Shown here piece after piece: positions 1-50,181 of a DNA stretch of 50,181 nt (positions are counted from its first letter, which is position 1; every line of letters starts with the position of its first letter). The position numbers were made by a program, and so were the translations under genes. Source of the stretch: Chitinophagaceae bacterium (lineage in GTDB: Bacteria > Bacteroidota > Bacteroidia > Chitinophagales > Chitinophagaceae). The stretch covers positions 1 through 50,181 of the forward strand of contig JAOAGO010000020.1 of the NCBI GenBank assembly GCA_026415715.1. Reading direction: 5' to 3'. The notes under the pieces are model-generated. The model made no database searches. It was not told the DNA's origin and was given only the letters and a program-made list of their open reading frames with translations.

Positions 1-336
1 TATTTGATACCTTTGCTCTAAACTGAGTTGGTTGTATTTCTTTGTCATACGCAATACAAAGATTGCGCTACCCGGTCCAAAGGAAAAAAGCCCTTAAAAG
101 CTTTTTTCCTTTCCCTTTTAAAAAATTGCACTTATTTGTTGAACACAGCAATATTTATTCTGAATAAAAATTTCTTTTACGCTCTTTGAACCTTATTCCA
201 AAGCTGTTTTTCATCATTCAGCCTGAAATTTTCCTTATCAAACCTCCATAACTTCAGTTTAAACAACTTCTTGTAAAATTTTAGAATGATAAATAAAAAT
301 TAAAAAACTGACAAGCTGTCAGAAACCGGCATTATT
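1..336. other. Gene-free left edge
   Basis: No convincing reading frame is seen on either strand. The stretch is A/T-rich and holds one strong hairpin (79-112) and, at its right end, the start of the miaB promoter region. It is probably the 3' flank of a gene lying left of the window plus the miaB upstream region. Confidence 0.6.
79..112. terminator. Terminator-like hairpin
   Basis: A perfect 12-bp inverted repeat (79-90 against 101-112) encloses a 10-nt loop. Its arms are A/G-rich on the left and T/C-rich on the right, so a U-rich 3' arm would be made on either strand. It probably ends transcription of the gene left of the window and could work in both directions. No flanking gene end is visible to confirm this. 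Confidence 0.5.
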
Positions 337-339
337 ATG

Positions 340-347
340 TATATTTG
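340..347 (+). promoter_or_regulatory. Bacteroidota -7 box upstream of miaB
   Basis: TATATTTG matches the TAnnTTTG -7 consensus of the Bacteroidota primary sigma factor exactly. No good TTG -33 element sits 19-21 nt upstream. An ATG at 337 overlaps the box, so translation more likely starts at 361, just past the expected transcription start. Confidence 0.5.
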
Positions 348-360
348 CCTTCCCGACTTT

Positions 361-1797
361 ATGATTGAATTAAAAGACATAAATTACCTGAGTACCAAAA
401 TGCTGGACGAAAGCCGGCAAGGTGAAGCTTTTGCGGGTACTGCCGAAGGAAAAAGCAATAACGGAAAGTATTTTTATATTGAAAGCTATGGCTGTCAGAT
501 GAATTTTTCGGACAGCGAAATTGTGGCTTCTATCCTGCATAGTGAAGGGTACGGGGCTACACGCCAGCCTGAAGAGGCAGACCTGATTCTTATAAATACC
601 TGCTCCATTCGGGAAAAAGCCGAACAAACCATCAGAAATCGTCTCAAAGAATTTCGCCATGTAAAAGAACGTAAAAAAGGTACGTTGATCGGTGTGTTAG
701 GCTGCATGGCCGAGCGTCTCAAATCAAAGTGGCTGGAAGAAGAGCAACTGGTGGATATCGTAGTGGGCCCCGATGCCTACCGTTCCCTTCCGCTGCTGAT
801 ACGGCAGGCCGATGACGGTCGCAAAGCGGTAAATGTGCTGCTGAGCCGGGAAGAAACCTATGCCGACATAGCGCCGGTGCGCCTCGATTCAAACGGGGTA
901 ACGGCCTTTGTGAGCATCATGCGCGGATGCAACAATATGTGCACATTTTGTGTGGTACCCTTTACCCGCGGACGGGAACGGAGCCGTGATGCCGAAAGTA
1001 TCGTTGCTGAATGTACATCGCTGTTTGAACAGGGTTTTCGTGAAGTAACGTTACTGGGTCAGAACGTGGACAGCTACTATTACGTGCCCCCGCAAGGCGA
1101 GCCCGTTACATTTGCCCGGTTGCTGGAAAAAGTAGCTCAAATTTCACCACTGCTGCGCATACGTTTTTCCACTTCGCATCCGAAAGATATTACCGACGAA
1201 GTGCTTTGGGTCATGGCGCGGTATCCCAATATATGCCGGTACATTCATCTGCCGGTTCAAAGCGGTTCAAACCGGATTTTGCAACTTATGAACCGGACGT
1301 ATACCCGTGAATGGTACAAGGCAAAAGTGGATAAAATTAGGGAAATCTTGCCCGATTGCGGCATCAGCTCCGATATCATTGCCGGATTTTGCACGGAACA
1401 AGAAATAGATCATCAAGACACGCTTGACATTATGAAATACTGCCGCTTTGATATGAGCTATATGTTTATGTACAGCGAAAGGCCGGGTACGCTGGCACAA
1501 CGCCGTTATAAAGACGATGTTTTGCCTGAAGTGAAAAAAAGAAGATTGACGGAAATTGTGAATCTCCAGAACCGTCTTTCGCTGGAAAGCAACCGTAAAG
1601 ACATTGGAAAAATTTTTGAAGTACTTATTGAAGGAAACAGCAAACGAAGCGACGCCGACTGGATGGGAAGAAATTCGCAAAACAAAGTGGTGATTTTCCC
1701 GAAAAACGAAAAAAAACTGAAACCCGGAGATTATGTAAACGTTAAAATTCACGACAGTACCCAGGCCACCTTATTCGGCGAACTTGTGAATGAATAA
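361..1797 (+). CDS. miaB: tRNA-2-methylthio-N6-dimethylallyladenosine synthase
   Basis: Radical-SAM methylthiotransferase that adds the 2-methylthio group to i6A37 of tRNAs reading UNN codons, in the cytoplasm. The N-terminal UPF0004 domain has its three cluster-binding cysteines at about 45, 81 and 115 (in [21 protein letters not shown] and LGCMAERLK). The radical-SAM motif is C190-x3-C194-x2-C197 in [10 protein letters not shown], followed by [16 protein letters not shown] domain forms the last 65 or so residues. The length of 478 residues is normal. An in-frame ATG at 337 would overlap the promoter -7 box, so 361 is preferred; an ATG at 400 is also possible. It heads a run of + genes with the sigma-54 activator, lptE and secG, an order common in Bacteroidota. 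Confidence 0.95.
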
Positions 1798-1809
1798 ACA
1801 CGGAAAAAC

Positions 1810-3087
1810 ATGAAAAACGAATTTGAATTACAAAACATAAAAAATCGCTTCGGAATTATCGGAAATTCTCCGGCTTTGAATTACGCCCTTGAAGTAGCCA
1901 TTCAGGTGGCACCAACGGATTTGACGGTACTGATTACCGGAGAAAGCGGCGTAGGTAAAGAAGTGTTTTCCCAAATCATTCATCATCTCTCCCCCCGAAA
2001 GCATAGTCCTTTTATTGCCGTAAACTGCGGGGCCATTCCGGAAGGCACCATAGATTCAGAATTGTTTGGTCATGAAAAAGGTTCATTCACCGGGGCTATT
2101 GAAGCCCGAAAAGGATATTTTGAAACGGTAAGCGGAGGTACGATTTTTCTGGATGAAGTGGGCGAGTTGCCACTGGGCACGCAGGCCAGATTACTAAGAG
2201 TGCTTGAAACGGGTGAATTCATAAGAGTCGGTTCATCCAAAGTGCAGAAAACAAACGTAAGGGTTATAGCGGCCACCAATAAGGATTTACTGCTGCTGGT
2301 GCAGTCCGGAAAGTTCAGAGAAGATTTATATTACCGGCTCAGTACCGTACCTATCCGGGTGCCCTCGCTGCAGCAACGACCGGAAGATATACATTTACTG
2401 TTCAGAAAATTTGCCGCTGATTTTGCGGCCAAATACCGCACCACCCCGATACAACTGGACGAAGAAGCCGTTCAACTGTTAATCCAATACCCCTGGCCCG
2501 GCAATGTGCGGGAACTGAAAAACATCGCCGAGCAAATCTCGGTTCTTTCCCAAAACAAATTAATAACGGCAAAAGAACTGAGCCGATATTTGCAACCCAT
2601 TTCATCAAACAGGATGCCGGTTCTTGTTTCATCAGGCAATTCTCAGGACTTCTCGAACGAACGGGAAATTCTTTATAAGTTGTTTTTTGATTTAAAGAAA
2701 GACGTAACGGAAATGAAAAAAATGTTTCTGGAAATTCTGCAAAACCCGAATTTCCTGGCTCAACATCCGTCGCTGATTCATCAGTTGAAAGAAACTGATA
2801 CATTGCTTCCTCTTTCGGGTCAGCCTCTTCCCACGGCAAAAATTCCGCAAAATGCAGTATCCGGCTCACAGCCCGTTTTGCAACCGTCACAACCGGTAAT
2901 TATGAATTCAGAAATCCAGGAACATGAAGAAGTGGAAGAAAGCTTAAACATCATGGAAAAAGAAAAGGAACTGATCATCAAAGCGCTGAAAAAACACCGC
3001 AACAAAAGAAAAGACGCCGCCATGGATCTGGGCATCAGCGAAAGAACCTTATACCGAAAACTGAAAGAATACAGCATAGAATCGTAA
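1810..3087 (+). CDS. Sigma-54 interaction AAA+ transcriptional activator
   Basis: Enhancer-binding activator of sigma-54 RNA polymerase. There is no N-terminal receiver or sensor domain: the AAA+ domain begins almost at once. Walker A is GESGVGKE (44-51), the sigma-54 contact loop is GSFTGA (91-96, variant of GAFTGA), and Walker B is IFLDE (112-116). A low-complexity linker (about 270-370) leads to a Fis-type helix-turn-helix at the C-terminus (LGISERTLYRKLKEY). Length is 425 residues. It starts 12 nt after miaB, and the pairing with miaB and lptE is conserved in Bacteroidota. The missing sensor domain suggests control by partner proteins or expression level. Its targets cannot be told from the sequence. 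Confidence 0.92.
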   Translation: MKNEFELQNIKNRFGIIGNSPALNYALEVAIQVAPTDLTVLITGESGVGKEVFSQIIHHLSPRKHSPFIAVNCGAIPEGTIDSELFGHEKGSFTGAIEARKGYFETVSGGTIFLDEVGELPLGTQARLLRVLETGEFIRVGSSKVQKTNVRVIAATNKDLLLLVQSGKFREDLYYRLSTVPIRVPSLQQRPEDIHLLFRKFAADFAAKYRTTPIQLDEEAVQLLIQYPWPGNVRELKNIAEQISVLSQNKLITAKELSRYLQPISSNRMPVLVSSGNSQDFSNEREILYKLFFDLKKDVTEMKKMFLEILQNPNFLAQHPSLIHQLKETDTLLPLSGQPLPTAKIPQNAVSGSQPVLQPSQPVIMNSEIQEHEEVEESLNIMEKEKELIIKALKKHRNKRKDAAMDLGISERTLYRKLKEYSIES

Positions 3088-3099
3088 AACTATATTCGC

Positions 3100-3612
3100 T
3101 TGCCGAAATCTCTTACCATATACATTTTGGTTTGCGGTGCCGCACTGCTTGTCCACCCTGCCTGTACCTTTAAATACGGATTCAAAGATGTGTCCATACC
3201 GCCAGAAGTTAAAACGGTGCGGGTAAATTTTATAGAAAACAAAGCACAGTATATCAATCCGCAGCTGAGTCCGCGTCTCACCGACAGATTAAGACAGAAA
3301 ATTGTTGGCCAAACACGACTCACCCAAACCAATCATGAAAACGTGGACTGGGAGGTTTCGGGTTTTATTACAGATTATTCGTTTTCCACTTCGGCTATTT
3401 CAAACCAGCAGGTGGCCAATAACAGACTAACGGTAAGTGTTCGCATTATACTCAATGACCGCCTGAAAAATGACGTAAAAGAATATGACATCATGCGCAC
3501 CTTTGAATTTAAAGGCAACCTTTCTTTACACCAGGCAGAAAACAGCCTTTCTGATGAAATCATTCGTACCTTAACCGATGAAATTTTCAACCGTCTGTTT
3601 TCCAACTGGTAA
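3100..3612 (+). CDS. lptE: LptE-family LPS-assembly lipoprotein
   Basis: Probable outer-membrane lipoprotein that plugs LptD during lipopolysaccharide export. It has 170 residues: a hydrophobic signal and a lipoprotein-type cysteine at 22 (VHPAC), then a mixed alpha/beta domain with the Bacteroidota LptE pattern (YGFKDVSIPPEVKTVRV near the start, LTDEIFNRLFSNW at the end). The start is a TTG at 3100, 12 nt after the sigma-54 activator stop. No upstream ATG fits, and this start gives a complete signal peptide. The position between the activator and secG is typical for this gene in the phylum. Sequence conservation is low across LptE, so the call leans on context as well as pattern. Confidence 0.82.
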   Translation: MPKSLTIYILVCGAALLVHPACTFKYGFKDVSIPPEVKTVRVNFIENKAQYINPQLSPRLTDRLRQKIVGQTRLTQTNHENVDWEVSGFITDYSFSTSAISNQQVANNRLTVSVRIILNDRLKNDVKEYDIMRTFEFKGNLSLHQAENSLSDEIIRTLTDEIFNRLFSNW

Positions 3613-3626
3613 ACTTTTTAAACGGA

Positions 3627-4619
3627 ATGGAAACCCCATTGAACAAATTCATAAATGCTTTTTTTCTGAAAAATTCATTAAGGGAGTGCTCGGTTGAAGA
3701 ACTCCGGCAGCTTACTCATGCTTACCCTTACCTCAATGCAGTACACCTCATGTATGCCAAAAAGCTGTATGATGAAAATCACCCACACTATAAGGAACAG
3801 GCAGAAAAAACATCACTGTATTTTCAGAATCCTTTACTCGTTCCTTTTTTTATCGAATCTTTTGGAGAACCGGAATGGAAAACAACTTTGCCTGAAGCAG
3901 CTGATACGAAGTCAGAACATCAGATGTCGGAAGCATCAAAAAGATTCACAGCCCGCACCGAAGAACCGGAAATCACGGAAACCGAAAAGATGTTTCAAGC
4001 CGAAATCAAATATGAAAATGTATCCCGCCCTGAAAATGATGATCTTTTATCAGCTCCACCTCTCATGGAAAACGCTGTATCAGAAAGCTTAGAAACCAAA
4101 GGAACAAATACCGAAATTCCTGTCTTAACCGATAACAGTTCTGCAGAAAAGATACAAACGGCCGATAAACAAAACGAGGATTTTACAGATAGAAATGAGG
4201 TAGAACTTCCGATGAAAGAACAAAAATCCGAATCGGCAACAGAAATGCTTTTTGAGCCATATCATACCATCGATTATTTTGCTTCTCAGGGAATAAAGAT
4301 ACCGGAGGATGTAATACCGTCAGCGGCCCCTTTTGATCATCAGCTGAAACGATTTACGGAATGGCTGAAACTGCTGAAAAAACTTCCAGAGGCCGAAATC
4401 GTAAAACAGATCAATCCGGACGCCGAACAGAAAGTTCAGCATCTGGCTTTTCAATCGGTGTTACAGGCCGAAATCATTACCGAAGCGATGGCGGAAGTAT
4501 GGGTAAAACAGGGCGAAACGGGCAAAGCCATTTCCGTGTACGAAAAATTAAGTTTGCTGGAACCCGCCAAAAGCGCTTATTTTGCACGGCGAATTGAAGA
4601 ATTAAAGAAAAATATATGA
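3627..4619 (+). CDS. Conserved hypothetical protein with C-terminal TPR-like helices
   Basis: A protein of 330 residues with no family name that I recognise. Residues 1-75 form a helical N-terminal domain (NKFINAFFLKNSLRECSVEEL, then YPYLNAVHLMYAKKLYDEN). A long acidic, Glu/Lys/Thr-rich and probably disordered linker covers about 90-215. The C-terminal 60 residues resemble a tetratricopeptide unit (ITEAMAEVWVKQGETGKAISVYEKLSLLEP). No signal peptide or membrane segment is present. It begins 14 nt after lptE and overlaps secG by 4 nt (ATGA), so it is translationally coupled to secG. Its place between an LPS-export and a Sec gene suggests an envelope-biogenesis role, but this is inference only. 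Confidence 0.8.
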   Translation: METPLNKFINAFFLKNSLRECSVEELRQLTHAYPYLNAVHLMYAKKLYDENHPHYKEQAEKTSLYFQNPLLVPFFIESFGEPEWKTTLPEAADTKSEHQMSEASKRFTARTEEPEITETEKMFQAEIKYENVSRPENDDLLSAPPLMENAVSESLETKGTNTEIPVLTDNSSAEKIQTADKQNEDFTDRNEVELPMKEQKSESATEMLFEPYHTIDYFASQGIKIPEDVIPSAAPFDHQLKRFTEWLKLLKKLPEAEIVKQINPDAEQKVQHLAFQSVLQAEIITEAMAEVWVKQGETGKAISVYEKLSLLEPAKSAYFARRIEELKKNI

Positions 4620-4981
4620 CGACAATATTTATAATTCTGATTGTTCTGGCCAGCCTTTTACTGGGTTTCATTGTATTGGTGCAAAATCCTAAAGGGGGCG
4701 GTTTAGCCAGCAATATTGCGGGGTTCAGCAATCAGTTTATGGGAGTTAAGCAAACCACAGATGTATTGGAAAAAGGTACCTGGCTCTTTGCGGGCATTAT
4801 CGGTTTACTTTGTCTTTTTTCCGTGTTTTTTATACCCAGGTCTTCGGTATCCGGTTCCGGCGAAGTGGATCGGACAAAAGAGGCCACAGGAGCGCCGATT
4901 CCCTCACAAAGCAGGCCTCAGACAACTCCCAATACCATACCTATTGCTCCTCCTGCAGGTCAGCCTTCAAATAACCCTTAA
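4616..4981 (+). CDS. secG: Preprotein translocase subunit SecG
   Basis: Small inner-membrane subunit of the SecYEG channel. It has 121 residues and two membrane helices (about 2-22 and 58-75), with the conserved cytoplasmic segment between them (VLVQNPKGGGLASNIAG, then a Gly/Phe-rich stretch before the second helix). The C-terminal 40 residues are a Pro/Thr/Ser-rich tail, longer than in enterobacterial SecG but common in Bacteroidota. The start codon overlaps the stop of the upstream hypothetical gene (ATGA). It appears to end the operon, as a separate promoter precedes mltG. Confidence 0.93.
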   Translation: MTTIFIILIVLASLLLGFIVLVQNPKGGGLASNIAGFSNQFMGVKQTTDVLEKGTWLFAGIIGLLCLFSVFFIPRSSVSGSGEVDRTKEATGAPIPSQSRPQTTPNTIPIAPPAGQPSNNP

Positions 4982-5050
4982 TTTCTTATGCTAAAATTTT
5001 GTTTTTGTAAATAAAATAAATTTTGCAAAGGGAAGTGTTTATCCTTTATT

Positions 5051-5079
5051 TTTGACATGAAAGGATAACGCCATATTTG
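5051..5079 (+). promoter_or_regulatory. Promoter of mltG abutting the start codon
   Basis: TTTG at 5051-5054 and CATATTTG at 5072-5079 (one mismatch to TAnnTTTG) are separated by 17 nt. The -7 box ends one base before the mltG ATG at 5081. If used, the mRNA would be leaderless or begin inside the annotated gene. Confidence 0.5.
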
Positions 5080-5080
5080 C

Positions 5081-6139
5081 ATGAAATGGAAGCGAATTCA
5101 TTATGTTGCCGCTCTTTCAGGAATTGTATTTTCTTTTTTTCTTTATCAGTTGTTTCGACCCTCATTCACAAACACAGAAAAAAAATATCTGTACATACGA
5201 GATAATCTTACGCTTCACGAGCTCAAAGAGGAACTAAAAAAAAATTTTCAGCTCAAAGGCAAAGGGTTTGAACTGGCAGCAAAAATTTTGCGTTTTAAAA
5301 AACCTAAATCCGGACGCTACATCATTAAAGACGGAGAAAGCGCCTGGTCTGTGGTACGAAAGCTGCGGCAGGGTCGTCAGGCTGTAGTGAGAATTACCAT
5401 TGTAAAAGAACGCACCAAAGAATTATTTGCCGGTAAAATAGGTACCGGCAAACGGTTTGATTTCATGTTTGATTCCCTCCAAATGATTCAATACCTGAAT
5501 AATCCAGAAGAAGTAAAAAAATACGGGGTTGATACAGGCAACGTTATGGCTATTATTATGCCTGATACGTATTTTCAGGTGTGGAACAGCACGCCGGAAA
5601 AACTGATGCAACAGTTTTATAATCGTTTCAAAAAATACTGGAATGCCGAAAGAACCAAAAAGGCGCAGGCCAGAGGATTGACACCGCTTCAAACCGTTAT
5701 ACTGGCATCTATTGTGGAAGAGGAAACCAATCTGAAAAAAGACAAATACCTTATTGCCAGCGTATATTTAAACCGCCTGAAAAAAGGAATGAAACTGGAA
5801 GCCGACCCCACCGTAAAATTTGTTACCCGCAACTTTCAACTGGGGCGTATTTTGTATTCTCATCTCAAAATTCCCTCACCATACAATACCTACCTGAATA
5901 CAGGCTTGCCACCCGGCCCGATATGTACGCCTTCAGAAGAATCCATAGAAGCGGTACTTGATGCCCCGGAAACCGATTATCTGTTTTTTGTGGCCAGTTA
6001 TAAGTTTGACGGAACCAGTATTTTTACCAGCAATTTGAAAGATCATACCTATTACGCCGGACTTCTGCATCAGGAACTGGACCGCAGGGCCGATTCTATC
6101 CGTAAACTCAAAGAAACGAATATGCAGCGTGTTCCCTAA
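5081..6139 (+). CDS. mltG: Endolytic murein transglycosylase MltG
   Basis: Inner-membrane lytic transglycosylase that cuts nascent glycan strands and so sets peptidoglycan chain length. It has 352 residues: one N-terminal membrane anchor (about 8-26), a LysM-like region (about 35-110), then the YceG catalytic domain. The catalytic glutamate is in ASIVEEET (E213), and LEADPTVKF, PSPYNTY and LPPGPICTPS are the usual downstream motifs. The promoter lies against the ATG, so a slightly later start is possible, but the membrane anchor is only complete from 5081. The downstream YihY gene overlaps its 3' end. Confidence 0.93.
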   Translation: MKWKRIHYVAALSGIVFSFFLYQLFRPSFTNTEKKYLYIRDNLTLHELKEELKKNFQLKGKGFELAAKILRFKKPKSGRYIIKDGESAWSVVRKLRQGRQAVVRITIVKERTKELFAGKIGTGKRFDFMFDSLQMIQYLNNPEEVKKYGVDTGNVMAIIMPDTYFQVWNSTPEKLMQQFYNRFKKYWNAERTKKAQARGLTPLQTVILASIVEEETNLKKDKYLIASVYLNRLKKGMKLEADPTVKFVTRNFQLGRILYSHLKIPSPYNTYLNTGLPPGPICTPSEESIEAVLDAPETDYLFFVASYKFDGTSIFTSNLKDHTYYAGLLHQELDRRADSIRKLKETNMQRVP

Positions 6140-7055
6140 ATGGTACCATAAAATCCGTTCGCACCGGTTTGTGGATTCTCTGATTCAAAAGAGCCGGACG
6201 ACCTCGCTTCCCGGCTTCAGCAAAATTCCTGTTTATGATGTGGTTCGTTTTTTCTGGCATCAAATTCAAACCGTTGGAATGAACGAAAGGGCATCTTCCA
6301 TTTCATTCAATATTGTAATGGCCATCCCTCCGGCCGTAATGTTTCTGTTTACCCTGATTCCCTTCATGCCGATATCAAAGGAATTTGAAGAAGGCATTTA
6401 TGAATTAATCCGGGAAATTATACCCGGCGAAGAAAATAATGCCAAGCTGATCGCATTTCTGAAAGATTTTATTAACAAGCCCCGCACCGGACTGCTCTCC
6501 TTTGGCTTTTTGCTTTCTCTGTATTTTTCTTCCAGCGCCATAACCGGCATGCAGCGTTCATTTGACCGAAGCCTTAAAGAGTTAAAAAAAAGATCGGAAT
6601 GGCAAAGCCGACTGGGAGCGCTCCGCATAACCCTCATTCTTTACCTCATTGTGTTACTTTGTGTGATGCTGCTGATTGCGCAGGGTAAACTGCTGCAATG
6701 GATGGCTTTCAGCGAATCATTCCGGAATATTTTTCTGATTACCCGCTGGTTTCTGATTGTTCTTCTTTACTTCACCGTAATCTCTATTTTATACCGCTAC
6801 GTGCCTGCTGTCGAAAAAAAATGGCCACTGATTAATCCGGGTTCGGTAACGGCTACTATTTTGATGTTACTCACTTCCTTTGTGTTTTCGTGGTGGGTAA
6901 GTCGTTTTAACAGTTATAATCAATTGTACGGTTCTATTGGCACGGTAATGCTGATAATGGCGCTTATTTATGTAAACTCATTAGTGTTAATAATTGGATA
7001 TGAATTAAATGTAAGCATCAGCACATTAAAAAATGAAGCCCGGCGCGGGAATTAA
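6129..7055 (+). CDS. YihY/virulence factor BrkB family membrane protein
   Basis: Polytopic inner-membrane protein of the YihY/BrkB family; the molecular function is not established. It has 308 residues. The N-terminal 50 are soluble, followed by about six hydrophobic segments (for example MAIPPAVMFLFTLIPF, LLSFGFLLSLYFSSSAI, and a C-terminal LIMALIYVNSLVLIIGYELN). The family pattern NERASSISFNIVMAIPP is clear. The start is taken as GTG at 6129, overlapping mltG by 11 nt. No better in-frame ATG lies before the conserved region. The overlap suggests co-translation with mltG. Confidence 0.88.
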   Translation: MFPKWYHKIRSHRFVDSLIQKSRTTSLPGFSKIPVYDVVRFFWHQIQTVGMNERASSISFNIVMAIPPAVMFLFTLIPFMPISKEFEEGIYELIREIIPGEENNAKLIAFLKDFINKPRTGLLSFGFLLSLYFSSSAITGMQRSFDRSLKELKKRSEWQSRLGALRITLILYLIVLLCVMLLIAQGKLLQWMAFSESFRNIFLITRWFLIVLLYFTVISILYRYVPAVEKKWPLINPGSVTATILMLLTSFVFSWWVSRFNSYNQLYGSIGTVMLIMALIYVNSLVLIIGYELNVSISTLKNEARRGN

Positions 7056-7113
7056 AATTTGTAATTTTATTTAGATTGTTTTTCCGACATTTGTAAGTAA
7101 AAACATTTTATCT

Positions 7114-7716
7114 ATGAATAAAAAATTTTTTTCCTTGTTGCCGGTAACCGGTTTAATGCTTCTGGCATCCATTCCAATTGAACCGATAGACCTCGGCTCT
7201 TCCATACCCAAGCCCGATCTGAAGATGAAAGATGTAAGCGGTAAAGAGTTGTCGCTTAAAGACATTAAAACCTCAAAGGGGCTTTTGGTAATGTTTAGCT
7301 GCAACACCTGCCCTTATGTCATCAAAAATCAAACCCGCACCTATGAGGTTTGCAAATATGCACAGGGTAAAGGGATTGGCGTGGCGCTCATAAACTCAAA
7401 TGAAGCAAAAAGAAATGATGATGACAGTTACGAAAAAATGCAGGCTTATGCTAAAGAACAGGCTTATGCATGGTATTATCTGGTAGACAAAAATTCGGAA
7501 CTGGCAGATGCTTTCGGTGCCAAGAGAACTCCCGAGTGTTTTTTATTTGACGGAAACGGAAAATTGGTCTATCATGGTGCCATTGATGACAATCCATCCA
7601 ATGCCGATGCGGTAACCCGGAAACACCTAATGATAGCTATTGATGAAATGCTGGCAGGAAAAGATATTGAAGTGAAAAAAACCAAATCTGTTGGGTGTAC
7701 CATAAAAAGACTTTAA
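7114..7716 (+). CDS. Exported thioredoxin-fold (AhpC/TSA-type) redoxin
   Basis: Thioredoxin-fold protein of 200 residues, probably a periplasmic thiol reductant or peroxidase-like redoxin. An N-terminal hydrophobic signal (about 1-20) precedes the redoxin domain (PDLKMKDVSGKELSLKDI). The active-site pair is C63-x2-C66 in SCNTCPYV. A cis-Pro region (AKRTPECFLFDGNGKLVYHGAIDDNP) and a third cysteine near the end (C195, SVGCTIKR) follow. It has its own upstream spacing of 58 nt after the YihY gene and is followed by a strong terminator. The partner is unknown. Confidence 0.88.
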   Translation: MNKKFFSLLPVTGLMLLASIPIEPIDLGSSIPKPDLKMKDVSGKELSLKDIKTSKGLLVMFSCNTCPYVIKNQTRTYEVCKYAQGKGIGVALINSNEAKRNDDDSYEKMQAYAKEQAYAWYYLVDKNSELADAFGAKRTPECFLFDGNGKLVYHGAIDDNPSNADAVTRKHLMIAIDEMLAGKDIEVKKTKSVGCTIKRL

Positions 7717-7746
7717 CAGATTTTTTTGTTCATATCATGATGAATT

Positions 7747-7770
7747 ACCGGCCATATGGCCGGTTTTTTA
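7747..7770 (+). terminator. Rho-independent terminator after the redoxin gene
   Basis: A perfect 7-bp G/C-rich stem (ACCGGCC / GGCCGGT, loop ATAT) is followed by TTTTTTA. The whole stem is palindromic. It lies 30 nt after the redoxin stop. The remaining 215 nt up to accC show no gene and only a weak 6-bp hairpin at 7850-7870. Confidence 0.88.
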
Positions 7771-7985
7771 TTTACGTAAATTTGTTTAAAAATTTTCATT
7801 CTGTTTTTAGGGAGGATTTCATTATAATTTCTTGAATCGCATTTTTCGCCCTGAATGCAGTTTTTTCAGGTTTTGAGAGTACCCTGATTTAACTCAAAAC
7901 ATAAAAATGATTACATTTCAGAAAGAAACAGAAAAACGATTCTTCCGAGACAACAAACCAATGTAAAAACTAAGTTAGAGAATAA

Positions 7986-9323
7986 TTATTTCATTTTAAA
8001 ACCTTCCAGAAACTTAGTAGTAAAGTTGCCGCTGCGGAACCGTTCATCCTGCATCAGTTGTAAGTGGAAGGGAATTGTGGTTTTAATTCCTTCAATGACA
8101 TATTCGCTCAGTGCCCTGTACATGGTTTGTATGGCTTCTTCTCTGGTTTGGGCCACGGTAATCAGCTTTCCGATCATGGAATCATAGTAAGGTGGAATAA
8201 CATATCCGGCATAAACATGGCTGTCAACCCTTACGCCATGGCCCCCGGGTTGATGAAGTACGGTAATTTTGCCGGGCGAAGGACGGAAGTCATTGTATGG
8301 ATCTTCGGCATTAATACGGCATTCAATGGCATGCATTTGCGGATAATAATCTCTTCCGCTGATGGGTTCGCCCATGGCAATTTTAATCTGTTCTTTAATC
8401 AGGTCGAAATTTATGACTTCTTCAGTTACGCAATGTTCTACCTGGATACGTGTATTCATTTCCATAAAGTAGAAATTGCGGTATTTGTCAACAAGAAATT
8501 CAATGGTACCTACACTTTCATAATTTATGGCGGCGGCGGCTTTACGGGCGGCTTCACCCATGCGCTTACGCAAATCATCCGTCATAAACGGAGAGGGTGA
8601 TTCTTCCACCAGCTTCTGGTGTCTTCGCTGAATGGAACAATCCCTTTCGCTCAAATGACAAACCGTTCCGTACTGATCGCCGGCTACCTGAATTTCAATA
8701 TGGCGTGGCTCTTCTATAAATTTCTCCATGTACAGGCCATCGTTTTTAAATGCTGCGGCCGCTTCGGCTTTTGCCGAATGATAGGCTCGCTCCAGTTCAC
8801 TTTCTTCCCACACCAAACGCATCCCTTTTCCGCCTCCGCCGGCTGTGGCTTTCAGCATTACCGGATATCCGATTTCTTTGGCTACGCCTTTTGCATGATC
8901 CAGACTTTCCAGTAAACCCTCACTTCCGGGAATCACCGGAACGCCGGCTTTGATCATGGTTTCTTTAGCGGTAATCTTATCACCCATGGCGCTGATCTGT
9001 GCCGGGGTAGGTCCTATGAATTTTATTCCATGATCGGCACAGATTTGAGAAAACTTGGCATTTTCGGATAAAAATCCATACCCCGGATGTATGGCATCGG
9101 CATTGGTGATTTCCGCGGCCGCCATAAGGTGAGGGATATTCAGATAAGATTCGGCGCTGGGTGGGCGACCGATACATACCGCCTCATCAGCAAATTTTAC
9201 ATGCAGGCTGTCACGATCTGCCGTTGAAAAAACCGCAACGGTTTTTATTCCCATTTCGCGACACGTACGAATAACTCTCAGGGCAATTTCGCCGCGGTTA
9301 GCTATCAGAATTTTTTTAAACAT
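7986..9323 (-). CDS. accC: Acetyl-CoA carboxylase, biotin carboxylase subunit
   Basis: Carboxylates biotin on AccB with bicarbonate and ATP, the first step of malonyl-CoA synthesis for fatty acids. It has 445 residues, full length. In order: N-domain [27 protein letters not shown]-grasp glycine loop [11 protein letters not shown], bicarbonate/biotin site region [16 protein letters not shown], and the metal/catalytic segment [16 protein letters not shown]-terminal domain includes [12 protein letters not shown]. It starts with ATG, 61 nt after the accB stop, and closes the efp-accB-accC run on the minus strand. Confidence 0.97.
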
Positions 9324-9384
9324 GGAGCTTTTTTAATGAACTTTTTCGAAACCTGAAATGTGTTTATCATCAGCGATTTAGCTA

Positions 9385-9885
9385 TCAGGTGAGTTCTACA
9401 AGAAACAACGGTTGATCATATTCCACCGGAGAGGCGTCTTCAACCAGTATTTTAACGATTTTTCCTTTTACGTCGCTTTCAATTTCGTTAAACAATTTCA
9501 TGGCTTCAATGATGCAAACAACCGTGCCCGGCGAAATTTCGCTGCCGACCTCAACAAGATTCGGTTTATCAGGTCCGGCTTTACGGTAAAAGGTGCCAAT
9601 CATCGGGCTTTTTATGGTATATAAGTTGGCAGGTGCAGGCTCCTCTTCGGTTTTAGACTTTTCGGCAGGCGGTAAAGGCGCCGCTGCAGGGGCTACCGGC
9701 TGAGTTTGAGGCTGAACCACCGGAACCGGGGCCATGGCCGGAACACCGGCCTGTTGGATAATCTGAGCTACCTGTTCCTCTTTTTGCTTAATGGTAATCC
9801 GAAAATCTTTTTGTTCAATTGTCAGTTCTCCGATATTGGATTTGTTGATCAGTTTTATCAATTCCTGCACCTGTTTGAAATCCAT
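9385..9885 (-). CDS. accB: Acetyl-CoA carboxylase, biotin carboxyl carrier protein
   Basis: Carrier subunit of acetyl-CoA carboxylase. It has 166 residues: an N-terminal region (MDFKQVQELIKLINKSNIGE), a Pro/Ala/Gln-rich flexible linker (about 48-85) and a C-terminal biotinyl domain with the modified lysine in EAMKLFNE (K130). The ATG at 9885 is chosen over a TTG nine bases further upstream because family members start at MDF. It lies directly upstream of accC and downstream of efp. The 156-nt gap after efp may hold its own promoter. Confidence 0.95.
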   Translation of the reverse strand: MDFKQVQELIKLINKSNIGELTIEQKDFRITIKQKEEQVAQIIQQAGVPAMAPVPVVQPQTQPVAPAAAPLPPAEKSKTEEEPAPANLYTIKSPMIGTFYRKAGPDKPNLVEVGSEISPGTVVCIIEAMKLFNEIESDVKGKIVKILVEDASPVEYDQPLFLVELT

Positions 9886-10041
9886 GTTTTTCAATTTGAT
9901 TATTTTTTAGTTTAACAATGAAATGTATTCAAAGCGATGCTAAGGTAATAAAATCAGGCTCAGAAAAAGAACGATCTTAAATGAATTTTTTTAAAAAAAC
10001 CACTCAATTAGAAAAAATAATTTGATAAATTTTATTCTTTA

Positions 10042-10608
10042 TCAATCTTTTACTCTTTCTACATATTCGCCGGTTTTTGTATTTACCCTGATGAGCTCGC
10101 CTTCATCAACGAATAAAGGAACCTGAATTACAGCTCCTGTTTCCAAAGTGGCCGGTTTCATGGCACGGGTGGCCGTATCCCCTTTCACTCCGGGCTCGGT
10201 ATAGGTTACTTTGAGAACAATTTTATCGGGCAATTCAGCCGCAATAACCTGATCGTTTTCCGTATTCACTAAAACAAAAACTTCTTGACCTTCTTTCAGA
10301 AACTGCGGGGCATCAATGGCATTTTCTGACAAACTGATTTGTTCAAAAGTTTCGTTATCCATAAAATTGTAACCCGTGTCATCTTTATACAAAAACTGAT
10401 AAGTTCTCTTTTCAACCCTTACCGGATATATGGTTTCTCCCGAGTTCCAGGTTTTTTCAATCGTACGGTTATTATCTACACCTTTCAGTTTGGCCCATAC
10501 TTTGGCAGCAGCCCTGGCCGTTTTATTTTCACCAAATTCAATAACAGTGTAGAGACTGCCATCAAGATTCAAAATCATTCCACGGGTTATATCTGCAGTA
10601 TTAGCCAT
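10042..10608 (-). CDS. efp: Elongation factor P with atypical loop tip
   Basis: Translation factor that binds stalled ribosomes between P and E sites and speeds proline-proline bond formation. It has 188 residues, with the KOW-like N-domain, central OB domain (VEKRTYQFLYKDDTGYNFMDNETFEQI) and C-terminal OB domain (GVKGDTATRAMKPATLETGAVIQVPLFV). The functional loop of domain I is odd. Where most EF-Ps have K-P-G-[K/R]-G, this one reads K29-T-A-R32-A-A-A, so both glycines and the proline are gone and an arginine sits at the tip. The call as EF-P is firm. Whether R32 is modified cannot be told, and no earP, epmA or ymfI partner gene is in the window. Confidence 0.95.
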   Translation of the reverse strand: MANTADITRGMILNLDGSLYTVIEFGENKTARAAAKVWAKLKGVDNNRTIEKTWNSGETIYPVRVEKRTYQFLYKDDTGYNFMDNETFEQISLSENAIDAPQFLKEGQEVFVLVNTENDQVIAAELPDKIVLKVTYTEPGVKGDTATRAMKPATLETGAVIQVPLFVDEGELIRVNTKTGEYVERVKD

Positions 10609-10634
10609 AAAAATTCATTTTTACAATCGGGGTG

Positions 10635-10667
10635 CAAATATACATTCCTTAGTATTCATTGCCAAAA
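10635..10667 (-). promoter_or_regulatory. Canonical promoter of efp
   Basis: On the minus strand, TTTTGG (10662-10667) carries the TTG -33 element. A 20-nt spacer separates it from TATATTTG (10635-10642), an exact TAnnTTTG -7 box. The predicted start leaves a leader of about 20 nt before efp. Confidence 0.8.
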
Positions 10668-10851
10668 TGGAACCAAAGGGGTAACACTCGCTGAAACATT
10701 TATACGCAACAATATCAGATGCAGTCGCTCTGTGCTGTTTGTGTTAAAACTTTAAAAATTTTTGTTACTTTATGATGGAAGTTGTAATCCCTGATGATGG
10801 GTATAGTGAAAATTATTTTTTTACTCTTTACAATTAAAAGGGGAATACACT

Positions 10852-10859
10852 TACTTTTG
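10852..10859 (+). promoter_or_regulatory. -7 box of mdh
   Basis: TACTTTTG matches TAnnTTTG and lies 39 nt before the mdh ATG. No clear TTG is found at the -33 position. Together with the efp promoter it splits this 290-bp divergent intergenic region. Confidence 0.5.
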
Positions 10860-10898
10860 CATGAATTTTTAATTATTCCCACTCTGTAAATTTTGGTT

Positions 10899-11834
10899 AT
10901 GAAAATTACTGTTGTAGGCGCCGGAGCTGTTGGAGCAACCTCGGCTGATAATATTGCACGCAAAGAGTTATGTACCGAATTGGTATTGCTGGATATTAAA
11001 GAAGGCCTGGCCGAAGGCAAAGCACAGGACCTGATGCAAACTGCCGCCTTGCTTGGATTTGATACTTACATTTCAGGAAGCACAAACGATTATTCAAAAA
11101 CAGCCGGTAGCAAAGTGGTTGTCATTACTTCGGGCATACCGCGAAAACCCGGTATGACCCGTGAAGAACTTATAGGAACCAACGCCGGAATTGTTAAAGG
11201 AGTATGCGAAAACATTCTGAAATACTCACCGGATGCCATTATTATTGTGGTGAGCAACCCTATGGATACGATGACGTATCTGGCATGGAAATCTACCGGA
11301 CTTCCCAAAAATAAAATTATCGGCATGGGGGGCATTCTCGACAGTAGCCGTTTTAAATATCAGTTGAGTATGCATCTGGGTTGCAGCCCTTCAGACCTGA
11401 ATGCAGTTGTCATCGGCGGACATGGCGACACTACCATGATTCCTCTTATACGCATGGCTACCTGGAACAGCGTTCCCGTAAGCCGGTTTTTGACAGCTGA
11501 ACAGCAGGAAAAAATTGTTAAAGACACTATGGTTGGCGGTGCCACACTTACTGCCCTGCTGGGTACATCAGCCTGGTATGCACCGGGTGCAGCAGTAGCC
11601 GCACTGGTGGAAGCTATTATCAGGGATGAAAAAAAACTGTATCCCTGTTGCGTGGCATTGGAAGGAGAATACGGACAACAGGATATTTGCCTTGGCGTAC
11701 CGGTAATTATCGGCAAAAACGGTTGGGAAAAAATTATAGATTTTGAATTAAACGAATCGGAACAAGCCGCTTTCAACAAAAGCGCCGATGCCGTGCGGAG
11801 CATGAACGAAGTCTTAAAAGGCCTGACAGTGTAA
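10899..11834 (+). CDS. mdh: Malate dehydrogenase (LDH-like, NAD-dependent)
   Basis: Interconverts malate and oxaloacetate in the TCA cycle. It has 311 residues. The Rossmann loop is GAGAVGA (7-13), with D32 as the expected NAD-selecting acidic residue. Substrate and catalytic residues are visible: R82 and R88 in PRKPGMTRE, N120 in VSNPMD, D148 and R151 in LDSSRF, and H175 in GGHGD. The malate-type mobile loop with two arginines separates it from lactate dehydrogenase. The ATG at 10899 is chosen over a TTG six bases earlier. It is monocistronic, with about 110 nt before the next gene. Confidence 0.95.
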   Translation: MKITVVGAGAVGATSADNIARKELCTELVLLDIKEGLAEGKAQDLMQTAALLGFDTYISGSTNDYSKTAGSKVVVITSGIPRKPGMTREELIGTNAGIVKGVCENILKYSPDAIIIVVSNPMDTMTYLAWKSTGLPKNKIIGMGGILDSSRFKYQLSMHLGCSPSDLNAVVIGGHGDTTMIPLIRMATWNSVPVSRFLTAEQQEKIVKDTMVGGATLTALLGTSAWYAPGAAVAALVEAIIRDEKKLYPCCVALEGEYGQQDICLGVPVIIGKNGWEKIIDFELNESEQAAFNKSADAVRSMNEVLKGLTV

Positions 11835-11945
11835 GCTTTTATACAGGCAAGGTTTTACCGGACAGATTTTCTTTTCTGAAATCCCCGTATGTCAGGGCAT
11901 TTTTTTATTTTCATGCGGCCCTGAGAATTTTTTCACTTCAGTAAA

Positions 11946-13307
11946 ATGTTTGCCATTGTTGATATAGAAACAACGGGAGGATATGCCTCCGGAAACCGAA
12001 TTACAGAAATCTGTATTTTAGAATCTGACGGCAAACAAATTCTCGGACGATATCATACGTTGATTCACCCTCAGCGTCCCATCCCGCCATATATTAAAGC
12101 GCTTACGGGAATCACTGATGAAATGGTAGCTTCCGCACCTCCGTTTGAAAAAGTTGCCGACCAGATTTTTTCAAGAATTAACGGAAAAATCTTTGTGGCT
12201 CACAATGTAAATTTTGATTATTCTTTTCTTTATAAACAATTTCGGGAACTGGGTTATTCCTTGCAATGTCGTAAACTGTGCACTATTCGCTACAGCCGGC
12301 ACGTATTTCCGGGGCTGCCTTCTTACGGTCTGGATAAACTTTGCCGGTACCTGAACATTCCTTTAAATAATGCGCACAGGGCCTATGGCGATGCGGAAGC
12401 TACCGCTATGTTGTTCCACCTGCTGCTTTCAAAAGATAAAAATGATTATATCTCTGCCTGTTTACTTCGTCATTCCAAAGAGCACATATTACCTCCGGGT
12501 TTACCGGCAGAACAGATTACTTCATTGCCTGAAAAAACCGGGGTTTATTATTTCCACGATAAAAAAGGAAAAATTATTTATATCGGAAAAGCGTCAAACA
12601 TCCGGAAAAGAGTTATCAGTCATTTCAGCAATCATTCCGGCTCTGTCCGCAAGCAGTTTTTTATGAATCATATCCGCAAAGTCACATTTGAGCTTTGTGC
12701 CAGTTACTGGATGGCTTCTATTCTGGAATCAGCGGAAATTAAAAAATACCGGCCTCTGTGCAACATTTCCCAAAACCGCTATGTACAGGAGTATGGAATT
12801 TACCGTTTTGAAGACGGAAAGGGATATTTGCGCCTTGCCATTGATAAGAAAAGGAAAAATATTCCGGCGGTATTTACTTCTCATTCGTATGTACATATTT
12901 TATCGGTATTGAAAAAAATGGCCGTACGGTTTCAGTTATGTCCTATTTTATGCTTTTTGCAAACCAAAGGTTCTTGTACCGGAACAGAGGAAGGGTATTG
13001 TTCAGGCGCTTGTTGCGGAAATGAAAGTGCGGCGCATTACAATCAAAGGGTAATTGAAGCTTGCCGGTCGTTTACAGAAAAACAAACTTTTATCATTCTT
13101 GACAAAGGCCTTTCAGATAACGAATCTTTTTGTTTGTTGGTGGAAAACGGAAGATTTTTCGGTATGGGTTATCTTCCAGCGTCTGCAATCTGTAATGACC
13201 CTGAAACCATTAAATCTTACCTGACGGTTTATCCTGAAAATGGTCATATCCGTAATTCCATTCTGGATTATGTTTCAAGATTTCCCGAAAAGGTTATTCG
13301 TTTTTAA
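11946..13307 (+). CDS. DnaQ-type exonuclease fused to a UvrC-like GIY-YIG nuclease
   Basis: A two-nuclease protein of 453 residues, probably in DNA repair. The N-terminal DEDDh 3'-5' exonuclease (1-160) has D6 and E8 in DIETTG, D91 in HNVNFD, and H144 and D149 in HRAYGDAEA. A GIY-YIG domain (about 193-280) has GVYYF, IYIGKASNIRKR and the ESAEIKKYRPLCN segment with catalytic Glu and Asn. A cysteine group follows (C332, C336, C344, C352, C356, C357) whose spacing resembles the Fe-S cysteines after the UvrC GIY-YIG domain. The UvrB-binding, RNase-H-like and HhH parts of UvrC are absent, as in Cho. The 3' end overlaps the convergent thioesterase gene by 14 nt. Confidence 0.88.
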   Translation: MFAIVDIETTGGYASGNRITEICILESDGKQILGRYHTLIHPQRPIPPYIKALTGITDEMVASAPPFEKVADQIFSRINGKIFVAHNVNFDYSFLYKQFRELGYSLQCRKLCTIRYSRHVFPGLPSYGLDKLCRYLNIPLNNAHRAYGDAEATAMLFHLLLSKDKNDYISACLLRHSKEHILPPGLPAEQITSLPEKTGVYYFHDKKGKIIYIGKASNIRKRVISHFSNHSGSVRKQFFMNHIRKVTFELCASYWMASILESAEIKKYRPLCNISQNRYVQEYGIYRFEDGKGYLRLAIDKKRKNIPAVFTSHSYVHILSVLKKMAVRFQLCPILCFLQTKGSCTGTEEGYCSGACCGNESAAHYNQRVIEACRSFTEKQTFIILDKGLSDNESFCLLVENGRFFGMGYLPASAICNDPETIKSYLTVYPENGHIRNSILDYVSRFPEKVIRF

Positions 13308-13746
13308 AATTTTCTTCCCATTCTACTTCTGTATTCTGAAATGCCTGACTCAGCGGCTCCTGAATTTCCGGAGGCGGAATGGTTAATTTACGTTCGACTG
13401 TATGGAGCCAGGCGCCTTCAACCGTAAGGACGGCACACAAGGTTTCCCTGTCTTTTAAAATTTCATGCCGGATAATCCAACGCGAAAAATCTTTGCGGCT
13501 TTTCAACAGAGATAAATTTATCAATAAGGAGTCGGTATAACGAATTTCTTTTTTAATAGAACACTCTTCGCGGAAAAGGACGACGCCGGTTTGTTTTTTG
13601 GCCATCAGCAAGGATGTAATCCCGATGGATGAAAGAAATTCCATACGGCACATGGCTCCCCATTCATAATATACCGAATGGCGGACATGAAAGTTAGGAT
13701 CAAAATCAGACCACCTGAGTTGAACCGGTATGTGAAATACAGACAT
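13294..13746 (-). CDS. Hotdog-fold acyl-CoA thioesterase (4HBT family)
   Basis: Probable hydrolase of acyl-CoA thioesters, cytoplasmic, 150 residues. The hotdog signature near the N-terminus (LRWSDFDPNFHVRHSVYYEW) has the conserved aspartate of the W-x-D-x-D-x2-x-H-V motif, where a Gly-His pair is usually found. The rest fits a single hotdog domain with a proline-rich C-terminal extension. It is convergent with the exonuclease gene and overlaps its last 14 nt. The substrate is unknown. Confidence 0.8.
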   Translation of the reverse strand: MSVFHIPVQLRWSDFDPNFHVRHSVYYEWGAMCRMEFLSSIGITSLLMAKKQTGVVLFREECSIKKEIRYTDSLLINLSLLKSRKDFSRWIIRHEILKDRETLCAVLTVEGAWLHTVERKLTIPPPEIQEPLSQAFQNTEVEWEENFKNE

Positions 13747-13794
13747 AAACTGAAAATTGAAAAAGTAATTTCTGCGGTTTATAAAATTAGAACT

Positions 13795-13802
13795 TATTTT
13801 TG
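13795..13802 (+). promoter_or_regulatory. -7 box of the FKBP gene
   Basis: TATTTTTG matches TAnnTTTG exactly and lies 20 nt before the FKBP start codon. No TTG at the right distance upstream is seen. Confidence 0.5.
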
Positions 13803-13822
13803 TTTACCTAATAAAATTCATT

Positions 13823-14545
13823 ATGCAAAAGAAATATGTTTTAATTGCCTTCTTATTTTTTCTAAGCTTCGGAACTGTTGCACAAAATACGGGAAAGCAA
13901 CCTGCAAAACCTGTAAGTCCGGCAGGACCATTACTAAAAAATATTACCGACTCCGTAAGCTATGCCGTGGGTATCAGCATTGCCAACTTTTACAAACAAC
14001 AAGGGATTAAAACCATAAACCGAAACCTGTTGATGTCTGCCATTCAGGATGTAATGAACGGCAAAAAAACACTGATGACGGAAGAACAGGCCAACCAGGT
14101 GTTGAATCGCTATATGTTCATGATTCAGGAACAAAAAGCAAAAGTGAGGTTGGATTCGGGAAAAGCCTTTTTGGAAAACAACAAAAAAAGATCGGGAGTA
14201 GAAACTACACCCAGCGGATTACAGTATGAAGTGTTAATTCAGGGGGGCGGAATAAAACCCGGTCCCACAGACAGCGTAACCTGTCATTATGTGGGTAAGC
14301 TGATAAACGGAACGGAATTTGATAATTCTTATAAAAGAGGTCAACCCATCACGTTTCCTCTCAATGGTGTAATAAAAGGCTGGACCGAAGGTCTTCAGCT
14401 TATGCCGGAAGGTTCAAAATACATTTTTTACATTCCCCCTGATTTAGGATACGGTAATTTTGACTATGGTCCGATTCCTGGCGGCTCTGTTTTAATTTTT
14501 GAAGTAGATTTACTAAAGGTTACGAAGGCAAAAAACGAAAATTAA
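13823..14545 (+). CDS. FKBP-type peptidyl-prolyl cis-trans isomerase, exported
   Basis: Periplasmic folding helper of the FkpA/Mip type, 240 residues. A signal peptide ends near residue 20 (FGTVAQ). An N-terminal dimerisation helix region (about 45-120, YAVGISIANFYKQQGIKTINRNLLMSAIQDVMNGKK) leads into the FKBP domain (about 130-236). That domain has VTCHYVGKLINGTEFDNSY, the aromatic pocket residues, and the terminal VLIFEVDLLKV. It has its own promoter and stands about 40 nt before the GMC oxidoreductase gene, so read-through is possible. Confidence 0.93.
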   Translation: MQKKYVLIAFLFFLSFGTVAQNTGKQPAKPVSPAGPLLKNITDSVSYAVGISIANFYKQQGIKTINRNLLMSAIQDVMNGKKTLMTEEQANQVLNRYMFMIQEQKAKVRLDSGKAFLENNKKRSGVETTPSGLQYEVLIQGGGIKPGPTDSVTCHYVGKLINGTEFDNSYKRGQPITFPLNGVIKGWTEGLQLMPEGSKYIFYIPPDLGYGNFDYGPIPGGSVLIFEVDLLKVTKAKNEN

Positions 14546-14586
14546 TAACACATTCCTTTAAAGTTTTCATTCATTAATTAAGGTTC

Positions 14587-16335
14587 ATGGGAGACCTTCA
14601 GATTAAAAAGCCACCGAAAAAATATGATGCAGTAATTATCGGTTCAGGAGCCGGTGGGGGGATGGCCGCATATGTGCTGACAAAAGCCGGGCTTAATGTT
14701 TGTATGTTAGAAGCCGGGCCGATGTACGATCCGTTGAAAAACGTTCTTCAACTGAAATATCCTTGGGAATCTCCGCGTCGCGGCGCTTCCACAAAATTCA
14801 GGCCCTTTGGTGATTTTGACGCCTGTTATTGGGGTTGGAATATTGATGGCGAGCCTTATACCAAAGCGCCGGGTACGGAGTGGCTGTGGTGGCGTGCCCG
14901 CATGCTGGGTGGCAGAACAAATCACTGGGGAAGAATATCGCTTCGTTTCGGCCCCAAAGATTTTAAACGCAAGAGTATTGACGGCCTCGGTGAGGATTGG
15001 CCTATTGGCTATGAAGACGTAAAGCCCTACTACGATAAAGTGGACCGATTAATTGGTGTTTTCGGAAGCTATGAAGGACTGGATAATGACCCCGACGGCA
15101 TTTTTCTTAAACCGCCAAAGCCCAGGCTCCATGAATTATTTATAAAAAAAGGAGCAGAAAAAGCAGGTATTAAAGTCATCCCCTCCCGATTATCCATACT
15201 TACCCAACCTATACCCAATGATGCAGACCGTGGCGTATGTTTTTTCTGCGGTCAATGTTACAGAAATTGTAGTCTTGCCAAAGCGGATTTCTCCTCAACA
15301 AACGTACTCATCTATCCTGCCCTAAAAACCGGGCGCCTGGAAATTTTTTCCGAATGTATGGCCAGGGAAATTGTAACCGATAAAGAGGGGCTGGCTACCG
15401 GCGTTTCGTTTATCAACAAAAGAGATAAAAGGGAGTATCAGGTATCCGGCCGTGTGATCATTCTTGCCGCCAGCGCCTGCGAAAGTGCAAGAATTTTACT
15501 GAACTCCCGTTCCGTGCGGCATCCCAACGGATTGGCCAACAGCAGCAACCTGGTAGGAAAATATCTTCATGATTCTACCGGCGCTGCATTGGGAGGTGTT
15601 TTGCCTCAACTTTTCGGAAGAAAAAGATACAATGAAGACGGCGTCGGCGGGGCGCATATTTATTCGCCCTGGTGGCTGGATAACAAAAAATTAGATTTTC
15701 CCCGCGGTTACCATATTGAATATTGGGGCGGTATGACTATGCCATCGTACGGATTCGGATGGGACATTCACAAACTCAACGGAAAATTTCCAGTTAACGG
15801 AAAAATAAAAGAAGCCGGTGGTTACGGCGCTTCCCTGAAAGAAGACTACCGCTATTTTTACGGCGCCTCCGTCGGTATGGCCGGAAGAGGCGAATCCATA
15901 CCCTTAGAAACAAATTACTGCGAAATAGACCCGAATACCGTAGATCAGTACGGAATTCCTGTTTTGCGTTTTCATGTAAAATGGAGCGATTATGAAATCA
16001 GGCAGGCGCGGCATATGAAAGAAACATTTAAAGAAATTATGCATCATATGGGTGCTGAAATTACCTGGGGTGGCGATGATGATGAAAAAAATAACTGGGG
16101 ACTCAGTAAACCGGGTGAAATTATTCACGAAGCGGGAACGGTGCGTATGGGAAATGACCCGAAACGCTCGGTTTTAAACAAATGGAGTCAGGCTCATGAT
16201 TGTAAAAATCTTTTTTGTGTTGATGGCGGGCAATTTGTCAGCCAGGCCGATAAAAACATCACATGGACCATTCTGGCGCTAAGCATGCGGGCCGGTGAAT
16301 ATATCATTGAAGAAATGAAAAAGCAAAATCTCTAA
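14587..16335 (+). CDS. GMC-family FAD oxidoreductase (gluconate/sugar dehydrogenase-like large subunit)
   Basis: FAD-dependent oxidoreductase of 582 residues, likely oxidising a sugar, polyol or alcohol. The dinucleotide fold is at the N-terminus (VIIGSGAGGGMAAYVL). A GMC signature region (ARMLGGRTNHWGRISLRF) and the C-terminal active-site part (HEAGTVRMGNDP, then NITWTILALSMRAGEYI) follow. A four-cysteine run C218-x2-C221-x2-C224-x3-C228 lies where FAD-glucose and fructose dehydrogenases carry a [3Fe-4S] cluster, so an Fe-S centre is plausible. It has no signal peptide of its own, but the next gene encodes a Tat-signal small subunit, so export as a complex is likely. The electron acceptor may be the cytochrome at 17107-17469. 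Confidence 0.87.
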   Translation: MGDLQIKKPPKKYDAVIIGSGAGGGMAAYVLTKAGLNVCMLEAGPMYDPLKNVLQLKYPWESPRRGASTKFRPFGDFDACYWGWNIDGEPYTKAPGTEWLWWRARMLGGRTNHWGRISLRFGPKDFKRKSIDGLGEDWPIGYEDVKPYYDKVDRLIGVFGSYEGLDNDPDGIFLKPPKPRLHELFIKKGAEKAGIKVIPSRLSILTQPIPNDADRGVCFFCGQCYRNCSLAKADFSSTNVLIYPALKTGRLEIFSECMAREIVTDKEGLATGVSFINKRDKREYQVSGRVIILAASACESARILLNSRSVRHPNGLANSSNLVGKYLHDSTGAALGGVLPQLFGRKRYNEDGVGGAHIYSPWWLDNKKLDFPRGYHIEYWGGMTMPSYGFGWDIHKLNGKFPVNGKIKEAGGYGASLKEDYRYFYGASVGMAGRGESIPLETNYCEIDPNTVDQYGIPVLRFHVKWSDYEIRQARHMKETFKEIMHHMGAEITWGGDDDEKNNWGLSKPGEIIHEAGTVRMGNDPKRSVLNKWSQAHDCKNLFCVDGGQFVSQADKNITWTILALSMRAGEYIIEEMKKQNL

Positions 16336-16397
16336 ACGTACCCGTATTTGAAGATTTTATCCGTAACCGGATTAAACTATATTTATAAAATTCTTTT

Positions 16398-17081
16398 ATG
16401 AAACGTCGCCAATCTTTAAAATTAATGGCAGCCGGAGCAGTTTCCGTACCGGCCATTTTATCGGGATGTAAGGAGCCGGAAAAGAATCCCGAAACAAAGG
16501 CAACGGGAAATCCTTATGGTATTGACCGCTTTCCGGAAGAATTAAACCACGAAAAAGAACTGCTGCAAAAAGAAAATTTTTTTACCCCTGACGAGTTGGC
16601 TTTGATCAGGATACTTTGCGATATAATCATTCCGGCTGACGAAGTAAGCGGAAGCGCCACACAGGCCGGTGTGCCGGATTTCATAGAGTTTATCGTAAAA
16701 GACAAACCGGAATTACAAACTCCGGTAAGGGGCGGTTTGCGCTGGCTGAATGCCTTGAGCATAAAACGGTTTGGCGCTTCATTCAAAGATTGCAATCCGG
16801 CACAACAAACGGAAATTATAGATCTGATAGCCTATCCTGAACGGGTAAAAAACAATAAGGAACTGAGCGCCGGCGCCGCATTTTTTTCCCTGATGCGCAA
16901 CCTCACGGCGAGCGGTTTTTACACCAGCGAAATCGGTCTCCGGGATTTGGGATACATGGGAAACAAGCCAAATCAATGGAACGGCGTACCCGATGAAGTT
17001 TTAAAAGAATACCAAATGACTTATTCCGAAAAAGAATTAAGGGATTGTTTATCTTTTAGTAACACAGCGGAACCCGGATAA
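16398..17081 (+). CDS. Gluconate 2-dehydrogenase subunit 3 family protein, Tat signal
   Basis: Small subunit partner of the GMC oxidoreductase, 227 residues. The N-terminus has a twin-arginine signal (MKRRQSLKLMAAGAVSV) that runs into a lipoprotein-type box (ILSGC, Cys at 24), so it may be Tat-exported and lipidated. The mature part has the subunit-3 pattern FFTPDELALIRILCDIIIPADEVSGSATQAGVPDFIEFIV. It lies 62 nt after the GMC gene. It probably carries the folded large subunit across the membrane and anchors it at the periplasmic face. Confidence 0.86.
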   Translation: MKRRQSLKLMAAGAVSVPAILSGCKEPEKNPETKATGNPYGIDRFPEELNHEKELLQKENFFTPDELALIRILCDIIIPADEVSGSATQAGVPDFIEFIVKDKPELQTPVRGGLRWLNALSIKRFGASFKDCNPAQQTEIIDLIAYPERVKNNKELSAGAAFFSLMRNLTASGFYTSEIGLRDLGYMGNKPNQWNGVPDEVLKEYQMTYSEKELRDCLSFSNTAEPG

Positions 17082-17106
17082 TCCCTTTTTGAAAACGGAT
17101 AAAAAA

Positions 17107-17469
17107 CTATTTTTCGGGAACTCCCAGGTCCCGCCACTGTTTAAAAACCAAAATGGTTGAATCGCTGAGTTTACTTCTTTTAAAAGGCATAAAACCTTTC
17201 TGACCTGGATTCAGTTCAATACGCCGGATAATTTCATCAATATCCGTTTTCACACTGGCATAAGAATCATAAGGCTTTTTATTTCCGCCTTTTTCCGGAA
17301 AATGACAAGGCGAGCAATATTCATTCATCAGAAATTTTATCTGTACATCATAAGTAATTGCCGATCCCGAAGCTTCGGGAATTGCCGCTACCGCTTTCTT
17401 TGAAGAATAACATCTTGAAAGAGTGATGACAGATACGATACAAAAAAGAAGAATAAGCGCCTTTTTCAT
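17107..17469 (-). CDS. Small c-type cytochrome-like lipoprotein
   Basis: A protein of 120 residues with an N-terminal signal and a cysteine at about 20 (weak lipobox). One haem-c motif C-S-P-C-H follows in NEYCSPCHFPEKGG, and a methionine in GFMPF is a candidate distal ligand. This resembles the small cytochrome domains of Bacteroidota rather than a classic class I cytochrome. It is convergent with the GMC/subunit-3 pair, so it may be its electron acceptor, but it is not in the same transcript. The 262-nt gap to its right holds only the pafA promoter. Confidence 0.75.
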   Translation of the reverse strand: MKKALILLFCIVSVITLSRCYSSKKAVAAIPEASGSAITYDVQIKFLMNEYCSPCHFPEKGGNKKPYDSYASVKTDIDEIIRRIELNPGQKGFMPFKRSKLSDSTILVFKQWRDLGVPEK

Positions 17470-17706
17470 GTCCCGATTTTTATTTTAAAAGTAATTATTT
17501 TCCATTAAAAAACATTTTTAGAACAACATCAGCACGAAAAAATATGTTATCCGGCTGAGAAAGGTTTCGTTTATTGAAGTCCGTGAACGTACGCTAAAAA
17601 AACTTAAAATGAAAACATAAGTTTAACCGGAGAATCATTTAATGTATCAGTTACTGTTAACAAAAAATTGAAAAACTGATTAAAAAATTTATTTCATTTC
17701 AACTCG

Positions 17707-17714
17707 TACATTTG
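17707..17714 (+). promoter_or_regulatory. -7 box of pafA
   Basis: TACATTTG matches TAnnTTTG and lies 17 nt before the phosphatase start codon. No TTG is found 19-21 nt upstream. The leader would be about 12 nt. Confidence 0.5.
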
Positions 17715-17731
17715 TCAGTCAACCGAAAACC

Positions 17732-19351
17732 ATGAAACAACTCTTATACGGATTTTTCTTTTGTCTGTTTACATTTAATACATCTGCACAGCAAAAAATC
17801 AATCGTCCCAAGTTAGTAGTTGGCATTGTTGTGGATCAGATGCGGTGGGACTTTATTTACCGTTTTTATGAACGGTATAAAACAAACGGCGGCCTCAAAA
17901 GAATCCTGCGTGAAGGATTTACCTGCGAAAACACCTTGATACCCTATATGCCCTCGGTAACGGCATGCGGACACAGTTGTATTTTTTCAGGATCAGTACC
18001 TGCCATTTCGGGGATTACGGGAAATGCCTGGTGGGACCGGCAGCAGATGCGCTCTGTGTATTGTACAGAAGACAAATCCGTGAATACCCTGGGCAGTTCT
18101 TCCCGAAACGGACAGCAAAGCCCGAGAAATCTGCTCGTTACCACTATTTGCGATGAACTCCGGCTGGCGACAAATTTCAGAAGTAAGGTGATCGGAATTG
18201 CCCTGAAAGACAGAGGCGGAATTCTTTCGGCAGGCCACAGCGCCAATGCGGCATACTGGTACGATAATACAACCGGCAACTGGATTACGTCTTCTTACTA
18301 TATGAATGAACTTCCGGGATGGGTTAAACAATTCAACGATGAAAAATGGGTTGATAAATATTATGCACAAGGCTGGAATCCTTTGTATCCGGTTTCCACC
18401 TATCACCAAAGTACTGCTGACGAAAAACCGTACGAAGGAAAACCGTTCGGCAACAAATTTCCCTACGACCTGAAATCGTTTATCGGAAAAGATTACGGCA
18501 AAATTGCCACTACCCCCATGGGCAACAGCCTGACTTTTGAATTTTCAAAGAGAGCCGTTAAAGAAGAAAACCTGGGCAAAGATGATTTTACCGATTTTCT
18601 GACCGTGAGTTTTTCTTCAACGGATTACATCGGGCATACCTTCGGGCCGAATTCTGTTGAAGCTGAAGACGGTATGTTGCGCTTTGATGCCGAGCTCGGC
18701 GAGTTCATGGACTATCTCGATAAAATCGTCGGGAAAAATCAATATACTCTTTTTCTGACGGCAGATCACGGCGTTGCACATATCCCGGAATTTAACCTGG
18801 AAAACAAACTGCCCGGCGGAAGAGTCTTTTTCGGAAAACTGACCAACGACCTGAATAAAAAACTGGAAGAAAAATTTAACATGAAATCCCTGATTCTCTC
18901 TGATGACAACTATCAGATTCACCTGAATCATCATGCTTTAGACTCTGCCCGTATCGGTAAAAAAGAAGTGGCGGATTTTATCATCCGGGAATTATTAAAA
19001 GAACAGGGCATTGACAGAGCTTTTCTGATTGAAGAAGTAAATCTTATTCATTTACCTGAAACCTTAAGAAAAAGCCTGAATAACGGCTATCATCCCGCCC
19101 GAAGCGGAGATATCCAGATTATTTTAAAACCGGGATTTATGGATGCCATAGGAAATTACGGAACCACCCACGGACTCTGGAATCCCTACGACACTCACAT
19201 CCCTTTATTATGGTACGGATGGGGCATAAAGAAAGGATTTACCCACCGCGAAGTTTACATGACCGACATTGCACCCACGGTTGCCGCTTTGTTAAAAATT
19301 CAGGAACCGAACGGCTGTATCGGTAAAGTGATTTACGAAGTCATCAAATAA
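17732..19351 (+). CDS. pafA: PafA-type alkaline phosphatase
   Basis: Exported phosphomonoesterase of the alkaline phosphatase superfamily, 539 residues with a signal peptide (about 1-20, cut near NTSAQQ). Expected PafA active-site groups are present: metal ligand D35 (VVDQMRWD), nucleophile T77 (MPSVTACGHS), N98 (GITGNAW), and the K159-x-R161 pair (LKDRGG) that marks monoesterases. DYIGHTFGP, TADHG and THGLWNPYD supply the remaining zinc ligands. No Phosphate-box-like element is apparent upstream. PafA in this phylum is known to be active without phosphate starvation, but whether that holds here is untested. Confidence 0.92.
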   Translation: MKQLLYGFFFCLFTFNTSAQQKINRPKLVVGIVVDQMRWDFIYRFYERYKTNGGLKRILREGFTCENTLIPYMPSVTACGHSCIFSGSVPAISGITGNAWWDRQQMRSVYCTEDKSVNTLGSSSRNGQQSPRNLLVTTICDELRLATNFRSKVIGIALKDRGGILSAGHSANAAYWYDNTTGNWITSSYYMNELPGWVKQFNDEKWVDKYYAQGWNPLYPVSTYHQSTADEKPYEGKPFGNKFPYDLKSFIGKDYGKIATTPMGNSLTFEFSKRAVKEENLGKDDFTDFLTVSFSSTDYIGHTFGPNSVEAEDGMLRFDAELGEFMDYLDKIVGKNQYTLFLTADHGVAHIPEFNLENKLPGGRVFFGKLTNDLNKKLEEKFNMKSLILSDDNYQIHLNHHALDSARIGKKEVADFIIRELLKEQGIDRAFLIEEVNLIHLPETLRKSLNNGYHPARSGDIQIILKPGFMDAIGNYGTTHGLWNPYDTHIPLLWYGWGIKKGFTHREVYMTDIAPTVAALLKIQEPNGCIGKVIYEVIK

Positions 19352-19432
19352 CTTCTTTGACGAGATTATGATGGAGAAAATTTTTTTGAAAAAACAAATT
19401 AAACCCTTTACAAACAGTAAAATTTTAATACA

Positions 19433-19693
19433 TTGGATTTGAAAACATTATTTGAACAGGCTGTGGCAGACAGTAAACAACTGGCACAAAGGCCCGATAA
19501 TGAAACTTTGCTGCAACTGTATGCCTTATATAAACAGGCTACCCAAGGAGATAACAATAGCGAACCTCCGTCAAACCCTTTTGATTTTGTAGCGAAAGCC
19601 AAATACGACGCCTGGGCTTCAATGAAAGGAAAACAGCCGGAAGAAGCCATGCAGGAGTATATTGATCTGGTTCAACGTTTAAAAAAAGGTTAG
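19433..19693 (+). CDS. Acyl-CoA-binding protein
   Basis: A four-helix ACBP of 86 residues that binds long-chain acyl-CoA in the cytoplasm. The family pattern is nearly complete: LYALYKQATQGD, then PFDFVAKAKYDAWASMKGK, then EEAMQEYIDLVQRL. The start is a TTG at 19433 directly at the domain boundary, with no ATG nearby. It lies 80 nt after pafA and its stop overlaps the convergent glycosyltransferase by 4 nt. ACBPs are common in eukaryotes and patchy in bacteria, although seen in Bacteroidota. Confidence 0.92.
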   Translation: MDLKTLFEQAVADSKQLAQRPDNETLLQLYALYKQATQGDNNSEPPSNPFDFVAKAKYDAWASMKGKQPEEAMQEYIDLVQRLKKG

Positions 19694-20862
19694 CCTTTTT
19701 TATTTTTTTCCAGTATGTGATGATACAATTCTTCTAAAAGTCTTCCTATGGTATCATACTGAAAACGTTCGGTGGCGCGGTGAGCTATTTGCTCGCGGGA
19801 AAACTGAGGATAGTTTTCCATCATTTTTATCATGGCCTGTTTCAGTTGCCATTCATCGTCCGGATTAACCAGAATACCGTTTTCATCAGAAATCCATTCC
19901 GGTATGCCCCCGACAGATGTAGCAATAACGGGCAAGCCGCAACACAGCGCTTCGTGCAGTACACAAGGGGAATTTTCGATATGGCTGAATAAAACCAAAC
20001 AATCCGCCTTTTGCATCTCATGCGCTACCTGTGTGTAGGGTATTTCACCGGTAAGCAATACACTCTCATCAGGTAAGCCCGATTCTTTGATTTTTTTTAA
20101 TACCGATGGAGATGGCGGGCCTGCAATCACAAGTTGAGTATTTTTTTTCTCTTTAAACAATAATGCGAAAGCATTCAATATCCCCTCCGTATTTTTCAGC
20201 GGCGCCATGTTAGATACATGAATAAAGCGAAATACGGTATCTTCTTTCTTTTCTATGGGGTAAAAAAAGCGGGTATCAACAACATTGGGTATAATGACAT
20301 AAGGAATGCGGGTCGCTTTATCGTTAATTTGCCGGGCCAGATAACGGCTTACACTAACAAGACACTCAGCATGATTGAAAACTTTTTTTAAAAGGTAACG
20401 AAATAAAGGGCTTCTTTTGTCTAACCGGTCCTCAACCCTGTCATTGTAAATGCCCCAATGTTCCGTAACCAGATAGGGCAAGCCGAATTTTTTTTTCAGC
20501 CATAAAGCCATCAGGCCATCCCGGTAAGGAATATGCACATGCACCAGGTCGGGGATACCTTGCTGCTGAATCCAGCGGCTGATTGTTTTTTTATAAATGC
20601 TTTTCCATCTCAGAAAATTCATGATTTTGGAAAACGGGCCCACAGCTTTTTTGTAGTACACTATTTCTTCAGTCAGGTTATCATTTTGCTGCCGGTATTC
20701 GGTTTCAGGGGTGCCGGTATGATGAGCGTCACCCACAAGGTGAATCACATGAATTTTGACTTTAGCGGATGCTGCCAGCGCATGACGTTGTATAAAATCG
20801 CCGTCAAACGGCGAAGTGCGGGAGGGATACCAACTGCATAACCATAAAATCCGTAAAGACAT
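19690..20862 (-). CDS. GT4-family glycosyltransferase
   Basis: GT-B glycosyltransferase of 390 residues, probably building a cell-surface glycan. The N-domain has LRILWLCSWYPSRTSPFDGDFIQRH. The C-domain has NVVDTRFFYP, the sugar-nucleotide region, and the E-x7-E motif (E296...E304 in ENSPCVLHEALCCGLPVIAT) of family GT4. An upstream in-frame ATG at 20892 lies inside the promoter -7 box, so 20862 is the likely start. It is the last gene of a minus-strand group with tpiA and the GlmU-like gene but has its own promoter. Confidence 0.88.
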   Translation of the reverse strand: MSLRILWLCSWYPSRTSPFDGDFIQRHALAASAKVKIHVIHLVGDAHHTGTPETEYRQQNDNLTEEIVYYKKAVGPFSKIMNFLRWKSIYKKTISRWIQQQGIPDLVHVHIPYRDGLMALWLKKKFGLPYLVTEHWGIYNDRVEDRLDKRSPLFRYLLKKVFNHAECLVSVSRYLARQINDKATRIPYVIIPNVVDTRFFYPIEKKEDTVFRFIHVSNMAPLKNTEGILNAFALLFKEKKNTQLVIAGPPSPSVLKKIKESGLPDESVLLTGEIPYTQVAHEMQKADCLVLFSHIENSPCVLHEALCCGLPVIATSVGGIPEWISDENGILVNPDDEWQLKQAMIKMMENYPQFSREQIAHRATERFQYDTIGRLLEELYHHILEKNKKG

Positions 20863-20889
20863 ATTCAAGTGGCTAAGAAATCCGGCAGG

Positions 20890-20897
20890 CAAATATA
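20890..20897 (-). promoter_or_regulatory. -7 box of the glycosyltransferase gene
   Basis: TATATTTG on the minus strand matches TAnnTTTG exactly and sits 28 nt before the ATG at 20862. It rules out the longer reading from 20892. The nearest TTG upstream is 24 nt away, a little too far for a canonical spacer. Confidence 0.6.
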
Positions 20898-20931
20898 GCT
20901 GTAATGCAAAGAAAGCTTTTTCAAAAGAAAA

Positions 20932-21366
20932 TTACATTACCGGAACAAGTCGTATAAATTCGCTTCTGTTGAGATAATAAAATCCCACTAAATACAAAAG
21001 GGGAAGAAAACTGAAAACCTTAAAAAGTAAAAAACCGGTAAAAAGCCCGCTGAAATAACTCAATGAAAATAAAACAAACAAAATCAGCATATGCCTGTCT
21101 GTGACAGCACAGACAACCTGAAAAAGATGCGGTTGGTTATCCTGAAGAAGTATGTTGTAGGGCTTGGTAAAATGATAACCGTCTGTAACTACAATACTCG
21201 AAGGGTTTGTGTCAAGTGAAATCATCACCGGCTTTGCATCGGCAAGCGGATAAATATCTTTGGCGTTTACAATTACTCTGAGCCGCAAAAAGCTGAACAG
21301 AAAATGGTTTTTCCGCACAACTACGATACGGAACGTAACCGAACGATTATCTTCCCTTTCAAACAT
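20932..21366 (-). CDS. Hypothetical membrane protein
   Basis: A protein of 144 residues that I do not recognise. Residues 1-90 look like a soluble beta-rich domain (VTFRIVVVRKNHFLFSF and ISLDTNPSSIVVTDGYHFTKPYNILLQDNQ). Two closely spaced hydrophobic helices (about 93-112 and 113-132) form a C-terminal hairpin anchor before a short charged tail. There is no signal peptide. It lies 19 nt after tpiA on the same strand, so it is probably co-transcribed with it. Confidence 0.65.
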   Translation of the reverse strand: MFEREDNRSVTFRIVVVRKNHFLFSFLRLRVIVNAKDIYPLADAKPVMISLDTNPSSIVVTDGYHFTKPYNILLQDNQPHLFQVVCAVTDRHMLILFVLFSLSYFSGLFTGFLLFKVFSFLPLLYLVGFYYLNRSEFIRLVPVM

Positions 21367-21385
21367 AACCGGTAGATTTCGGCAA

Positions 21386-22144
21386 CTACTTCAGCGCTTT
21401 CATAATCTCAACAAACTCATCGGCTATGAGGGAGGCGCCACCCACCAAACCACCGTCCACATCTTCGCAATGAAATAACTCAGCTGCATTGGATGCTTTA
21501 ACACTTCCTCCGTATAAGATGGGAATGTCAGATGCGATATGATTCCCGAAACGCTCACTTATTAACAACCGGATACACCGATGCATGTCCTGCGCTTGTG
21601 CCGACGTGGCGGTTTTGCCGGTACCGATTGCCCATACCGGTTCATAAGCAATAATGATTTTACGGATTTCATCTTCTGACAAATGAAACAAAGATTCTTC
21701 CAGTTGTTGTTTTACATAATCCTTTTCGCCTCCCTGTTCCCGCACGGCAAGCGGCTCACCGCAACAAAAAACCGGAATAACGGAATGGTTAAGGCAGACA
21801 TTCACTTTTTCAGCCAGCATGGCATTGTCTTCCCGCTGATATTCTCTTCGTTCGCTGTGACCGACTATACAATAACGTATGCCGAGTGACTGCAACATAA
21901 TGGCAGAGACTTCACCGGTATAAGCTCCTTTGATTTTGTGATGACAGTTTTGCGCTGCGGCTTCATACCCGATGCGGTTCAGTTTTTGCTTTGCCATTTC
22001 AAGGTAGGGAAAAGGAACGGCAAAAAGAAAGAGCTGATGTGCGGCCGGTGTAATTCCCGATTGAAGAATATTATCTAAAAGTTGGCTTGCTTCCTGAAAG
22101 CTCAGATTCATTTTCCAGTTTGCAGCTGCAATTTGCTTTCTCAT
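21386..22144 (-). CDS. tpiA: Triosephosphate isomerase
   Basis: Interconverts dihydroxyacetone phosphate and glyceraldehyde 3-phosphate in glycolysis. It has 252 residues, full length. Active-site residues are K11 (AANWKMN), H96 (IVGHSERR) and E168 (AYEPVWAIGTGKTA). The phosphate-binding YGGSVKASNA and GGASL near the C-terminus are present. It starts with ATG 31 nt after the GlmU-like gene and is probably in one transcript with it. Confidence 0.97.
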   Translation of the reverse strand: MRKQIAAANWKMNLSFQEASQLLDNILQSGITPAAHQLFLFAVPFPYLEMAKQKLNRIGYEAAAQNCHHKIKGAYTGEVSAIMLQSLGIRYCIVGHSERREYQREDNAMLAEKVNVCLNHSVIPVFCCGEPLAVREQGGEKDYVKQQLEESLFHLSEDEIRKIIIAYEPVWAIGTGKTATSAQAQDMHRCIRLLISERFGNHIASDIPILYGGSVKASNAAELFHCEDVDGGLVGGASLIADEFVEIMKALK

Positions 22145-22175
22145 GGTGTTTTTCCGGATTTAAAAAAGAAATTTT

Positions 22176-23354
22176 TTACGAATTTTCTAAAAGATATTTC
22201 AGTTTACTGATTTCCGAATCCGTGAGCGTTTTGCCTTTCATACCTTTCCAGCATTCCAGATCGCGGAAAAATTTATCCGGGTCATATCGGATTACTCCGT
22301 CATAACCCCAGCTGAAATTCGGAATGGTTTTAGGGGTAAGTCCTTGTCCGAAAACATGACACCCGATTCCGATAACCGTTCCTGAATTCATAGCCGTAAG
22401 TATGGCTGTGCGGCAGTAATCACCCATGATGACACCGCATTTTAATCCGGCGCTGATCTCGCCGTGTGGCGTAAGTACGGTGACCTCTGAAGCATTATTT
22501 TTCAGGTTACTGTTGCATGTACCGGCGCCGAGGTTGCACCACTCTCCTATTACCGAATCGCCCAGATACCCCTCATGTGCTTTATTGCTGTAGCCCATCA
22601 GAACGGAATTTTTAATTTCTCCGCCACCCACACAATATGGTCCAAGCGTGGTAGCGCCGTATATTTTTGTTCCGGCTTTCAGGCAACTGTTTTCTCCCAT
22701 GGCAAAAGGCCCCCGAATCACAGTGCCTTCCATCACCTCGGCATTTGGCCCGATATAAATCGGACCCGATGAGGCGTTCAAGACGCAATGTTCAACTTTC
22801 GCTCCTTTTTCCACAAAAATTTGATCAGGTTGAACGACCTTATTTGTTTTGGAAATGACGGCCGACTTACGGCGACGGGTAATCAGCCTGAAATCGAGGC
22901 GTATGGCGGCGTCATTGAGCTGAAAAATATGCCAGGGGTATTTTAATGAGAAAAATGGTTTGTCGTATAATTTGGCTTTTCCGACTTTAATTTTATGACG
23001 GTCTATCAATTCTTTTCGGGTAATATGATATGCAATAACTTCGCCCTCAGGCGATGTCAGTAACTCTCCGCCTTTCAGTTTTTTTACTGCTGAAATAAGA
23101 TTTTCATCGGGCAAAATATTTGCATGAATCATCAGGCAACCGTGTTTATCCGCAATTTCATCAAGATACACTGAACGTTCGGAATCTTTGTAATTGTCTT
23201 CTTTTTTATCCCAGGAGTGAGCGCCCAGCATACGCTCCCATTTTTCACGAATGGTCAGAATCCCCACCCGTATGTCCTGAATCTGACGAATCAGCGTAAA
23301 AGGATAAAGATTTTCCGGCGAACAAAATTCTTCGGTAAAAACGATTTTTTTCAT
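22176..23354 (-). CDS. GlmU-like sugar-phosphate nucleotidyltransferase / left-handed beta-helix protein
   Basis: A protein of 392 residues of the Bacteroidota GlmU-like family. The N-terminal part (about 1-170) is a reduced nucleotidyltransferase-like domain that lacks a clear G-x-G-T-R-M pyrophosphorylase loop. Residues about 180-360 form a left-handed beta-helix of hexapeptide repeats (GPIYIGPNAEVMEGTVIRGPF, and similar). This is not a classic bifunctional GlmU; a role in nucleotide-sugar supply is likely but the substrate is unknown. A -7-like box, TATATTTC, lies just upstream on the minus strand at 23362-23369. Confidence 0.8.
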   Translation of the reverse strand: MKKIVFTEEFCSPENLYPFTLIRQIQDIRVGILTIREKWERMLGAHSWDKKEDNYKDSERSVYLDEIADKHGCLMIHANILPDENLISAVKKLKGGELLTSPEGEVIAYHITRKELIDRHKIKVGKAKLYDKPFFSLKYPWHIFQLNDAAIRLDFRLITRRRKSAVISKTNKVVQPDQIFVEKGAKVEHCVLNASSGPIYIGPNAEVMEGTVIRGPFAMGENSCLKAGTKIYGATTLGPYCVGGGEIKNSVLMGYSNKAHEGYLGDSVIGEWCNLGAGTCNSNLKNNASEVTVLTPHGEISAGLKCGVIMGDYCRTAILTAMNSGTVIGIGCHVFGQGLTPKTIPNFSWGYDGVIRYDPDKFFRDLECWKGMKGKTLTDSEISKLKYLLENS

Positions 23355-23482
23355 GGAGGCCGAAATATACGAAGAAATGACTTAAGGTACCGTTATACAG
23401 GTAGACATATTGCGAGTCAGAAAAAAAGTTTTGAATTTCCGGATATTCCGAAAAATAGTACCGCACTACTCATTTTATTTCC

Positions 23483-24124
23483 TTATTTCCTGATGTAAAT
23501 AATCGGAGTATCATAAGGGGTAATTCGTTCCCCGTTTTTTTCCAGCAGTTCCATAACTTCAAGGCGTCCGTAACTTAAATTTTCAATTAAAGAAAAACGC
23601 ATTCCACCGGGCAACTGTTTTACGGAATGCGTATAAAAAGAACCGTTTCGGTAATGATAAATGGCCGTATCAAAAGTGGGTGATATTTTAAGTTCTTTAT
23701 AATCAAATCGCAAAGCAGGATTATCATTCCGGATTTCTTTTTTATCCCACTTCTCGGGTATCTGATATACCGTGAGCCGAATCAATGAATCACCTTCCGG
23801 GGCAAAATGAAACAGGTAAGGCTTGATTTCTGTGGACTTGCCGGGATAATCATAATAACTTTCCTCCAGAAGAAAAAAACCTTTTTTTAACTCTTCGGGA
23901 ATATTGTCAATTTTTTCATCAGCTACCCGGTTAACATGGCGGGCATAAGGATGTTTGCGATTGCCGTTTTTTTCTTCTTCGCGAATCTGTTCCAGGTTGT
24001 CAAAATCGCCTGTTATAATTTCACGAAACAGTTCAATCAGTGGTTTTTGCTGGCGGGCCTTTCGGGAAGACATACAACCCGTAAAAATAACCAGCATAAT
24101 TAAATACAACATTTTCTTTTTCAT
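23483..24124 (-). CDS. Lipoprotein, possibly CpeT/CpcT-like fold
   Basis: A protein of 213 residues with a clear lipoprotein signal (LVIFTGC, Cys at about 17). The mature region carries FREIITGDFDNLEQ, KGFFLLEESYYDYP and GGMRFSLIENLSYGRLEVME. The first two resemble the CpeT/CpcT family by eye, but this is tentative and weak. It starts 10 nt after the aldehyde dehydrogenase stop, so it looks like the last gene of the leftward operon that begins with the nitrilase-fold gene. A cyanobacterial-style chromophore lyase role is not implied. Confidence 0.7.
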   Translation of the reverse strand: MKKKMLYLIMLVIFTGCMSSRKARQQKPLIELFREIITGDFDNLEQIREEEKNGNRKHPYARHVNRVADEKIDNIPEELKKGFFLLEESYYDYPGKSTEIKPYLFHFAPEGDSLIRLTVYQIPEKWDKKEIRNDNPALRFDYKELKISPTFDTAIYHYRNGSFYTHSVKQLPGGMRFSLIENLSYGRLEVMELLEKNGERITPYDTPIIYIRK

Positions 24125-24134
24125 ATCTCAACTT

Positions 24135-25544
24135 TTACCACCACCAGGGACTGGAAACTTGTTGGTCTTTGATCAGATATAATTTTTTGCGAAGGAATCG
24201 TTTTACAGACGCCGGCCCCATGCGGCTGCCGCCAATTCCGCTTAGTTTGAAGCTGTTTTTTTCCCCTTCATGAATTACAGCCGTTAGGGCCGCATCATTA
24301 ATACTTACTGCCCCTACTTCAAGCCTGCGGGCTACCCGCATCGCATTTTCCTGATTTCCGGAAAATACTGCCCCGCTCAGTCCGTAGGGTGAATCGTTTG
24401 CCCACTCAATGGCATCTTCCAAATCGGAAAAAGACATAATCGGAATCACGGGTCCGAAAGTTTCTTCCTGCATAATGAGCATTTCTCTGTTTACGGAGGT
24501 TAGAATGGTGGGTGGTAAATAGTAAGCGCCGTTGATTATCCTGCATTCCCACTCGCCAAATTCCAGCACGGCACCTTTCAGCCGTGCATCTTCTAAATGC
24601 CGGTTGATGACAGCGGCTTGCTTTTCAAATATGATCGGCCCGAGATGCCCGGATTGCGGATCGGAAATGGCCAATGTAATTTTCTGTGCCTCATGTTTGA
24701 GCAGTTTTAAAAATCCGGGCAACACATTTTGATGCACAAAAACTCTTTCAATGCTAAGGCAACTGTGCCCGTTGTTTACACAACTTCCCCATAAAATAGC
24801 CCTGGCTGCCTCTTCAAGGTGGGCATCTTCCAGAATGATGGCCGGATCTTTACCTCCCAGTTCCAAAAACACGGGTTTCATTTGTGCAGCCGCTGCCGCA
24901 TATACCTTTTGCCCTGTTTGAGTGCTTCCCGTAAAACAGATCAGATCACAAAGGTCAATCATGAACGAACCGGTTTCCCCATCGCCGGGAATATAGGTTA
25001 AAACCTCTTTCAGAAAATCGGTTTGCTGAATAGTCTGATTCATTACCTCAATAAATCGCGGCGTCACTTCACTGGGTTTTATCAAAACAGCACATCCGGC
25101 CAGTAATGCGGGGATGGTATCAATTAAAGATAACAGTAAGGGAAAATTCCATGGACTGATTACACCTACAAGCCCGTACGGCACATATTCCTGCTGAAGA
25201 GAAATGAAAGGTATGGAAGAATGCCCGGGCGGTGGCACCCTAAGAATATCATCTGCACTGCTGCACCAGCGATCAATATTTTTTATCACCAGTTCCGCCT
25301 CCAGTCTGGACTCTTCGTAGCGACCTGTATCCGAAACAAGAAATTCAACAATCCGGTCAAAATGGCTATGAATATTTTCCTGCCACGCTTTCAGAACCTG
25401 TACCCTGAAAGCAACATCCTTTTGTTTCCAGTTCTGAAACCCGTTCCGGAGCCGTTTTGTGATTTCCTGCAGTTGCTTTCTGTCAGGCTTTTCAAAGCTG
25501 TAATCATACTCACCGGTTCGCGGATTACGTACGGTGCATTTCAT
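24135..25544 (-). CDS. Aldehyde dehydrogenase family protein
   Basis: NAD(P)-dependent oxidation of an aldehyde to a carboxylate, 469 residues, cytoplasmic. Visible residues are N133 (SPWNFP), K156 (LIKPSE), the cofactor loop FTGSTQTGQKV, general base E228 (LELGGKDP) and catalytic C262 in NNGHSC. The usual glutamine of N-x-G-Q-x-C is a histidine here. Its start overlaps the stop of the DUF1838 gene by 4 nt (ATGA), so the two are translationally coupled. Within the cluster it would act on an aldehyde released by another member, but the substrate is not known. Confidence 0.92.
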   Translation of the reverse strand: MKCTVRNPRTGEYDYSFEKPDRKQLQEITKRLRNGFQNWKQKDVAFRVQVLKAWQENIHSHFDRIVEFLVSDTGRYEESRLEAELVIKNIDRWCSSADDILRVPPPGHSSIPFISLQQEYVPYGLVGVISPWNFPLLLSLIDTIPALLAGCAVLIKPSEVTPRFIEVMNQTIQQTDFLKEVLTYIPGDGETGSFMIDLCDLICFTGSTQTGQKVYAAAAAQMKPVFLELGGKDPAIILEDAHLEEAARAILWGSCVNNGHSCLSIERVFVHQNVLPGFLKLLKHEAQKITLAISDPQSGHLGPIIFEKQAAVINRHLEDARLKGAVLEFGEWECRIINGAYYLPPTILTSVNREMLIMQEETFGPVIPIMSFSDLEDAIEWANDSPYGLSGAVFSGNQENAMRVARRLEVGAVSINDAALTAVIHEGEKNSFKLSGIGGSRMGPASVKRFLRKKLYLIKDQQVSSPWWW

Positions 25545-26353
25545 TTTTTTGTGTTTTGCAGCTCTTTAATTTCTTCAAGACTTTGCGGAGGGTTTTTCCA
25601 TAAATGAGCATATTGAGTAATGTGTTTTTTCAACGTTTCACTTAAAGACTCAAAATCCGCAACCCGGTAGCAGATCAATTGTATGATGCCTTTGCCGCCG
25701 CCCAGAAAACCCGGTAAATCCCCAAAACGGTTCCATGTCAGCATGTATTTGCTTTTCAGATCTTTAGCCGAAGGCACCACAAAAAAATCATAGTTTTCGT
25801 AAGCTTCATATTTTCCTCGCGGTGTTGATAAATTGATGAATACGGGCGATGAAAATATAAGCGATTTTCCGGCTTTTCGTACACGGGTATTGTACCCGGG
25901 CCCCAAGGTAGTTTTTGAAGCACCTGATCCCTGCGTAACGTACGTTTCTACTCTGCCGTCTTTCAGTTTATAGGTTATAAGCTGATAGGGATACTCAATG
26001 TGCTGCACTTCAAAACCGTTTATGTTACCGTACAGAATCTTTCCGCTGGTGTCTTCGTAAACAAAAATTTTTCTGTTCAGTTGTATCACGCTGTCTTTAG
26101 CAGGACGGATCATATGTGCAAGGTCCACGCCCTCCATTTTGCCTACCAGTTTTCCTTCAGGATAAGAATAAATTTCCCCAAAGCAGTACCAAAGCGCCGG
26201 TTTTTTCCCGTTTCCTAATCTGCAATCAATCCATGCATCAAATAAAGCGGGAGTAAAATTCATGGTTTCATTCTGAGCAAAGACCGCAAGGTTTATGAAT
26301 AAAAACAGATGGAAAACATTTACTTTTTTAAAATATTTTTTTCCAATAGCCAT
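25541..26353 (-). CDS. DUF1838 family protein, exported (leftward paralogue)
   Basis: A protein of 270 residues of unknown function with a signal peptide (hydrophobic about 12-24, cut near NLAVFAQ). The DUF1838 pattern is visible: FDAWIDCRLGNGKKPALWYCFGEIYSYPEGK, FVYEDTSGKILYGNINGFEV, and the shared WNRFGDLPGFLGGGKG. It overlaps the upstream nitrilase-fold gene by 34 nt and the downstream aldehyde dehydrogenase by 4 nt. A second, more typical DUF1838 gene lies in the divergent operon. It presumably acts in the periplasm or at the surface. No catalytic residue can be assigned. Confidence 0.85.
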   Translation of the reverse strand: MAIGKKYFKKVNVFHLFLFINLAVFAQNETMNFTPALFDAWIDCRLGNGKKPALWYCFGEIYSYPEGKLVGKMEGVDLAHMIRPAKDSVIQLNRKIFVYEDTSGKILYGNINGFEVQHIEYPYQLITYKLKDGRVETYVTQGSGASKTTLGPGYNTRVRKAGKSLIFSSPVFINLSTPRGKYEAYENYDFFVVPSAKDLKSKYMLTWNRFGDLPGFLGGGKGIIQLICYRVADFESLSETLKKHITQYAHLWKNPPQSLEEIKELQNTKK

Positions 26354-27345
26354 TGTATGGTATTTTTTTGCTGTGTAATAAAATAATTTCGTTCCGGTTT
26401 AACGGTTAATAACTGATTTGGTGGTTGAATGGTTTGCTGATATGTTGGTAGAAATAATTCATTTCTCAAGCGGGATAAAAAATGATTCATGCCCGGACGC
26501 TGCCGATAGCTTCGCAAGGCGTTTAGATGTATAAATGCATGTGCAACCATACTTTCGCCTGTCAGGGCTTCCGCCAGTTTATATCCTTCGTAGTGTACAA
26601 TCTGGGAGTGCCCGTCTGCCGAATGGGCGGGTAAAGATGTATTAAAAATACCCGCAGAGTTGGCGCTGACCACATAAGCCATATTTTCCAATGCTCTGGC
26701 CAGTTTGGCGATGTTTTTAGGAGAAAGGATGGCCTGGGCTGCCTCACTGGTATTGTGACAAAAAATTTCAGCTCCTTTCAGCGCCAGCGATCTTGCAATT
26801 TCCGGATAAAGTATTTCTTCGCTGGCAATGCAAGCCAGACAGCCGATGGGTGTTTCGGCTACCGGAAATAAACTGTCTTCGCCGTAACATTTTATATATT
26901 CCTGCAACACATCATGTGGCGTTGGCGTAAACAAACTGATCAGTCTTCGGTATCGGAGAATGGTTTCCCCTTCCGGTGAAAGGATAAAACTGACCTGAAA
27001 ATAGAGATCCGGAAAACAAGAATCTTTTTCATAGAGATTTCCGCTTAGATAAATATCTGCCTGTCTGGAAATTTCGGATAAACTTTGATAAATTTCATCA
27101 TCGGGTTCAAGGGCTGCTTTTTCTTTCCATTCTTCAAGGGTTTCCTGCAACGGATACCCGGTAAGAAAATATTCGGGCAAAACCACAAGGCGAAGATCAT
27201 GACCGATAAATTGTTTTGCAGCCAGAATCTGCTCCCTGATACGTGAAACCGATTTTCGGATCAGGGCCATACTTTCCGACCGGGAACGACAGGAATTTAC
27301 CGCCTCGCAACGGGTCTGAAGCGCCAGTGCTTTGTAAGTTTCCAA
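26320..27345 (-). CDS. Nitrilase-superfamily protein with substituted catalytic residues
   Basis: Carbon-nitrogen hydrolase fold, 341 residues, no signal peptide. The order of motifs is normal: E58 in VVLPEYFLTGYP, then the lysine-site segment, then the elbow IGCLACIASEEILYPEIARSL. By eye the catalytic lysine position is R134 (LRYRRLIS) and the cysteine position six residues before the proline is S175. A cysteine at 172 lies three residues off. It is therefore either a pseudo-enzyme or uses different chemistry. The start is a TTG at 27345, since an upstream ATG is out of frame. It heads the leftward operon, with the divergent dyad directly upstream. Confidence 0.82.
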   Translation of the reverse strand: METYKALALQTRCEAVNSCRSRSESMALIRKSVSRIREQILAAKQFIGHDLRLVVLPEYFLTGYPLQETLEEWKEKAALEPDDEIYQSLSEISRQADIYLSGNLYEKDSCFPDLYFQVSFILSPEGETILRYRRLISLFTPTPHDVLQEYIKCYGEDSLFPVAETPIGCLACIASEEILYPEIARSLALKGAEIFCHNTSEAAQAILSPKNIAKLARALENMAYVVSANSAGIFNTSLPAHSADGHSQIVHYEGYKLAEALTGESMVAHAFIHLNALRSYRQRPGMNHFLSRLRNELFLPTYQQTIQPPNQLLTVKPERNYFITQQKNTIQWLLEKNILKK

Positions 27346-27384
27346 ATTGCTGAATTTTTATCTGCATGGCAAGTTAAAGAAAAA

Positions 27385-27403
27385 TAGTTAATGAAATTAA
27401 CTA
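27385..27403. promoter_or_regulatory. Palindromic operator candidate in the divergent promoter region
   Basis: TAGTTAATGAAATTAACTA is a perfect 8-bp inverted repeat with a 3-nt spacer. It lies in the middle of the 73-bp region between the divergent nitrilase-fold and FAD-dehydrogenase genes. Weak -7-like boxes flank it on both sides (TATTTTTC leftward, CTAATTTG rightward). This is the layout expected for one repressor controlling both operons. No regulator gene lies in the cluster. Confidence 0.5.
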
Positions 27404-27418
27404 ATTTGCCGTTGGATT

Positions 27419-28885
27419 ATGTCTTCTCCGGATATGATAATTATCGGTGCCGGTTCGGCCGGAATGATGTGTGCCATACATGCAGCCTTACGTGGCAAAC
27501 GATGTTTGGTTATGGAAAAAAGTCATCATCCGGGCGGAACATTACATCTTTCGGCCGGTCATTTAAGTGGAGCCGGAACCCGCAGACAAAAAATGATGCA
27601 TATAGAGGATTCGCCCGATTTACACTTTGACGATATCAGGCGAATCAGCCGAAACACCATGAATCCTGTAATATGCCGGAAAGCCGTAACACTGGCTTCA
27701 TCAACAATAGACTGGCTCGAAGATCATGGATATACATTTGCCGCCAATACACCGGCTATTATTTACGGTCATGAACCGTATTCCGTACCCCGAACATACT
27801 TTTCAGTACAGGATTATTCAGGCGGGCCGATCATGAAACCCGGAAAAGCAGTACTGAATGTGCTTTTGCCGATCTGGAATCGTTTGGTGCAGGAAGAAAA
27901 AATTTTTTTTCAGCCCGATACCCGGCTCACCGGAGTGGAAATGAAAAATTATGAAGTTACGGCTTTACGCTTTTTATCTTCAGGCCAATCAACCATAAGA
28001 TGGGAAGTAAATCACAAACCGGTTGTCCTGACAACGGGTGGCTATGCTTCCAATCCCGAATTATTTGCCAGAATTCATTTTCCTGAGGGATATTCAAAAA
28101 TCAAATATCCTTGTCCGGAGCGTCTGATCAGTTCGGCTAGCATAACCTCAGACGGAAGCGGATTACAACTGGCATCAGAGATTGGCGCCATCATAACCGG
28201 AGCAGAAAAACATATTTCAACACTTGGCGGACTTGAGCTTGAGCCTCAAAGCGGTCGGGCAGATTTCTGGACAGCCTGGGCCAGAGTGAGCAACGCAAAA
28301 GACCGACCTCCCCGCGAAATTTATGTAAATGATGAAGGTAAACGATTTATGAATGAATGGGAATTATCCGTAGATGCCAGGGAGCGAAAAGTATTGCAAC
28401 AACCTCATCAGCGGTTTTGGGTAATTTTTGATGAAGCTTCATTGCAGGATGGAAGTACGGTAGTAGTGCAATGGAATGCTGAAAAACTGAAAGAAGAATG
28501 CCTTAATGAAAAAGTGGTTTGGCAGGCGCCCACACTGAGCGAGTTAGCTCAAAAAACAGGATTACCCGAATCGGAATTCTTAAAAACGATTGAGGAATAT
28601 AACCGACAAGCTGAAGCCGAAAAGCACAACGGCGCCGGAAAATCACCCATAAAGCACCCCCCTTTTTATGCTTTACTGACGTATGCTTTTTCACTGATCA
28701 GTTTTGCCGGCTTACTGACCAATGAATACTTACAAATCATGCATCAGGATGGAAAAGAAATGAAAAATTTTTTTGCCGCCGGAGAAATTCTTGGCGCCGG
28801 CAGTACCAGCGGAAATGCTTTTTGCGGAGGTATGCTGCTTACCCCGGCTTTAAGTTTCGGAAAATGGCTTGGCGAAAATTTATAA
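27419..28885 (+). CDS. FAD-dependent dehydrogenase, fumarate reductase / ketosteroid-dehydrogenase-like
   Basis: Flavoprotein of 488 residues with an N-terminal FAD-binding fold (MIIIGAGSAGMMCAIHAALRGK, then GGTLHLSAGHLSGAG). It has the superfamily C-terminal FAD segment NFFAAGEILGAGSTSGNAFCGGMLLTPALSFG. The capping domain carries the usual PREIYVNDEGKRFMNE motif. Members of this superfamily add or remove hydrogens across a carbon-carbon bond next to a carbonyl. The substrate is unknown. There is no signal peptide. It is the first gene of the rightward operon and ends 10 nt before the reductase gene. Confidence 0.88.
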   Translation: MSSPDMIIIGAGSAGMMCAIHAALRGKRCLVMEKSHHPGGTLHLSAGHLSGAGTRRQKMMHIEDSPDLHFDDIRRISRNTMNPVICRKAVTLASSTIDWLEDHGYTFAANTPAIIYGHEPYSVPRTYFSVQDYSGGPIMKPGKAVLNVLLPIWNRLVQEEKIFFQPDTRLTGVEMKNYEVTALRFLSSGQSTIRWEVNHKPVVLTTGGYASNPELFARIHFPEGYSKIKYPCPERLISSASITSDGSGLQLASEIGAIITGAEKHISTLGGLELEPQSGRADFWTAWARVSNAKDRPPREIYVNDEGKRFMNEWELSVDARERKVLQQPHQRFWVIFDEASLQDGSTVVVQWNAEKLKEECLNEKVVWQAPTLSELAQKTGLPESEFLKTIEEYNRQAEAEKHNGAGKSPIKHPPFYALLTYAFSLISFAGLLTNEYLQIMHQDGKEMKNFFAAGEILGAGSTSGNAFCGGMLLTPALSFGKWLGENL

Positions 28886-28895
28886 AAAACAAGTC

Positions 28896-29885
28896 ATGAA
28901 AAATAAAAAAATAGTACTGGCTCATCGTCCGGAAGGCATGGTGAAAAACGCTGATTTCAGTATTATGGAAGATACAGTACCCGGAATTCAGGAAGGCGAG
29001 CTGCTGATTGAAAATATGTACATCAGTATTGACCCTGCTATTCGCGGATGGATGAACCACGGAAAAACATACATAAAGGGTGTAGAAATCGGTGAAACGA
29101 TGAGGGCATTTGCCGCCGGAATGGTGATTGAATCACGGCATTCCGGTTATAAACCCGGAGATTATGTTCAGGGAATGACGGGGGCACAGAAATATGCCGT
29201 CAGTAACGGAAACTTTTTAATAAAGTGCAATACTGCCGTTGCGCCTTTAAGCTGGCATCTGGGGATTTTGGGGATGCCGGGAATGACAGCTTATTTCGGA
29301 ATGATGGAAAAAGCGAAAGTAAAAAAAGGCGACACGGTACTGATCAGCGGCGCTGCCGGAACGGTAGGCAGTCTGGCCGGACAAATAGCCAAAAATGAAG
29401 GATGCCGGGTAATCGGTATTGCGGGTGGATCTGAGAAATGTGCTTTTCTGAAGTCCATAGGGTTTGAAGAAGCCATTGATTACAAAAACGAATCCGTTAC
29501 GGAAGCCCTTTCCGGGATATGCCCTTCCGGCATTGATGTTTTTTTTGACAATGTGGGTGGAAAAATTCTGGATGAGGCATTACTGCATCTGGCCCGAAAT
29601 GCCCGGGTCATCATTTGCGGAGCCATTTCTCAATATAACAGTTCACAAACAGAAGGAATACGAAACTATTTGAAGATTGTAACAGCGAGAGCTACCCTGT
29701 GCGGATTGATTGTATTTGATTATTTTGATCGTTATAATGAAGCGCTGGATTATTTTTATTCCATGATTCAAAACAAAAAAATAGTTTACCGTGAACAGAT
29801 TCTGGAAGGCATTGAATGTTTTCCTGCGGCTTTAGCTATGCTTTTTAAAGGAGAAAATAAAGGAAAGCTGATTCTGAAAATTTAA
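28896..29885 (+). CDS. NADP-dependent oxidoreductase, PTGR/CurA type (zinc-free MDR)
   Basis: Medium-chain reductase of 329 residues resembling prostaglandin reductase and the alkenal/one reductase CurA. It would reduce an alpha,beta-unsaturated carbonyl with NADPH. N-terminal part: YISIDPAIRGWMN. The GMPGMTAYFGMMEKAKVKKGDTV lead-in and the glycine-rich loop ISGAAGTVGS (about 150-160) are typical. No zinc-binding cysteines are seen. The ATG at 28896 is chosen over an upstream TTG that overlaps the previous gene. It sits 10 nt after the FAD dehydrogenase and 9 nt before the VOC-like gene. Confidence 0.9.
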   Translation: MKNKKIVLAHRPEGMVKNADFSIMEDTVPGIQEGELLIENMYISIDPAIRGWMNHGKTYIKGVEIGETMRAFAAGMVIESRHSGYKPGDYVQGMTGAQKYAVSNGNFLIKCNTAVAPLSWHLGILGMPGMTAYFGMMEKAKVKKGDTVLISGAAGTVGSLAGQIAKNEGCRVIGIAGGSEKCAFLKSIGFEEAIDYKNESVTEALSGICPSGIDVFFDNVGGKILDEALLHLARNARVIICGAISQYNSSQTEGIRNYLKIVTARATLCGLIVFDYFDRYNEALDYFYSMIQNKKIVYREQILEGIECFPAALAMLFKGENKGKLILKI

Positions 29886-29894
29886 ACGCAGTAT

Positions 29895-31019
29895 ATGAAA
29901 ATATTTTTCGCCATCTTTTTCGGCTTGTCCGGATGTATTCCTGCGGTCATTTCCCAAACTCATCACGGAAGGCCTTTACCCAATACAGGAATCAGCGGGG
30001 TTTATGAAGTGGTGCTGGGCTGTAAAGATGCACAATTTGCGATTCGTTATTTTTCTGAATTTGGTTTCCGGGTGGTTGACAGCGCAACATTTTCACCCGA
30101 ACAGGCTCAGCAGTTATACGGCTATAAAGCATTATTAAAAAGTTATCGCTTACAGAACGGCGAAACAGACAGTCACGGACTGCTCAGAATTCATCAATGG
30201 AGCAACTGGCTTGGCCCGGGCGTTGGTTACAGTGAACCGGAAACCATCGGCAGCCGGATGGCCGTAATGATGACCGAAGATATTCACCGGCTTTATGATA
30301 TATACAGTGCCCTGAGAGACAAAAAAGAAAAATGGTTGCCCACGCCGCCCGTGTCTGATGATTTGTTTGGTTTAAACAAACCCGACAGTATTTCTTTTTT
30401 CAAAAGACCGGTGTATGTAAAGGAAAATGCGGTGTATGGCGAATTTTTTAATCATGTATTCTTTCAGCGTTACGGATATTCTATTCCGGGCTACGGAACC
30501 ATCAACAAAAATGCGCCGCTGAAAACAAGCGAATTTACCCATCATGACTGGATCATTAAAGTAGACAGCATGGAACAACTTTATTATTTACAAACCGCAC
30601 TGGGTCTGAAAGCAGAAAAAGAACCTGTCGTGGACGGTGATTATTTAAAAGGTCCGAAAGAAGTGTTTATGATGCGTCCGGGTTACAGTCATTACTACAT
30701 GGGATTTGTGAGTCCGAATAATATTTGCGGTAAGCTTAAATTTTTTATGCCTTTGAGTCCTAAGCCCGACAAAAGCAGGCATCAGCGAATCGGCGAGCCG
30801 GGAATTACCCTGCATACATTTTTTGTACCCGAGCTGGAAAAAGTGTATCAACTGGTAAAAGAACATCAACTGAATCCGGGGAAAATTGTTAAAAATGAAT
30901 TCGGAGAAAAATCATTTATGTTTAAGGGCCCTGAAGGGGCTTTATGGCAGATTCTGGAAAAGAAAACAACCGTTAATCGCCCCGAAACACAGATTAAAAT
31001 TGTTTTTACCAATAATTAA
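29895..31019 (+). CDS. Exported VOC/glyoxalase-like protein
   Basis: A protein of 374 residues with an N-terminal export signal. The signal either ends in a lipobox (GLSGC, Cys14) or is cut later near VISQ. The mature protein appears to hold repeated vicinal-oxygen-chelate units: one from about 35 (ISGVYEVVLGCKDAQFAIRYFSEFGF), one from about 205 (FTHHDWIIKVDSMEQLYYLQTALGL), and a terminal FMFKGPEGALWQILEKK strand typical of VOC domains. Metal ligands cannot be assigned with confidence. VOC enzymes include ring-cleaving dioxygenases, isomerases and resistance proteins, so the reaction is open. Its position, 9 nt after the reductase, puts it in the rightward operon. Confidence 0.75.
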   Translation: MKIFFAIFFGLSGCIPAVISQTHHGRPLPNTGISGVYEVVLGCKDAQFAIRYFSEFGFRVVDSATFSPEQAQQLYGYKALLKSYRLQNGETDSHGLLRIHQWSNWLGPGVGYSEPETIGSRMAVMMTEDIHRLYDIYSALRDKKEKWLPTPPVSDDLFGLNKPDSISFFKRPVYVKENAVYGEFFNHVFFQRYGYSIPGYGTINKNAPLKTSEFTHHDWIIKVDSMEQLYYLQTALGLKAEKEPVVDGDYLKGPKEVFMMRPGYSHYYMGFVSPNNICGKLKFFMPLSPKPDKSRHQRIGEPGITLHTFFVPELEKVYQLVKEHQLNPGKIVKNEFGEKSFMFKGPEGALWQILEKKTTVNRPETQIKIVFTNN

Positions 31020-31033
31020 CCAAACTGAGTTTT

Positions 31034-31894
31034 ATGAAAAACGGATTTGTAGCATTATGCCTGCTTATTTCGGCTTTCTGTTATGCCCAGAAAAAATTAA
31101 ATCTGGATTCGGCAAGGGATAATCTTGATGCCTATATCAAAATGAGAGTTTCACTTGACAGTAATGAACATCCTGTTTTTTACAATGCGGGGAAAATATA
31201 TGCCTATGAGCCGGATAAGCCATGGAAACATTTGTTTGATTTTGAAATGTTCAATATAGCCAGGGCTGTAAAAATGCCCGGCGACAGCGGATATTATCTT
31301 CTGACGCGGGAATTATTAGTGTATAAAGACCCGAAAACCGGTAAAATTTTAGATGAATGGGTTAACCCATGGACAAACGAAAAGGTTGAGGTTTTTCATG
31401 TATGGAATGATCCGGTAAACCAGATTTTCCGTTACGGAAAATTTTTCTGTGAATTTCAGAAACAAAACGGAAGAATCAGTCTGTACAACGATGTTCCCCT
31501 GCATTATCCCAGCCCTTTACATCCGGCCGAATGGCCTGAAAACAGCCGAAGCGAATGGTATCAGGGCGCCGAAATGTTTAACTTCTTTTGTCATGAAAAA
31601 GACCTTGTTAATGCAAAAGTGAAAAATGTAATGCCCGTTCAGATTTCCTGGACACGATTCGGTGATTTTCTGCCCTGGATGAAAATGGGGAAACGTCCGG
31701 GTAATCTTTTATACCATGGCAGAGGTTACAAGCTAAAATCTTTTCAGGATTTGCCCGCTCATTTAAAAGATTATGTGATGAAAAATCATCCGGAATATTC
31801 AAAGGCGCCGCAAAAATACAGCTCGCCAAACATGACCAGTTGGAGATATTATAAAAAAGTGATGGAAGAACGAAAGAAGAGGAATACACCGTAA
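31034..31894 (+). CDS. DUF1838 family protein, exported (rightward paralogue)
   Basis: A protein of 286 residues with a signal peptide (cut near CYAQ). The DUF1838 pattern is fuller than in the leftward copy: NLDAYIKMRVSLD, GKIYAYEP, LVYKDPKTGKILDEWVNPWTN, VFHVWNDPVNQ, and the shared WTRFGDFLPW motif. Its function is unknown. It lies 14 nt after the VOC-like gene and ends the rightward operon. The two DUF1838 copies differ strongly, so they are unlikely to be a recent duplication and may form a heteromer or handle successive steps. Confidence 0.85.
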   Translation: MKNGFVALCLLISAFCYAQKKLNLDSARDNLDAYIKMRVSLDSNEHPVFYNAGKIYAYEPDKPWKHLFDFEMFNIARAVKMPGDSGYYLLTRELLVYKDPKTGKILDEWVNPWTNEKVEVFHVWNDPVNQIFRYGKFFCEFQKQNGRISLYNDVPLHYPSPLHPAEWPENSRSEWYQGAEMFNFFCHEKDLVNAKVKNVMPVQISWTRFGDFLPWMKMGKRPGNLLYHGRGYKLKSFQDLPAHLKDYVMKNHPEYSKAPQKYSSPNMTSWRYYKKVMEERKKRNTP

Positions 31895-32036
31895 CGGAAA
31901 TTTTGGGCAGGAAAAACTTGAATTTAGCGACCGGAGGTTTTAAATGATTGATAACCTCTAAGCCATTTTTAACAAAATCGGTGAAGCTTTTTTAACAAAT
32001 AATTTGTTCCCTTAAGCAAAACTTTATTTTTGAGCC

Positions 32037-33149
32037 TCAGAGTGCTTCTTTGCCATATTTTTTATAATAGGCAATCAGCCATACCACCACTTCCTGATAG
32101 CTTCTTTTTCCCGACGGTTGATTGTTGGCTTTCAGATAATGATTATAAAACCACATGATGACAGGCTCAATGGGGTTTTTATATTTTCTGAGATAGTTTC
32201 TGAATTCTTCGGCATCTGCTTTTACCTGCGGATGAGAGGAACTGAACAGCGCCTTGGCCCTGGCTGAGTCCCGAAGCGACAGTTCATCGAGCGCATACAT
32301 ATACATTCCGTTATAAATGGAATAACGGAAAGCGTAATGTTCATATTCTTTACCTGCCAGATAAGCTACAAAGTTGGCTTCATTTTCTTTGGCATAACCC
32401 ACCTGATGCGCTACTTCATGCAGCGTAACAAAAGGTTCCATAAAGCGGGGAATAGTAGTGTTTACCTGCGCTTCGCCGGAAAAAGCATTATAATATCCCT
32501 GAAAGCCGAGATAATTTCCCAGGTAGCTGAATAAAGACGGTTTAATGGAAGGGATTTTGTAGGCGAGATAAGGATATTGATACGAAGAATACCGGAAAGC
32601 ATTGACCGCATGTTGAAATAAAATTTTTTTACGGTTCAGGCTGTCCCTTTGCGTTTTGGTGGCAAACTGAGCGTAGTAATTTGTTTTTTCCTGCAACAGA
32701 ACAGCAAGGGTATCCAGATCCTGCAGGGAATATCGTTTTAAATGCAAACCCAGTTGCCATGCAATGCCTTTGCGATTATAATTCAGCCCCCAGCACAAAT
32801 TAAAAACCACGTACAGCAACAGCACAAAAAAGAGAAGATGTTGTAAACCGGTAACCATATAGCTTCGGGTAAATTTCCGGCGCCAGAGGGTTTTTATCAG
32901 ATTGCCGGTTTTGTACAAAATGATCAGACAAAAAAAGATATACAGCAAATCGCCGATGCTGAAAGGAATCCAACCGAATAAAAACCGTTGCAGGCGGGAA
33001 ATCAGGGGATAAAATGTATTACTGTAGTTGCGTTCAACCCAGTCCGGATATAATGAAACCCATTTTATGAACACCGAAAGCAGGATGACCAGCACCCAGC
33101 TTTTGCTTTTCATGAGTTTGGAAAAAAAACGTGCGATAATCTTTTGCAA
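32037..33149 (-). CDS. DUF3810 membrane protein with zinc-metallopeptidase motif
   Basis: A protein of 370 residues with three hydrophobic segments near the N-terminus (about 18-36, 62-82 and 103-120), followed by an extracytoplasmic domain. The domain contains HEVAH (244-248) with glutamates 7-9 residues later in AKENEANF, matching a gluzincin-like H-E-x2-H arrangement. The family is DUF3810, common in Bacteroidota and uncharacterised; proteolytic activity is inferred. A -7 box lies 32 nt upstream. It is convergent with the end of the DUF1838 operon. Confidence 0.85.
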   Translation of the reverse strand: MQKIIARFFSKLMKSKSWVLVILLSVFIKWVSLYPDWVERNYSNTFYPLISRLQRFLFGWIPFSIGDLLYIFFCLIILYKTGNLIKTLWRRKFTRSYMVTGLQHLLFFVLLLYVVFNLCWGLNYNRKGIAWQLGLHLKRYSLQDLDTLAVLLQEKTNYYAQFATKTQRDSLNRKKILFQHAVNAFRYSSYQYPYLAYKIPSIKPSLFSYLGNYLGFQGYYNAFSGEAQVNTTIPRFMEPFVTLHEVAHQVGYAKENEANFVAYLAGKEYEHYAFRYSIYNGMYMYALDELSLRDSARAKALFSSSHPQVKADAEEFRNYLRKYKNPIEPVIMWFYNHYLKANNQPSGKRSYQEVVVWLIAYYKKYGKEAL

Positions 33150-33180
33150 GTTGTTCTGTTTTAACGAATAACAAATTTTG

Positions 33181-33188
33181 CAAATCTA
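33181..33188 (-). promoter_or_regulatory. -7 box of the DUF3810 gene
   Basis: TAGATTTG on the minus strand matches TAnnTTTG and leaves a leader of about 25 nt before the start at 33149. No clear -33 TTG is found. Confidence 0.45.
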
Positions 33189-33243
33189 ATTTCTTTAAAG
33201 GAAAAAAATGTCAGTGAAATCCTAAAGATTCAAAGCTTTACCC

Positions 33244-33251
33244 TACCTTTG
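33244..33251 (+). promoter_or_regulatory. -7 box of the DUF177-rpmF-plsX operon
   Basis: TACCTTTG matches TAnnTTTG. Just downstream, 33253-33258 and 33265-33270 form a 6-bp stem with an A6 loop, so the mRNA would begin with or close to a small hairpin. The -33 element is not evident. Confidence 0.55.
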
Positions 33252-33284
33252 CACTCCCAAAAAAGGGGGTAAAATCTCTGGGTT

Positions 33285-33836
33285 ATGAGTCGCAGCCGGG
33301 AATTTGAAATAGCATTTGTTGGGTTGAAGGCTGGGATTCATGAGTTTATGTATCGTATTGACGACAGCTTCTTTGAAAAATATTCCGAACAGGATTTCAC
33401 CAACTGTCAGGCCGAAGTGAAACTGACTTTGGATAAAAAAAGCAGTTACATGTTTCTGAAATTTGAAATTGGCGGAAAGCTGGAAGTGATCTGCGACAGA
33501 TGCAACAGCCGGCTTCCTATTGAATTGTGGGATGAATTTGGCATTACATTAAAAATTTCAGAAAATCCGGAACTGATGAATGAGCAGGAAAATGACGCTG
33601 ACGTTTACTATATCGGAAAAGGAGACAGTTATTTTGACGTAGCAGACTGGATTTATGAATTTATCAATCTGAGCATACCCATGCAAAAAGTGTGCTCTTA
33701 TGAAAATATGGACGGGCCGTATTGCGATGCAAAAGCCAGGGAAATTTTAAAACAAATGACCGTACACCCGTCTGTAAATTCAAAAACCAAAAACCCCATC
33801 TGGAAGGGACTTGAAAATTTCAAGAATTTTGATTAA
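33285..33836 (+). CDS. DUF177/YceD family protein
   Basis: YceD family, associated in other bacteria with 23S rRNA accumulation and nearly always encoded next to rpmF. It has 183 residues. The central motif CDRC (C70 and C73) and a second cysteine pair (C137, C147) could bind zinc. The acidic segment around residue 100 (NEQENDAD) is typical. It starts with ATG about 30 nt after the predicted transcription start and is followed by rpmF after 18 nt, the usual arrangement. Confidence 0.88.
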   Translation: MSRSREFEIAFVGLKAGIHEFMYRIDDSFFEKYSEQDFTNCQAEVKLTLDKKSSYMFLKFEIGGKLEVICDRCNSRLPIELWDEFGITLKISENPELMNEQENDADVYYIGKGDSYFDVADWIYEFINLSIPMQKVCSYENMDGPYCDAKAREILKQMTVHPSVNSKTKNPIWKGLENFKNFD

Positions 33837-33854
33837 CCTTTTAATGTACTGAAT

Positions 33855-34052
33855 ATGCCTAATCCAAAACGAAGACATAGCCAGCAACGGAGCGCAAAGC
33901 GCAGAACGCATTACAAAGCCAAACCGGCAACTTTCAGCACTGACGCTACCACCGGCGAAACGCATATCCGCCACAGGGCTCATGTAAGCGAGGGAAAGCT
34001 TTATTATAAAGGCAAAGTAGTAGCAGAAAAGGCCCCCAAAAAGGTGCTTTAA
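33855..34052 (+). CDS. rpmF: 50S ribosomal protein bL32
   Basis: A protein of 65 residues with the bL32 N-terminus PNPKRRHSQQRSAKRRTHYKA and the conserved HRAHVSEGKLYYKGKVV. It lacks the four zinc-binding cysteines of C+ forms: a Ser/Ile/Arg-type C- version. Position between DUF177 and plsX is the standard order. Confidence 0.95.
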   Translation: MPNPKRRHSQQRSAKRRTHYKAKPATFSTDATTGETHIRHRAHVSEGKLYYKGKVVAEKAPKKVL

Positions 34053-34120
34053 TTCCCTGCCTTTTAAGTTATCCAGTTGCCTTTCTTTTTTCGCTTCATG
34101 CCACCAAATAAATGTTTCGT

Positions 34121-35059
34121 ATGCGAATCGGTATAGATATTATGGGCGGAGACTATGCGCCGGATGAAAGCATAAAAGGAGTAAAGCTATATCTGGAAAA
34201 CACTTCAGCGCCGGCAGAGTTATACCTTTTCGGAGACGAACAAACGGCCATCTCACTGCTGGAGCGATATGAAGCCCCATCAGGAAATGTCAGAATTATA
34301 CATACCACTCAGTGCATTGATATGCACGAATCGCCCACCCGGGCACTCAAAGAAAAACCCGATTCATCCATTTCAAGGGGGTTTCAGATGTTGTCGGGCG
34401 ATGAAATTGACGCTTTCATCAGTGCGGGAAATACGGGGGCCATGCTGGTGGGCACTTTATTCAGCATAAAGGCTATTGAAGGGGTTATCCGGCCAGCCAT
34501 TTCTACCCTGGTACCTAAAATAAACGGAAGCACAGGCTTATTACTGGATGTAGGTTTGAATGCAGATTGCAAGCCCGAACAGTTAAATCAATTTGCCATT
34601 ATGGGCACCGTATATGCTCAACTGATATTGGGTATTGACAATCCCCTGACCGCCCTGATTAATGTAGGTGAAGAAGAAGGCAAAGGCAACTTGCTTTGCC
34701 AGGCAGCCTATCCGCTTTTGAAAAGTAACCGCCACATTCGTTTTTACGGCAATGTGGAGGGCCGTCATATTCTGACACACGAAGCCGATGTTCTGGTTTG
34801 TGAAGGATTTACGGGAAATGTTATTCTGAAACTGGCTGAATCGTTTTATGATATCTCGCGCCGGCGAAATATTCATGATGAGTATTTTGACAGGTTTAAC
34901 TTTGAAAATTACGGGGGCACCCCCGTTCTGGGCGTTACCAAACCCATCATTATCGGCCATGGCATATCCCGGGCCAAGGCATTTATGAACATGATTCTGC
35001 TGGCCCAGCAAATGATTGAAAAGAGAGTAATGGAAAAAATGAAAGAAGAGCTTTCCTGA
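34121..35059 (+). CDS. plsX: Phosphate acyltransferase PlsX
   Basis: Makes acyl-phosphate from acyl-ACP for phospholipid synthesis, peripheral at the membrane. It has 312 residues with the family start MRIGIDIMGGDYAPDESIKG. Further motifs are FISAGNTGAMLVGT, LDVGLNADCKPEQL and VCEGFTGNVILKLAE. The ATG at 34121 is preferred over one nine bases earlier because it gives the family N-terminus. fabH, the usual next gene, is absent; a tRNA gene follows after about 180 nt. Confidence 0.94.
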   Translation: MRIGIDIMGGDYAPDESIKGVKLYLENTSAPAELYLFGDEQTAISLLERYEAPSGNVRIIHTTQCIDMHESPTRALKEKPDSSISRGFQMLSGDEIDAFISAGNTGAMLVGTLFSIKAIEGVIRPAISTLVPKINGSTGLLLDVGLNADCKPEQLNQFAIMGTVYAQLILGIDNPLTALINVGEEEGKGNLLCQAAYPLLKSNRHIRFYGNVEGRHILTHEADVLVCEGFTGNVILKLAESFYDISRRRNIHDEYFDRFNFENYGGTPVLGVTKPIIIGHGISRAKAFMNMILLAQQMIEKRVMEKMKEELS

Positions 35060-35176
35060 TAAAAAATCATAAGGCCGAATTCTTTGTTTATCTCGAACCT
35101 TCAGATTGATTCAAAAAACCTTAACAGATAAAATAAAATGTTTCGCGTAACTGTGAATAAACTTTTCAAAAAGTTT

Positions 35177-35207
35177 TTGGTGATCACAGCGCCTCATTTT
35201 ATCTTTG
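35177..35207 (+). promoter_or_regulatory. Canonical promoter of tRNA-Lys
   Basis: TTTTTG with its TTG at 35177-35179, a 20-nt spacer and TATCTTTG at 35200-35207 match the Bacteroidota consensus fully. Transcription would begin about 30 nt before the mature tRNA. Confidence 0.85.
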
Positions 35208-35242
35208 CAACTCTTTTTAAATAAGTTCTTCAAAGCCTTATT

Positions 35243-35315
35243 GATCTCGTAGCTCAGCTGGTAGAGCACAACACTTTTAATGTTGGGGCCCTGGGTTCGA
35301 ATCCCAGCGGGATCA
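35243..35315 (+). tRNA. tRNA-Lys, anticodon TTT
   Basis: A 73-nt cloverleaf. The acceptor stem GATCTCG / CGGGATC has one T-G wobble. The D arm is GCTC/GAGC. The anticodon stem CAACA/TGTTG holds loop CTTTTAA with TTT at 35276-35278. The T arm CTGGG/CCCAG has loop TTCGAAT. The discriminator base is A and CCA is not encoded. Confidence 0.98.
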
Positions 35316-35479
35316 CTGCGTTTCCTACTGATTTTTTTGTTTTGTTCTGCTGAAATTTCTGCGCCCGAAATGATTTGATTTCTCAAATTCATTAATCTTT
35401 GCATGAACTATAATTGAAGATGCAGGATTGAGCAGCTTCAATTGAAATAAATTCAACGCAAACCCTGAAATTAATTTAT

Positions 35480-36289
35480 ATGGAGCAATTTTTTAAAGAT
35501 AAGGTGGTAGCCGTTACCGGCGGTTCTGACGGCATCGGTAAGGCGCTGGTCACTCAGCTTATTCGTATGGGGGCTAAAGTGTCCACCTGCGGCAGAAACC
35601 ATGACAAATTATATAAACTTCAGCTGGAATTTCCGGGGCATTTTCTTCACACCATCGTGGCCGACGTCAGCAAGGAAAACGACTGCAAACGGTTTATTGA
35701 AAGCACAGTAAAAGCAGCCGGCGGAATAGACATTCTTATTAATAATGCAGGCATTTCCATGCGGGCCTTATTTAAAGAAGCAGATGTGGACGTGATAAAA
35801 AAAGTGATGGATATAAATTTTTTCGGAACAGTGTATTGCACAAAATTTGCCCTTCCTTCGCTGATTGAACGAAAAGGAGTGATTGTGGGTGTATCTTCAA
35901 TTGCCGGTTACCGGGGACTGCCCGGCCGGAGCGGCTATTCGGCCAGCAAATTTGCCATGCAGGGCTGGCTGGAAGCCATTAAAACCGAACTGATGCAGGA
36001 TGGCGTACATGTGATGTGGGTGGCGCCCGGTTTTACCACATCAAACATCCGGAATGTGGCGCTTGATGTTCATGGCAATCCCCACGGCGAATCGCCGATG
36101 GATGAATCCAAAATGATGAGCGCCGAAACCTGTGCCCGCAAAATTCTGCAGGCCATCAGTAAAAAGAAAAGAACACTGGTGCTAACGTTCACCGGAAAGC
36201 GAACCGTGTTAATGCAAAAATTCTTTCCGAAACTAACGGACAAAATGGTGCAACGATTCTTTTTTAAAAACGGACAATTGGTTCGCTGA
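35480..36289 (+). CDS. Short-chain dehydrogenase/reductase
   Basis: Classical SDR of 269 residues, NAD(P)-dependent. The cofactor loop is TGGSDGIG (13-20), the structural motif NNAG is at 88-91, and the catalytic residues are S140, Y153 and K157 (VSSIAGYRGLPGRSGYSASK). The C-terminal extension (TFTGKRTVLMQKFFPKLTDKMVQRFF) is amphipathic and may touch the membrane, as in DHRS7-like SDRs. The substrate is not known. A lipid or ketone substrate is only suggested by the plsX neighbourhood. Confidence 0.88.
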   Translation: MEQFFKDKVVAVTGGSDGIGKALVTQLIRMGAKVSTCGRNHDKLYKLQLEFPGHFLHTIVADVSKENDCKRFIESTVKAAGGIDILINNAGISMRALFKEADVDVIKKVMDINFFGTVYCTKFALPSLIERKGVIVGVSSIAGYRGLPGRSGYSASKFAMQGWLEAIKTELMQDGVHVMWVAPGFTTSNIRNVALDVHGNPHGESPMDESKMMSAETCARKILQAISKKKRTLVLTFTGKRTVLMQKFFPKLTDKMVQRFFFKNGQLVR

Positions 36290-36300
36290 TATTTTTACCT

Positions 36301-36320
36301 TAAGGAGGCGAAAAATGTAA
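36301..36320 (+). promoter_or_regulatory. Strong Shine-Dalgarno followed by AUG-UAA
   Basis: TAAGGAGG (36301-36308) is followed after 6 nt by ATG (36315-36317) and directly by TAA (36318-36320). The DUF62 gene starts at a TTG 35 nt further on. Shine-Dalgarno sequences are rare in Bacteroidota, so a perfect one over a start-stop minigene may be regulatory. Chance cannot be excluded. Confidence 0.4.
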
Positions 36321-36355
36321 TTTCGTTTTTACAATATTGGGAAAATTTTTCTGAT

Positions 36356-37165
36356 TTGGCGCTGATTACACTAACATCCGACATCGGGTATCCGGATTAT
36401 CTGGTGGGTGCCATAAAAGCCCAACTGCTCAGAATTAATCCGGAATTCCGTATTATTGATATTTCACATCATATTTCGCCCTTTGATTACCCGCAGGCGG
36501 CCTATATTTGCCGGTCGGCCATAAAAAATTTTCCTGATTACAGTTTTCATCTGATTCTGGTAAATCTTTTTGAAAAAAAAAATACCCAGTTGCTGCTGGT
36601 ATATCACCACAAACAATATCTGCTGTGCGCCGATAACGGGCTTATTAGCATGATTCTGGAAGAAAGTCCGGAACTGGTAATCGGCATACCGCTAAAGCCC
36701 GGAGATACCCAAAATGCATTAACGCTGACCAGAGTGATGGGCGAAACGGTAAATCAGCTTCAGCAGGGGGTATCTCTGCAGCAAATCGGGATTCCTGATG
36801 CCGAATACCTGGAGAAAAAACACCTGAAACCGGTGGTTGAACCCCATTACATTGAAGGACAAATCATATTTATTGACCGGTTTGAAAACGTGATTGTCAA
36901 CATCACGAAAGAGCAGTTTGAGCAACAACGCAAGGGCCGCAATTTTAAAATTGTATTTACCCGCGGGGAAACGATAAATAAAATCAGCGAAAACTACAGC
37001 GATGTACCCGAAGGAGAAAAGCTGGCTTTTTTTAACAGCGCCGGTTATCTTGAAATTGCCATTAATAAAGGAAATGCGGCCGGGCTGTTTGGTTTAAAAA
37101 GTTTTTCGGAAAGAATAAGGGAGGGGCAACTCTCTTATCGAACCGTGAAAATTTACTTTGAGTAA
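36356..37165 (+). CDS. SAM hydroxide adenosyltransferase (DUF62) family protein, divergent
   Basis: A DUF62-family protein of 269 residues; characterised members hydrolyse S-adenosylmethionine to adenosine and methionine, and relatives are chlorinases and fluorinases. The N-terminal LITLTSDIGYPDYLVGAIK and DISHHISPFDYPQAAYI, the CADNGLIS motif and the C-terminal FIDRFENVIVNIT are family marks. The catalytic segment normally V-D-P-G-V-G-x-x-R reads VNLFEKKNTQ here (about 69-78), so the usual aspartate and arginine are not found. The start is TTG at 36356, with no better option. Activity is therefore uncertain. Confidence 0.82.
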   Translation: MALITLTSDIGYPDYLVGAIKAQLLRINPEFRIIDISHHISPFDYPQAAYICRSAIKNFPDYSFHLILVNLFEKKNTQLLLVYHHKQYLLCADNGLISMILEESPELVIGIPLKPGDTQNALTLTRVMGETVNQLQQGVSLQQIGIPDAEYLEKKHLKPVVEPHYIEGQIIFIDRFENVIVNITKEQFEQQRKGRNFKIVFTRGETINKISENYSDVPEGEKLAFFNSAGYLEIAINKGNAAGLFGLKSFSERIREGQLSYRTVKIYFE

Positions 37166-37641
37166 AAGGAAAAGTTTGATTTTTGATTTGGTGACAGATT
37201 GAATTGTCATGATGACCCTTAGCCTGATTTTTTTTCAGACAATTTTAATTTTTCGGAGAGCTGATAAGCCGATTAGCGTTGTTACCGATGAAGGGCTGCC
37301 GTGCCCGAAGGGCCGCAAGGGTGCGCCGCGCAGGGCAGAAAGAGGAGAATACGAAACAGTTTGAACTCAGATGAAAGTTGACATAGTAATTTCAGATGAC
37401 TCATAAGCCCTGCGCAAGCACGAAACCCCGAAGGGCACGGGACTGATGTTGAACAGCGTGGCGGACGTTGACAGCCCCTGACTAAAAATAAAAACACATT
37501 TTCTGCCCTTTGTATGCAGAACCGCTAGGGCTGAGCCCGGTACGGGGTTGACGCTTAGAGAATTGAGGAGTATGGCGCTGCTGATGATGCTGTGTTTCTC
37601 CCTATTTTTGCTGACTTTAAACGAACCGTAAAAAGAAGCAT
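37166..37641. other. Gene-free, GC-richer, hairpin-rich intergenic region
   Basis: 476 nt with no convincing gene on either strand. Between about 37261 and 37560 the base composition is richer in G and C than the flanks and short G/C palindromes cluster. Examples are GGGC/GCCC at 37293-37306, CCCGAAGGGC twice (37304-37313 and 37427-37436), GGGC-TGA-GCCC at 37528-37538 and CCCG-GTA-CGGG at 37536-37546. Two distant complementary pairs (GTGCCC 37301-37306 with GGGCAC 37433-37438; GCGCAGGGC 37328-37336 with GCCCTGCGC 37407-37415) could close a long-range stem. It may be an RNA gene, a repeat copy or a decayed insert. Confidence 0.6.
37603..37610 (+). promoter_or_regulatory. -7 box of the DUF2723 gene
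   Basis: TATTTTTG matches TAnnTTTG and lies 32 nt before the ATG at 37642. No TTG is present at the right distance. Confidence 0.45.
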
Positions 37642-40600
37642 ATGTCATTTAAAAAAATCAATAACCTCACGGGATGGGCTGTGTTTGCCATTGCCTTTAT
37701 GACCTATTTTTTAACGAGGGAAGCACGGGGCAGTTTGTGGGATACGGGTGAATTTATTGCCTGTGCCGATACGCTGGGACTCCCCCACCCGCCCGGCGCT
37801 CCATTGTTTGTGATTTTAGGCAGAGTGTTTATCATATTGTTTGGCGGAAGCAATCCGGCCGGCGCCGTTAACCTGCTGAGCGCAGCAGCCAGCGCCTTTA
37901 CCATTTTATTTTTGTTTTGGAGTATCACCCACTTTGCCCGCAAGTTGTATGTCAGCGCCGGCGAAGCGCTTACTTCGACACAACTTTTTAATGTTATGGC
38001 GGCCGGCGTAGTGGGTAGTCTGGCCTATACTTTTACGGATTCGTTTTGGTTCAGTGCCGTGGAAGGCGAAGTGTATGCGCTTTCTTCGTTCTTTACGGCG
38101 CTTGTGTTTTGGGCCATGTTAAAATGGGAACATGCCGACGAACACAGCAAAAATGACCCGGAAAGGGCAAGAGCTGACCGCTGGCTGATTTTTATCTTTT
38201 TTATGATGGGTTTATCCATTGGCGTTCATCTGCTGAATCTGCTTGTTATTCCGGCCATTGTGATGATTTATTATTTCCGGCGCTTCAAACCCACACTCAA
38301 AGGAAGCATTATTGCATTTCTCATCGGCTGTTTGATTGTGGGATTAATACAGGTGGTGGTTATTAAGTATTCCATGAAAGCCGCAGGGCAGTTTGATGTA
38401 TTTTTTACCAACACGCTGGGGCTTCCGTTTTTCTATGGATTTGCCATTTATTTTATCGCTGTGGCTGCGTTGATATATGTGGGATTGAAATTTCAGCCGG
38501 TAAATCTTTCACGAACCCGGTTGATGATCTGGTTTCTGGCTTTTGCCTTTATATCTGCTCTGCCGCTGATTGTGGTGCCCGGCCAGGGCTTGAAATTTTT
38601 CCTGTTTTTACTGCTGGGCGGCGCAGCCGTGGCGGCCGGATATTATTTTAAGCCTTCTGCGCTGCGCATACTCCGCATTTCGCTGTGGGGGTACGCCTTT
38701 ATGTTGCTCGGTTATCTGGTTTATCTCACCACTTTAATAAGATCAAACGCCAATCCGGCGATTGATATGAATAATGTGGATAATCCGATTAATCTGGTCT
38801 ATTACCTTAGCCGCGAACAGTATGGTGAAGCGCCGTTGCTTTACGGGCCGCATTTTGCCGCAGATTATTTACCTGACCCGGAAAGCCCGAATGGTATTGC
38901 CATGAAAAAGGGCGAGATGAAATACGTAAAAGGCAAAACTAAATATATTCCCATCGGTACGGAGGATAAACCCCGGTATGCACCGGAAGATATGCAACTG
39001 TTTCCCCGCATCTGGGACTCCAGCAACGACCAGTTTCATGCCGACTTTTATATTGAATGGCTGGGACTGGATAATACGGAAAATGCATCTCCGGACAAGA
39101 TTACGGAATTTCCGAGAGGTAGCGGCCAGCAAATCAGAAAACCGGGTTATGCGGATAACATCAGATGGTTATTTACATATCAACTGGGACTGATGTACTG
39201 GAGATATTTTATGTGGAATTTTTCAGGACGGCAAAATGACATTCAGGGATTCGGAAATAAGAGAGACGGAAACTGGATTACCGGCATTTCTTTTATTGAT
39301 AACAAACGCCTGGGCGACCAGTCACGCCTGCCGGAAGCGCTCCGCCGAAACAAAGCCAACAATAAGTTGTATCTGTTGCCTTTTTTATTCGGCATATTGG
39401 GGTGCATATATCATTTCTTTAAAAACCGGAAGGACTGGGTTGTAAATTTCCTGTTATTCTTTTTTACCGGCATTGCGATAGTGTTATATCTGAATCAGCC
39501 GGGTAACCAGCCGCGGGAAAGAGATTATGCCTATGTAGGTTCTTTCTATGCCTTTGCCATATGGATTGGACTGGCCGTGGTGGCCATTCATCGTTTGGCT
39601 AAAGAAAAAGCTGACCAAATAACGTGGAAGAATACTCTGCTTTACGGAAGCGCCCTTACATTCGTAATAACCTTTTTCAGTTGTATAAATGATACGGCTT
39701 CGGCCTTACTTATGGTTTCAGTAATGGCTGCCGCTTTATATGCTTTGTTAACGACCGGAATCATTTATGCGGTAAGGGCCGTTTCTTCGGGGGGTAATCA
39801 TGAAAAGCTGTTAAATCTGTCTTCTGCCCTCATTGGCTTGCTTGTACCTGTACTGATGGCACAGCAGGAATGGGACGATCACGACCGAAGCAATAAGACC
39901 ACCGCGCTTGATTTGGCCCGAAACTATTTAGAAAGTTGCGCTCCGAATGCCATCTTGTTCACCTTTGGAGACAATGACACCTATCCGCTCTGGTATGCGC
40001 AAGAGGTAGAAGGCATAAGACGTGATGTAAGGGTTATCAATAACAGCCTGCTGGGGATTGACTGGTACATTAATCAGCTCCGTTATAAAGTAAATGATGC
40101 AGACTCACTGGATGTAATCTGGTCGCCCGAACAGATTGAAGGGCATAACCGGGAATACATGCGTTTTCGTCAGGAAGGCGACCCAAACACGTATTACGAC
40201 CTTTACGATGCCATGAAAAATGTATTGGGCAGAACTAATATTGACCCCGATACGAAACGCGATATAGGCTATGGCAGTTTTCCGGTAGCCAAATTCAAAG
40301 TGCCGGTGGATACGGCGCTGGTAAAACAGAACGGCACGGTACGGCCCGGTGACAGCCTGATTACGGAAATGAGATTTGAAATACCTCAGGAAAAACTGAA
40401 CATGGGTTTAATCCGAAGCGACTTTATTATTTTGAATATTATAGCCACGAATCGCTGGAAAAGACCCATTTATTTTACTTCACCTTACGGCGAGCTGGGC
40501 TTCGGGCCATATTTGCGCAAAGAAGGAATGTGTTACCGCCTGGTGCCGGCCGTGGCTAAATCACCGGAAGAAAAATGGGTAGCACATCAGGCGTTGAGGA

Positions 40601-41223
40601 ATGTCGGACTGCGGGGCACTTCCCTTCGTGATATGAATACGGATTGGGTTTACGAGGTTGTTTCTAAAAAATTTACGCTGGGCCGGTCTGCTGAAAAAGA
40701 CATTTATTATGATGAAGAAAACCGACGCCACATGCTAAGCATCCGAAATGCTATTGCGGAAGCTGCCGGCGTATTAGCCGACGAAGGAAAATTAAAAGAG
40801 GCTGCCGAACTGATTGACAAAGCAGAAAAAGGGATTTCGTCCAGAAGTCTGCCTTATGCGATGCCTTCGCGATATAATTCGCATAACCAGCAAACGCTGG
40901 TTTATCTGGAAGCATGTTATAAAGCCGGAAAAACCGAACTGGCCGAAAAAGTAAGACAAAGCCTGAGAAAAGACCTTGAGCAACAAAGGGCTTATTATGT
41001 GGCATTGAATCAGGGAAATCCCCCGAATCTTAACAATCCGGACGACAATCATCCCCATTTCACCAACATGATTCTGGAATATCGTATCAACGAGGCTATG
41101 CTTACCGCACTGGATGAGATAGAGAAAAAATATGCGCCGCAGGCCAAATCAAAAACCGAAAACGGAGCCCCTCCGGCTTCTTCAAAAAAAGATACTACGG
41201 TAAAAAAAGACACAACCAAATAA
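37642..41223 (+). CDS. DUF2723 family polytopic membrane protein (GT-C glycosyltransferase-like)
   Basis: A protein of 1193 residues with about 12-14 hydrophobic segments in the first 730 residues and a soluble C-terminal third. The N-terminal loop EARGSLWDTGEFIACADTLGLPHPPGAPLF has the acidic residues typical of GT-C enzymes after the first helix. The family is DUF2723, thought to be protein O-mannosyltransferase-like, so transfer of a lipid-linked sugar at the outer face of the inner membrane is likely but not shown. The region from about 800 (FTFGDNDTYPLWYAQEVEGIRRDVRVIN) is the conserved soluble part; the last 120 residues include TPR-like helices and a Lys/Asp-rich tail. Confidence 0.88.
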   Translation: MSFKKINNLTGWAVFAIAFMTYFLTREARGSLWDTGEFIACADTLGLPHPPGAPLFVILGRVFIILFGGSNPAGAVNLLSAAASAFTILFLFWSITHFARKLYVSAGEALTSTQLFNVMAAGVVGSLAYTFTDSFWFSAVEGEVYALSSFFTALVFWAMLKWEHADEHSKNDPERARADRWLIFIFFMMGLSIGVHLLNLLVIPAIVMIYYFRRFKPTLKGSIIAFLIGCLIVGLIQVVVIKYSMKAAGQFDVFFTNTLGLPFFYGFAIYFIAVAALIYVGLKFQPVNLSRTRLMIWFLAFAFISALPLIVVPGQGLKFFLFLLLGGAAVAAGYYFKPSALRILRISLWGYAFMLLGYLVYLTTLIRSNANPAIDMNNVDNPINLVYYLSREQYGEAPLLYGPHFAADYLPDPESPNGIAMKKGEMKYVKGKTKYIPIGTEDKPRYAPEDMQLFPRIWDSSNDQFHADFYIEWLGLDNTENASPDKITEFPRGSGQQIRKPGYADNIRWLFTYQLGLMYWRYFMWNFSGRQNDIQGFGNKRDGNWITGISFIDNKRLGDQSRLPEALRRNKANNKLYLLPFLFGILGCIYHFFKNRKDWVVNFLLFFFTGIAIVLYLNQPGNQPRERDYAYVGSFYAFAIWIGLAVVAIHRLAKEKADQITWKNTLLYGSALTFVITFFSCINDTASALLMVSVMAAALYALLTTGIIYAVRAVSSGGNHEKLLNLSSALIGLLVPVLMAQQEWDDHDRSNKTTALDLARNYLESCAPNAILFTFGDNDTYPLWYAQEVEGIRRDVRVINNSLLGIDWYINQLRYKVNDADSLDVIWSPEQIEGHNREYMRFRQEGDPNTYYDLYDAMKNVLGRTNIDPDTKRDIGYGSFPVAKFKVPVDTALVKQNGTVRPGDSLITEMRFEIPQEKLNMGLIRSDFIILNIIATNRWKRPIYFTSPYGELGFGPYLRKEGMCYRLVPAVAKSPEEKWVAHQALRNVGLRGTSLRDMNTDWVYEVVSKKFTLGRSAEKDIYYDEENRRHMLSIRNAIAEAAGVLADEGKLKEAAELIDKAEKGISSRSLPYAMPSRYNSHNQQTLVYLEACYKAGKTELAEKVRQSLRKDLEQQRAYYVALNQGNPPNLNNPDDNHPHFTNMILEYRINEAMLTALDEIEKKYAPQAKSKTENGAPPASSKKDTTVKKDTTK

Positions 41224-41246
41224 TTTGCCAAAAGATTGTTTGCAAT

Positions 41247-41270
41247 TGCCCCGGAAACGGGGCATTTTTA
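41247..41270 (+). terminator. Rho-independent terminator after the DUF2723 gene
   Basis: A perfect 7-bp stem TGCCCCG / CGGGGCA with a GAAA tetraloop is followed by TTTTTATTATTT. It lies 24 nt after the DUF2723 stop. Confidence 0.92.
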
Positions 41271-41438
41271 TTATTTCAACTTTGGTATGTATAACCGGAA
41301 ATAAGTGGTGAATGGCGCAACAACATGCGAAATATGTTGTTTTACAACCGGGTGGTGAGAAAGCCAGCAAGGATCATTTCATAAAAAAATAAATTACCAT
41401 GACAAAACAGAAAATATGCGTTTTGCCCTTAAAGCTTA

Positions 41439-41453
41439 AATTTACGGTAAATT
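41439..41453. promoter_or_regulatory. Short palindrome upstream of the VWA gene
   Basis: AATTTACGGTAAATT is a perfect 7-bp inverted repeat around a central G. It lies 22 nt before the VWA start codon, where an operator or overlapping promoter could sit. It is A/T-rich, so chance is a real possibility. Confidence 0.3.
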
Positions 41454-41475
41454 AAAATTCAGCCATTGAGAATTC

Positions 41476-42573
41476 ATGATTGGTTTTCGTTTCATACGAT
41501 ATGAACAACAGCAAAATGGCAAGAGCCGGTTTGAGCCGCTTTTGAATTTGTTTCTGGAGTTGCTGACCTACACCGGCGGAGATGTGGCGGAAGCCCTGCA
41601 CTGGATGAATGAGCTGGACAAAAATTATATGCTTACCGACGATGAATATGGCATGGGCGATTTTATTGAAGACCTGAAACAAAAAGGATATATAACGGAA
41701 GAAGAACGCAAAGGCAGCTTTACGGTAACAGCCAAAACCAAACAAAGCATTCGCAAAAAGAGCCTGGAAGAAATTTTCGGAAAACTGAAAAAAAGCAAAA
41801 GCGGTAACCATAGTACTTTCAGACCCGGAACCGGAGATGAACTCAATTCAAACATAAGGCCCTACCAGTTCGGTGATGCCCCCGAACAGATTGATTTTAC
41901 CGAAAGCATACGAAATGCCCAGATTCATCACGGTATTGATCAATTCATGATACACGAAGATGATCTGACCATTCGGGAAACGGATTATAAAACACAAACT
42001 TCTACCGTGTTGATGATTGATATTTCCCACTCCATGATTTTGTACGGCGAAGACCGGATAACGCCGGCCAAAAAAGTAGCCATGGCCTTAAGCGAACTGA
42101 TTATCACCCGTTATCCGAAAGATACTTTGGATATTGTGGTTTTCGGCGATGAAGCGCGGTTAGTGGAAATAAAAGATATTCCATGGCTTCAGGCGGGGCC
42201 TTATCATACCAATACCGTTGCGGGTCTGGAACTGGCAATGGATATTCTGCGACGAAGAAAAAATCCGAATAAACAAATTTTTATAATAACCGACGGCAAA
42301 CCTACCTGCCTGAAAACCGGAAATAAATATTACAAAAACAGTTTTGGACTGGACCGTAAAATCATTAACCGATGCCTTCATTTGGCCGCACAATGCCGTA
42401 AACTGAAAATCCCGATAACGACATTTATGGTAGCTACTGACCCCTATCTCAGGCGTTTTGTACATGAATTTACGGAAATGAACCAGGGAAAAGCTTTTTA
42501 TGCATCGTTGGATAAATTAGGCGCTTACCTTTTTGAAGATTTTCAAAGCGGCAAAAGGAAAACTTTATTTTAG
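41476..42573 (+). CDS. VWA domain protein, partner of the AAA+ ATPase
   Basis: A protein of 365 residues. The N-terminal 120 are helical (LELLTYTGGDVAEALHWMNEL and FIEDLKQKGYI). A von Willebrand A domain runs from about 175. Its metal-ion-dependent adhesion site is D182-x-S184-x-S186 (MIDISHSM), with the threonine near 245-247 and aspartate D273 (FIITDGKP). No signal or membrane segment, so it is cytoplasmic. The following gene, 35 nt on, encodes a MoxR/chelatase-like ATPase, a pairing in which the VWA protein acts as adaptor to deliver or hold the target. The target here is unknown. Confidence 0.87.
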   Translation: MIGFRFIRYEQQQNGKSRFEPLLNLFLELLTYTGGDVAEALHWMNELDKNYMLTDDEYGMGDFIEDLKQKGYITEEERKGSFTVTAKTKQSIRKKSLEEIFGKLKKSKSGNHSTFRPGTGDELNSNIRPYQFGDAPEQIDFTESIRNAQIHHGIDQFMIHEDDLTIRETDYKTQTSTVLMIDISHSMILYGEDRITPAKKVAMALSELIITRYPKDTLDIVVFGDEARLVEIKDIPWLQAGPYHTNTVAGLELAMDILRRRKNPNKQIFIITDGKPTCLKTGNKYYKNSFGLDRKIINRCLHLAAQCRKLKIPITTFMVATDPYLRRFVHEFTEMNQGKAFYASLDKLGAYLFEDFQSGKRKTLF

Positions 42574-42608
42574 GAAAATGGTTGCCATAATGCATTATAC
42601 AGATTTAA

Positions 42609-44168
42609 ATGAACCCATGTATGAAGGATACAACTGTTTTGAAAGAATATCACCGGGTAATTACCACTTTGGGCCAACTGAAAGAAGCGGGTTATATTCC
42701 TAAAACCATAAAGGAGGAGATTCGTACTAACCTTATCAATAAACTTAGTCGTGGAGAAGTAACTTTTCCGGGTATTATAGGCTATGAAGATACGGTTATT
42801 CCGGATGTGGAAAGAGCGCTGCTCAGCAAACACAATATTTTATTTCTCGGATTGCGTGGACAAGCCAAGACCCGTATGGCCAGATTAATGGTGGAATTGT
42901 TAGACGAATATATTCCCGTTATCCGGGGCAGCGAGCTGAACGATGACCCTTTTCATCCGATATCCCGGTACGGAAAAGAAATGAAGGCTTCACTGGGTGA
43001 TGAAATGCCGATTGAATGGATTCACCGCAGTGAGCGATATGGAGAAAAATTAGCAACTCCCGATGTGAGCATTGCCGATTTGATCGGCGATATTGACCCC
43101 ATAAAAGCTGCCAATCTGAAACTCAGTTTCTCAGACGAAAAAGTAATTCATTTTGGCATCATCCCCCGATGCAACCGGGGCATTTTTGTGATAAACGAAT
43201 TGCCTGACCTTCAGCCGCGGATACAGGTAGCCTTATTCAATCTGCTGGAGGAAGGCGACATTCAGATCCGTGGATTTAAGCTGAGAATTCCGTTAGATAT
43301 ACTATTCGTATTTACAGCCAATCCGGAAGACTATACCAACCGGGGCTCCATTGTAACGCCGTTAAAAGATCGTATAGAAAGCCAGATTCTGACGCATTAT
43401 CCGAAAAGCATTGAACACGCCATGGCTATCACAGAGCAGGAAGCAAAAATCAGCCCCGAACAGTCGGAAAAAATAGACATGAGCGATCTGGTAAAGCGAA
43501 TCATTGAACAGATAGCCCTGGAAGCCCGCCAAAGCGAATGGGTGGATAAAAAAAGCGGCGTGAGCGCCAGACTTACCATTTCTGCTTATGAAAATGCTTA
43601 CAGCGCCGCCGAAAGAAGAGGCATCATGAATCGGGAAAAAAATACGCAGGTATGGATCAGCGACCTTATCGGCATTATTCCTTCCGTAACCGGAAAGATA
43701 GAACTCGTGTATGAAGGCGAGCAGGAAGGGCCGTTTCAGGTAGCTTTGCATTTACTGGAAAAAGCAATCAGAACGCAATTTGCTTCGTTTTTTCCCGCGC
43801 CGGACCGCTTCAAAAAGAAGAGCCGCAACAAATCGTCTGAGCCATCGGCTCAAAGCGAAGAAAATCCTTATTTGCCCATTCAACAGTGGTTTGATGCCGG
43901 AAACAGATTGGATTTGCTTTTACAAATGAAAGATTCAGAAAAAATGAAATTACTGAAACAAGTGAACGGCCTGGAAAAACTGGTTAAGCAGTCTTATCCT
44001 CATACCAACGAAATGCAGGCTGCCCTGCTTATGGAATTTGTATTACACGGCCTTGCGACATTTTCCCTAATCAGCAAAAAATTTATTGAAGGTGCCGTTC
44101 AATTCAGAGATTTACTGGGCGGTATCGTGAATCTGGGCGATACTAGCGAAGAACAGTATGATGGATAA
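42609..44168 (+). CDS. AAA+ ATPase (MoxR / magnesium-chelatase-like)
   Basis: A protein of 519 residues. The AAA+ core spans about 50-330: Walker A G81-L-R-G-Q-A-K-T88 (Ala where Gly is usual), Walker B FVINE with N196 in place of the usual Asp and E197 retained, sensor 1 region FTANPEDYTNRG (N238), and DRIESQILTHYP. The C-terminal 200 residues are helical and charged. The substituted Walker B seems to be shared by this subfamily, so it is not read as damage. The pair with the upstream VWA gene suggests a remodelling machine. The start could also be the ATG at 42621. Confidence 0.88.
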   Translation: MNPCMKDTTVLKEYHRVITTLGQLKEAGYIPKTIKEEIRTNLINKLSRGEVTFPGIIGYEDTVIPDVERALLSKHNILFLGLRGQAKTRMARLMVELLDEYIPVIRGSELNDDPFHPISRYGKEMKASLGDEMPIEWIHRSERYGEKLATPDVSIADLIGDIDPIKAANLKLSFSDEKVIHFGIIPRCNRGIFVINELPDLQPRIQVALFNLLEEGDIQIRGFKLRIPLDILFVFTANPEDYTNRGSIVTPLKDRIESQILTHYPKSIEHAMAITEQEAKISPEQSEKIDMSDLVKRIIEQIALEARQSEWVDKKSGVSARLTISAYENAYSAAERRGIMNREKNTQVWISDLIGIIPSVTGKIELVYEGEQEGPFQVALHLLEKAIRTQFASFFPAPDRFKKKSRNKSSEPSAQSEENPYLPIQQWFDAGNRLDLLLQMKDSEKMKLLKQVNGLEKLVKQSYPHTNEMQAALLMEFVLHGLATFSLISKKFIEGAVQFRDLLGGIVNLGDTSEEQYDG

Positions 44169-44253
44169 CCTAAAGATTTGAGCTAAACATACCCAGAATT
44201 CTGATAATAGACGGGATGAATTATTGAAAATCAGATGAAATATTTTGACATTG

Positions 44254-44622
44254 TGGAGGCGAGGAGAATCGAACTCCTGTCCAAACATATTCCCTGAAAG
44301 TCTTCTACATGTTTAGTGCATTTTGAACAGTCGGGGATAAACTGGACCAATGCACAACCGATTTATCCCTTAGCTGCATAAAGCTTAGGCAACCCGCACA
44401 GCCTGAGGTTGCTGCAGCCGTATTTTTTGGATGATTGGGCGGGACTTCGGGCTACGGCCTGCCTTCCGTCCGGCCATAATGACTACTTAATCACTGATTA
44501 AGCAGCCATGGCATATGAAGTGTTGCCATTTATGATCTCGTATTCGGATTTAACTGCTAACTACGCAACGCAGTACATGCTTACACTTTCAAAGACCTAT
44601 GCTGTCGAAACCTTTCGCCCCC
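44254..44622 (-). ncRNA. ssrA: Transfer-messenger RNA (tmRNA)
   Basis: A 369-nt one-piece tmRNA that rescues stalled ribosomes with SmpB. The 5' end GGGGGCGAAAGGTTTCGAC pairs with the 3' end CGCCTCC (one G-T wobble), closing the tRNA-like acceptor stem. The T arm GGACAGGAGTTCGATTCTCC is at the 3' side. The tag reads GNTSYAMAA plus stop, encoded at 44501-44527 with the stop at 44498-44500, so the added peptide is (A)GNTSYAMAA. CCA is not encoded. Confidence 0.97.
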
Positions 44623-44646
44623 GGTTATGCGAAAAAGAGCGAATGG

Positions 44647-44654
44647 CAAAAATA
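44647..44654 (-). promoter_or_regulatory. -7 box of ssrA
   Basis: TATTTTTG on the minus strand matches TAnnTTTG and lies 24 nt upstream of the mature tmRNA 5' end. It sits between the rseP stop and ssrA, so ssrA need not depend on the rseP operon. The -33 region would overlap the rseP 3' end and shows no clear TTG. Confidence 0.55.
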
Positions 44655-44661
44655 CGAAATT

Positions 44662-46017
44662 TTATTTAAACATCCTGAAAATATCCAATCCTAATGCATA
44701 AGCCATAAGGCCAAACAGGATTATCATACCGGCAATCTGAGCATATTCCAGAAATTTTTCTCCCGGTTTACGACCGGTAACCATTTCCACAAGCGTAAAC
44801 AGGGCGTGACCCCCGTCCAATCCGGGAATGGGTAAAATATTCATGAAAGCGAGGATAATACTGAATACTGCGGTCAAGGTCCAGAAAATCTGCCAGTCCC
44901 AGAATCCGGGATAAATATTTCCGATACTGAATACGCTGCCAACAGATTCGCTGGCCTTGGCTTTACCGCTGAATAATTGCTGCAATCCTTTTATATAGTT
45001 GCTTAGTGTTGTCCAACATTCCTTAAATCCTGCCGGTATAGCACGCCAAAAAGAATATTTTTCTTTTTCAAAAACAAAGCCCAGCTTTTCTGCATCGGCA
45101 ATTTCAACTCCAATTTTTCCGTTTTTATCCAATAAAACAGGCATTGTCAATGTATCTGTTCCTCGAAGTATTTTTAAGGTCACAACCTGATTTTTCAGCC
45201 CTTTGATGGCGTTTTGATAATCATGGAAAAAAGGGGTATTGATGTCATTGACTCCTATGATTCTGTCATTTACCTGAAGGCCGGCTTTTTGTGCATTGGA
45301 TTCTTTCAGAAATTTACTAATGACAAAGGGAATTCTTAATCCAACAAAAAAACCAGCATCTCTCCGATTCAGGGCTCTTCTCAGGTTATCGGTGTAAGGA
45401 ATTTGAATGACCGAATCGTTTCTTCTTACGGTTATGATATCGTAGCCTGAATTATACACAATATCCAGCTTAAGCTTTTGAAGATTTTTCACTTTTTGTC
45501 CTCCCACATGGGTTATCACATCTCCATCCCGTAAGCCTAGTGAATAGGCCAGGCTGTCGGTCACTATACCGTATTTTGCGTTTTCCGGCGGCATATACTG
45601 TTTACCCCATATCCATAAAATAAAAATAAAGATGATGATAGCCAGTAAAACATTTACGATAATACCGCCCAGCATGATAATGAGGCGTTGCCAGGCCGGT
45701 TTGCTGCGGAATTCGTGAGGCTGTGGCGGTTGTTTCAATTGTTCTTTATCCAGGCTTTCATCAATCATGCCCGCAATTTTAACATAGCCACCAAGAGGTA
45801 TCCAGCCAAGGCCATACTCCGTTTCACCGATTTTCTTCTTCCACAACGAAAACCAGGGATTAAAAAAAAGATAAAATTTCTCGACCCTGCATTTAAACCA
45901 GCGGGCAGTAATATAATGGCCGAACTCATGAAGTAAAATCAGGATGGAAAACGAAAGAATAAACTGAGCGGCTTTAATTCCCACAGACTGCCAATCCAAA
46001 GCAAGTATCACAAACAT
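44662..46017 (-). CDS. rseP: RIP metalloprotease RseP
   Basis: Site-2 intramembrane zinc protease that cuts anti-sigma factors or leftover signal peptides in the inner membrane, 451 residues. H-E-F-G-H is at 30-34 in the first helix. PDZ regions occupy the middle (GLRDGDVITHVGGQKV, and AGLQVNDRIIGVND). The second metal motif LPIPGLDGGHALF is near residue 400, and further helices follow. It begins 34 nt after the dxr stop and closes the GH3-dxr-rseP operon. Confidence 0.94.
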   Translation of the reverse strand: MFVILALDWQSVGIKAAQFILSFSILILLHEFGHYITARWFKCRVEKFYLFFNPWFSLWKKKIGETEYGLGWIPLGGYVKIAGMIDESLDKEQLKQPPQPHEFRSKPAWQRLIIMLGGIIVNVLLAIIIFIFILWIWGKQYMPPENAKYGIVTDSLAYSLGLRDGDVITHVGGQKVKNLQKLKLDIVYNSGYDIITVRRNDSVIQIPYTDNLRRALNRRDAGFFVGLRIPFVISKFLKESNAQKAGLQVNDRIIGVNDINTPFFHDYQNAIKGLKNQVVTLKILRGTDTLTMPVLLDKNGKIGVEIADAEKLGFVFEKEKYSFWRAIPAGFKECWTTLSNYIKGLQQLFSGKAKASESVGSVFSIGNIYPGFWDWQIFWTLTAVFSIILAFMNILPIPGLDGGHALFTLVEMVTGRKPGEKFLEYAQIAGMIILFGLMAYALGLDIFRMFK

Positions 46018-46051
46018 AAAAGCATATTATCAGGGGTTAAAAAGTACTGAT

Positions 46052-47260
46052 TCAAAGGTGTACCAAATCGGCTGCAAAAGTACGGGCTTCAATGTCACTG
46101 TCAAAATAATCGTCTAACGTGGGATGCGGGATGAAAGGAATTTTTTCCATGGTTTTTTCCACAACTACCATCATGTCGAGAAAATTGATTCGGTTTCGTA
46201 AAAAGGCAAAAACCGCTATTTCATTTGCGGCATTCATGATACAGGGAAGATTGCCGCCCCGATACAATGCTTCGGTAGCCAGCGCCAGGTTACGAAACGT
46301 TTTTGTGTCGGGCTCTTCAAACGTAAGCGTACTGACTTTTTTAAAATCATAGCGGGGAAAATCATTTTTCAACCGTTTCGGAAAACCCAGTGCATATTGA
46401 ATCGGTAATCTCATGTCGGGCAGCCCCATCTGAGCTTTAATACTTCCGTCTTCAAATTGAACCATGCTGTGAATTATGCTCTGCGGATGAATGATTACCT
46501 GTATCTGTTCGGGCTTCAGATTAAAAAGCCATCGTGCTTCAATCATTTCCAGCCCTTTATTCATCAGTGTTGCAGAATCAATAGTAATTTTTGCCCCCAT
46601 GTTCCAGTTGGGATGTTGCAGTGCATGTTCTTTCTTTACATTGATGAGGAAATTCGGTTTTTTTCCGAGAAAGGGCCCTCCGGAAGCAGTCAGGATAATT
46701 TTTTCAATCGGATTTCGTGATTCCCCCACCAGGCATTGAAAAATGGCTGAATGTTCGGAATCTACAGGAATGATGGGGGAGAAATGCTGAACGGCCTTTT
46801 TCATAACCAAATCGCCGGCCACCACCAGAGTTTCCTTATTTGCCAGGGCAATCAGCTTTCCGTTTTCAATAGCTTTTAAGGTGGGCTTCAGTCCTGCAAA
46901 GCCCACAATGGCAGCCAGCATAATATCGTAACAATCCAGTCCGGCAACTTCTTCCAGAGAATTTTCTCCGCAAAACACTTTCGTTCCCTGCGGAGTAAGC
47001 GCCTCTTTTACCTTATTATATTTTTTTTCGTCGCCAATCACTACAATGTTTGGCCGGAATTTCAGCGCCTGTGATATGAGTAAATCATCATTGCTTTGAG
47101 CCGTTAAAATTTCAACAGAAAATTTTTCCGGAAATAATTCAAGTACTTCCAGCGCTTGTCGTCCGATGGATCCGGTTGACCCGAAAAGAGCAACCCGTTT
47201 CGGTATATCTGATGAAGAAACCGGATCGGCATTCATTTCTTGCCATGGATATTTTCCCAT
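46052..47260 (-). CDS. dxr: 1-deoxy-D-xylulose 5-phosphate reductoisomerase
   Basis: Second step of the MEP isoprenoid pathway, NADPH-dependent, 402 residues. Cofactor loop FGSTGSIGRQAL, then ALANKETLVVAGDLV, the metal/substrate segment PVDSEHSAIFQCL, the flexible loop region SGGPFLGK and WNMGAKITIDSATLMNKGLEMIEARWLF are all present. The first 20 residues (up to about SDIPKR) are a non-conserved extension, so the start may be the ATG a few codons later. It starts 16 nt after GH3. Confidence 0.94.
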   Translation of the reverse strand: MGKYPWQEMNADPVSSSDIPKRVALFGSTGSIGRQALEVLELFPEKFSVEILTAQSNDDLLISQALKFRPNIVVIGDEKKYNKVKEALTPQGTKVFCGENSLEEVAGLDCYDIMLAAIVGFAGLKPTLKAIENGKLIALANKETLVVAGDLVMKKAVQHFSPIIPVDSEHSAIFQCLVGESRNPIEKIILTASGGPFLGKKPNFLINVKKEHALQHPNWNMGAKITIDSATLMNKGLEMIEARWLFNLKPEQIQVIIHPQSIIHSMVQFEDGSIKAQMGLPDMRLPIQYALGFPKRLKNDFPRYDFKKVSTLTFEEPDTKTFRNLALATEALYRGGNLPCIMNAANEIAVFAFLRNRINFLDMMVVVEKTMEKIPFIPHPTLDDYFDSDIEARTFAADLVHL

Positions 47261-47276
47261 GTCATGACTTTTGAAA

Positions 47277-48791
47277 TCAGGTTTCTGACTGTATTTCTTT
47301 CAAACAATATTTTTCCAAAGCATCCGCAATGGCCCTGTCGTTACTCAGCCGAGGCACTTTATTCTGTCCACCCAATTTTCCGATGGATTTCATGTATTCA
47401 ATAAATCCGTTTTTTCTGACGGGTGTAATTTTCAAGGGTCTGAGAATATTTCCGGATATCAGATCATCGTAATAAATGTTCTTTTTACGCATGTACATAT
47501 CCAGCTTAGCTGCAAATGCTTCCAGATCGGAAGGCATCGTTTCAAATTCAATAAACCACTCGTGATACGATTTCCCTTCATCTTTACTTACAAAAGGGGC
47601 AACGGTAAATTCCGTAACCTGAATATTTTCATCCCTGGCGGCCTGCAGCATGCTGTCTTCCACTTCTTCGGCAATAACATGCTCACCAAAAGCAGAAATA
47701 AAATGTTTGATTCGCCCGGTCACAACGAGGCGATAAGGATTTACGGAAACAAATTTAACGGTATCGCCGATGTTATAAGCCCACAATCCTGCATTGCTGG
47801 ATATAATCAAAGCATAATTAATGCCTGTTTTAACGTCTTTGAGGCTGATTCGTGAAGGGTTGGGCCGGCTCAGTTCATTTACCGGAATGAATTCATAAAA
47901 AATGCCGCTGTTTGTATTTAACAATAAACCTTCTTCTTCCTGAGAATCCTGAAAGGCAAAAAAACCTTCGCTGGCCGGAAAAACCTCTATGGTATCTACT
48001 TTCCGGCCAATACTGTTGTACAATTTGTCTTTATAAGGTTCAAAATTTACGCCGCCTTGCACCATAACGCTGAAGTTGGGAAAAATTTCTCCTACCTTTT
48101 TTCCCGTTCTTTTCATCAATTCATCAAAATACATCTGCATCCAGGGTGGAATTCCGCTGATGAGTGTCATATTTTGATGAATGGTTTCATCCACAATCCG
48201 GGCCAGCTTGGTTTCCCAGTCTTCAATACAGTTAGTTTCATAAGAAGGAAGTTGATTGCTTCTCAGATATCGGGGTACATGATGATTTACAATTCCGCTT
48301 AATCTTCCGGTAGGGATTCCCCCTACCCTTTCCAACTCCGGCGAACCGGACAGAAATATCATTTTTCCGTCGGCAAAACGGGTGTTGCCGGTTTCTGCCA
48401 TATAACAAAGCAGGGCATTTCGGGCGGTAACGATATGATTGGAAATGGAATCTTTGGTAATCGGAATATATTTCACTCCGCTGGTCGTTCCGGATGTTTT
48501 AGCAAAATAGATTGGCCGGCCTTTCCATAAAACATTATGTTTTCCGTTTTTAATTTTTTCTATCCACGGGCGCAAATCTTCGTAATCAACCAGGGGAACA
48601 GCCTGTCGGAATTCATCATAATTTCCTACATCCGATAAATGAAGTTGTTTGCCGTATTCAGTGTTGATGCCTACTTTTATAAGATTTTTTAATATGTTTT
48701 CCTGATCGGAAATAGCATGGTACATGCTTTTTCGGATATTTTTATATATGTAACCGGCAAAGGGTTTGGCTAAAAAAGACTTGATTTTCAT
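47277..48791 (-). CDS. GH3 auxin-responsive promoter family protein
   Basis: An acyl-adenylate-forming protein of 504 residues of the GH3 family, known in plants as acyl-acid amido synthetases; bacterial members are common in Bacteroidota and mostly uncharacterised. The ATP-binding motif is AKTSGTTSGVKYIP (97-110). Further family marks are VEVFPASEGFFAFQD, GLWAYNIGDTVKF and GRIKHFISAFGEHV. It starts with ATG, upstream of dxr and rseP in the same direction with short gaps. Substrate and product are unknown. Confidence 0.88.
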   Translation of the reverse strand: MKIKSFLAKPFAGYIYKNIRKSMYHAISDQENILKNLIKVGINTEYGKQLHLSDVGNYDEFRQAVPLVDYEDLRPWIEKIKNGKHNVLWKGRPIYFAKTSGTTSGVKYIPITKDSISNHIVTARNALLCYMAETGNTRFADGKMIFLSGSPELERVGGIPTGRLSGIVNHHVPRYLRSNQLPSYETNCIEDWETKLARIVDETIHQNMTLISGIPPWMQMYFDELMKRTGKKVGEIFPNFSVMVQGGVNFEPYKDKLYNSIGRKVDTIEVFPASEGFFAFQDSQEEEGLLLNTNSGIFYEFIPVNELSRPNPSRISLKDVKTGINYALIISSNAGLWAYNIGDTVKFVSVNPYRLVVTGRIKHFISAFGEHVIAEEVEDSMLQAARDENIQVTEFTVAPFVSKDEGKSYHEWFIEFETMPSDLEAFAAKLDMYMRKKNIYYDDLISGNILRPLKITPVRKNGFIEYMKSIGKLGGQNKVPRLSNDRAIADALEKYCLKEIQSET

Positions 48792-48914
48792 ACTGCTGTA
48801 AAAAATGCAAGTTATACTTTTACAAAAATAACGGAATGGACAGTCTTCGATTTCACAAATTCATGATAATTCTGATTTTTTGTAAAAAACAATTAATAAA
48901 AATTGCATCAGGGT

Positions 48915-48944
48915 TTGTAGGTTACGAAAATCATACTACCTTTG
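48915..48944 (+). promoter_or_regulatory. Canonical promoter of rplU-rpmA
   Basis: TTTG with its TTG at 48915-48917, a 19-nt spacer and TACCTTTG at 48937-48944. A second exact -7 match, TAAATTTG, follows at 48953-48960. The rplU start lies about 30 nt past the predicted start. Confidence 0.85.
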
Positions 48945-48981
48945 CACCCCTGTAAATTTGTCATTTTTCAAACATTTTCAC

Positions 48982-49281
48982 ATGATTGCAGTGATTCAAG
49001 TAGCCGGACAGCAATACACGGTATCAAAAGATCAAGTTTTGCATGTGCCCCACCTGAATGCCAATGCCGGAGATACGATTGAGTTGGATTTATTACTTAC
49101 CGATGACGGGGATAACCTGAAAGCCGGCACGGAAGTTTCAGGAAAAGCCAAAGCAGAAATTTTAGAACATGTTCTTGGAGAAAAAATTATCGCTTATAAA
49201 CAAAAAAGAAGAAAAGGATTTCACAAAAAGAAAGGGCACAGAACACTATACACCAAAATCAAAATTACATCCTTAGGTTGA
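48982..49281 (+). CDS. rplU: 50S ribosomal protein bL21
   Basis: A 99-residue ribosomal protein with IAVIQVAGQQYTVSKDQVLHV, then the C-terminal EKIIAYKQKRRKGFHKKKGHRTLYTKIKI. The ATG at 48982 is chosen over an in-frame TTG at 48958 because the family starts here. It is followed by rpmA after 36 nt, the standard order. Confidence 0.96.
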   Translation: MIAVIQVAGQQYTVSKDQVLHVPHLNANAGDTIELDLLLTDDGDNLKAGTEVSGKAKAEILEHVLGEKIIAYKQKRRKGFHKKKGHRTLYTKIKITSLG

Positions 49282-49317
49282 TATTATATCAACGCAATTT
49301 ATTTATTTGTTTAAACT

Positions 49318-49578
49318 ATGGCACACAAAAAAGGCGAAGGCAGCGTAAAAAATAACCGAGACTCGCAAAGCAAACGACTCGGTGTAAAAATTTTCGGAGG
49401 TCAACCTGTGATTCCGGGTAATATTATCGTACGTCAGCGTGGTACAGTTTATCATCCCGGAAAAAACGTAGGTATAGGAAAAGATTTCACCATTTATGCT
49501 TTAACTGAAGGTATCGTTCAGTTTAAAAAAGGAAAGAACGATAAAACCTACGTTTCGGTTATTCCGGTAACTTCATAA
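49318..49578 (+). CDS. rpmA: 50S ribosomal protein bL27
   Basis: An 86-residue ribosomal protein near the peptidyl transferase centre. N-terminus [21 protein letters not shown], then [29 protein letters not shown]. The N-terminus has no cleavable extension of the Firmicutes type. It is co-transcribed with rplU. Confidence 0.97.
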
Positions 49579-49605
49579 TTCATTTGAAAATTTTTTAAAA
49601 AAAAT

Positions 49606-49635
49606 TTGGGTAGTATTAAATAATTATTATTTTTA
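49606..49635 (+). promoter_or_regulatory. Promoter of the lysine-rich microprotein gene
   Basis: TTTG with TTG at 49606-49608, a 19-nt spacer and TATTTTTA at 49628-49635 (one mismatch to TAnnTTTG). The start codon at 49675 lies about 40 nt downstream. Confidence 0.6.
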
Positions 49636-49674
49636 CTACCGAAATCCTTATTTACTAACCTTAAATTCAAAACA

Positions 49675-49746
49675 ATGGCAACAAAGAAAAAAGCTGCAAA
49701 GAAAAAAGCAGCTCCGAAAAAGAAAGTTGCAAAGAAGAAAAAGTAA
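49675..49746 (+). CDS. Lysine-rich histone H1-like microprotein, 23 residues
   Basis: A tiny gene that encodes only Met, Ala, Thr, Pro, Val and Lys. 13 of its 23 residues are lysine in runs of three or four separated by Ala-Ala or similar, like a histone H1 C-terminal tail. Support for it being real comes from its own near-canonical promoter (49606-49635) and a strong terminator right after it (49770-49800). It would bind nucleic acid. It lies between rpmA and the PolX gene. It could also act on the ribosome, and its function is unknown. Confidence 0.75.
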   Translation: MATKKKAAKKKAAPKKKVAKKKK

Positions 49747-49769
49747 GTTCTGATATTTCTACATTATTC

Positions 49770-49800
49770 AAAAGTCCCGGATTTTTTCGGGACTTTTTGT
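49770..49800 (+). terminator. Terminator after the lysine-rich microprotein gene
   Basis: A perfect 10-bp stem AAAAGTCCCG / CGGGACTTTT (49770-49779 and 49788-49797) encloses an 8-nt loop and runs into a T tract. It isolates the microprotein gene from the downstream PolX gene. Confidence 0.88.
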
Positions 49801-49822
49801 TTTTTGCTTCTGAAAAAGAATT

Positions 49823-50181
49823 ATGGACAATTTTTTCATTGCAGAACAATTAAGATATCTGGCCATCTTGATGGAAATCCATGGAGAAAATCCATTCAAA
49901 GCCAAAGCTTACGCTCAGGCCGCTTTTCAAATTGAAAAACTTCCGGTGAATGTAAATGAACTTACTGAAGAACAGATATTTTCCATAAAAGGGGTTGGTA
50001 ACAGTGTGGCAAAAAAAATTTCAGAACTGCTGAAGACGGGAAAAATTTCCGAACTGGAGTCCTATCTGAATAATACACCTCCCGGAGTCATTGAACTATT
50101 ACAAATCAAAGGAATTGGCCCCAGAAAAATTCACGTAATATGGAAAGAAATGGGAATTGAGTCCATAGGTGAACTACAATA
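49823..50181 (+). CDS. DNA polymerase X family (PolX), N-terminal fragment
   Basis: Only 119 codons are in the window, and the gene runs off its right end. The N-terminal helical domain (EQLRYLAILMEIHGENPFKAKAYAQAA) is followed by helix-hairpin-helix motifs at about 53-70 (IKGVGNSVAKKISELLKTGK) and 92-105 (LLQIKGIGPRKI), as in bacterial PolX repair polymerases. The catalytic palm and the PHP exonuclease domain would lie beyond the window. The start ATG at 49823 follows the terminator by 22 nt. Confidence 0.87.
   Translation, partial: MDNFFIAEQLRYLAILMEIHGENPFKAKAYAQAAFQIEKLPVNVNELTEEQIFSIKGVGNSVAKKISELLKTGKISELESYLNNTPPGVIELLQIKGIGPRKIHVIWKEMGIESIGELQ

Follow-up and report, generated by a model that had tools for sequence, protein, structure and literature searches.

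What does a divergent cluster of eight tightly packed genes do when it joins proteins of the DUF1838 kind to redox enzymes and a nitrilase-fold protein? The cluster lies in a window of 50,181 nucleotides (the whole stretch of DNA that was analysed) from a Chitinophagaceae bacterium, and an initial annotation had read it as a self-contained unit. Its features are as follows.

23483..24124, minus strand: lipoprotein-like exported protein (c10), 213 aa, no credible Pfam family
24135..25544, minus strand: aldehyde dehydrogenase (ALDH; c1), by Pfam
25541..26353, minus strand: DUF1838b, exported, divergent, below the Pfam cut-off
26320..27345, minus strand: nitrilase-fold protein (c5) with Glu-Arg-Ser replacing Glu-Lys-Cys, by Pfam and alignment
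27385..27403, no strand: exact palindrome TAGTTAATGAAATTAACTA, proposed operator of the MarR protein from contig C22
27419..28885, plus strand: FAD_binding_2 oxidoreductase (c14), by Pfam
28896..29885, plus strand: enone reductase of the CurA/PTGR group (c8), ATG start, by Pfam
29895..31019, plus strand: VOC-type protein (c2), exported, weak Pfam match
31034..31894, plus strand: DUF1838a, exported, 252.9 bits to PF08894

An ORF check found all eight ORFs at the positions first assigned to them. On the leftward arm, the overlaps between the nitrilase-fold and DUF1838b genes (34 nt) and between the DUF1838b and ALDH genes (4 nt) were exact, as was the 10-nt gap between the ALDH and lipoprotein genes, and 73 bp separate the two arms (27346-27418). 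On the rightward arm, gaps of 10, 9 and 14 nt are valid with the reductase starting at ATG 28896, not at the upstream TTG 28869. The four products thought to carry export signals do have hydrophobic N-termini, as judged by eye only. Pfam concurs with the family calls, except that DUF1838b falls below the curated cut-off and that the VOC protein matches its family only weakly (22.8 bits against 20.6). The ALDH contains ELGGKDP and NNGHSC stretches, and its catalytic Glu and Cys were read by eye as kept. The reductase matches ADH_N_2 and ADH_zinc_N in Pfam; as a curcumin reductase CurA (NF058644) it reaches 334 bits, under the equivalog cut-off of 440. A short-chain dehydrogenase (SDR) at 35480-36289 was considered as part of the cluster and rejected: it is kept with its own neighbours in G155, where the window cluster had no match in the 16.6 kb read.

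The order lipoprotein-ALDH-nitrilase-fold, diverging from FAD-reductase-VOC-DUF1838a, is the same in L005-L008, and G244 and G245 have the same arrangement on broken contigs, so it is not a chance one. Recurrence of the gene set in other genomes, on which the initial annotation had staked its proposal beforehand, was thus found, and the gene-neighbourhood comparison across relatives bore out the idea of a catabolic system that recurs and has both exported and cytoplasmic members. A strong homologue of the nitrilase-fold protein was present in 17 of the 18 genomes searched, and the VOC protein is 58-66% identical to the other Bacteroidota copies.

The palindrome ties the cluster to a second locus. 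In 2.63 Mb there are three exact copies of TAGTTAA-N5-TTAACTA, all of them within divergent promoter gaps of the system (one observed in the window against 0.01 expected); the reversed-pattern control gave 0 occurrences. One-mismatch palindromes at C22:56504 and C37:17244 were not counted, as the neighbouring genes look housekeeping by eye. A MarR gene (39.3 bits against a cut-off of 27) closes the run of genes that leads away from the C22:78003 site, and we infer from sequence that its product may bind the palindrome as a putative operator. Neither L042-L046 nor the sphingomonad loci showed the palindrome.

The second locus spans 70.8-95.2 kb of contig C22 in the same genome and holds 23 genes. 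These encode two aconitase-type hydratases, HMG-CoA-lyase-like and HpcH/HpaI lyases, a CoA-transferase, an allantoinase/imidase-like hydrolase, a HyuA/HyuB pair, TonB and MFS transporters, and the MarR, CpeT/CpcT, DUF3598 and HapK proteins. Twenty-two of the 23 match gene groups in the islands of relatives, the remaining one encoding a second VOC protein, whose match is weaker. In G246, G247 and G249 the two loci are united as one island on a single contig; the island of G248 has its imidase gene on a separate contig. The island is also present in G267 and G286, is split in G380 and was partly read in G585, and the sphingomonads G252-G254 have many components in common with it. SnoaL_3 and methyltransferase genes are among the island genes of relatives. 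One island-bearing genome belongs to a named strain, Sandarakinorhabdus cyanobacteriorum TH057 (L013). It is nearly certain that the two loci form one regulon, and the eight window genes are one portion of a 31-gene degradation system, probably under joint control, of some Bacteroidota and sphingomonads.

The ring-opening enzymes indicate the class of its chemistry. An allantoinase-like imidase was strong in 10 of 18 genomes and a PuuE-like one in 7, with none carrying both and one carrying neither, counts that ignore shared ancestry. PDB matches of the two imidase families include allantoinases of two unrelated folds. That two unrelated cyclic-amide hydrolases replace each other points to the opening of a cyclic imide or lactam. 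The allantoinase-like family (c28) matches the PDB allantoinase 3e74 (E 1e-43), which places it among the cyclic amidohydrolases, and scores 235.5 bits to TIGR03178, under the equivalog cut-off of 357.85. One study describes the imidase as a dihydropyrimidinase-like enzyme with a metal site of four His, one Asp and one Lys (PMC9863593); residues that may resemble this site were seen in the c28 protein at L010:2180-3703, by eye only. For c16 and c26 the best NCBIfam matches are caprolactamase CapA/CapB and HyuA/HyuB, at 553 and 194 bits. The regulon is likely devoted to ring-opening catabolism of nitrogen rings.

Which ring is opened is suggested by families known from pigment contexts. The C22 locus has a CpeT/CpcT protein (PF06206; 111 bits against a cut-off of 21), a DUF3598_N protein (PF12204; about 30.4-30.5 bits against 22) and a HapK protein (PF11639; 35.5 bits against 25), the last tied to tripyrroles only through its family name. 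CpeT/CpcT proteins of L010 and L008 score 95 bits each, and the profile of this family (c21) matches the phycocyanobilin lyase CpcT in the PDB (4o4o, E 2e-12). CpeT and DUF3598 each matched one of 14 control genomes, that of Synechococcus elongatus, which points to a linear tetrapyrrole (bilin). CpeT was found in 6/6 genomes of the phylum (three genera) with a strong VOC match against 22/389 others (Fisher 7e-8, or 1e-6 without the window's own genome, shared ancestry being ignored). Because 22 genomes of the phylum have CpeT without the VOC protein, CpeT alone is no proof of a bilin; 18 of these carry a shorter, better-scoring type.

The window's lipoprotein may have a related shape. Its predicted structure has a calycin-like barrel, and it keeps the G-[DE]-F-x-N-x-x-Q motif, as does the CpeT group. 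The best PDB match of its model is a phycobiliprotein lyase, weak at E 0.056, with none reaching 0.001, and its match to the c21 profile covers 54 columns only, signal region included. It had no match to the CpeT/CpcT model (PF06206) up to E 1, and one homologue, L042, reaches 13.3 bits (cut-off 21). In the alignment, none of nine homologues has a Cys at the position of its lipobox-like Cys. Searches of PDB sequences with the lipoprotein, VOC and DUF1838 profiles returned no match.

We put the chance that the substrate is a bilin at about even, and likewise consider it a balanced proposition that the regulon feeds on linear tetrapyrroles (bilins, such as cyanobacterial phycobilins) or on natural oxidation products thereof. 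The fuller picture is somewhat less probable: a complete bacterial pathway, spread horizontally, for mineralising linear tetrapyrroles, in which repurposed phycobiliprotein-lyase-like proteins capture the bilin, oxidative cutting yields alkylmaleimides, an imidase and a lactamase open the rings, and parallel dialkylmaleate branches serve the two ring types. Gene content, conservation, the common palindrome, the imidase replacement and the family matches are observed; the substrate, the order of steps and the compartments of the pathway are what we infer from them. The regulon comprises about 31 genes in six operons, delimited by gene spacing and transcribed away from three divergent promoters, each bearing the same palindrome, and it carries its own MarR gene. 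CpeT-, DUF3598- and calycin-like proteins would capture the bilin, and TonB/MFS proteins would take up the bilin or its pieces. The exported VOC and DUF1838 proteins may cut or adjust bridge and side-chain carbons, a trimming in which the cytoplasmic FAD enzyme, enone reductase and ALDH could join, yielding maleimide- or lactam-like monopyrroles. The rings would then be opened by the imidase (allantoinase-like, or PuuE-like in other genomes) and the caprolactamase-like HyuA/HyuB pair, and the two LeuCD-type hydratases might act on the resulting dialkylmaleates, one per ring type. End products could reach central metabolites through the CoA-transferase and HMG-CoA-lyase-like enzyme, or through the HpcH/HpaI aldolase and an SDR.

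Several observations count against the bilin pathway. The nitrilase-fold protein clearly has the superfamily fold (CN_hydrolase, 99.8 bits against 23.2) and was expected to be the half-amidase. The catalytic triad of nitrilases and amidases is Glu-Lys-Cys; in 11/11 aligned copies the Glu is kept, Lys is replaced by Arg and Cys by Ser. With neither the catalytic Cys nor the Lys left, it cannot be taken for an ordinary amidase, and the half-amidase assignment was rejected as stated. The genes read at the loci included neither a heme oxygenase nor a bilin reductase nor any enzyme known to cleave bilins. Also on the contrary side are the missing FAD and reductase genes of several islands (below), the lack of the palindrome in L042-L046 and the sphingomonad loci, and the occurrence of DUF1838 in unrelated settings.

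It is possible, though less probable, that this regulon breaks down a different N-heterocycle (a cyclic imide, a lactam or a hydantoin-like ring) with no relation to tetrapyrroles and that the CpeT/DUF3598/calycin-like proteins bind another hydrophobic ligand. The ring-opening enzymes and hydratases suggest a class of chemistry rather than a substrate, and the 22 CpeT-bearing genomes without the VOC protein fit this reading, but it leaves aside the presence of three pigment-context families (CpeT, DUF3598, HapK) in one regulon and the confinement of CpeT and DUF3598 to Synechococcus among the 14 controls. The initial proposal, a self-contained eight-gene system for carbonyl breakdown or detoxification, has become very improbable. 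ALDH, enone reductase and FAD oxidoreductase are all there, and the eight genes are separate from the remainder in their own genome, but the palindrome is common to the 23 genes on another contig, relatives have a continuous island, and the contents of the second locus indicate N-heterocyclic ring breakdown instead. The carbonyl reading rests on the FAD and reductase genes, whose spread is narrow: among the stretches read, the FAD gene was found only in the window's genome and G244-G249, the reductase gene only in these and G585, and the islands of G267, G286, G380 and the sphingomonads lacked both as far as they were read. Iron or cofactor scavenging in which heme or bilins are taken up merely for pigment disposal is just as improbable, for all the TonB receptor and possible binding proteins, given no heme oxygenase among the genes read and more carbon-skeleton enzymes than scavenging requires. 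Least probable is that the cluster makes a pyrrole pigment or a similar natural product: HapK in the window's own genome and SnoaL_3 and methyltransferase in relatives speak for it, but no polyketide or peptide synthase was noticed among the genes read, and hydrolases, hydratases, lyases, a CoA-transferase, a TonB receptor and MFS transporters predominate.

A degradation system built on bilins or other nitrogen rings would resemble several known ones in part. Cyclic imide degradation proceeds by an imidase step and then a half-amidase; it shares a dihydropyrimidinase/allantoinase-like hydrolase as the proposed ring-opening step, but here there are 31 genes including hydratases, lyases and pigment-type proteins, and the catalytic Cys is missing from the nitrilase-fold protein. 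Nicotinate fermentation ends with dimethylmaleate hydratase (DmdAB) and dimethylmalate lyase. Here too a LeuCD-type hydratase is proposed to act on a dialkylmaleate ahead of a lyase, but with two hydratase pairs, both HMGL and HpcH/HpaI lyases and a putative substrate; no paper on dimethylmaleate hydratase together with nicotinate was found in the open-access literature. Family membership links c21 to the CpcT/CpeT phycobiliprotein lyases (PDB 4o4o), from which it differs in its length (~320-335 aa), an N-terminal signal seen by eye, its occurrence in heterotrophs and a proposed role in bilin binding or stripping, not attachment. Although CapA/CapB and HyuA/HyuB are the closest NCBIfam matches of c16 and c26, the scores are far under the equivalog cut-offs of 1000. 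The pair of unrelated folds represented by the allantoinases AllB and PuuE alternates in the islands, but no ureide pathway was noticed among the neighbouring genes read.

The system had been put forward as a candidate for an undescribed one. No account of it was seen among the papers listed in the open-access literature, nor, among the matches listed there, any bacterial gene cluster for feeding on bilin rings. Tetrapyrrole turnover is enormous, which gives a degradation pathway its relevance: one study places chlorophyll on the scale of 10^12 kg yearly and cites reports of tetrapyrrole-derived maleimides and hematinic acid in lake sediments, maleimides not being detected in the study's own samples (PMC7318184). 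If the bilin pathway is true, it would supply the missing sink for the rings of phycobilins, and perhaps of heme and chlorophyll, in lakes, and its genes, a likely operator and a named strain would be identified; DUF1838 and the exported VOC protein would be new tetrapyrrole-handling proteins, and DUF1838 would gain its first pathway context.

DUF1838 is a poor guide to the system, and its use as a diagnostic gene was rejected, since of 244 family genomes only the window's own has it. DUF1838a is well above the curated cut-off of 25 bits for PF08894, while DUF1838b reaches 22.7 bits (20.9 in a genome-wide search), had no match in L003-L014 and has one homologue seen, in G585, adjoining the ALDH gene (49.8% over 241 aa). 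The structure model kept for DUF1838a has a pLDDT of 80.7 (49-61 for the other four). Foldseek gave eight matches at E <= 0.001, including ApoB, LmcA and PsbO; TM-scores were only ~0.2-0.3, so no fold is claimed. In the 3 of 13 matching plasmid records that were read and in other records covered, DUF1838 adjoins a Streptomyces polyketide synthase or lies in plasmid stretches of Novosphingobium and Calothrix with no pathway gene annotated.

The eight genes at 23483-31894 form one part of what is, with near certainty, a 31-gene regulon that recurs in other genomes. The initial annotation described the reading frames of the cluster correctly, including their overlaps, the intergenic gaps and the 73 bp between the diverging arms, and the best start for the reductase is the ATG at 28896. 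Searches of Pfam and NCBIfam assigned CN_hydrolase, DUF1838 and Aldedh to the leftward arm, whose remaining gene is without a family, and FAD_binding_2, ADH_N_2/ADH_zinc_N (CurA-like), Glyoxalase/VOC (weakly) and DUF1838 to the rightward arm. The leftward DUF1838 protein (DUF1838b, 25541-26353, minus strand) scores under the curated Pfam cut-off and is present in two genomes among the stretches read. Its rightward counterpart (DUF1838a, 31034-31894, plus strand), probably exported judging by eye from its N-terminus, has 62 invariant columns in an alignment of 12 sequences; a PDB profile search and predicted models gave neither a fold nor a role for it. A coding stretch related to DUF1838 adjoins transposases on a cyanobacterial plasmid (Calothrix sp. 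NIES-4101, L098:8001-8564).

The expectation that the gene set would be found elsewhere was borne out. A pattern search of species genomes with DUF1838a, which detects close relatives only, returned 21 stretches, of which 12 were confirmed as loci; Bacteroidota account for eight of these (L003-L010) and sphingomonads for four (L011-L014). Gene order is conserved in L005-L008 (lipoprotein, aldehyde dehydrogenase and nitrilase-fold gene, diverging from FAD, reductase, VOC and DUF1838a genes), and genomes G244 and G245 show the same order on broken contigs, with additional genes separating VOC from DUF1838 in G245. An alpha/beta hydrolase gene, absent between the FAD and reductase genes of the window, lies there in L003 and L005-L008 and precedes the reductase at the contig end in L004. 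The system does not always include the FAD and reductase genes: both are missing from locus L010, and among the stretches read the FAD gene is confined to the window's genome and to G244-G249, the reductase gene to these and G585. In two relatives, an alpha-amylase-like gene (by eye) stands between the MarR and lipoprotein genes (L006:509-2275, L060:2147-3859).

The gene set is rare. DUF1838 was found in one of 244 family genomes, the window's own, and the VOC protein (29895-31019, plus strand) matched in 7 of 395 phylum genomes, one weak, frame-broken match being dropped. Since a genome of the same genus (G155) retains the right-hand flank genes with no match to the cluster within the stretch read, the cluster is accessory. 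Named sources of the loci include Lac Pavin, pond MAGs, a sheep-duodenum Sediminibacterium and Sandarakinorhabdus cyanobacteriorum.

In relatives the cluster sits within an island of about 30 genes, on a single contig in G246, G247 and G249; the imidase gene of G248 is on a separate contig. A CpeT search of the window's own genome matched a second contig, C22, where the genes missing from the window were found. Families were assigned via homologues in relatives and for several own-genome proteins, the TonB receptor by eye:

C22, leftward from 78.0 kb (7 genes): HMG-CoA-lyase-like, LeuC, LeuD, CoA-transferase III, allantoinase/imidase-like, MFS, MarR
C22, rightward from 78.0 kb (8 genes): HyuA, 265-aa exported protein, HyuB, methyltransferase, 147-aa protein, SnoaL-like, second VOC protein, MFS
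C22, leftward from 91.3 kb (6 genes): DUF3598-like, LeuC, LeuD, HpcH/HpaI aldolase, HapK, SDR
C22, rightward from 91.3 kb (2 genes): TonB receptor, CpeT

These 23 genes make 31 with the window's eight. The genes flanking the C22 locus on both sides have no island counterpart and appear unrelated by eye. Slightly to its left are three xanthine-dehydrogenase-like genes (by eye; L065:7750-11616, C22:65750-69616), separated from the regulon by a cysteine-desulfurase-like gene.

Comparison of the divergent gaps revealed a palindrome, TAGTTAA-N5-TTAACTA, whose exact form occurs three times in the 2,626,356-base genome (window 27385-27403, C22:78003-78021 and C22:91304-91322), precisely at the three divergent promoters of the system. 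The expected count in the window is 0.01, a reversed-pattern control gave none in the same genome, and two one-mismatch copies lie elsewhere. The MarR gene is the last of the run starting at C22:78003, and its product may bind the palindrome as a putative operator. Exact copies were present in 22 of 95 loci examined, several being overlapping copies of one place, and every one of the 22 belongs to the window's own genome or to one of G244-G249 and G251. L042-L046 and the sphingomonad loci gave no copy, and the operator is therefore not common to all holders of the system.

The nitrilase-fold gene is present in 17 of 18 genomes; neither of the other two genes sought across the full set of 18 is as constant. 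In 11 of 11 copies from two phyla (window copy 26320-27345; alignment A6), Ser aligns with the amidase Cys and Arg with Lys; an invariant Glu-Arg-Ser replaces Glu-Lys-Cys, the catalytic residues of nitrilases and amidases. Its conservation argues that the protein is in use, apparently as a conserved non-canonical nitrilase, an ordinary nitrilase or amidase function being unlikely to apply.

Two hydrolase families with no relation to each other replace one another in the system and were never strong together (0/18). Strong matches to an allantoinase-like amidohydrolase (63% identity or more) occur in 10 genomes, and 7 have a PuuE-like gene with E below 1e-75; G255, read on short contigs only, has neither. 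The counts leave aside weaker matches, with E about 1e-20 to 1e-25 and 1e-10 to 1e-19. A second, weaker PuuE-like gene adjoins the first in 6 of the 7, and an isochorismatase-fold gene adjoins the PuuE type in all three genomes whose stretch reaches there (G253, G254, G267). The exchange is not only phylogenetic, because within Chitinophagales G245 has the PuuE type whereas G244, G247 and G248 have the allantoinase-like one. As the PDB relatives of the two families represent the two known allantoinase folds, the natural interpretation is that a cyclic amide or imide is hydrolysed, and we consider catabolism of cyclic imides or lactams probable. The nearest relative of HyuA/HyuB is caprolactamase, with a score far under its cut-off. 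Also present are two LeuCD-type pairs, HMGL-like, HpcH/HpaI, CoA-transferase and SDR enzymes. Alkylmaleimides fit with imide opening and maleate-type hydration; of the two hydratase pairs, one might act on alkyl rings and the other on propionate rings. The sphingomonad version (L012, L013, L056-L058) adds, by eye, MmgE/PrpD-, acyl-CoA-dehydrogenase-, MaoC- and CitE-like genes and two TonB receptors, as well as FAD_binding_4 and FAD_binding_3 proteins and an isochorismatase; judged by eye and partly by family match, these additions may represent a variant downstream route.

As for the substrate, we see an even chance that it is a linear tetrapyrrole or its fragments. The C22 protein at 94230-95237 belongs to the CpeT/CpcT family (111 bits), and, searched against the PDB, a profile of this group hits CpcT, a phycocyanobilin lyase (E 2e-12). 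The genome's DUF3598_N and HapK proteins both exceed their cut-offs. Among 14 control genomes, CpeT and DUF3598 each occur in one, Synechococcus elongatus. CpeT is found in all six phylum genomes with a strong VOC match (three genera) versus 22 of 389 others. The family is nevertheless not specific, because 18 of those 22, all Bacteroidota lacking the VOC protein, hold a shorter type (L072-L089), with open reading frames of 212-272 aa that score 124-168 bits, the island type having 328-419 aa and 109-115 bits. The predicted model of the window lipoprotein (23483-24124, minus strand) is calycin-like and confident (pLDDT 89); its top PDB match, a weak one, is the phycobiliprotein lyase CpeS (E 0.056), followed by designed barrels and nitrobindin. 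Hematinic acid and maleimides are tetrapyrrole products reported from lake sediments (PMC7318184); in that study's own samples hematinic acid was present and maleimides were undetectable. Candidates for a bilin-cutting enzyme are the VOC protein, DUF1838 and the FAD enzyme.
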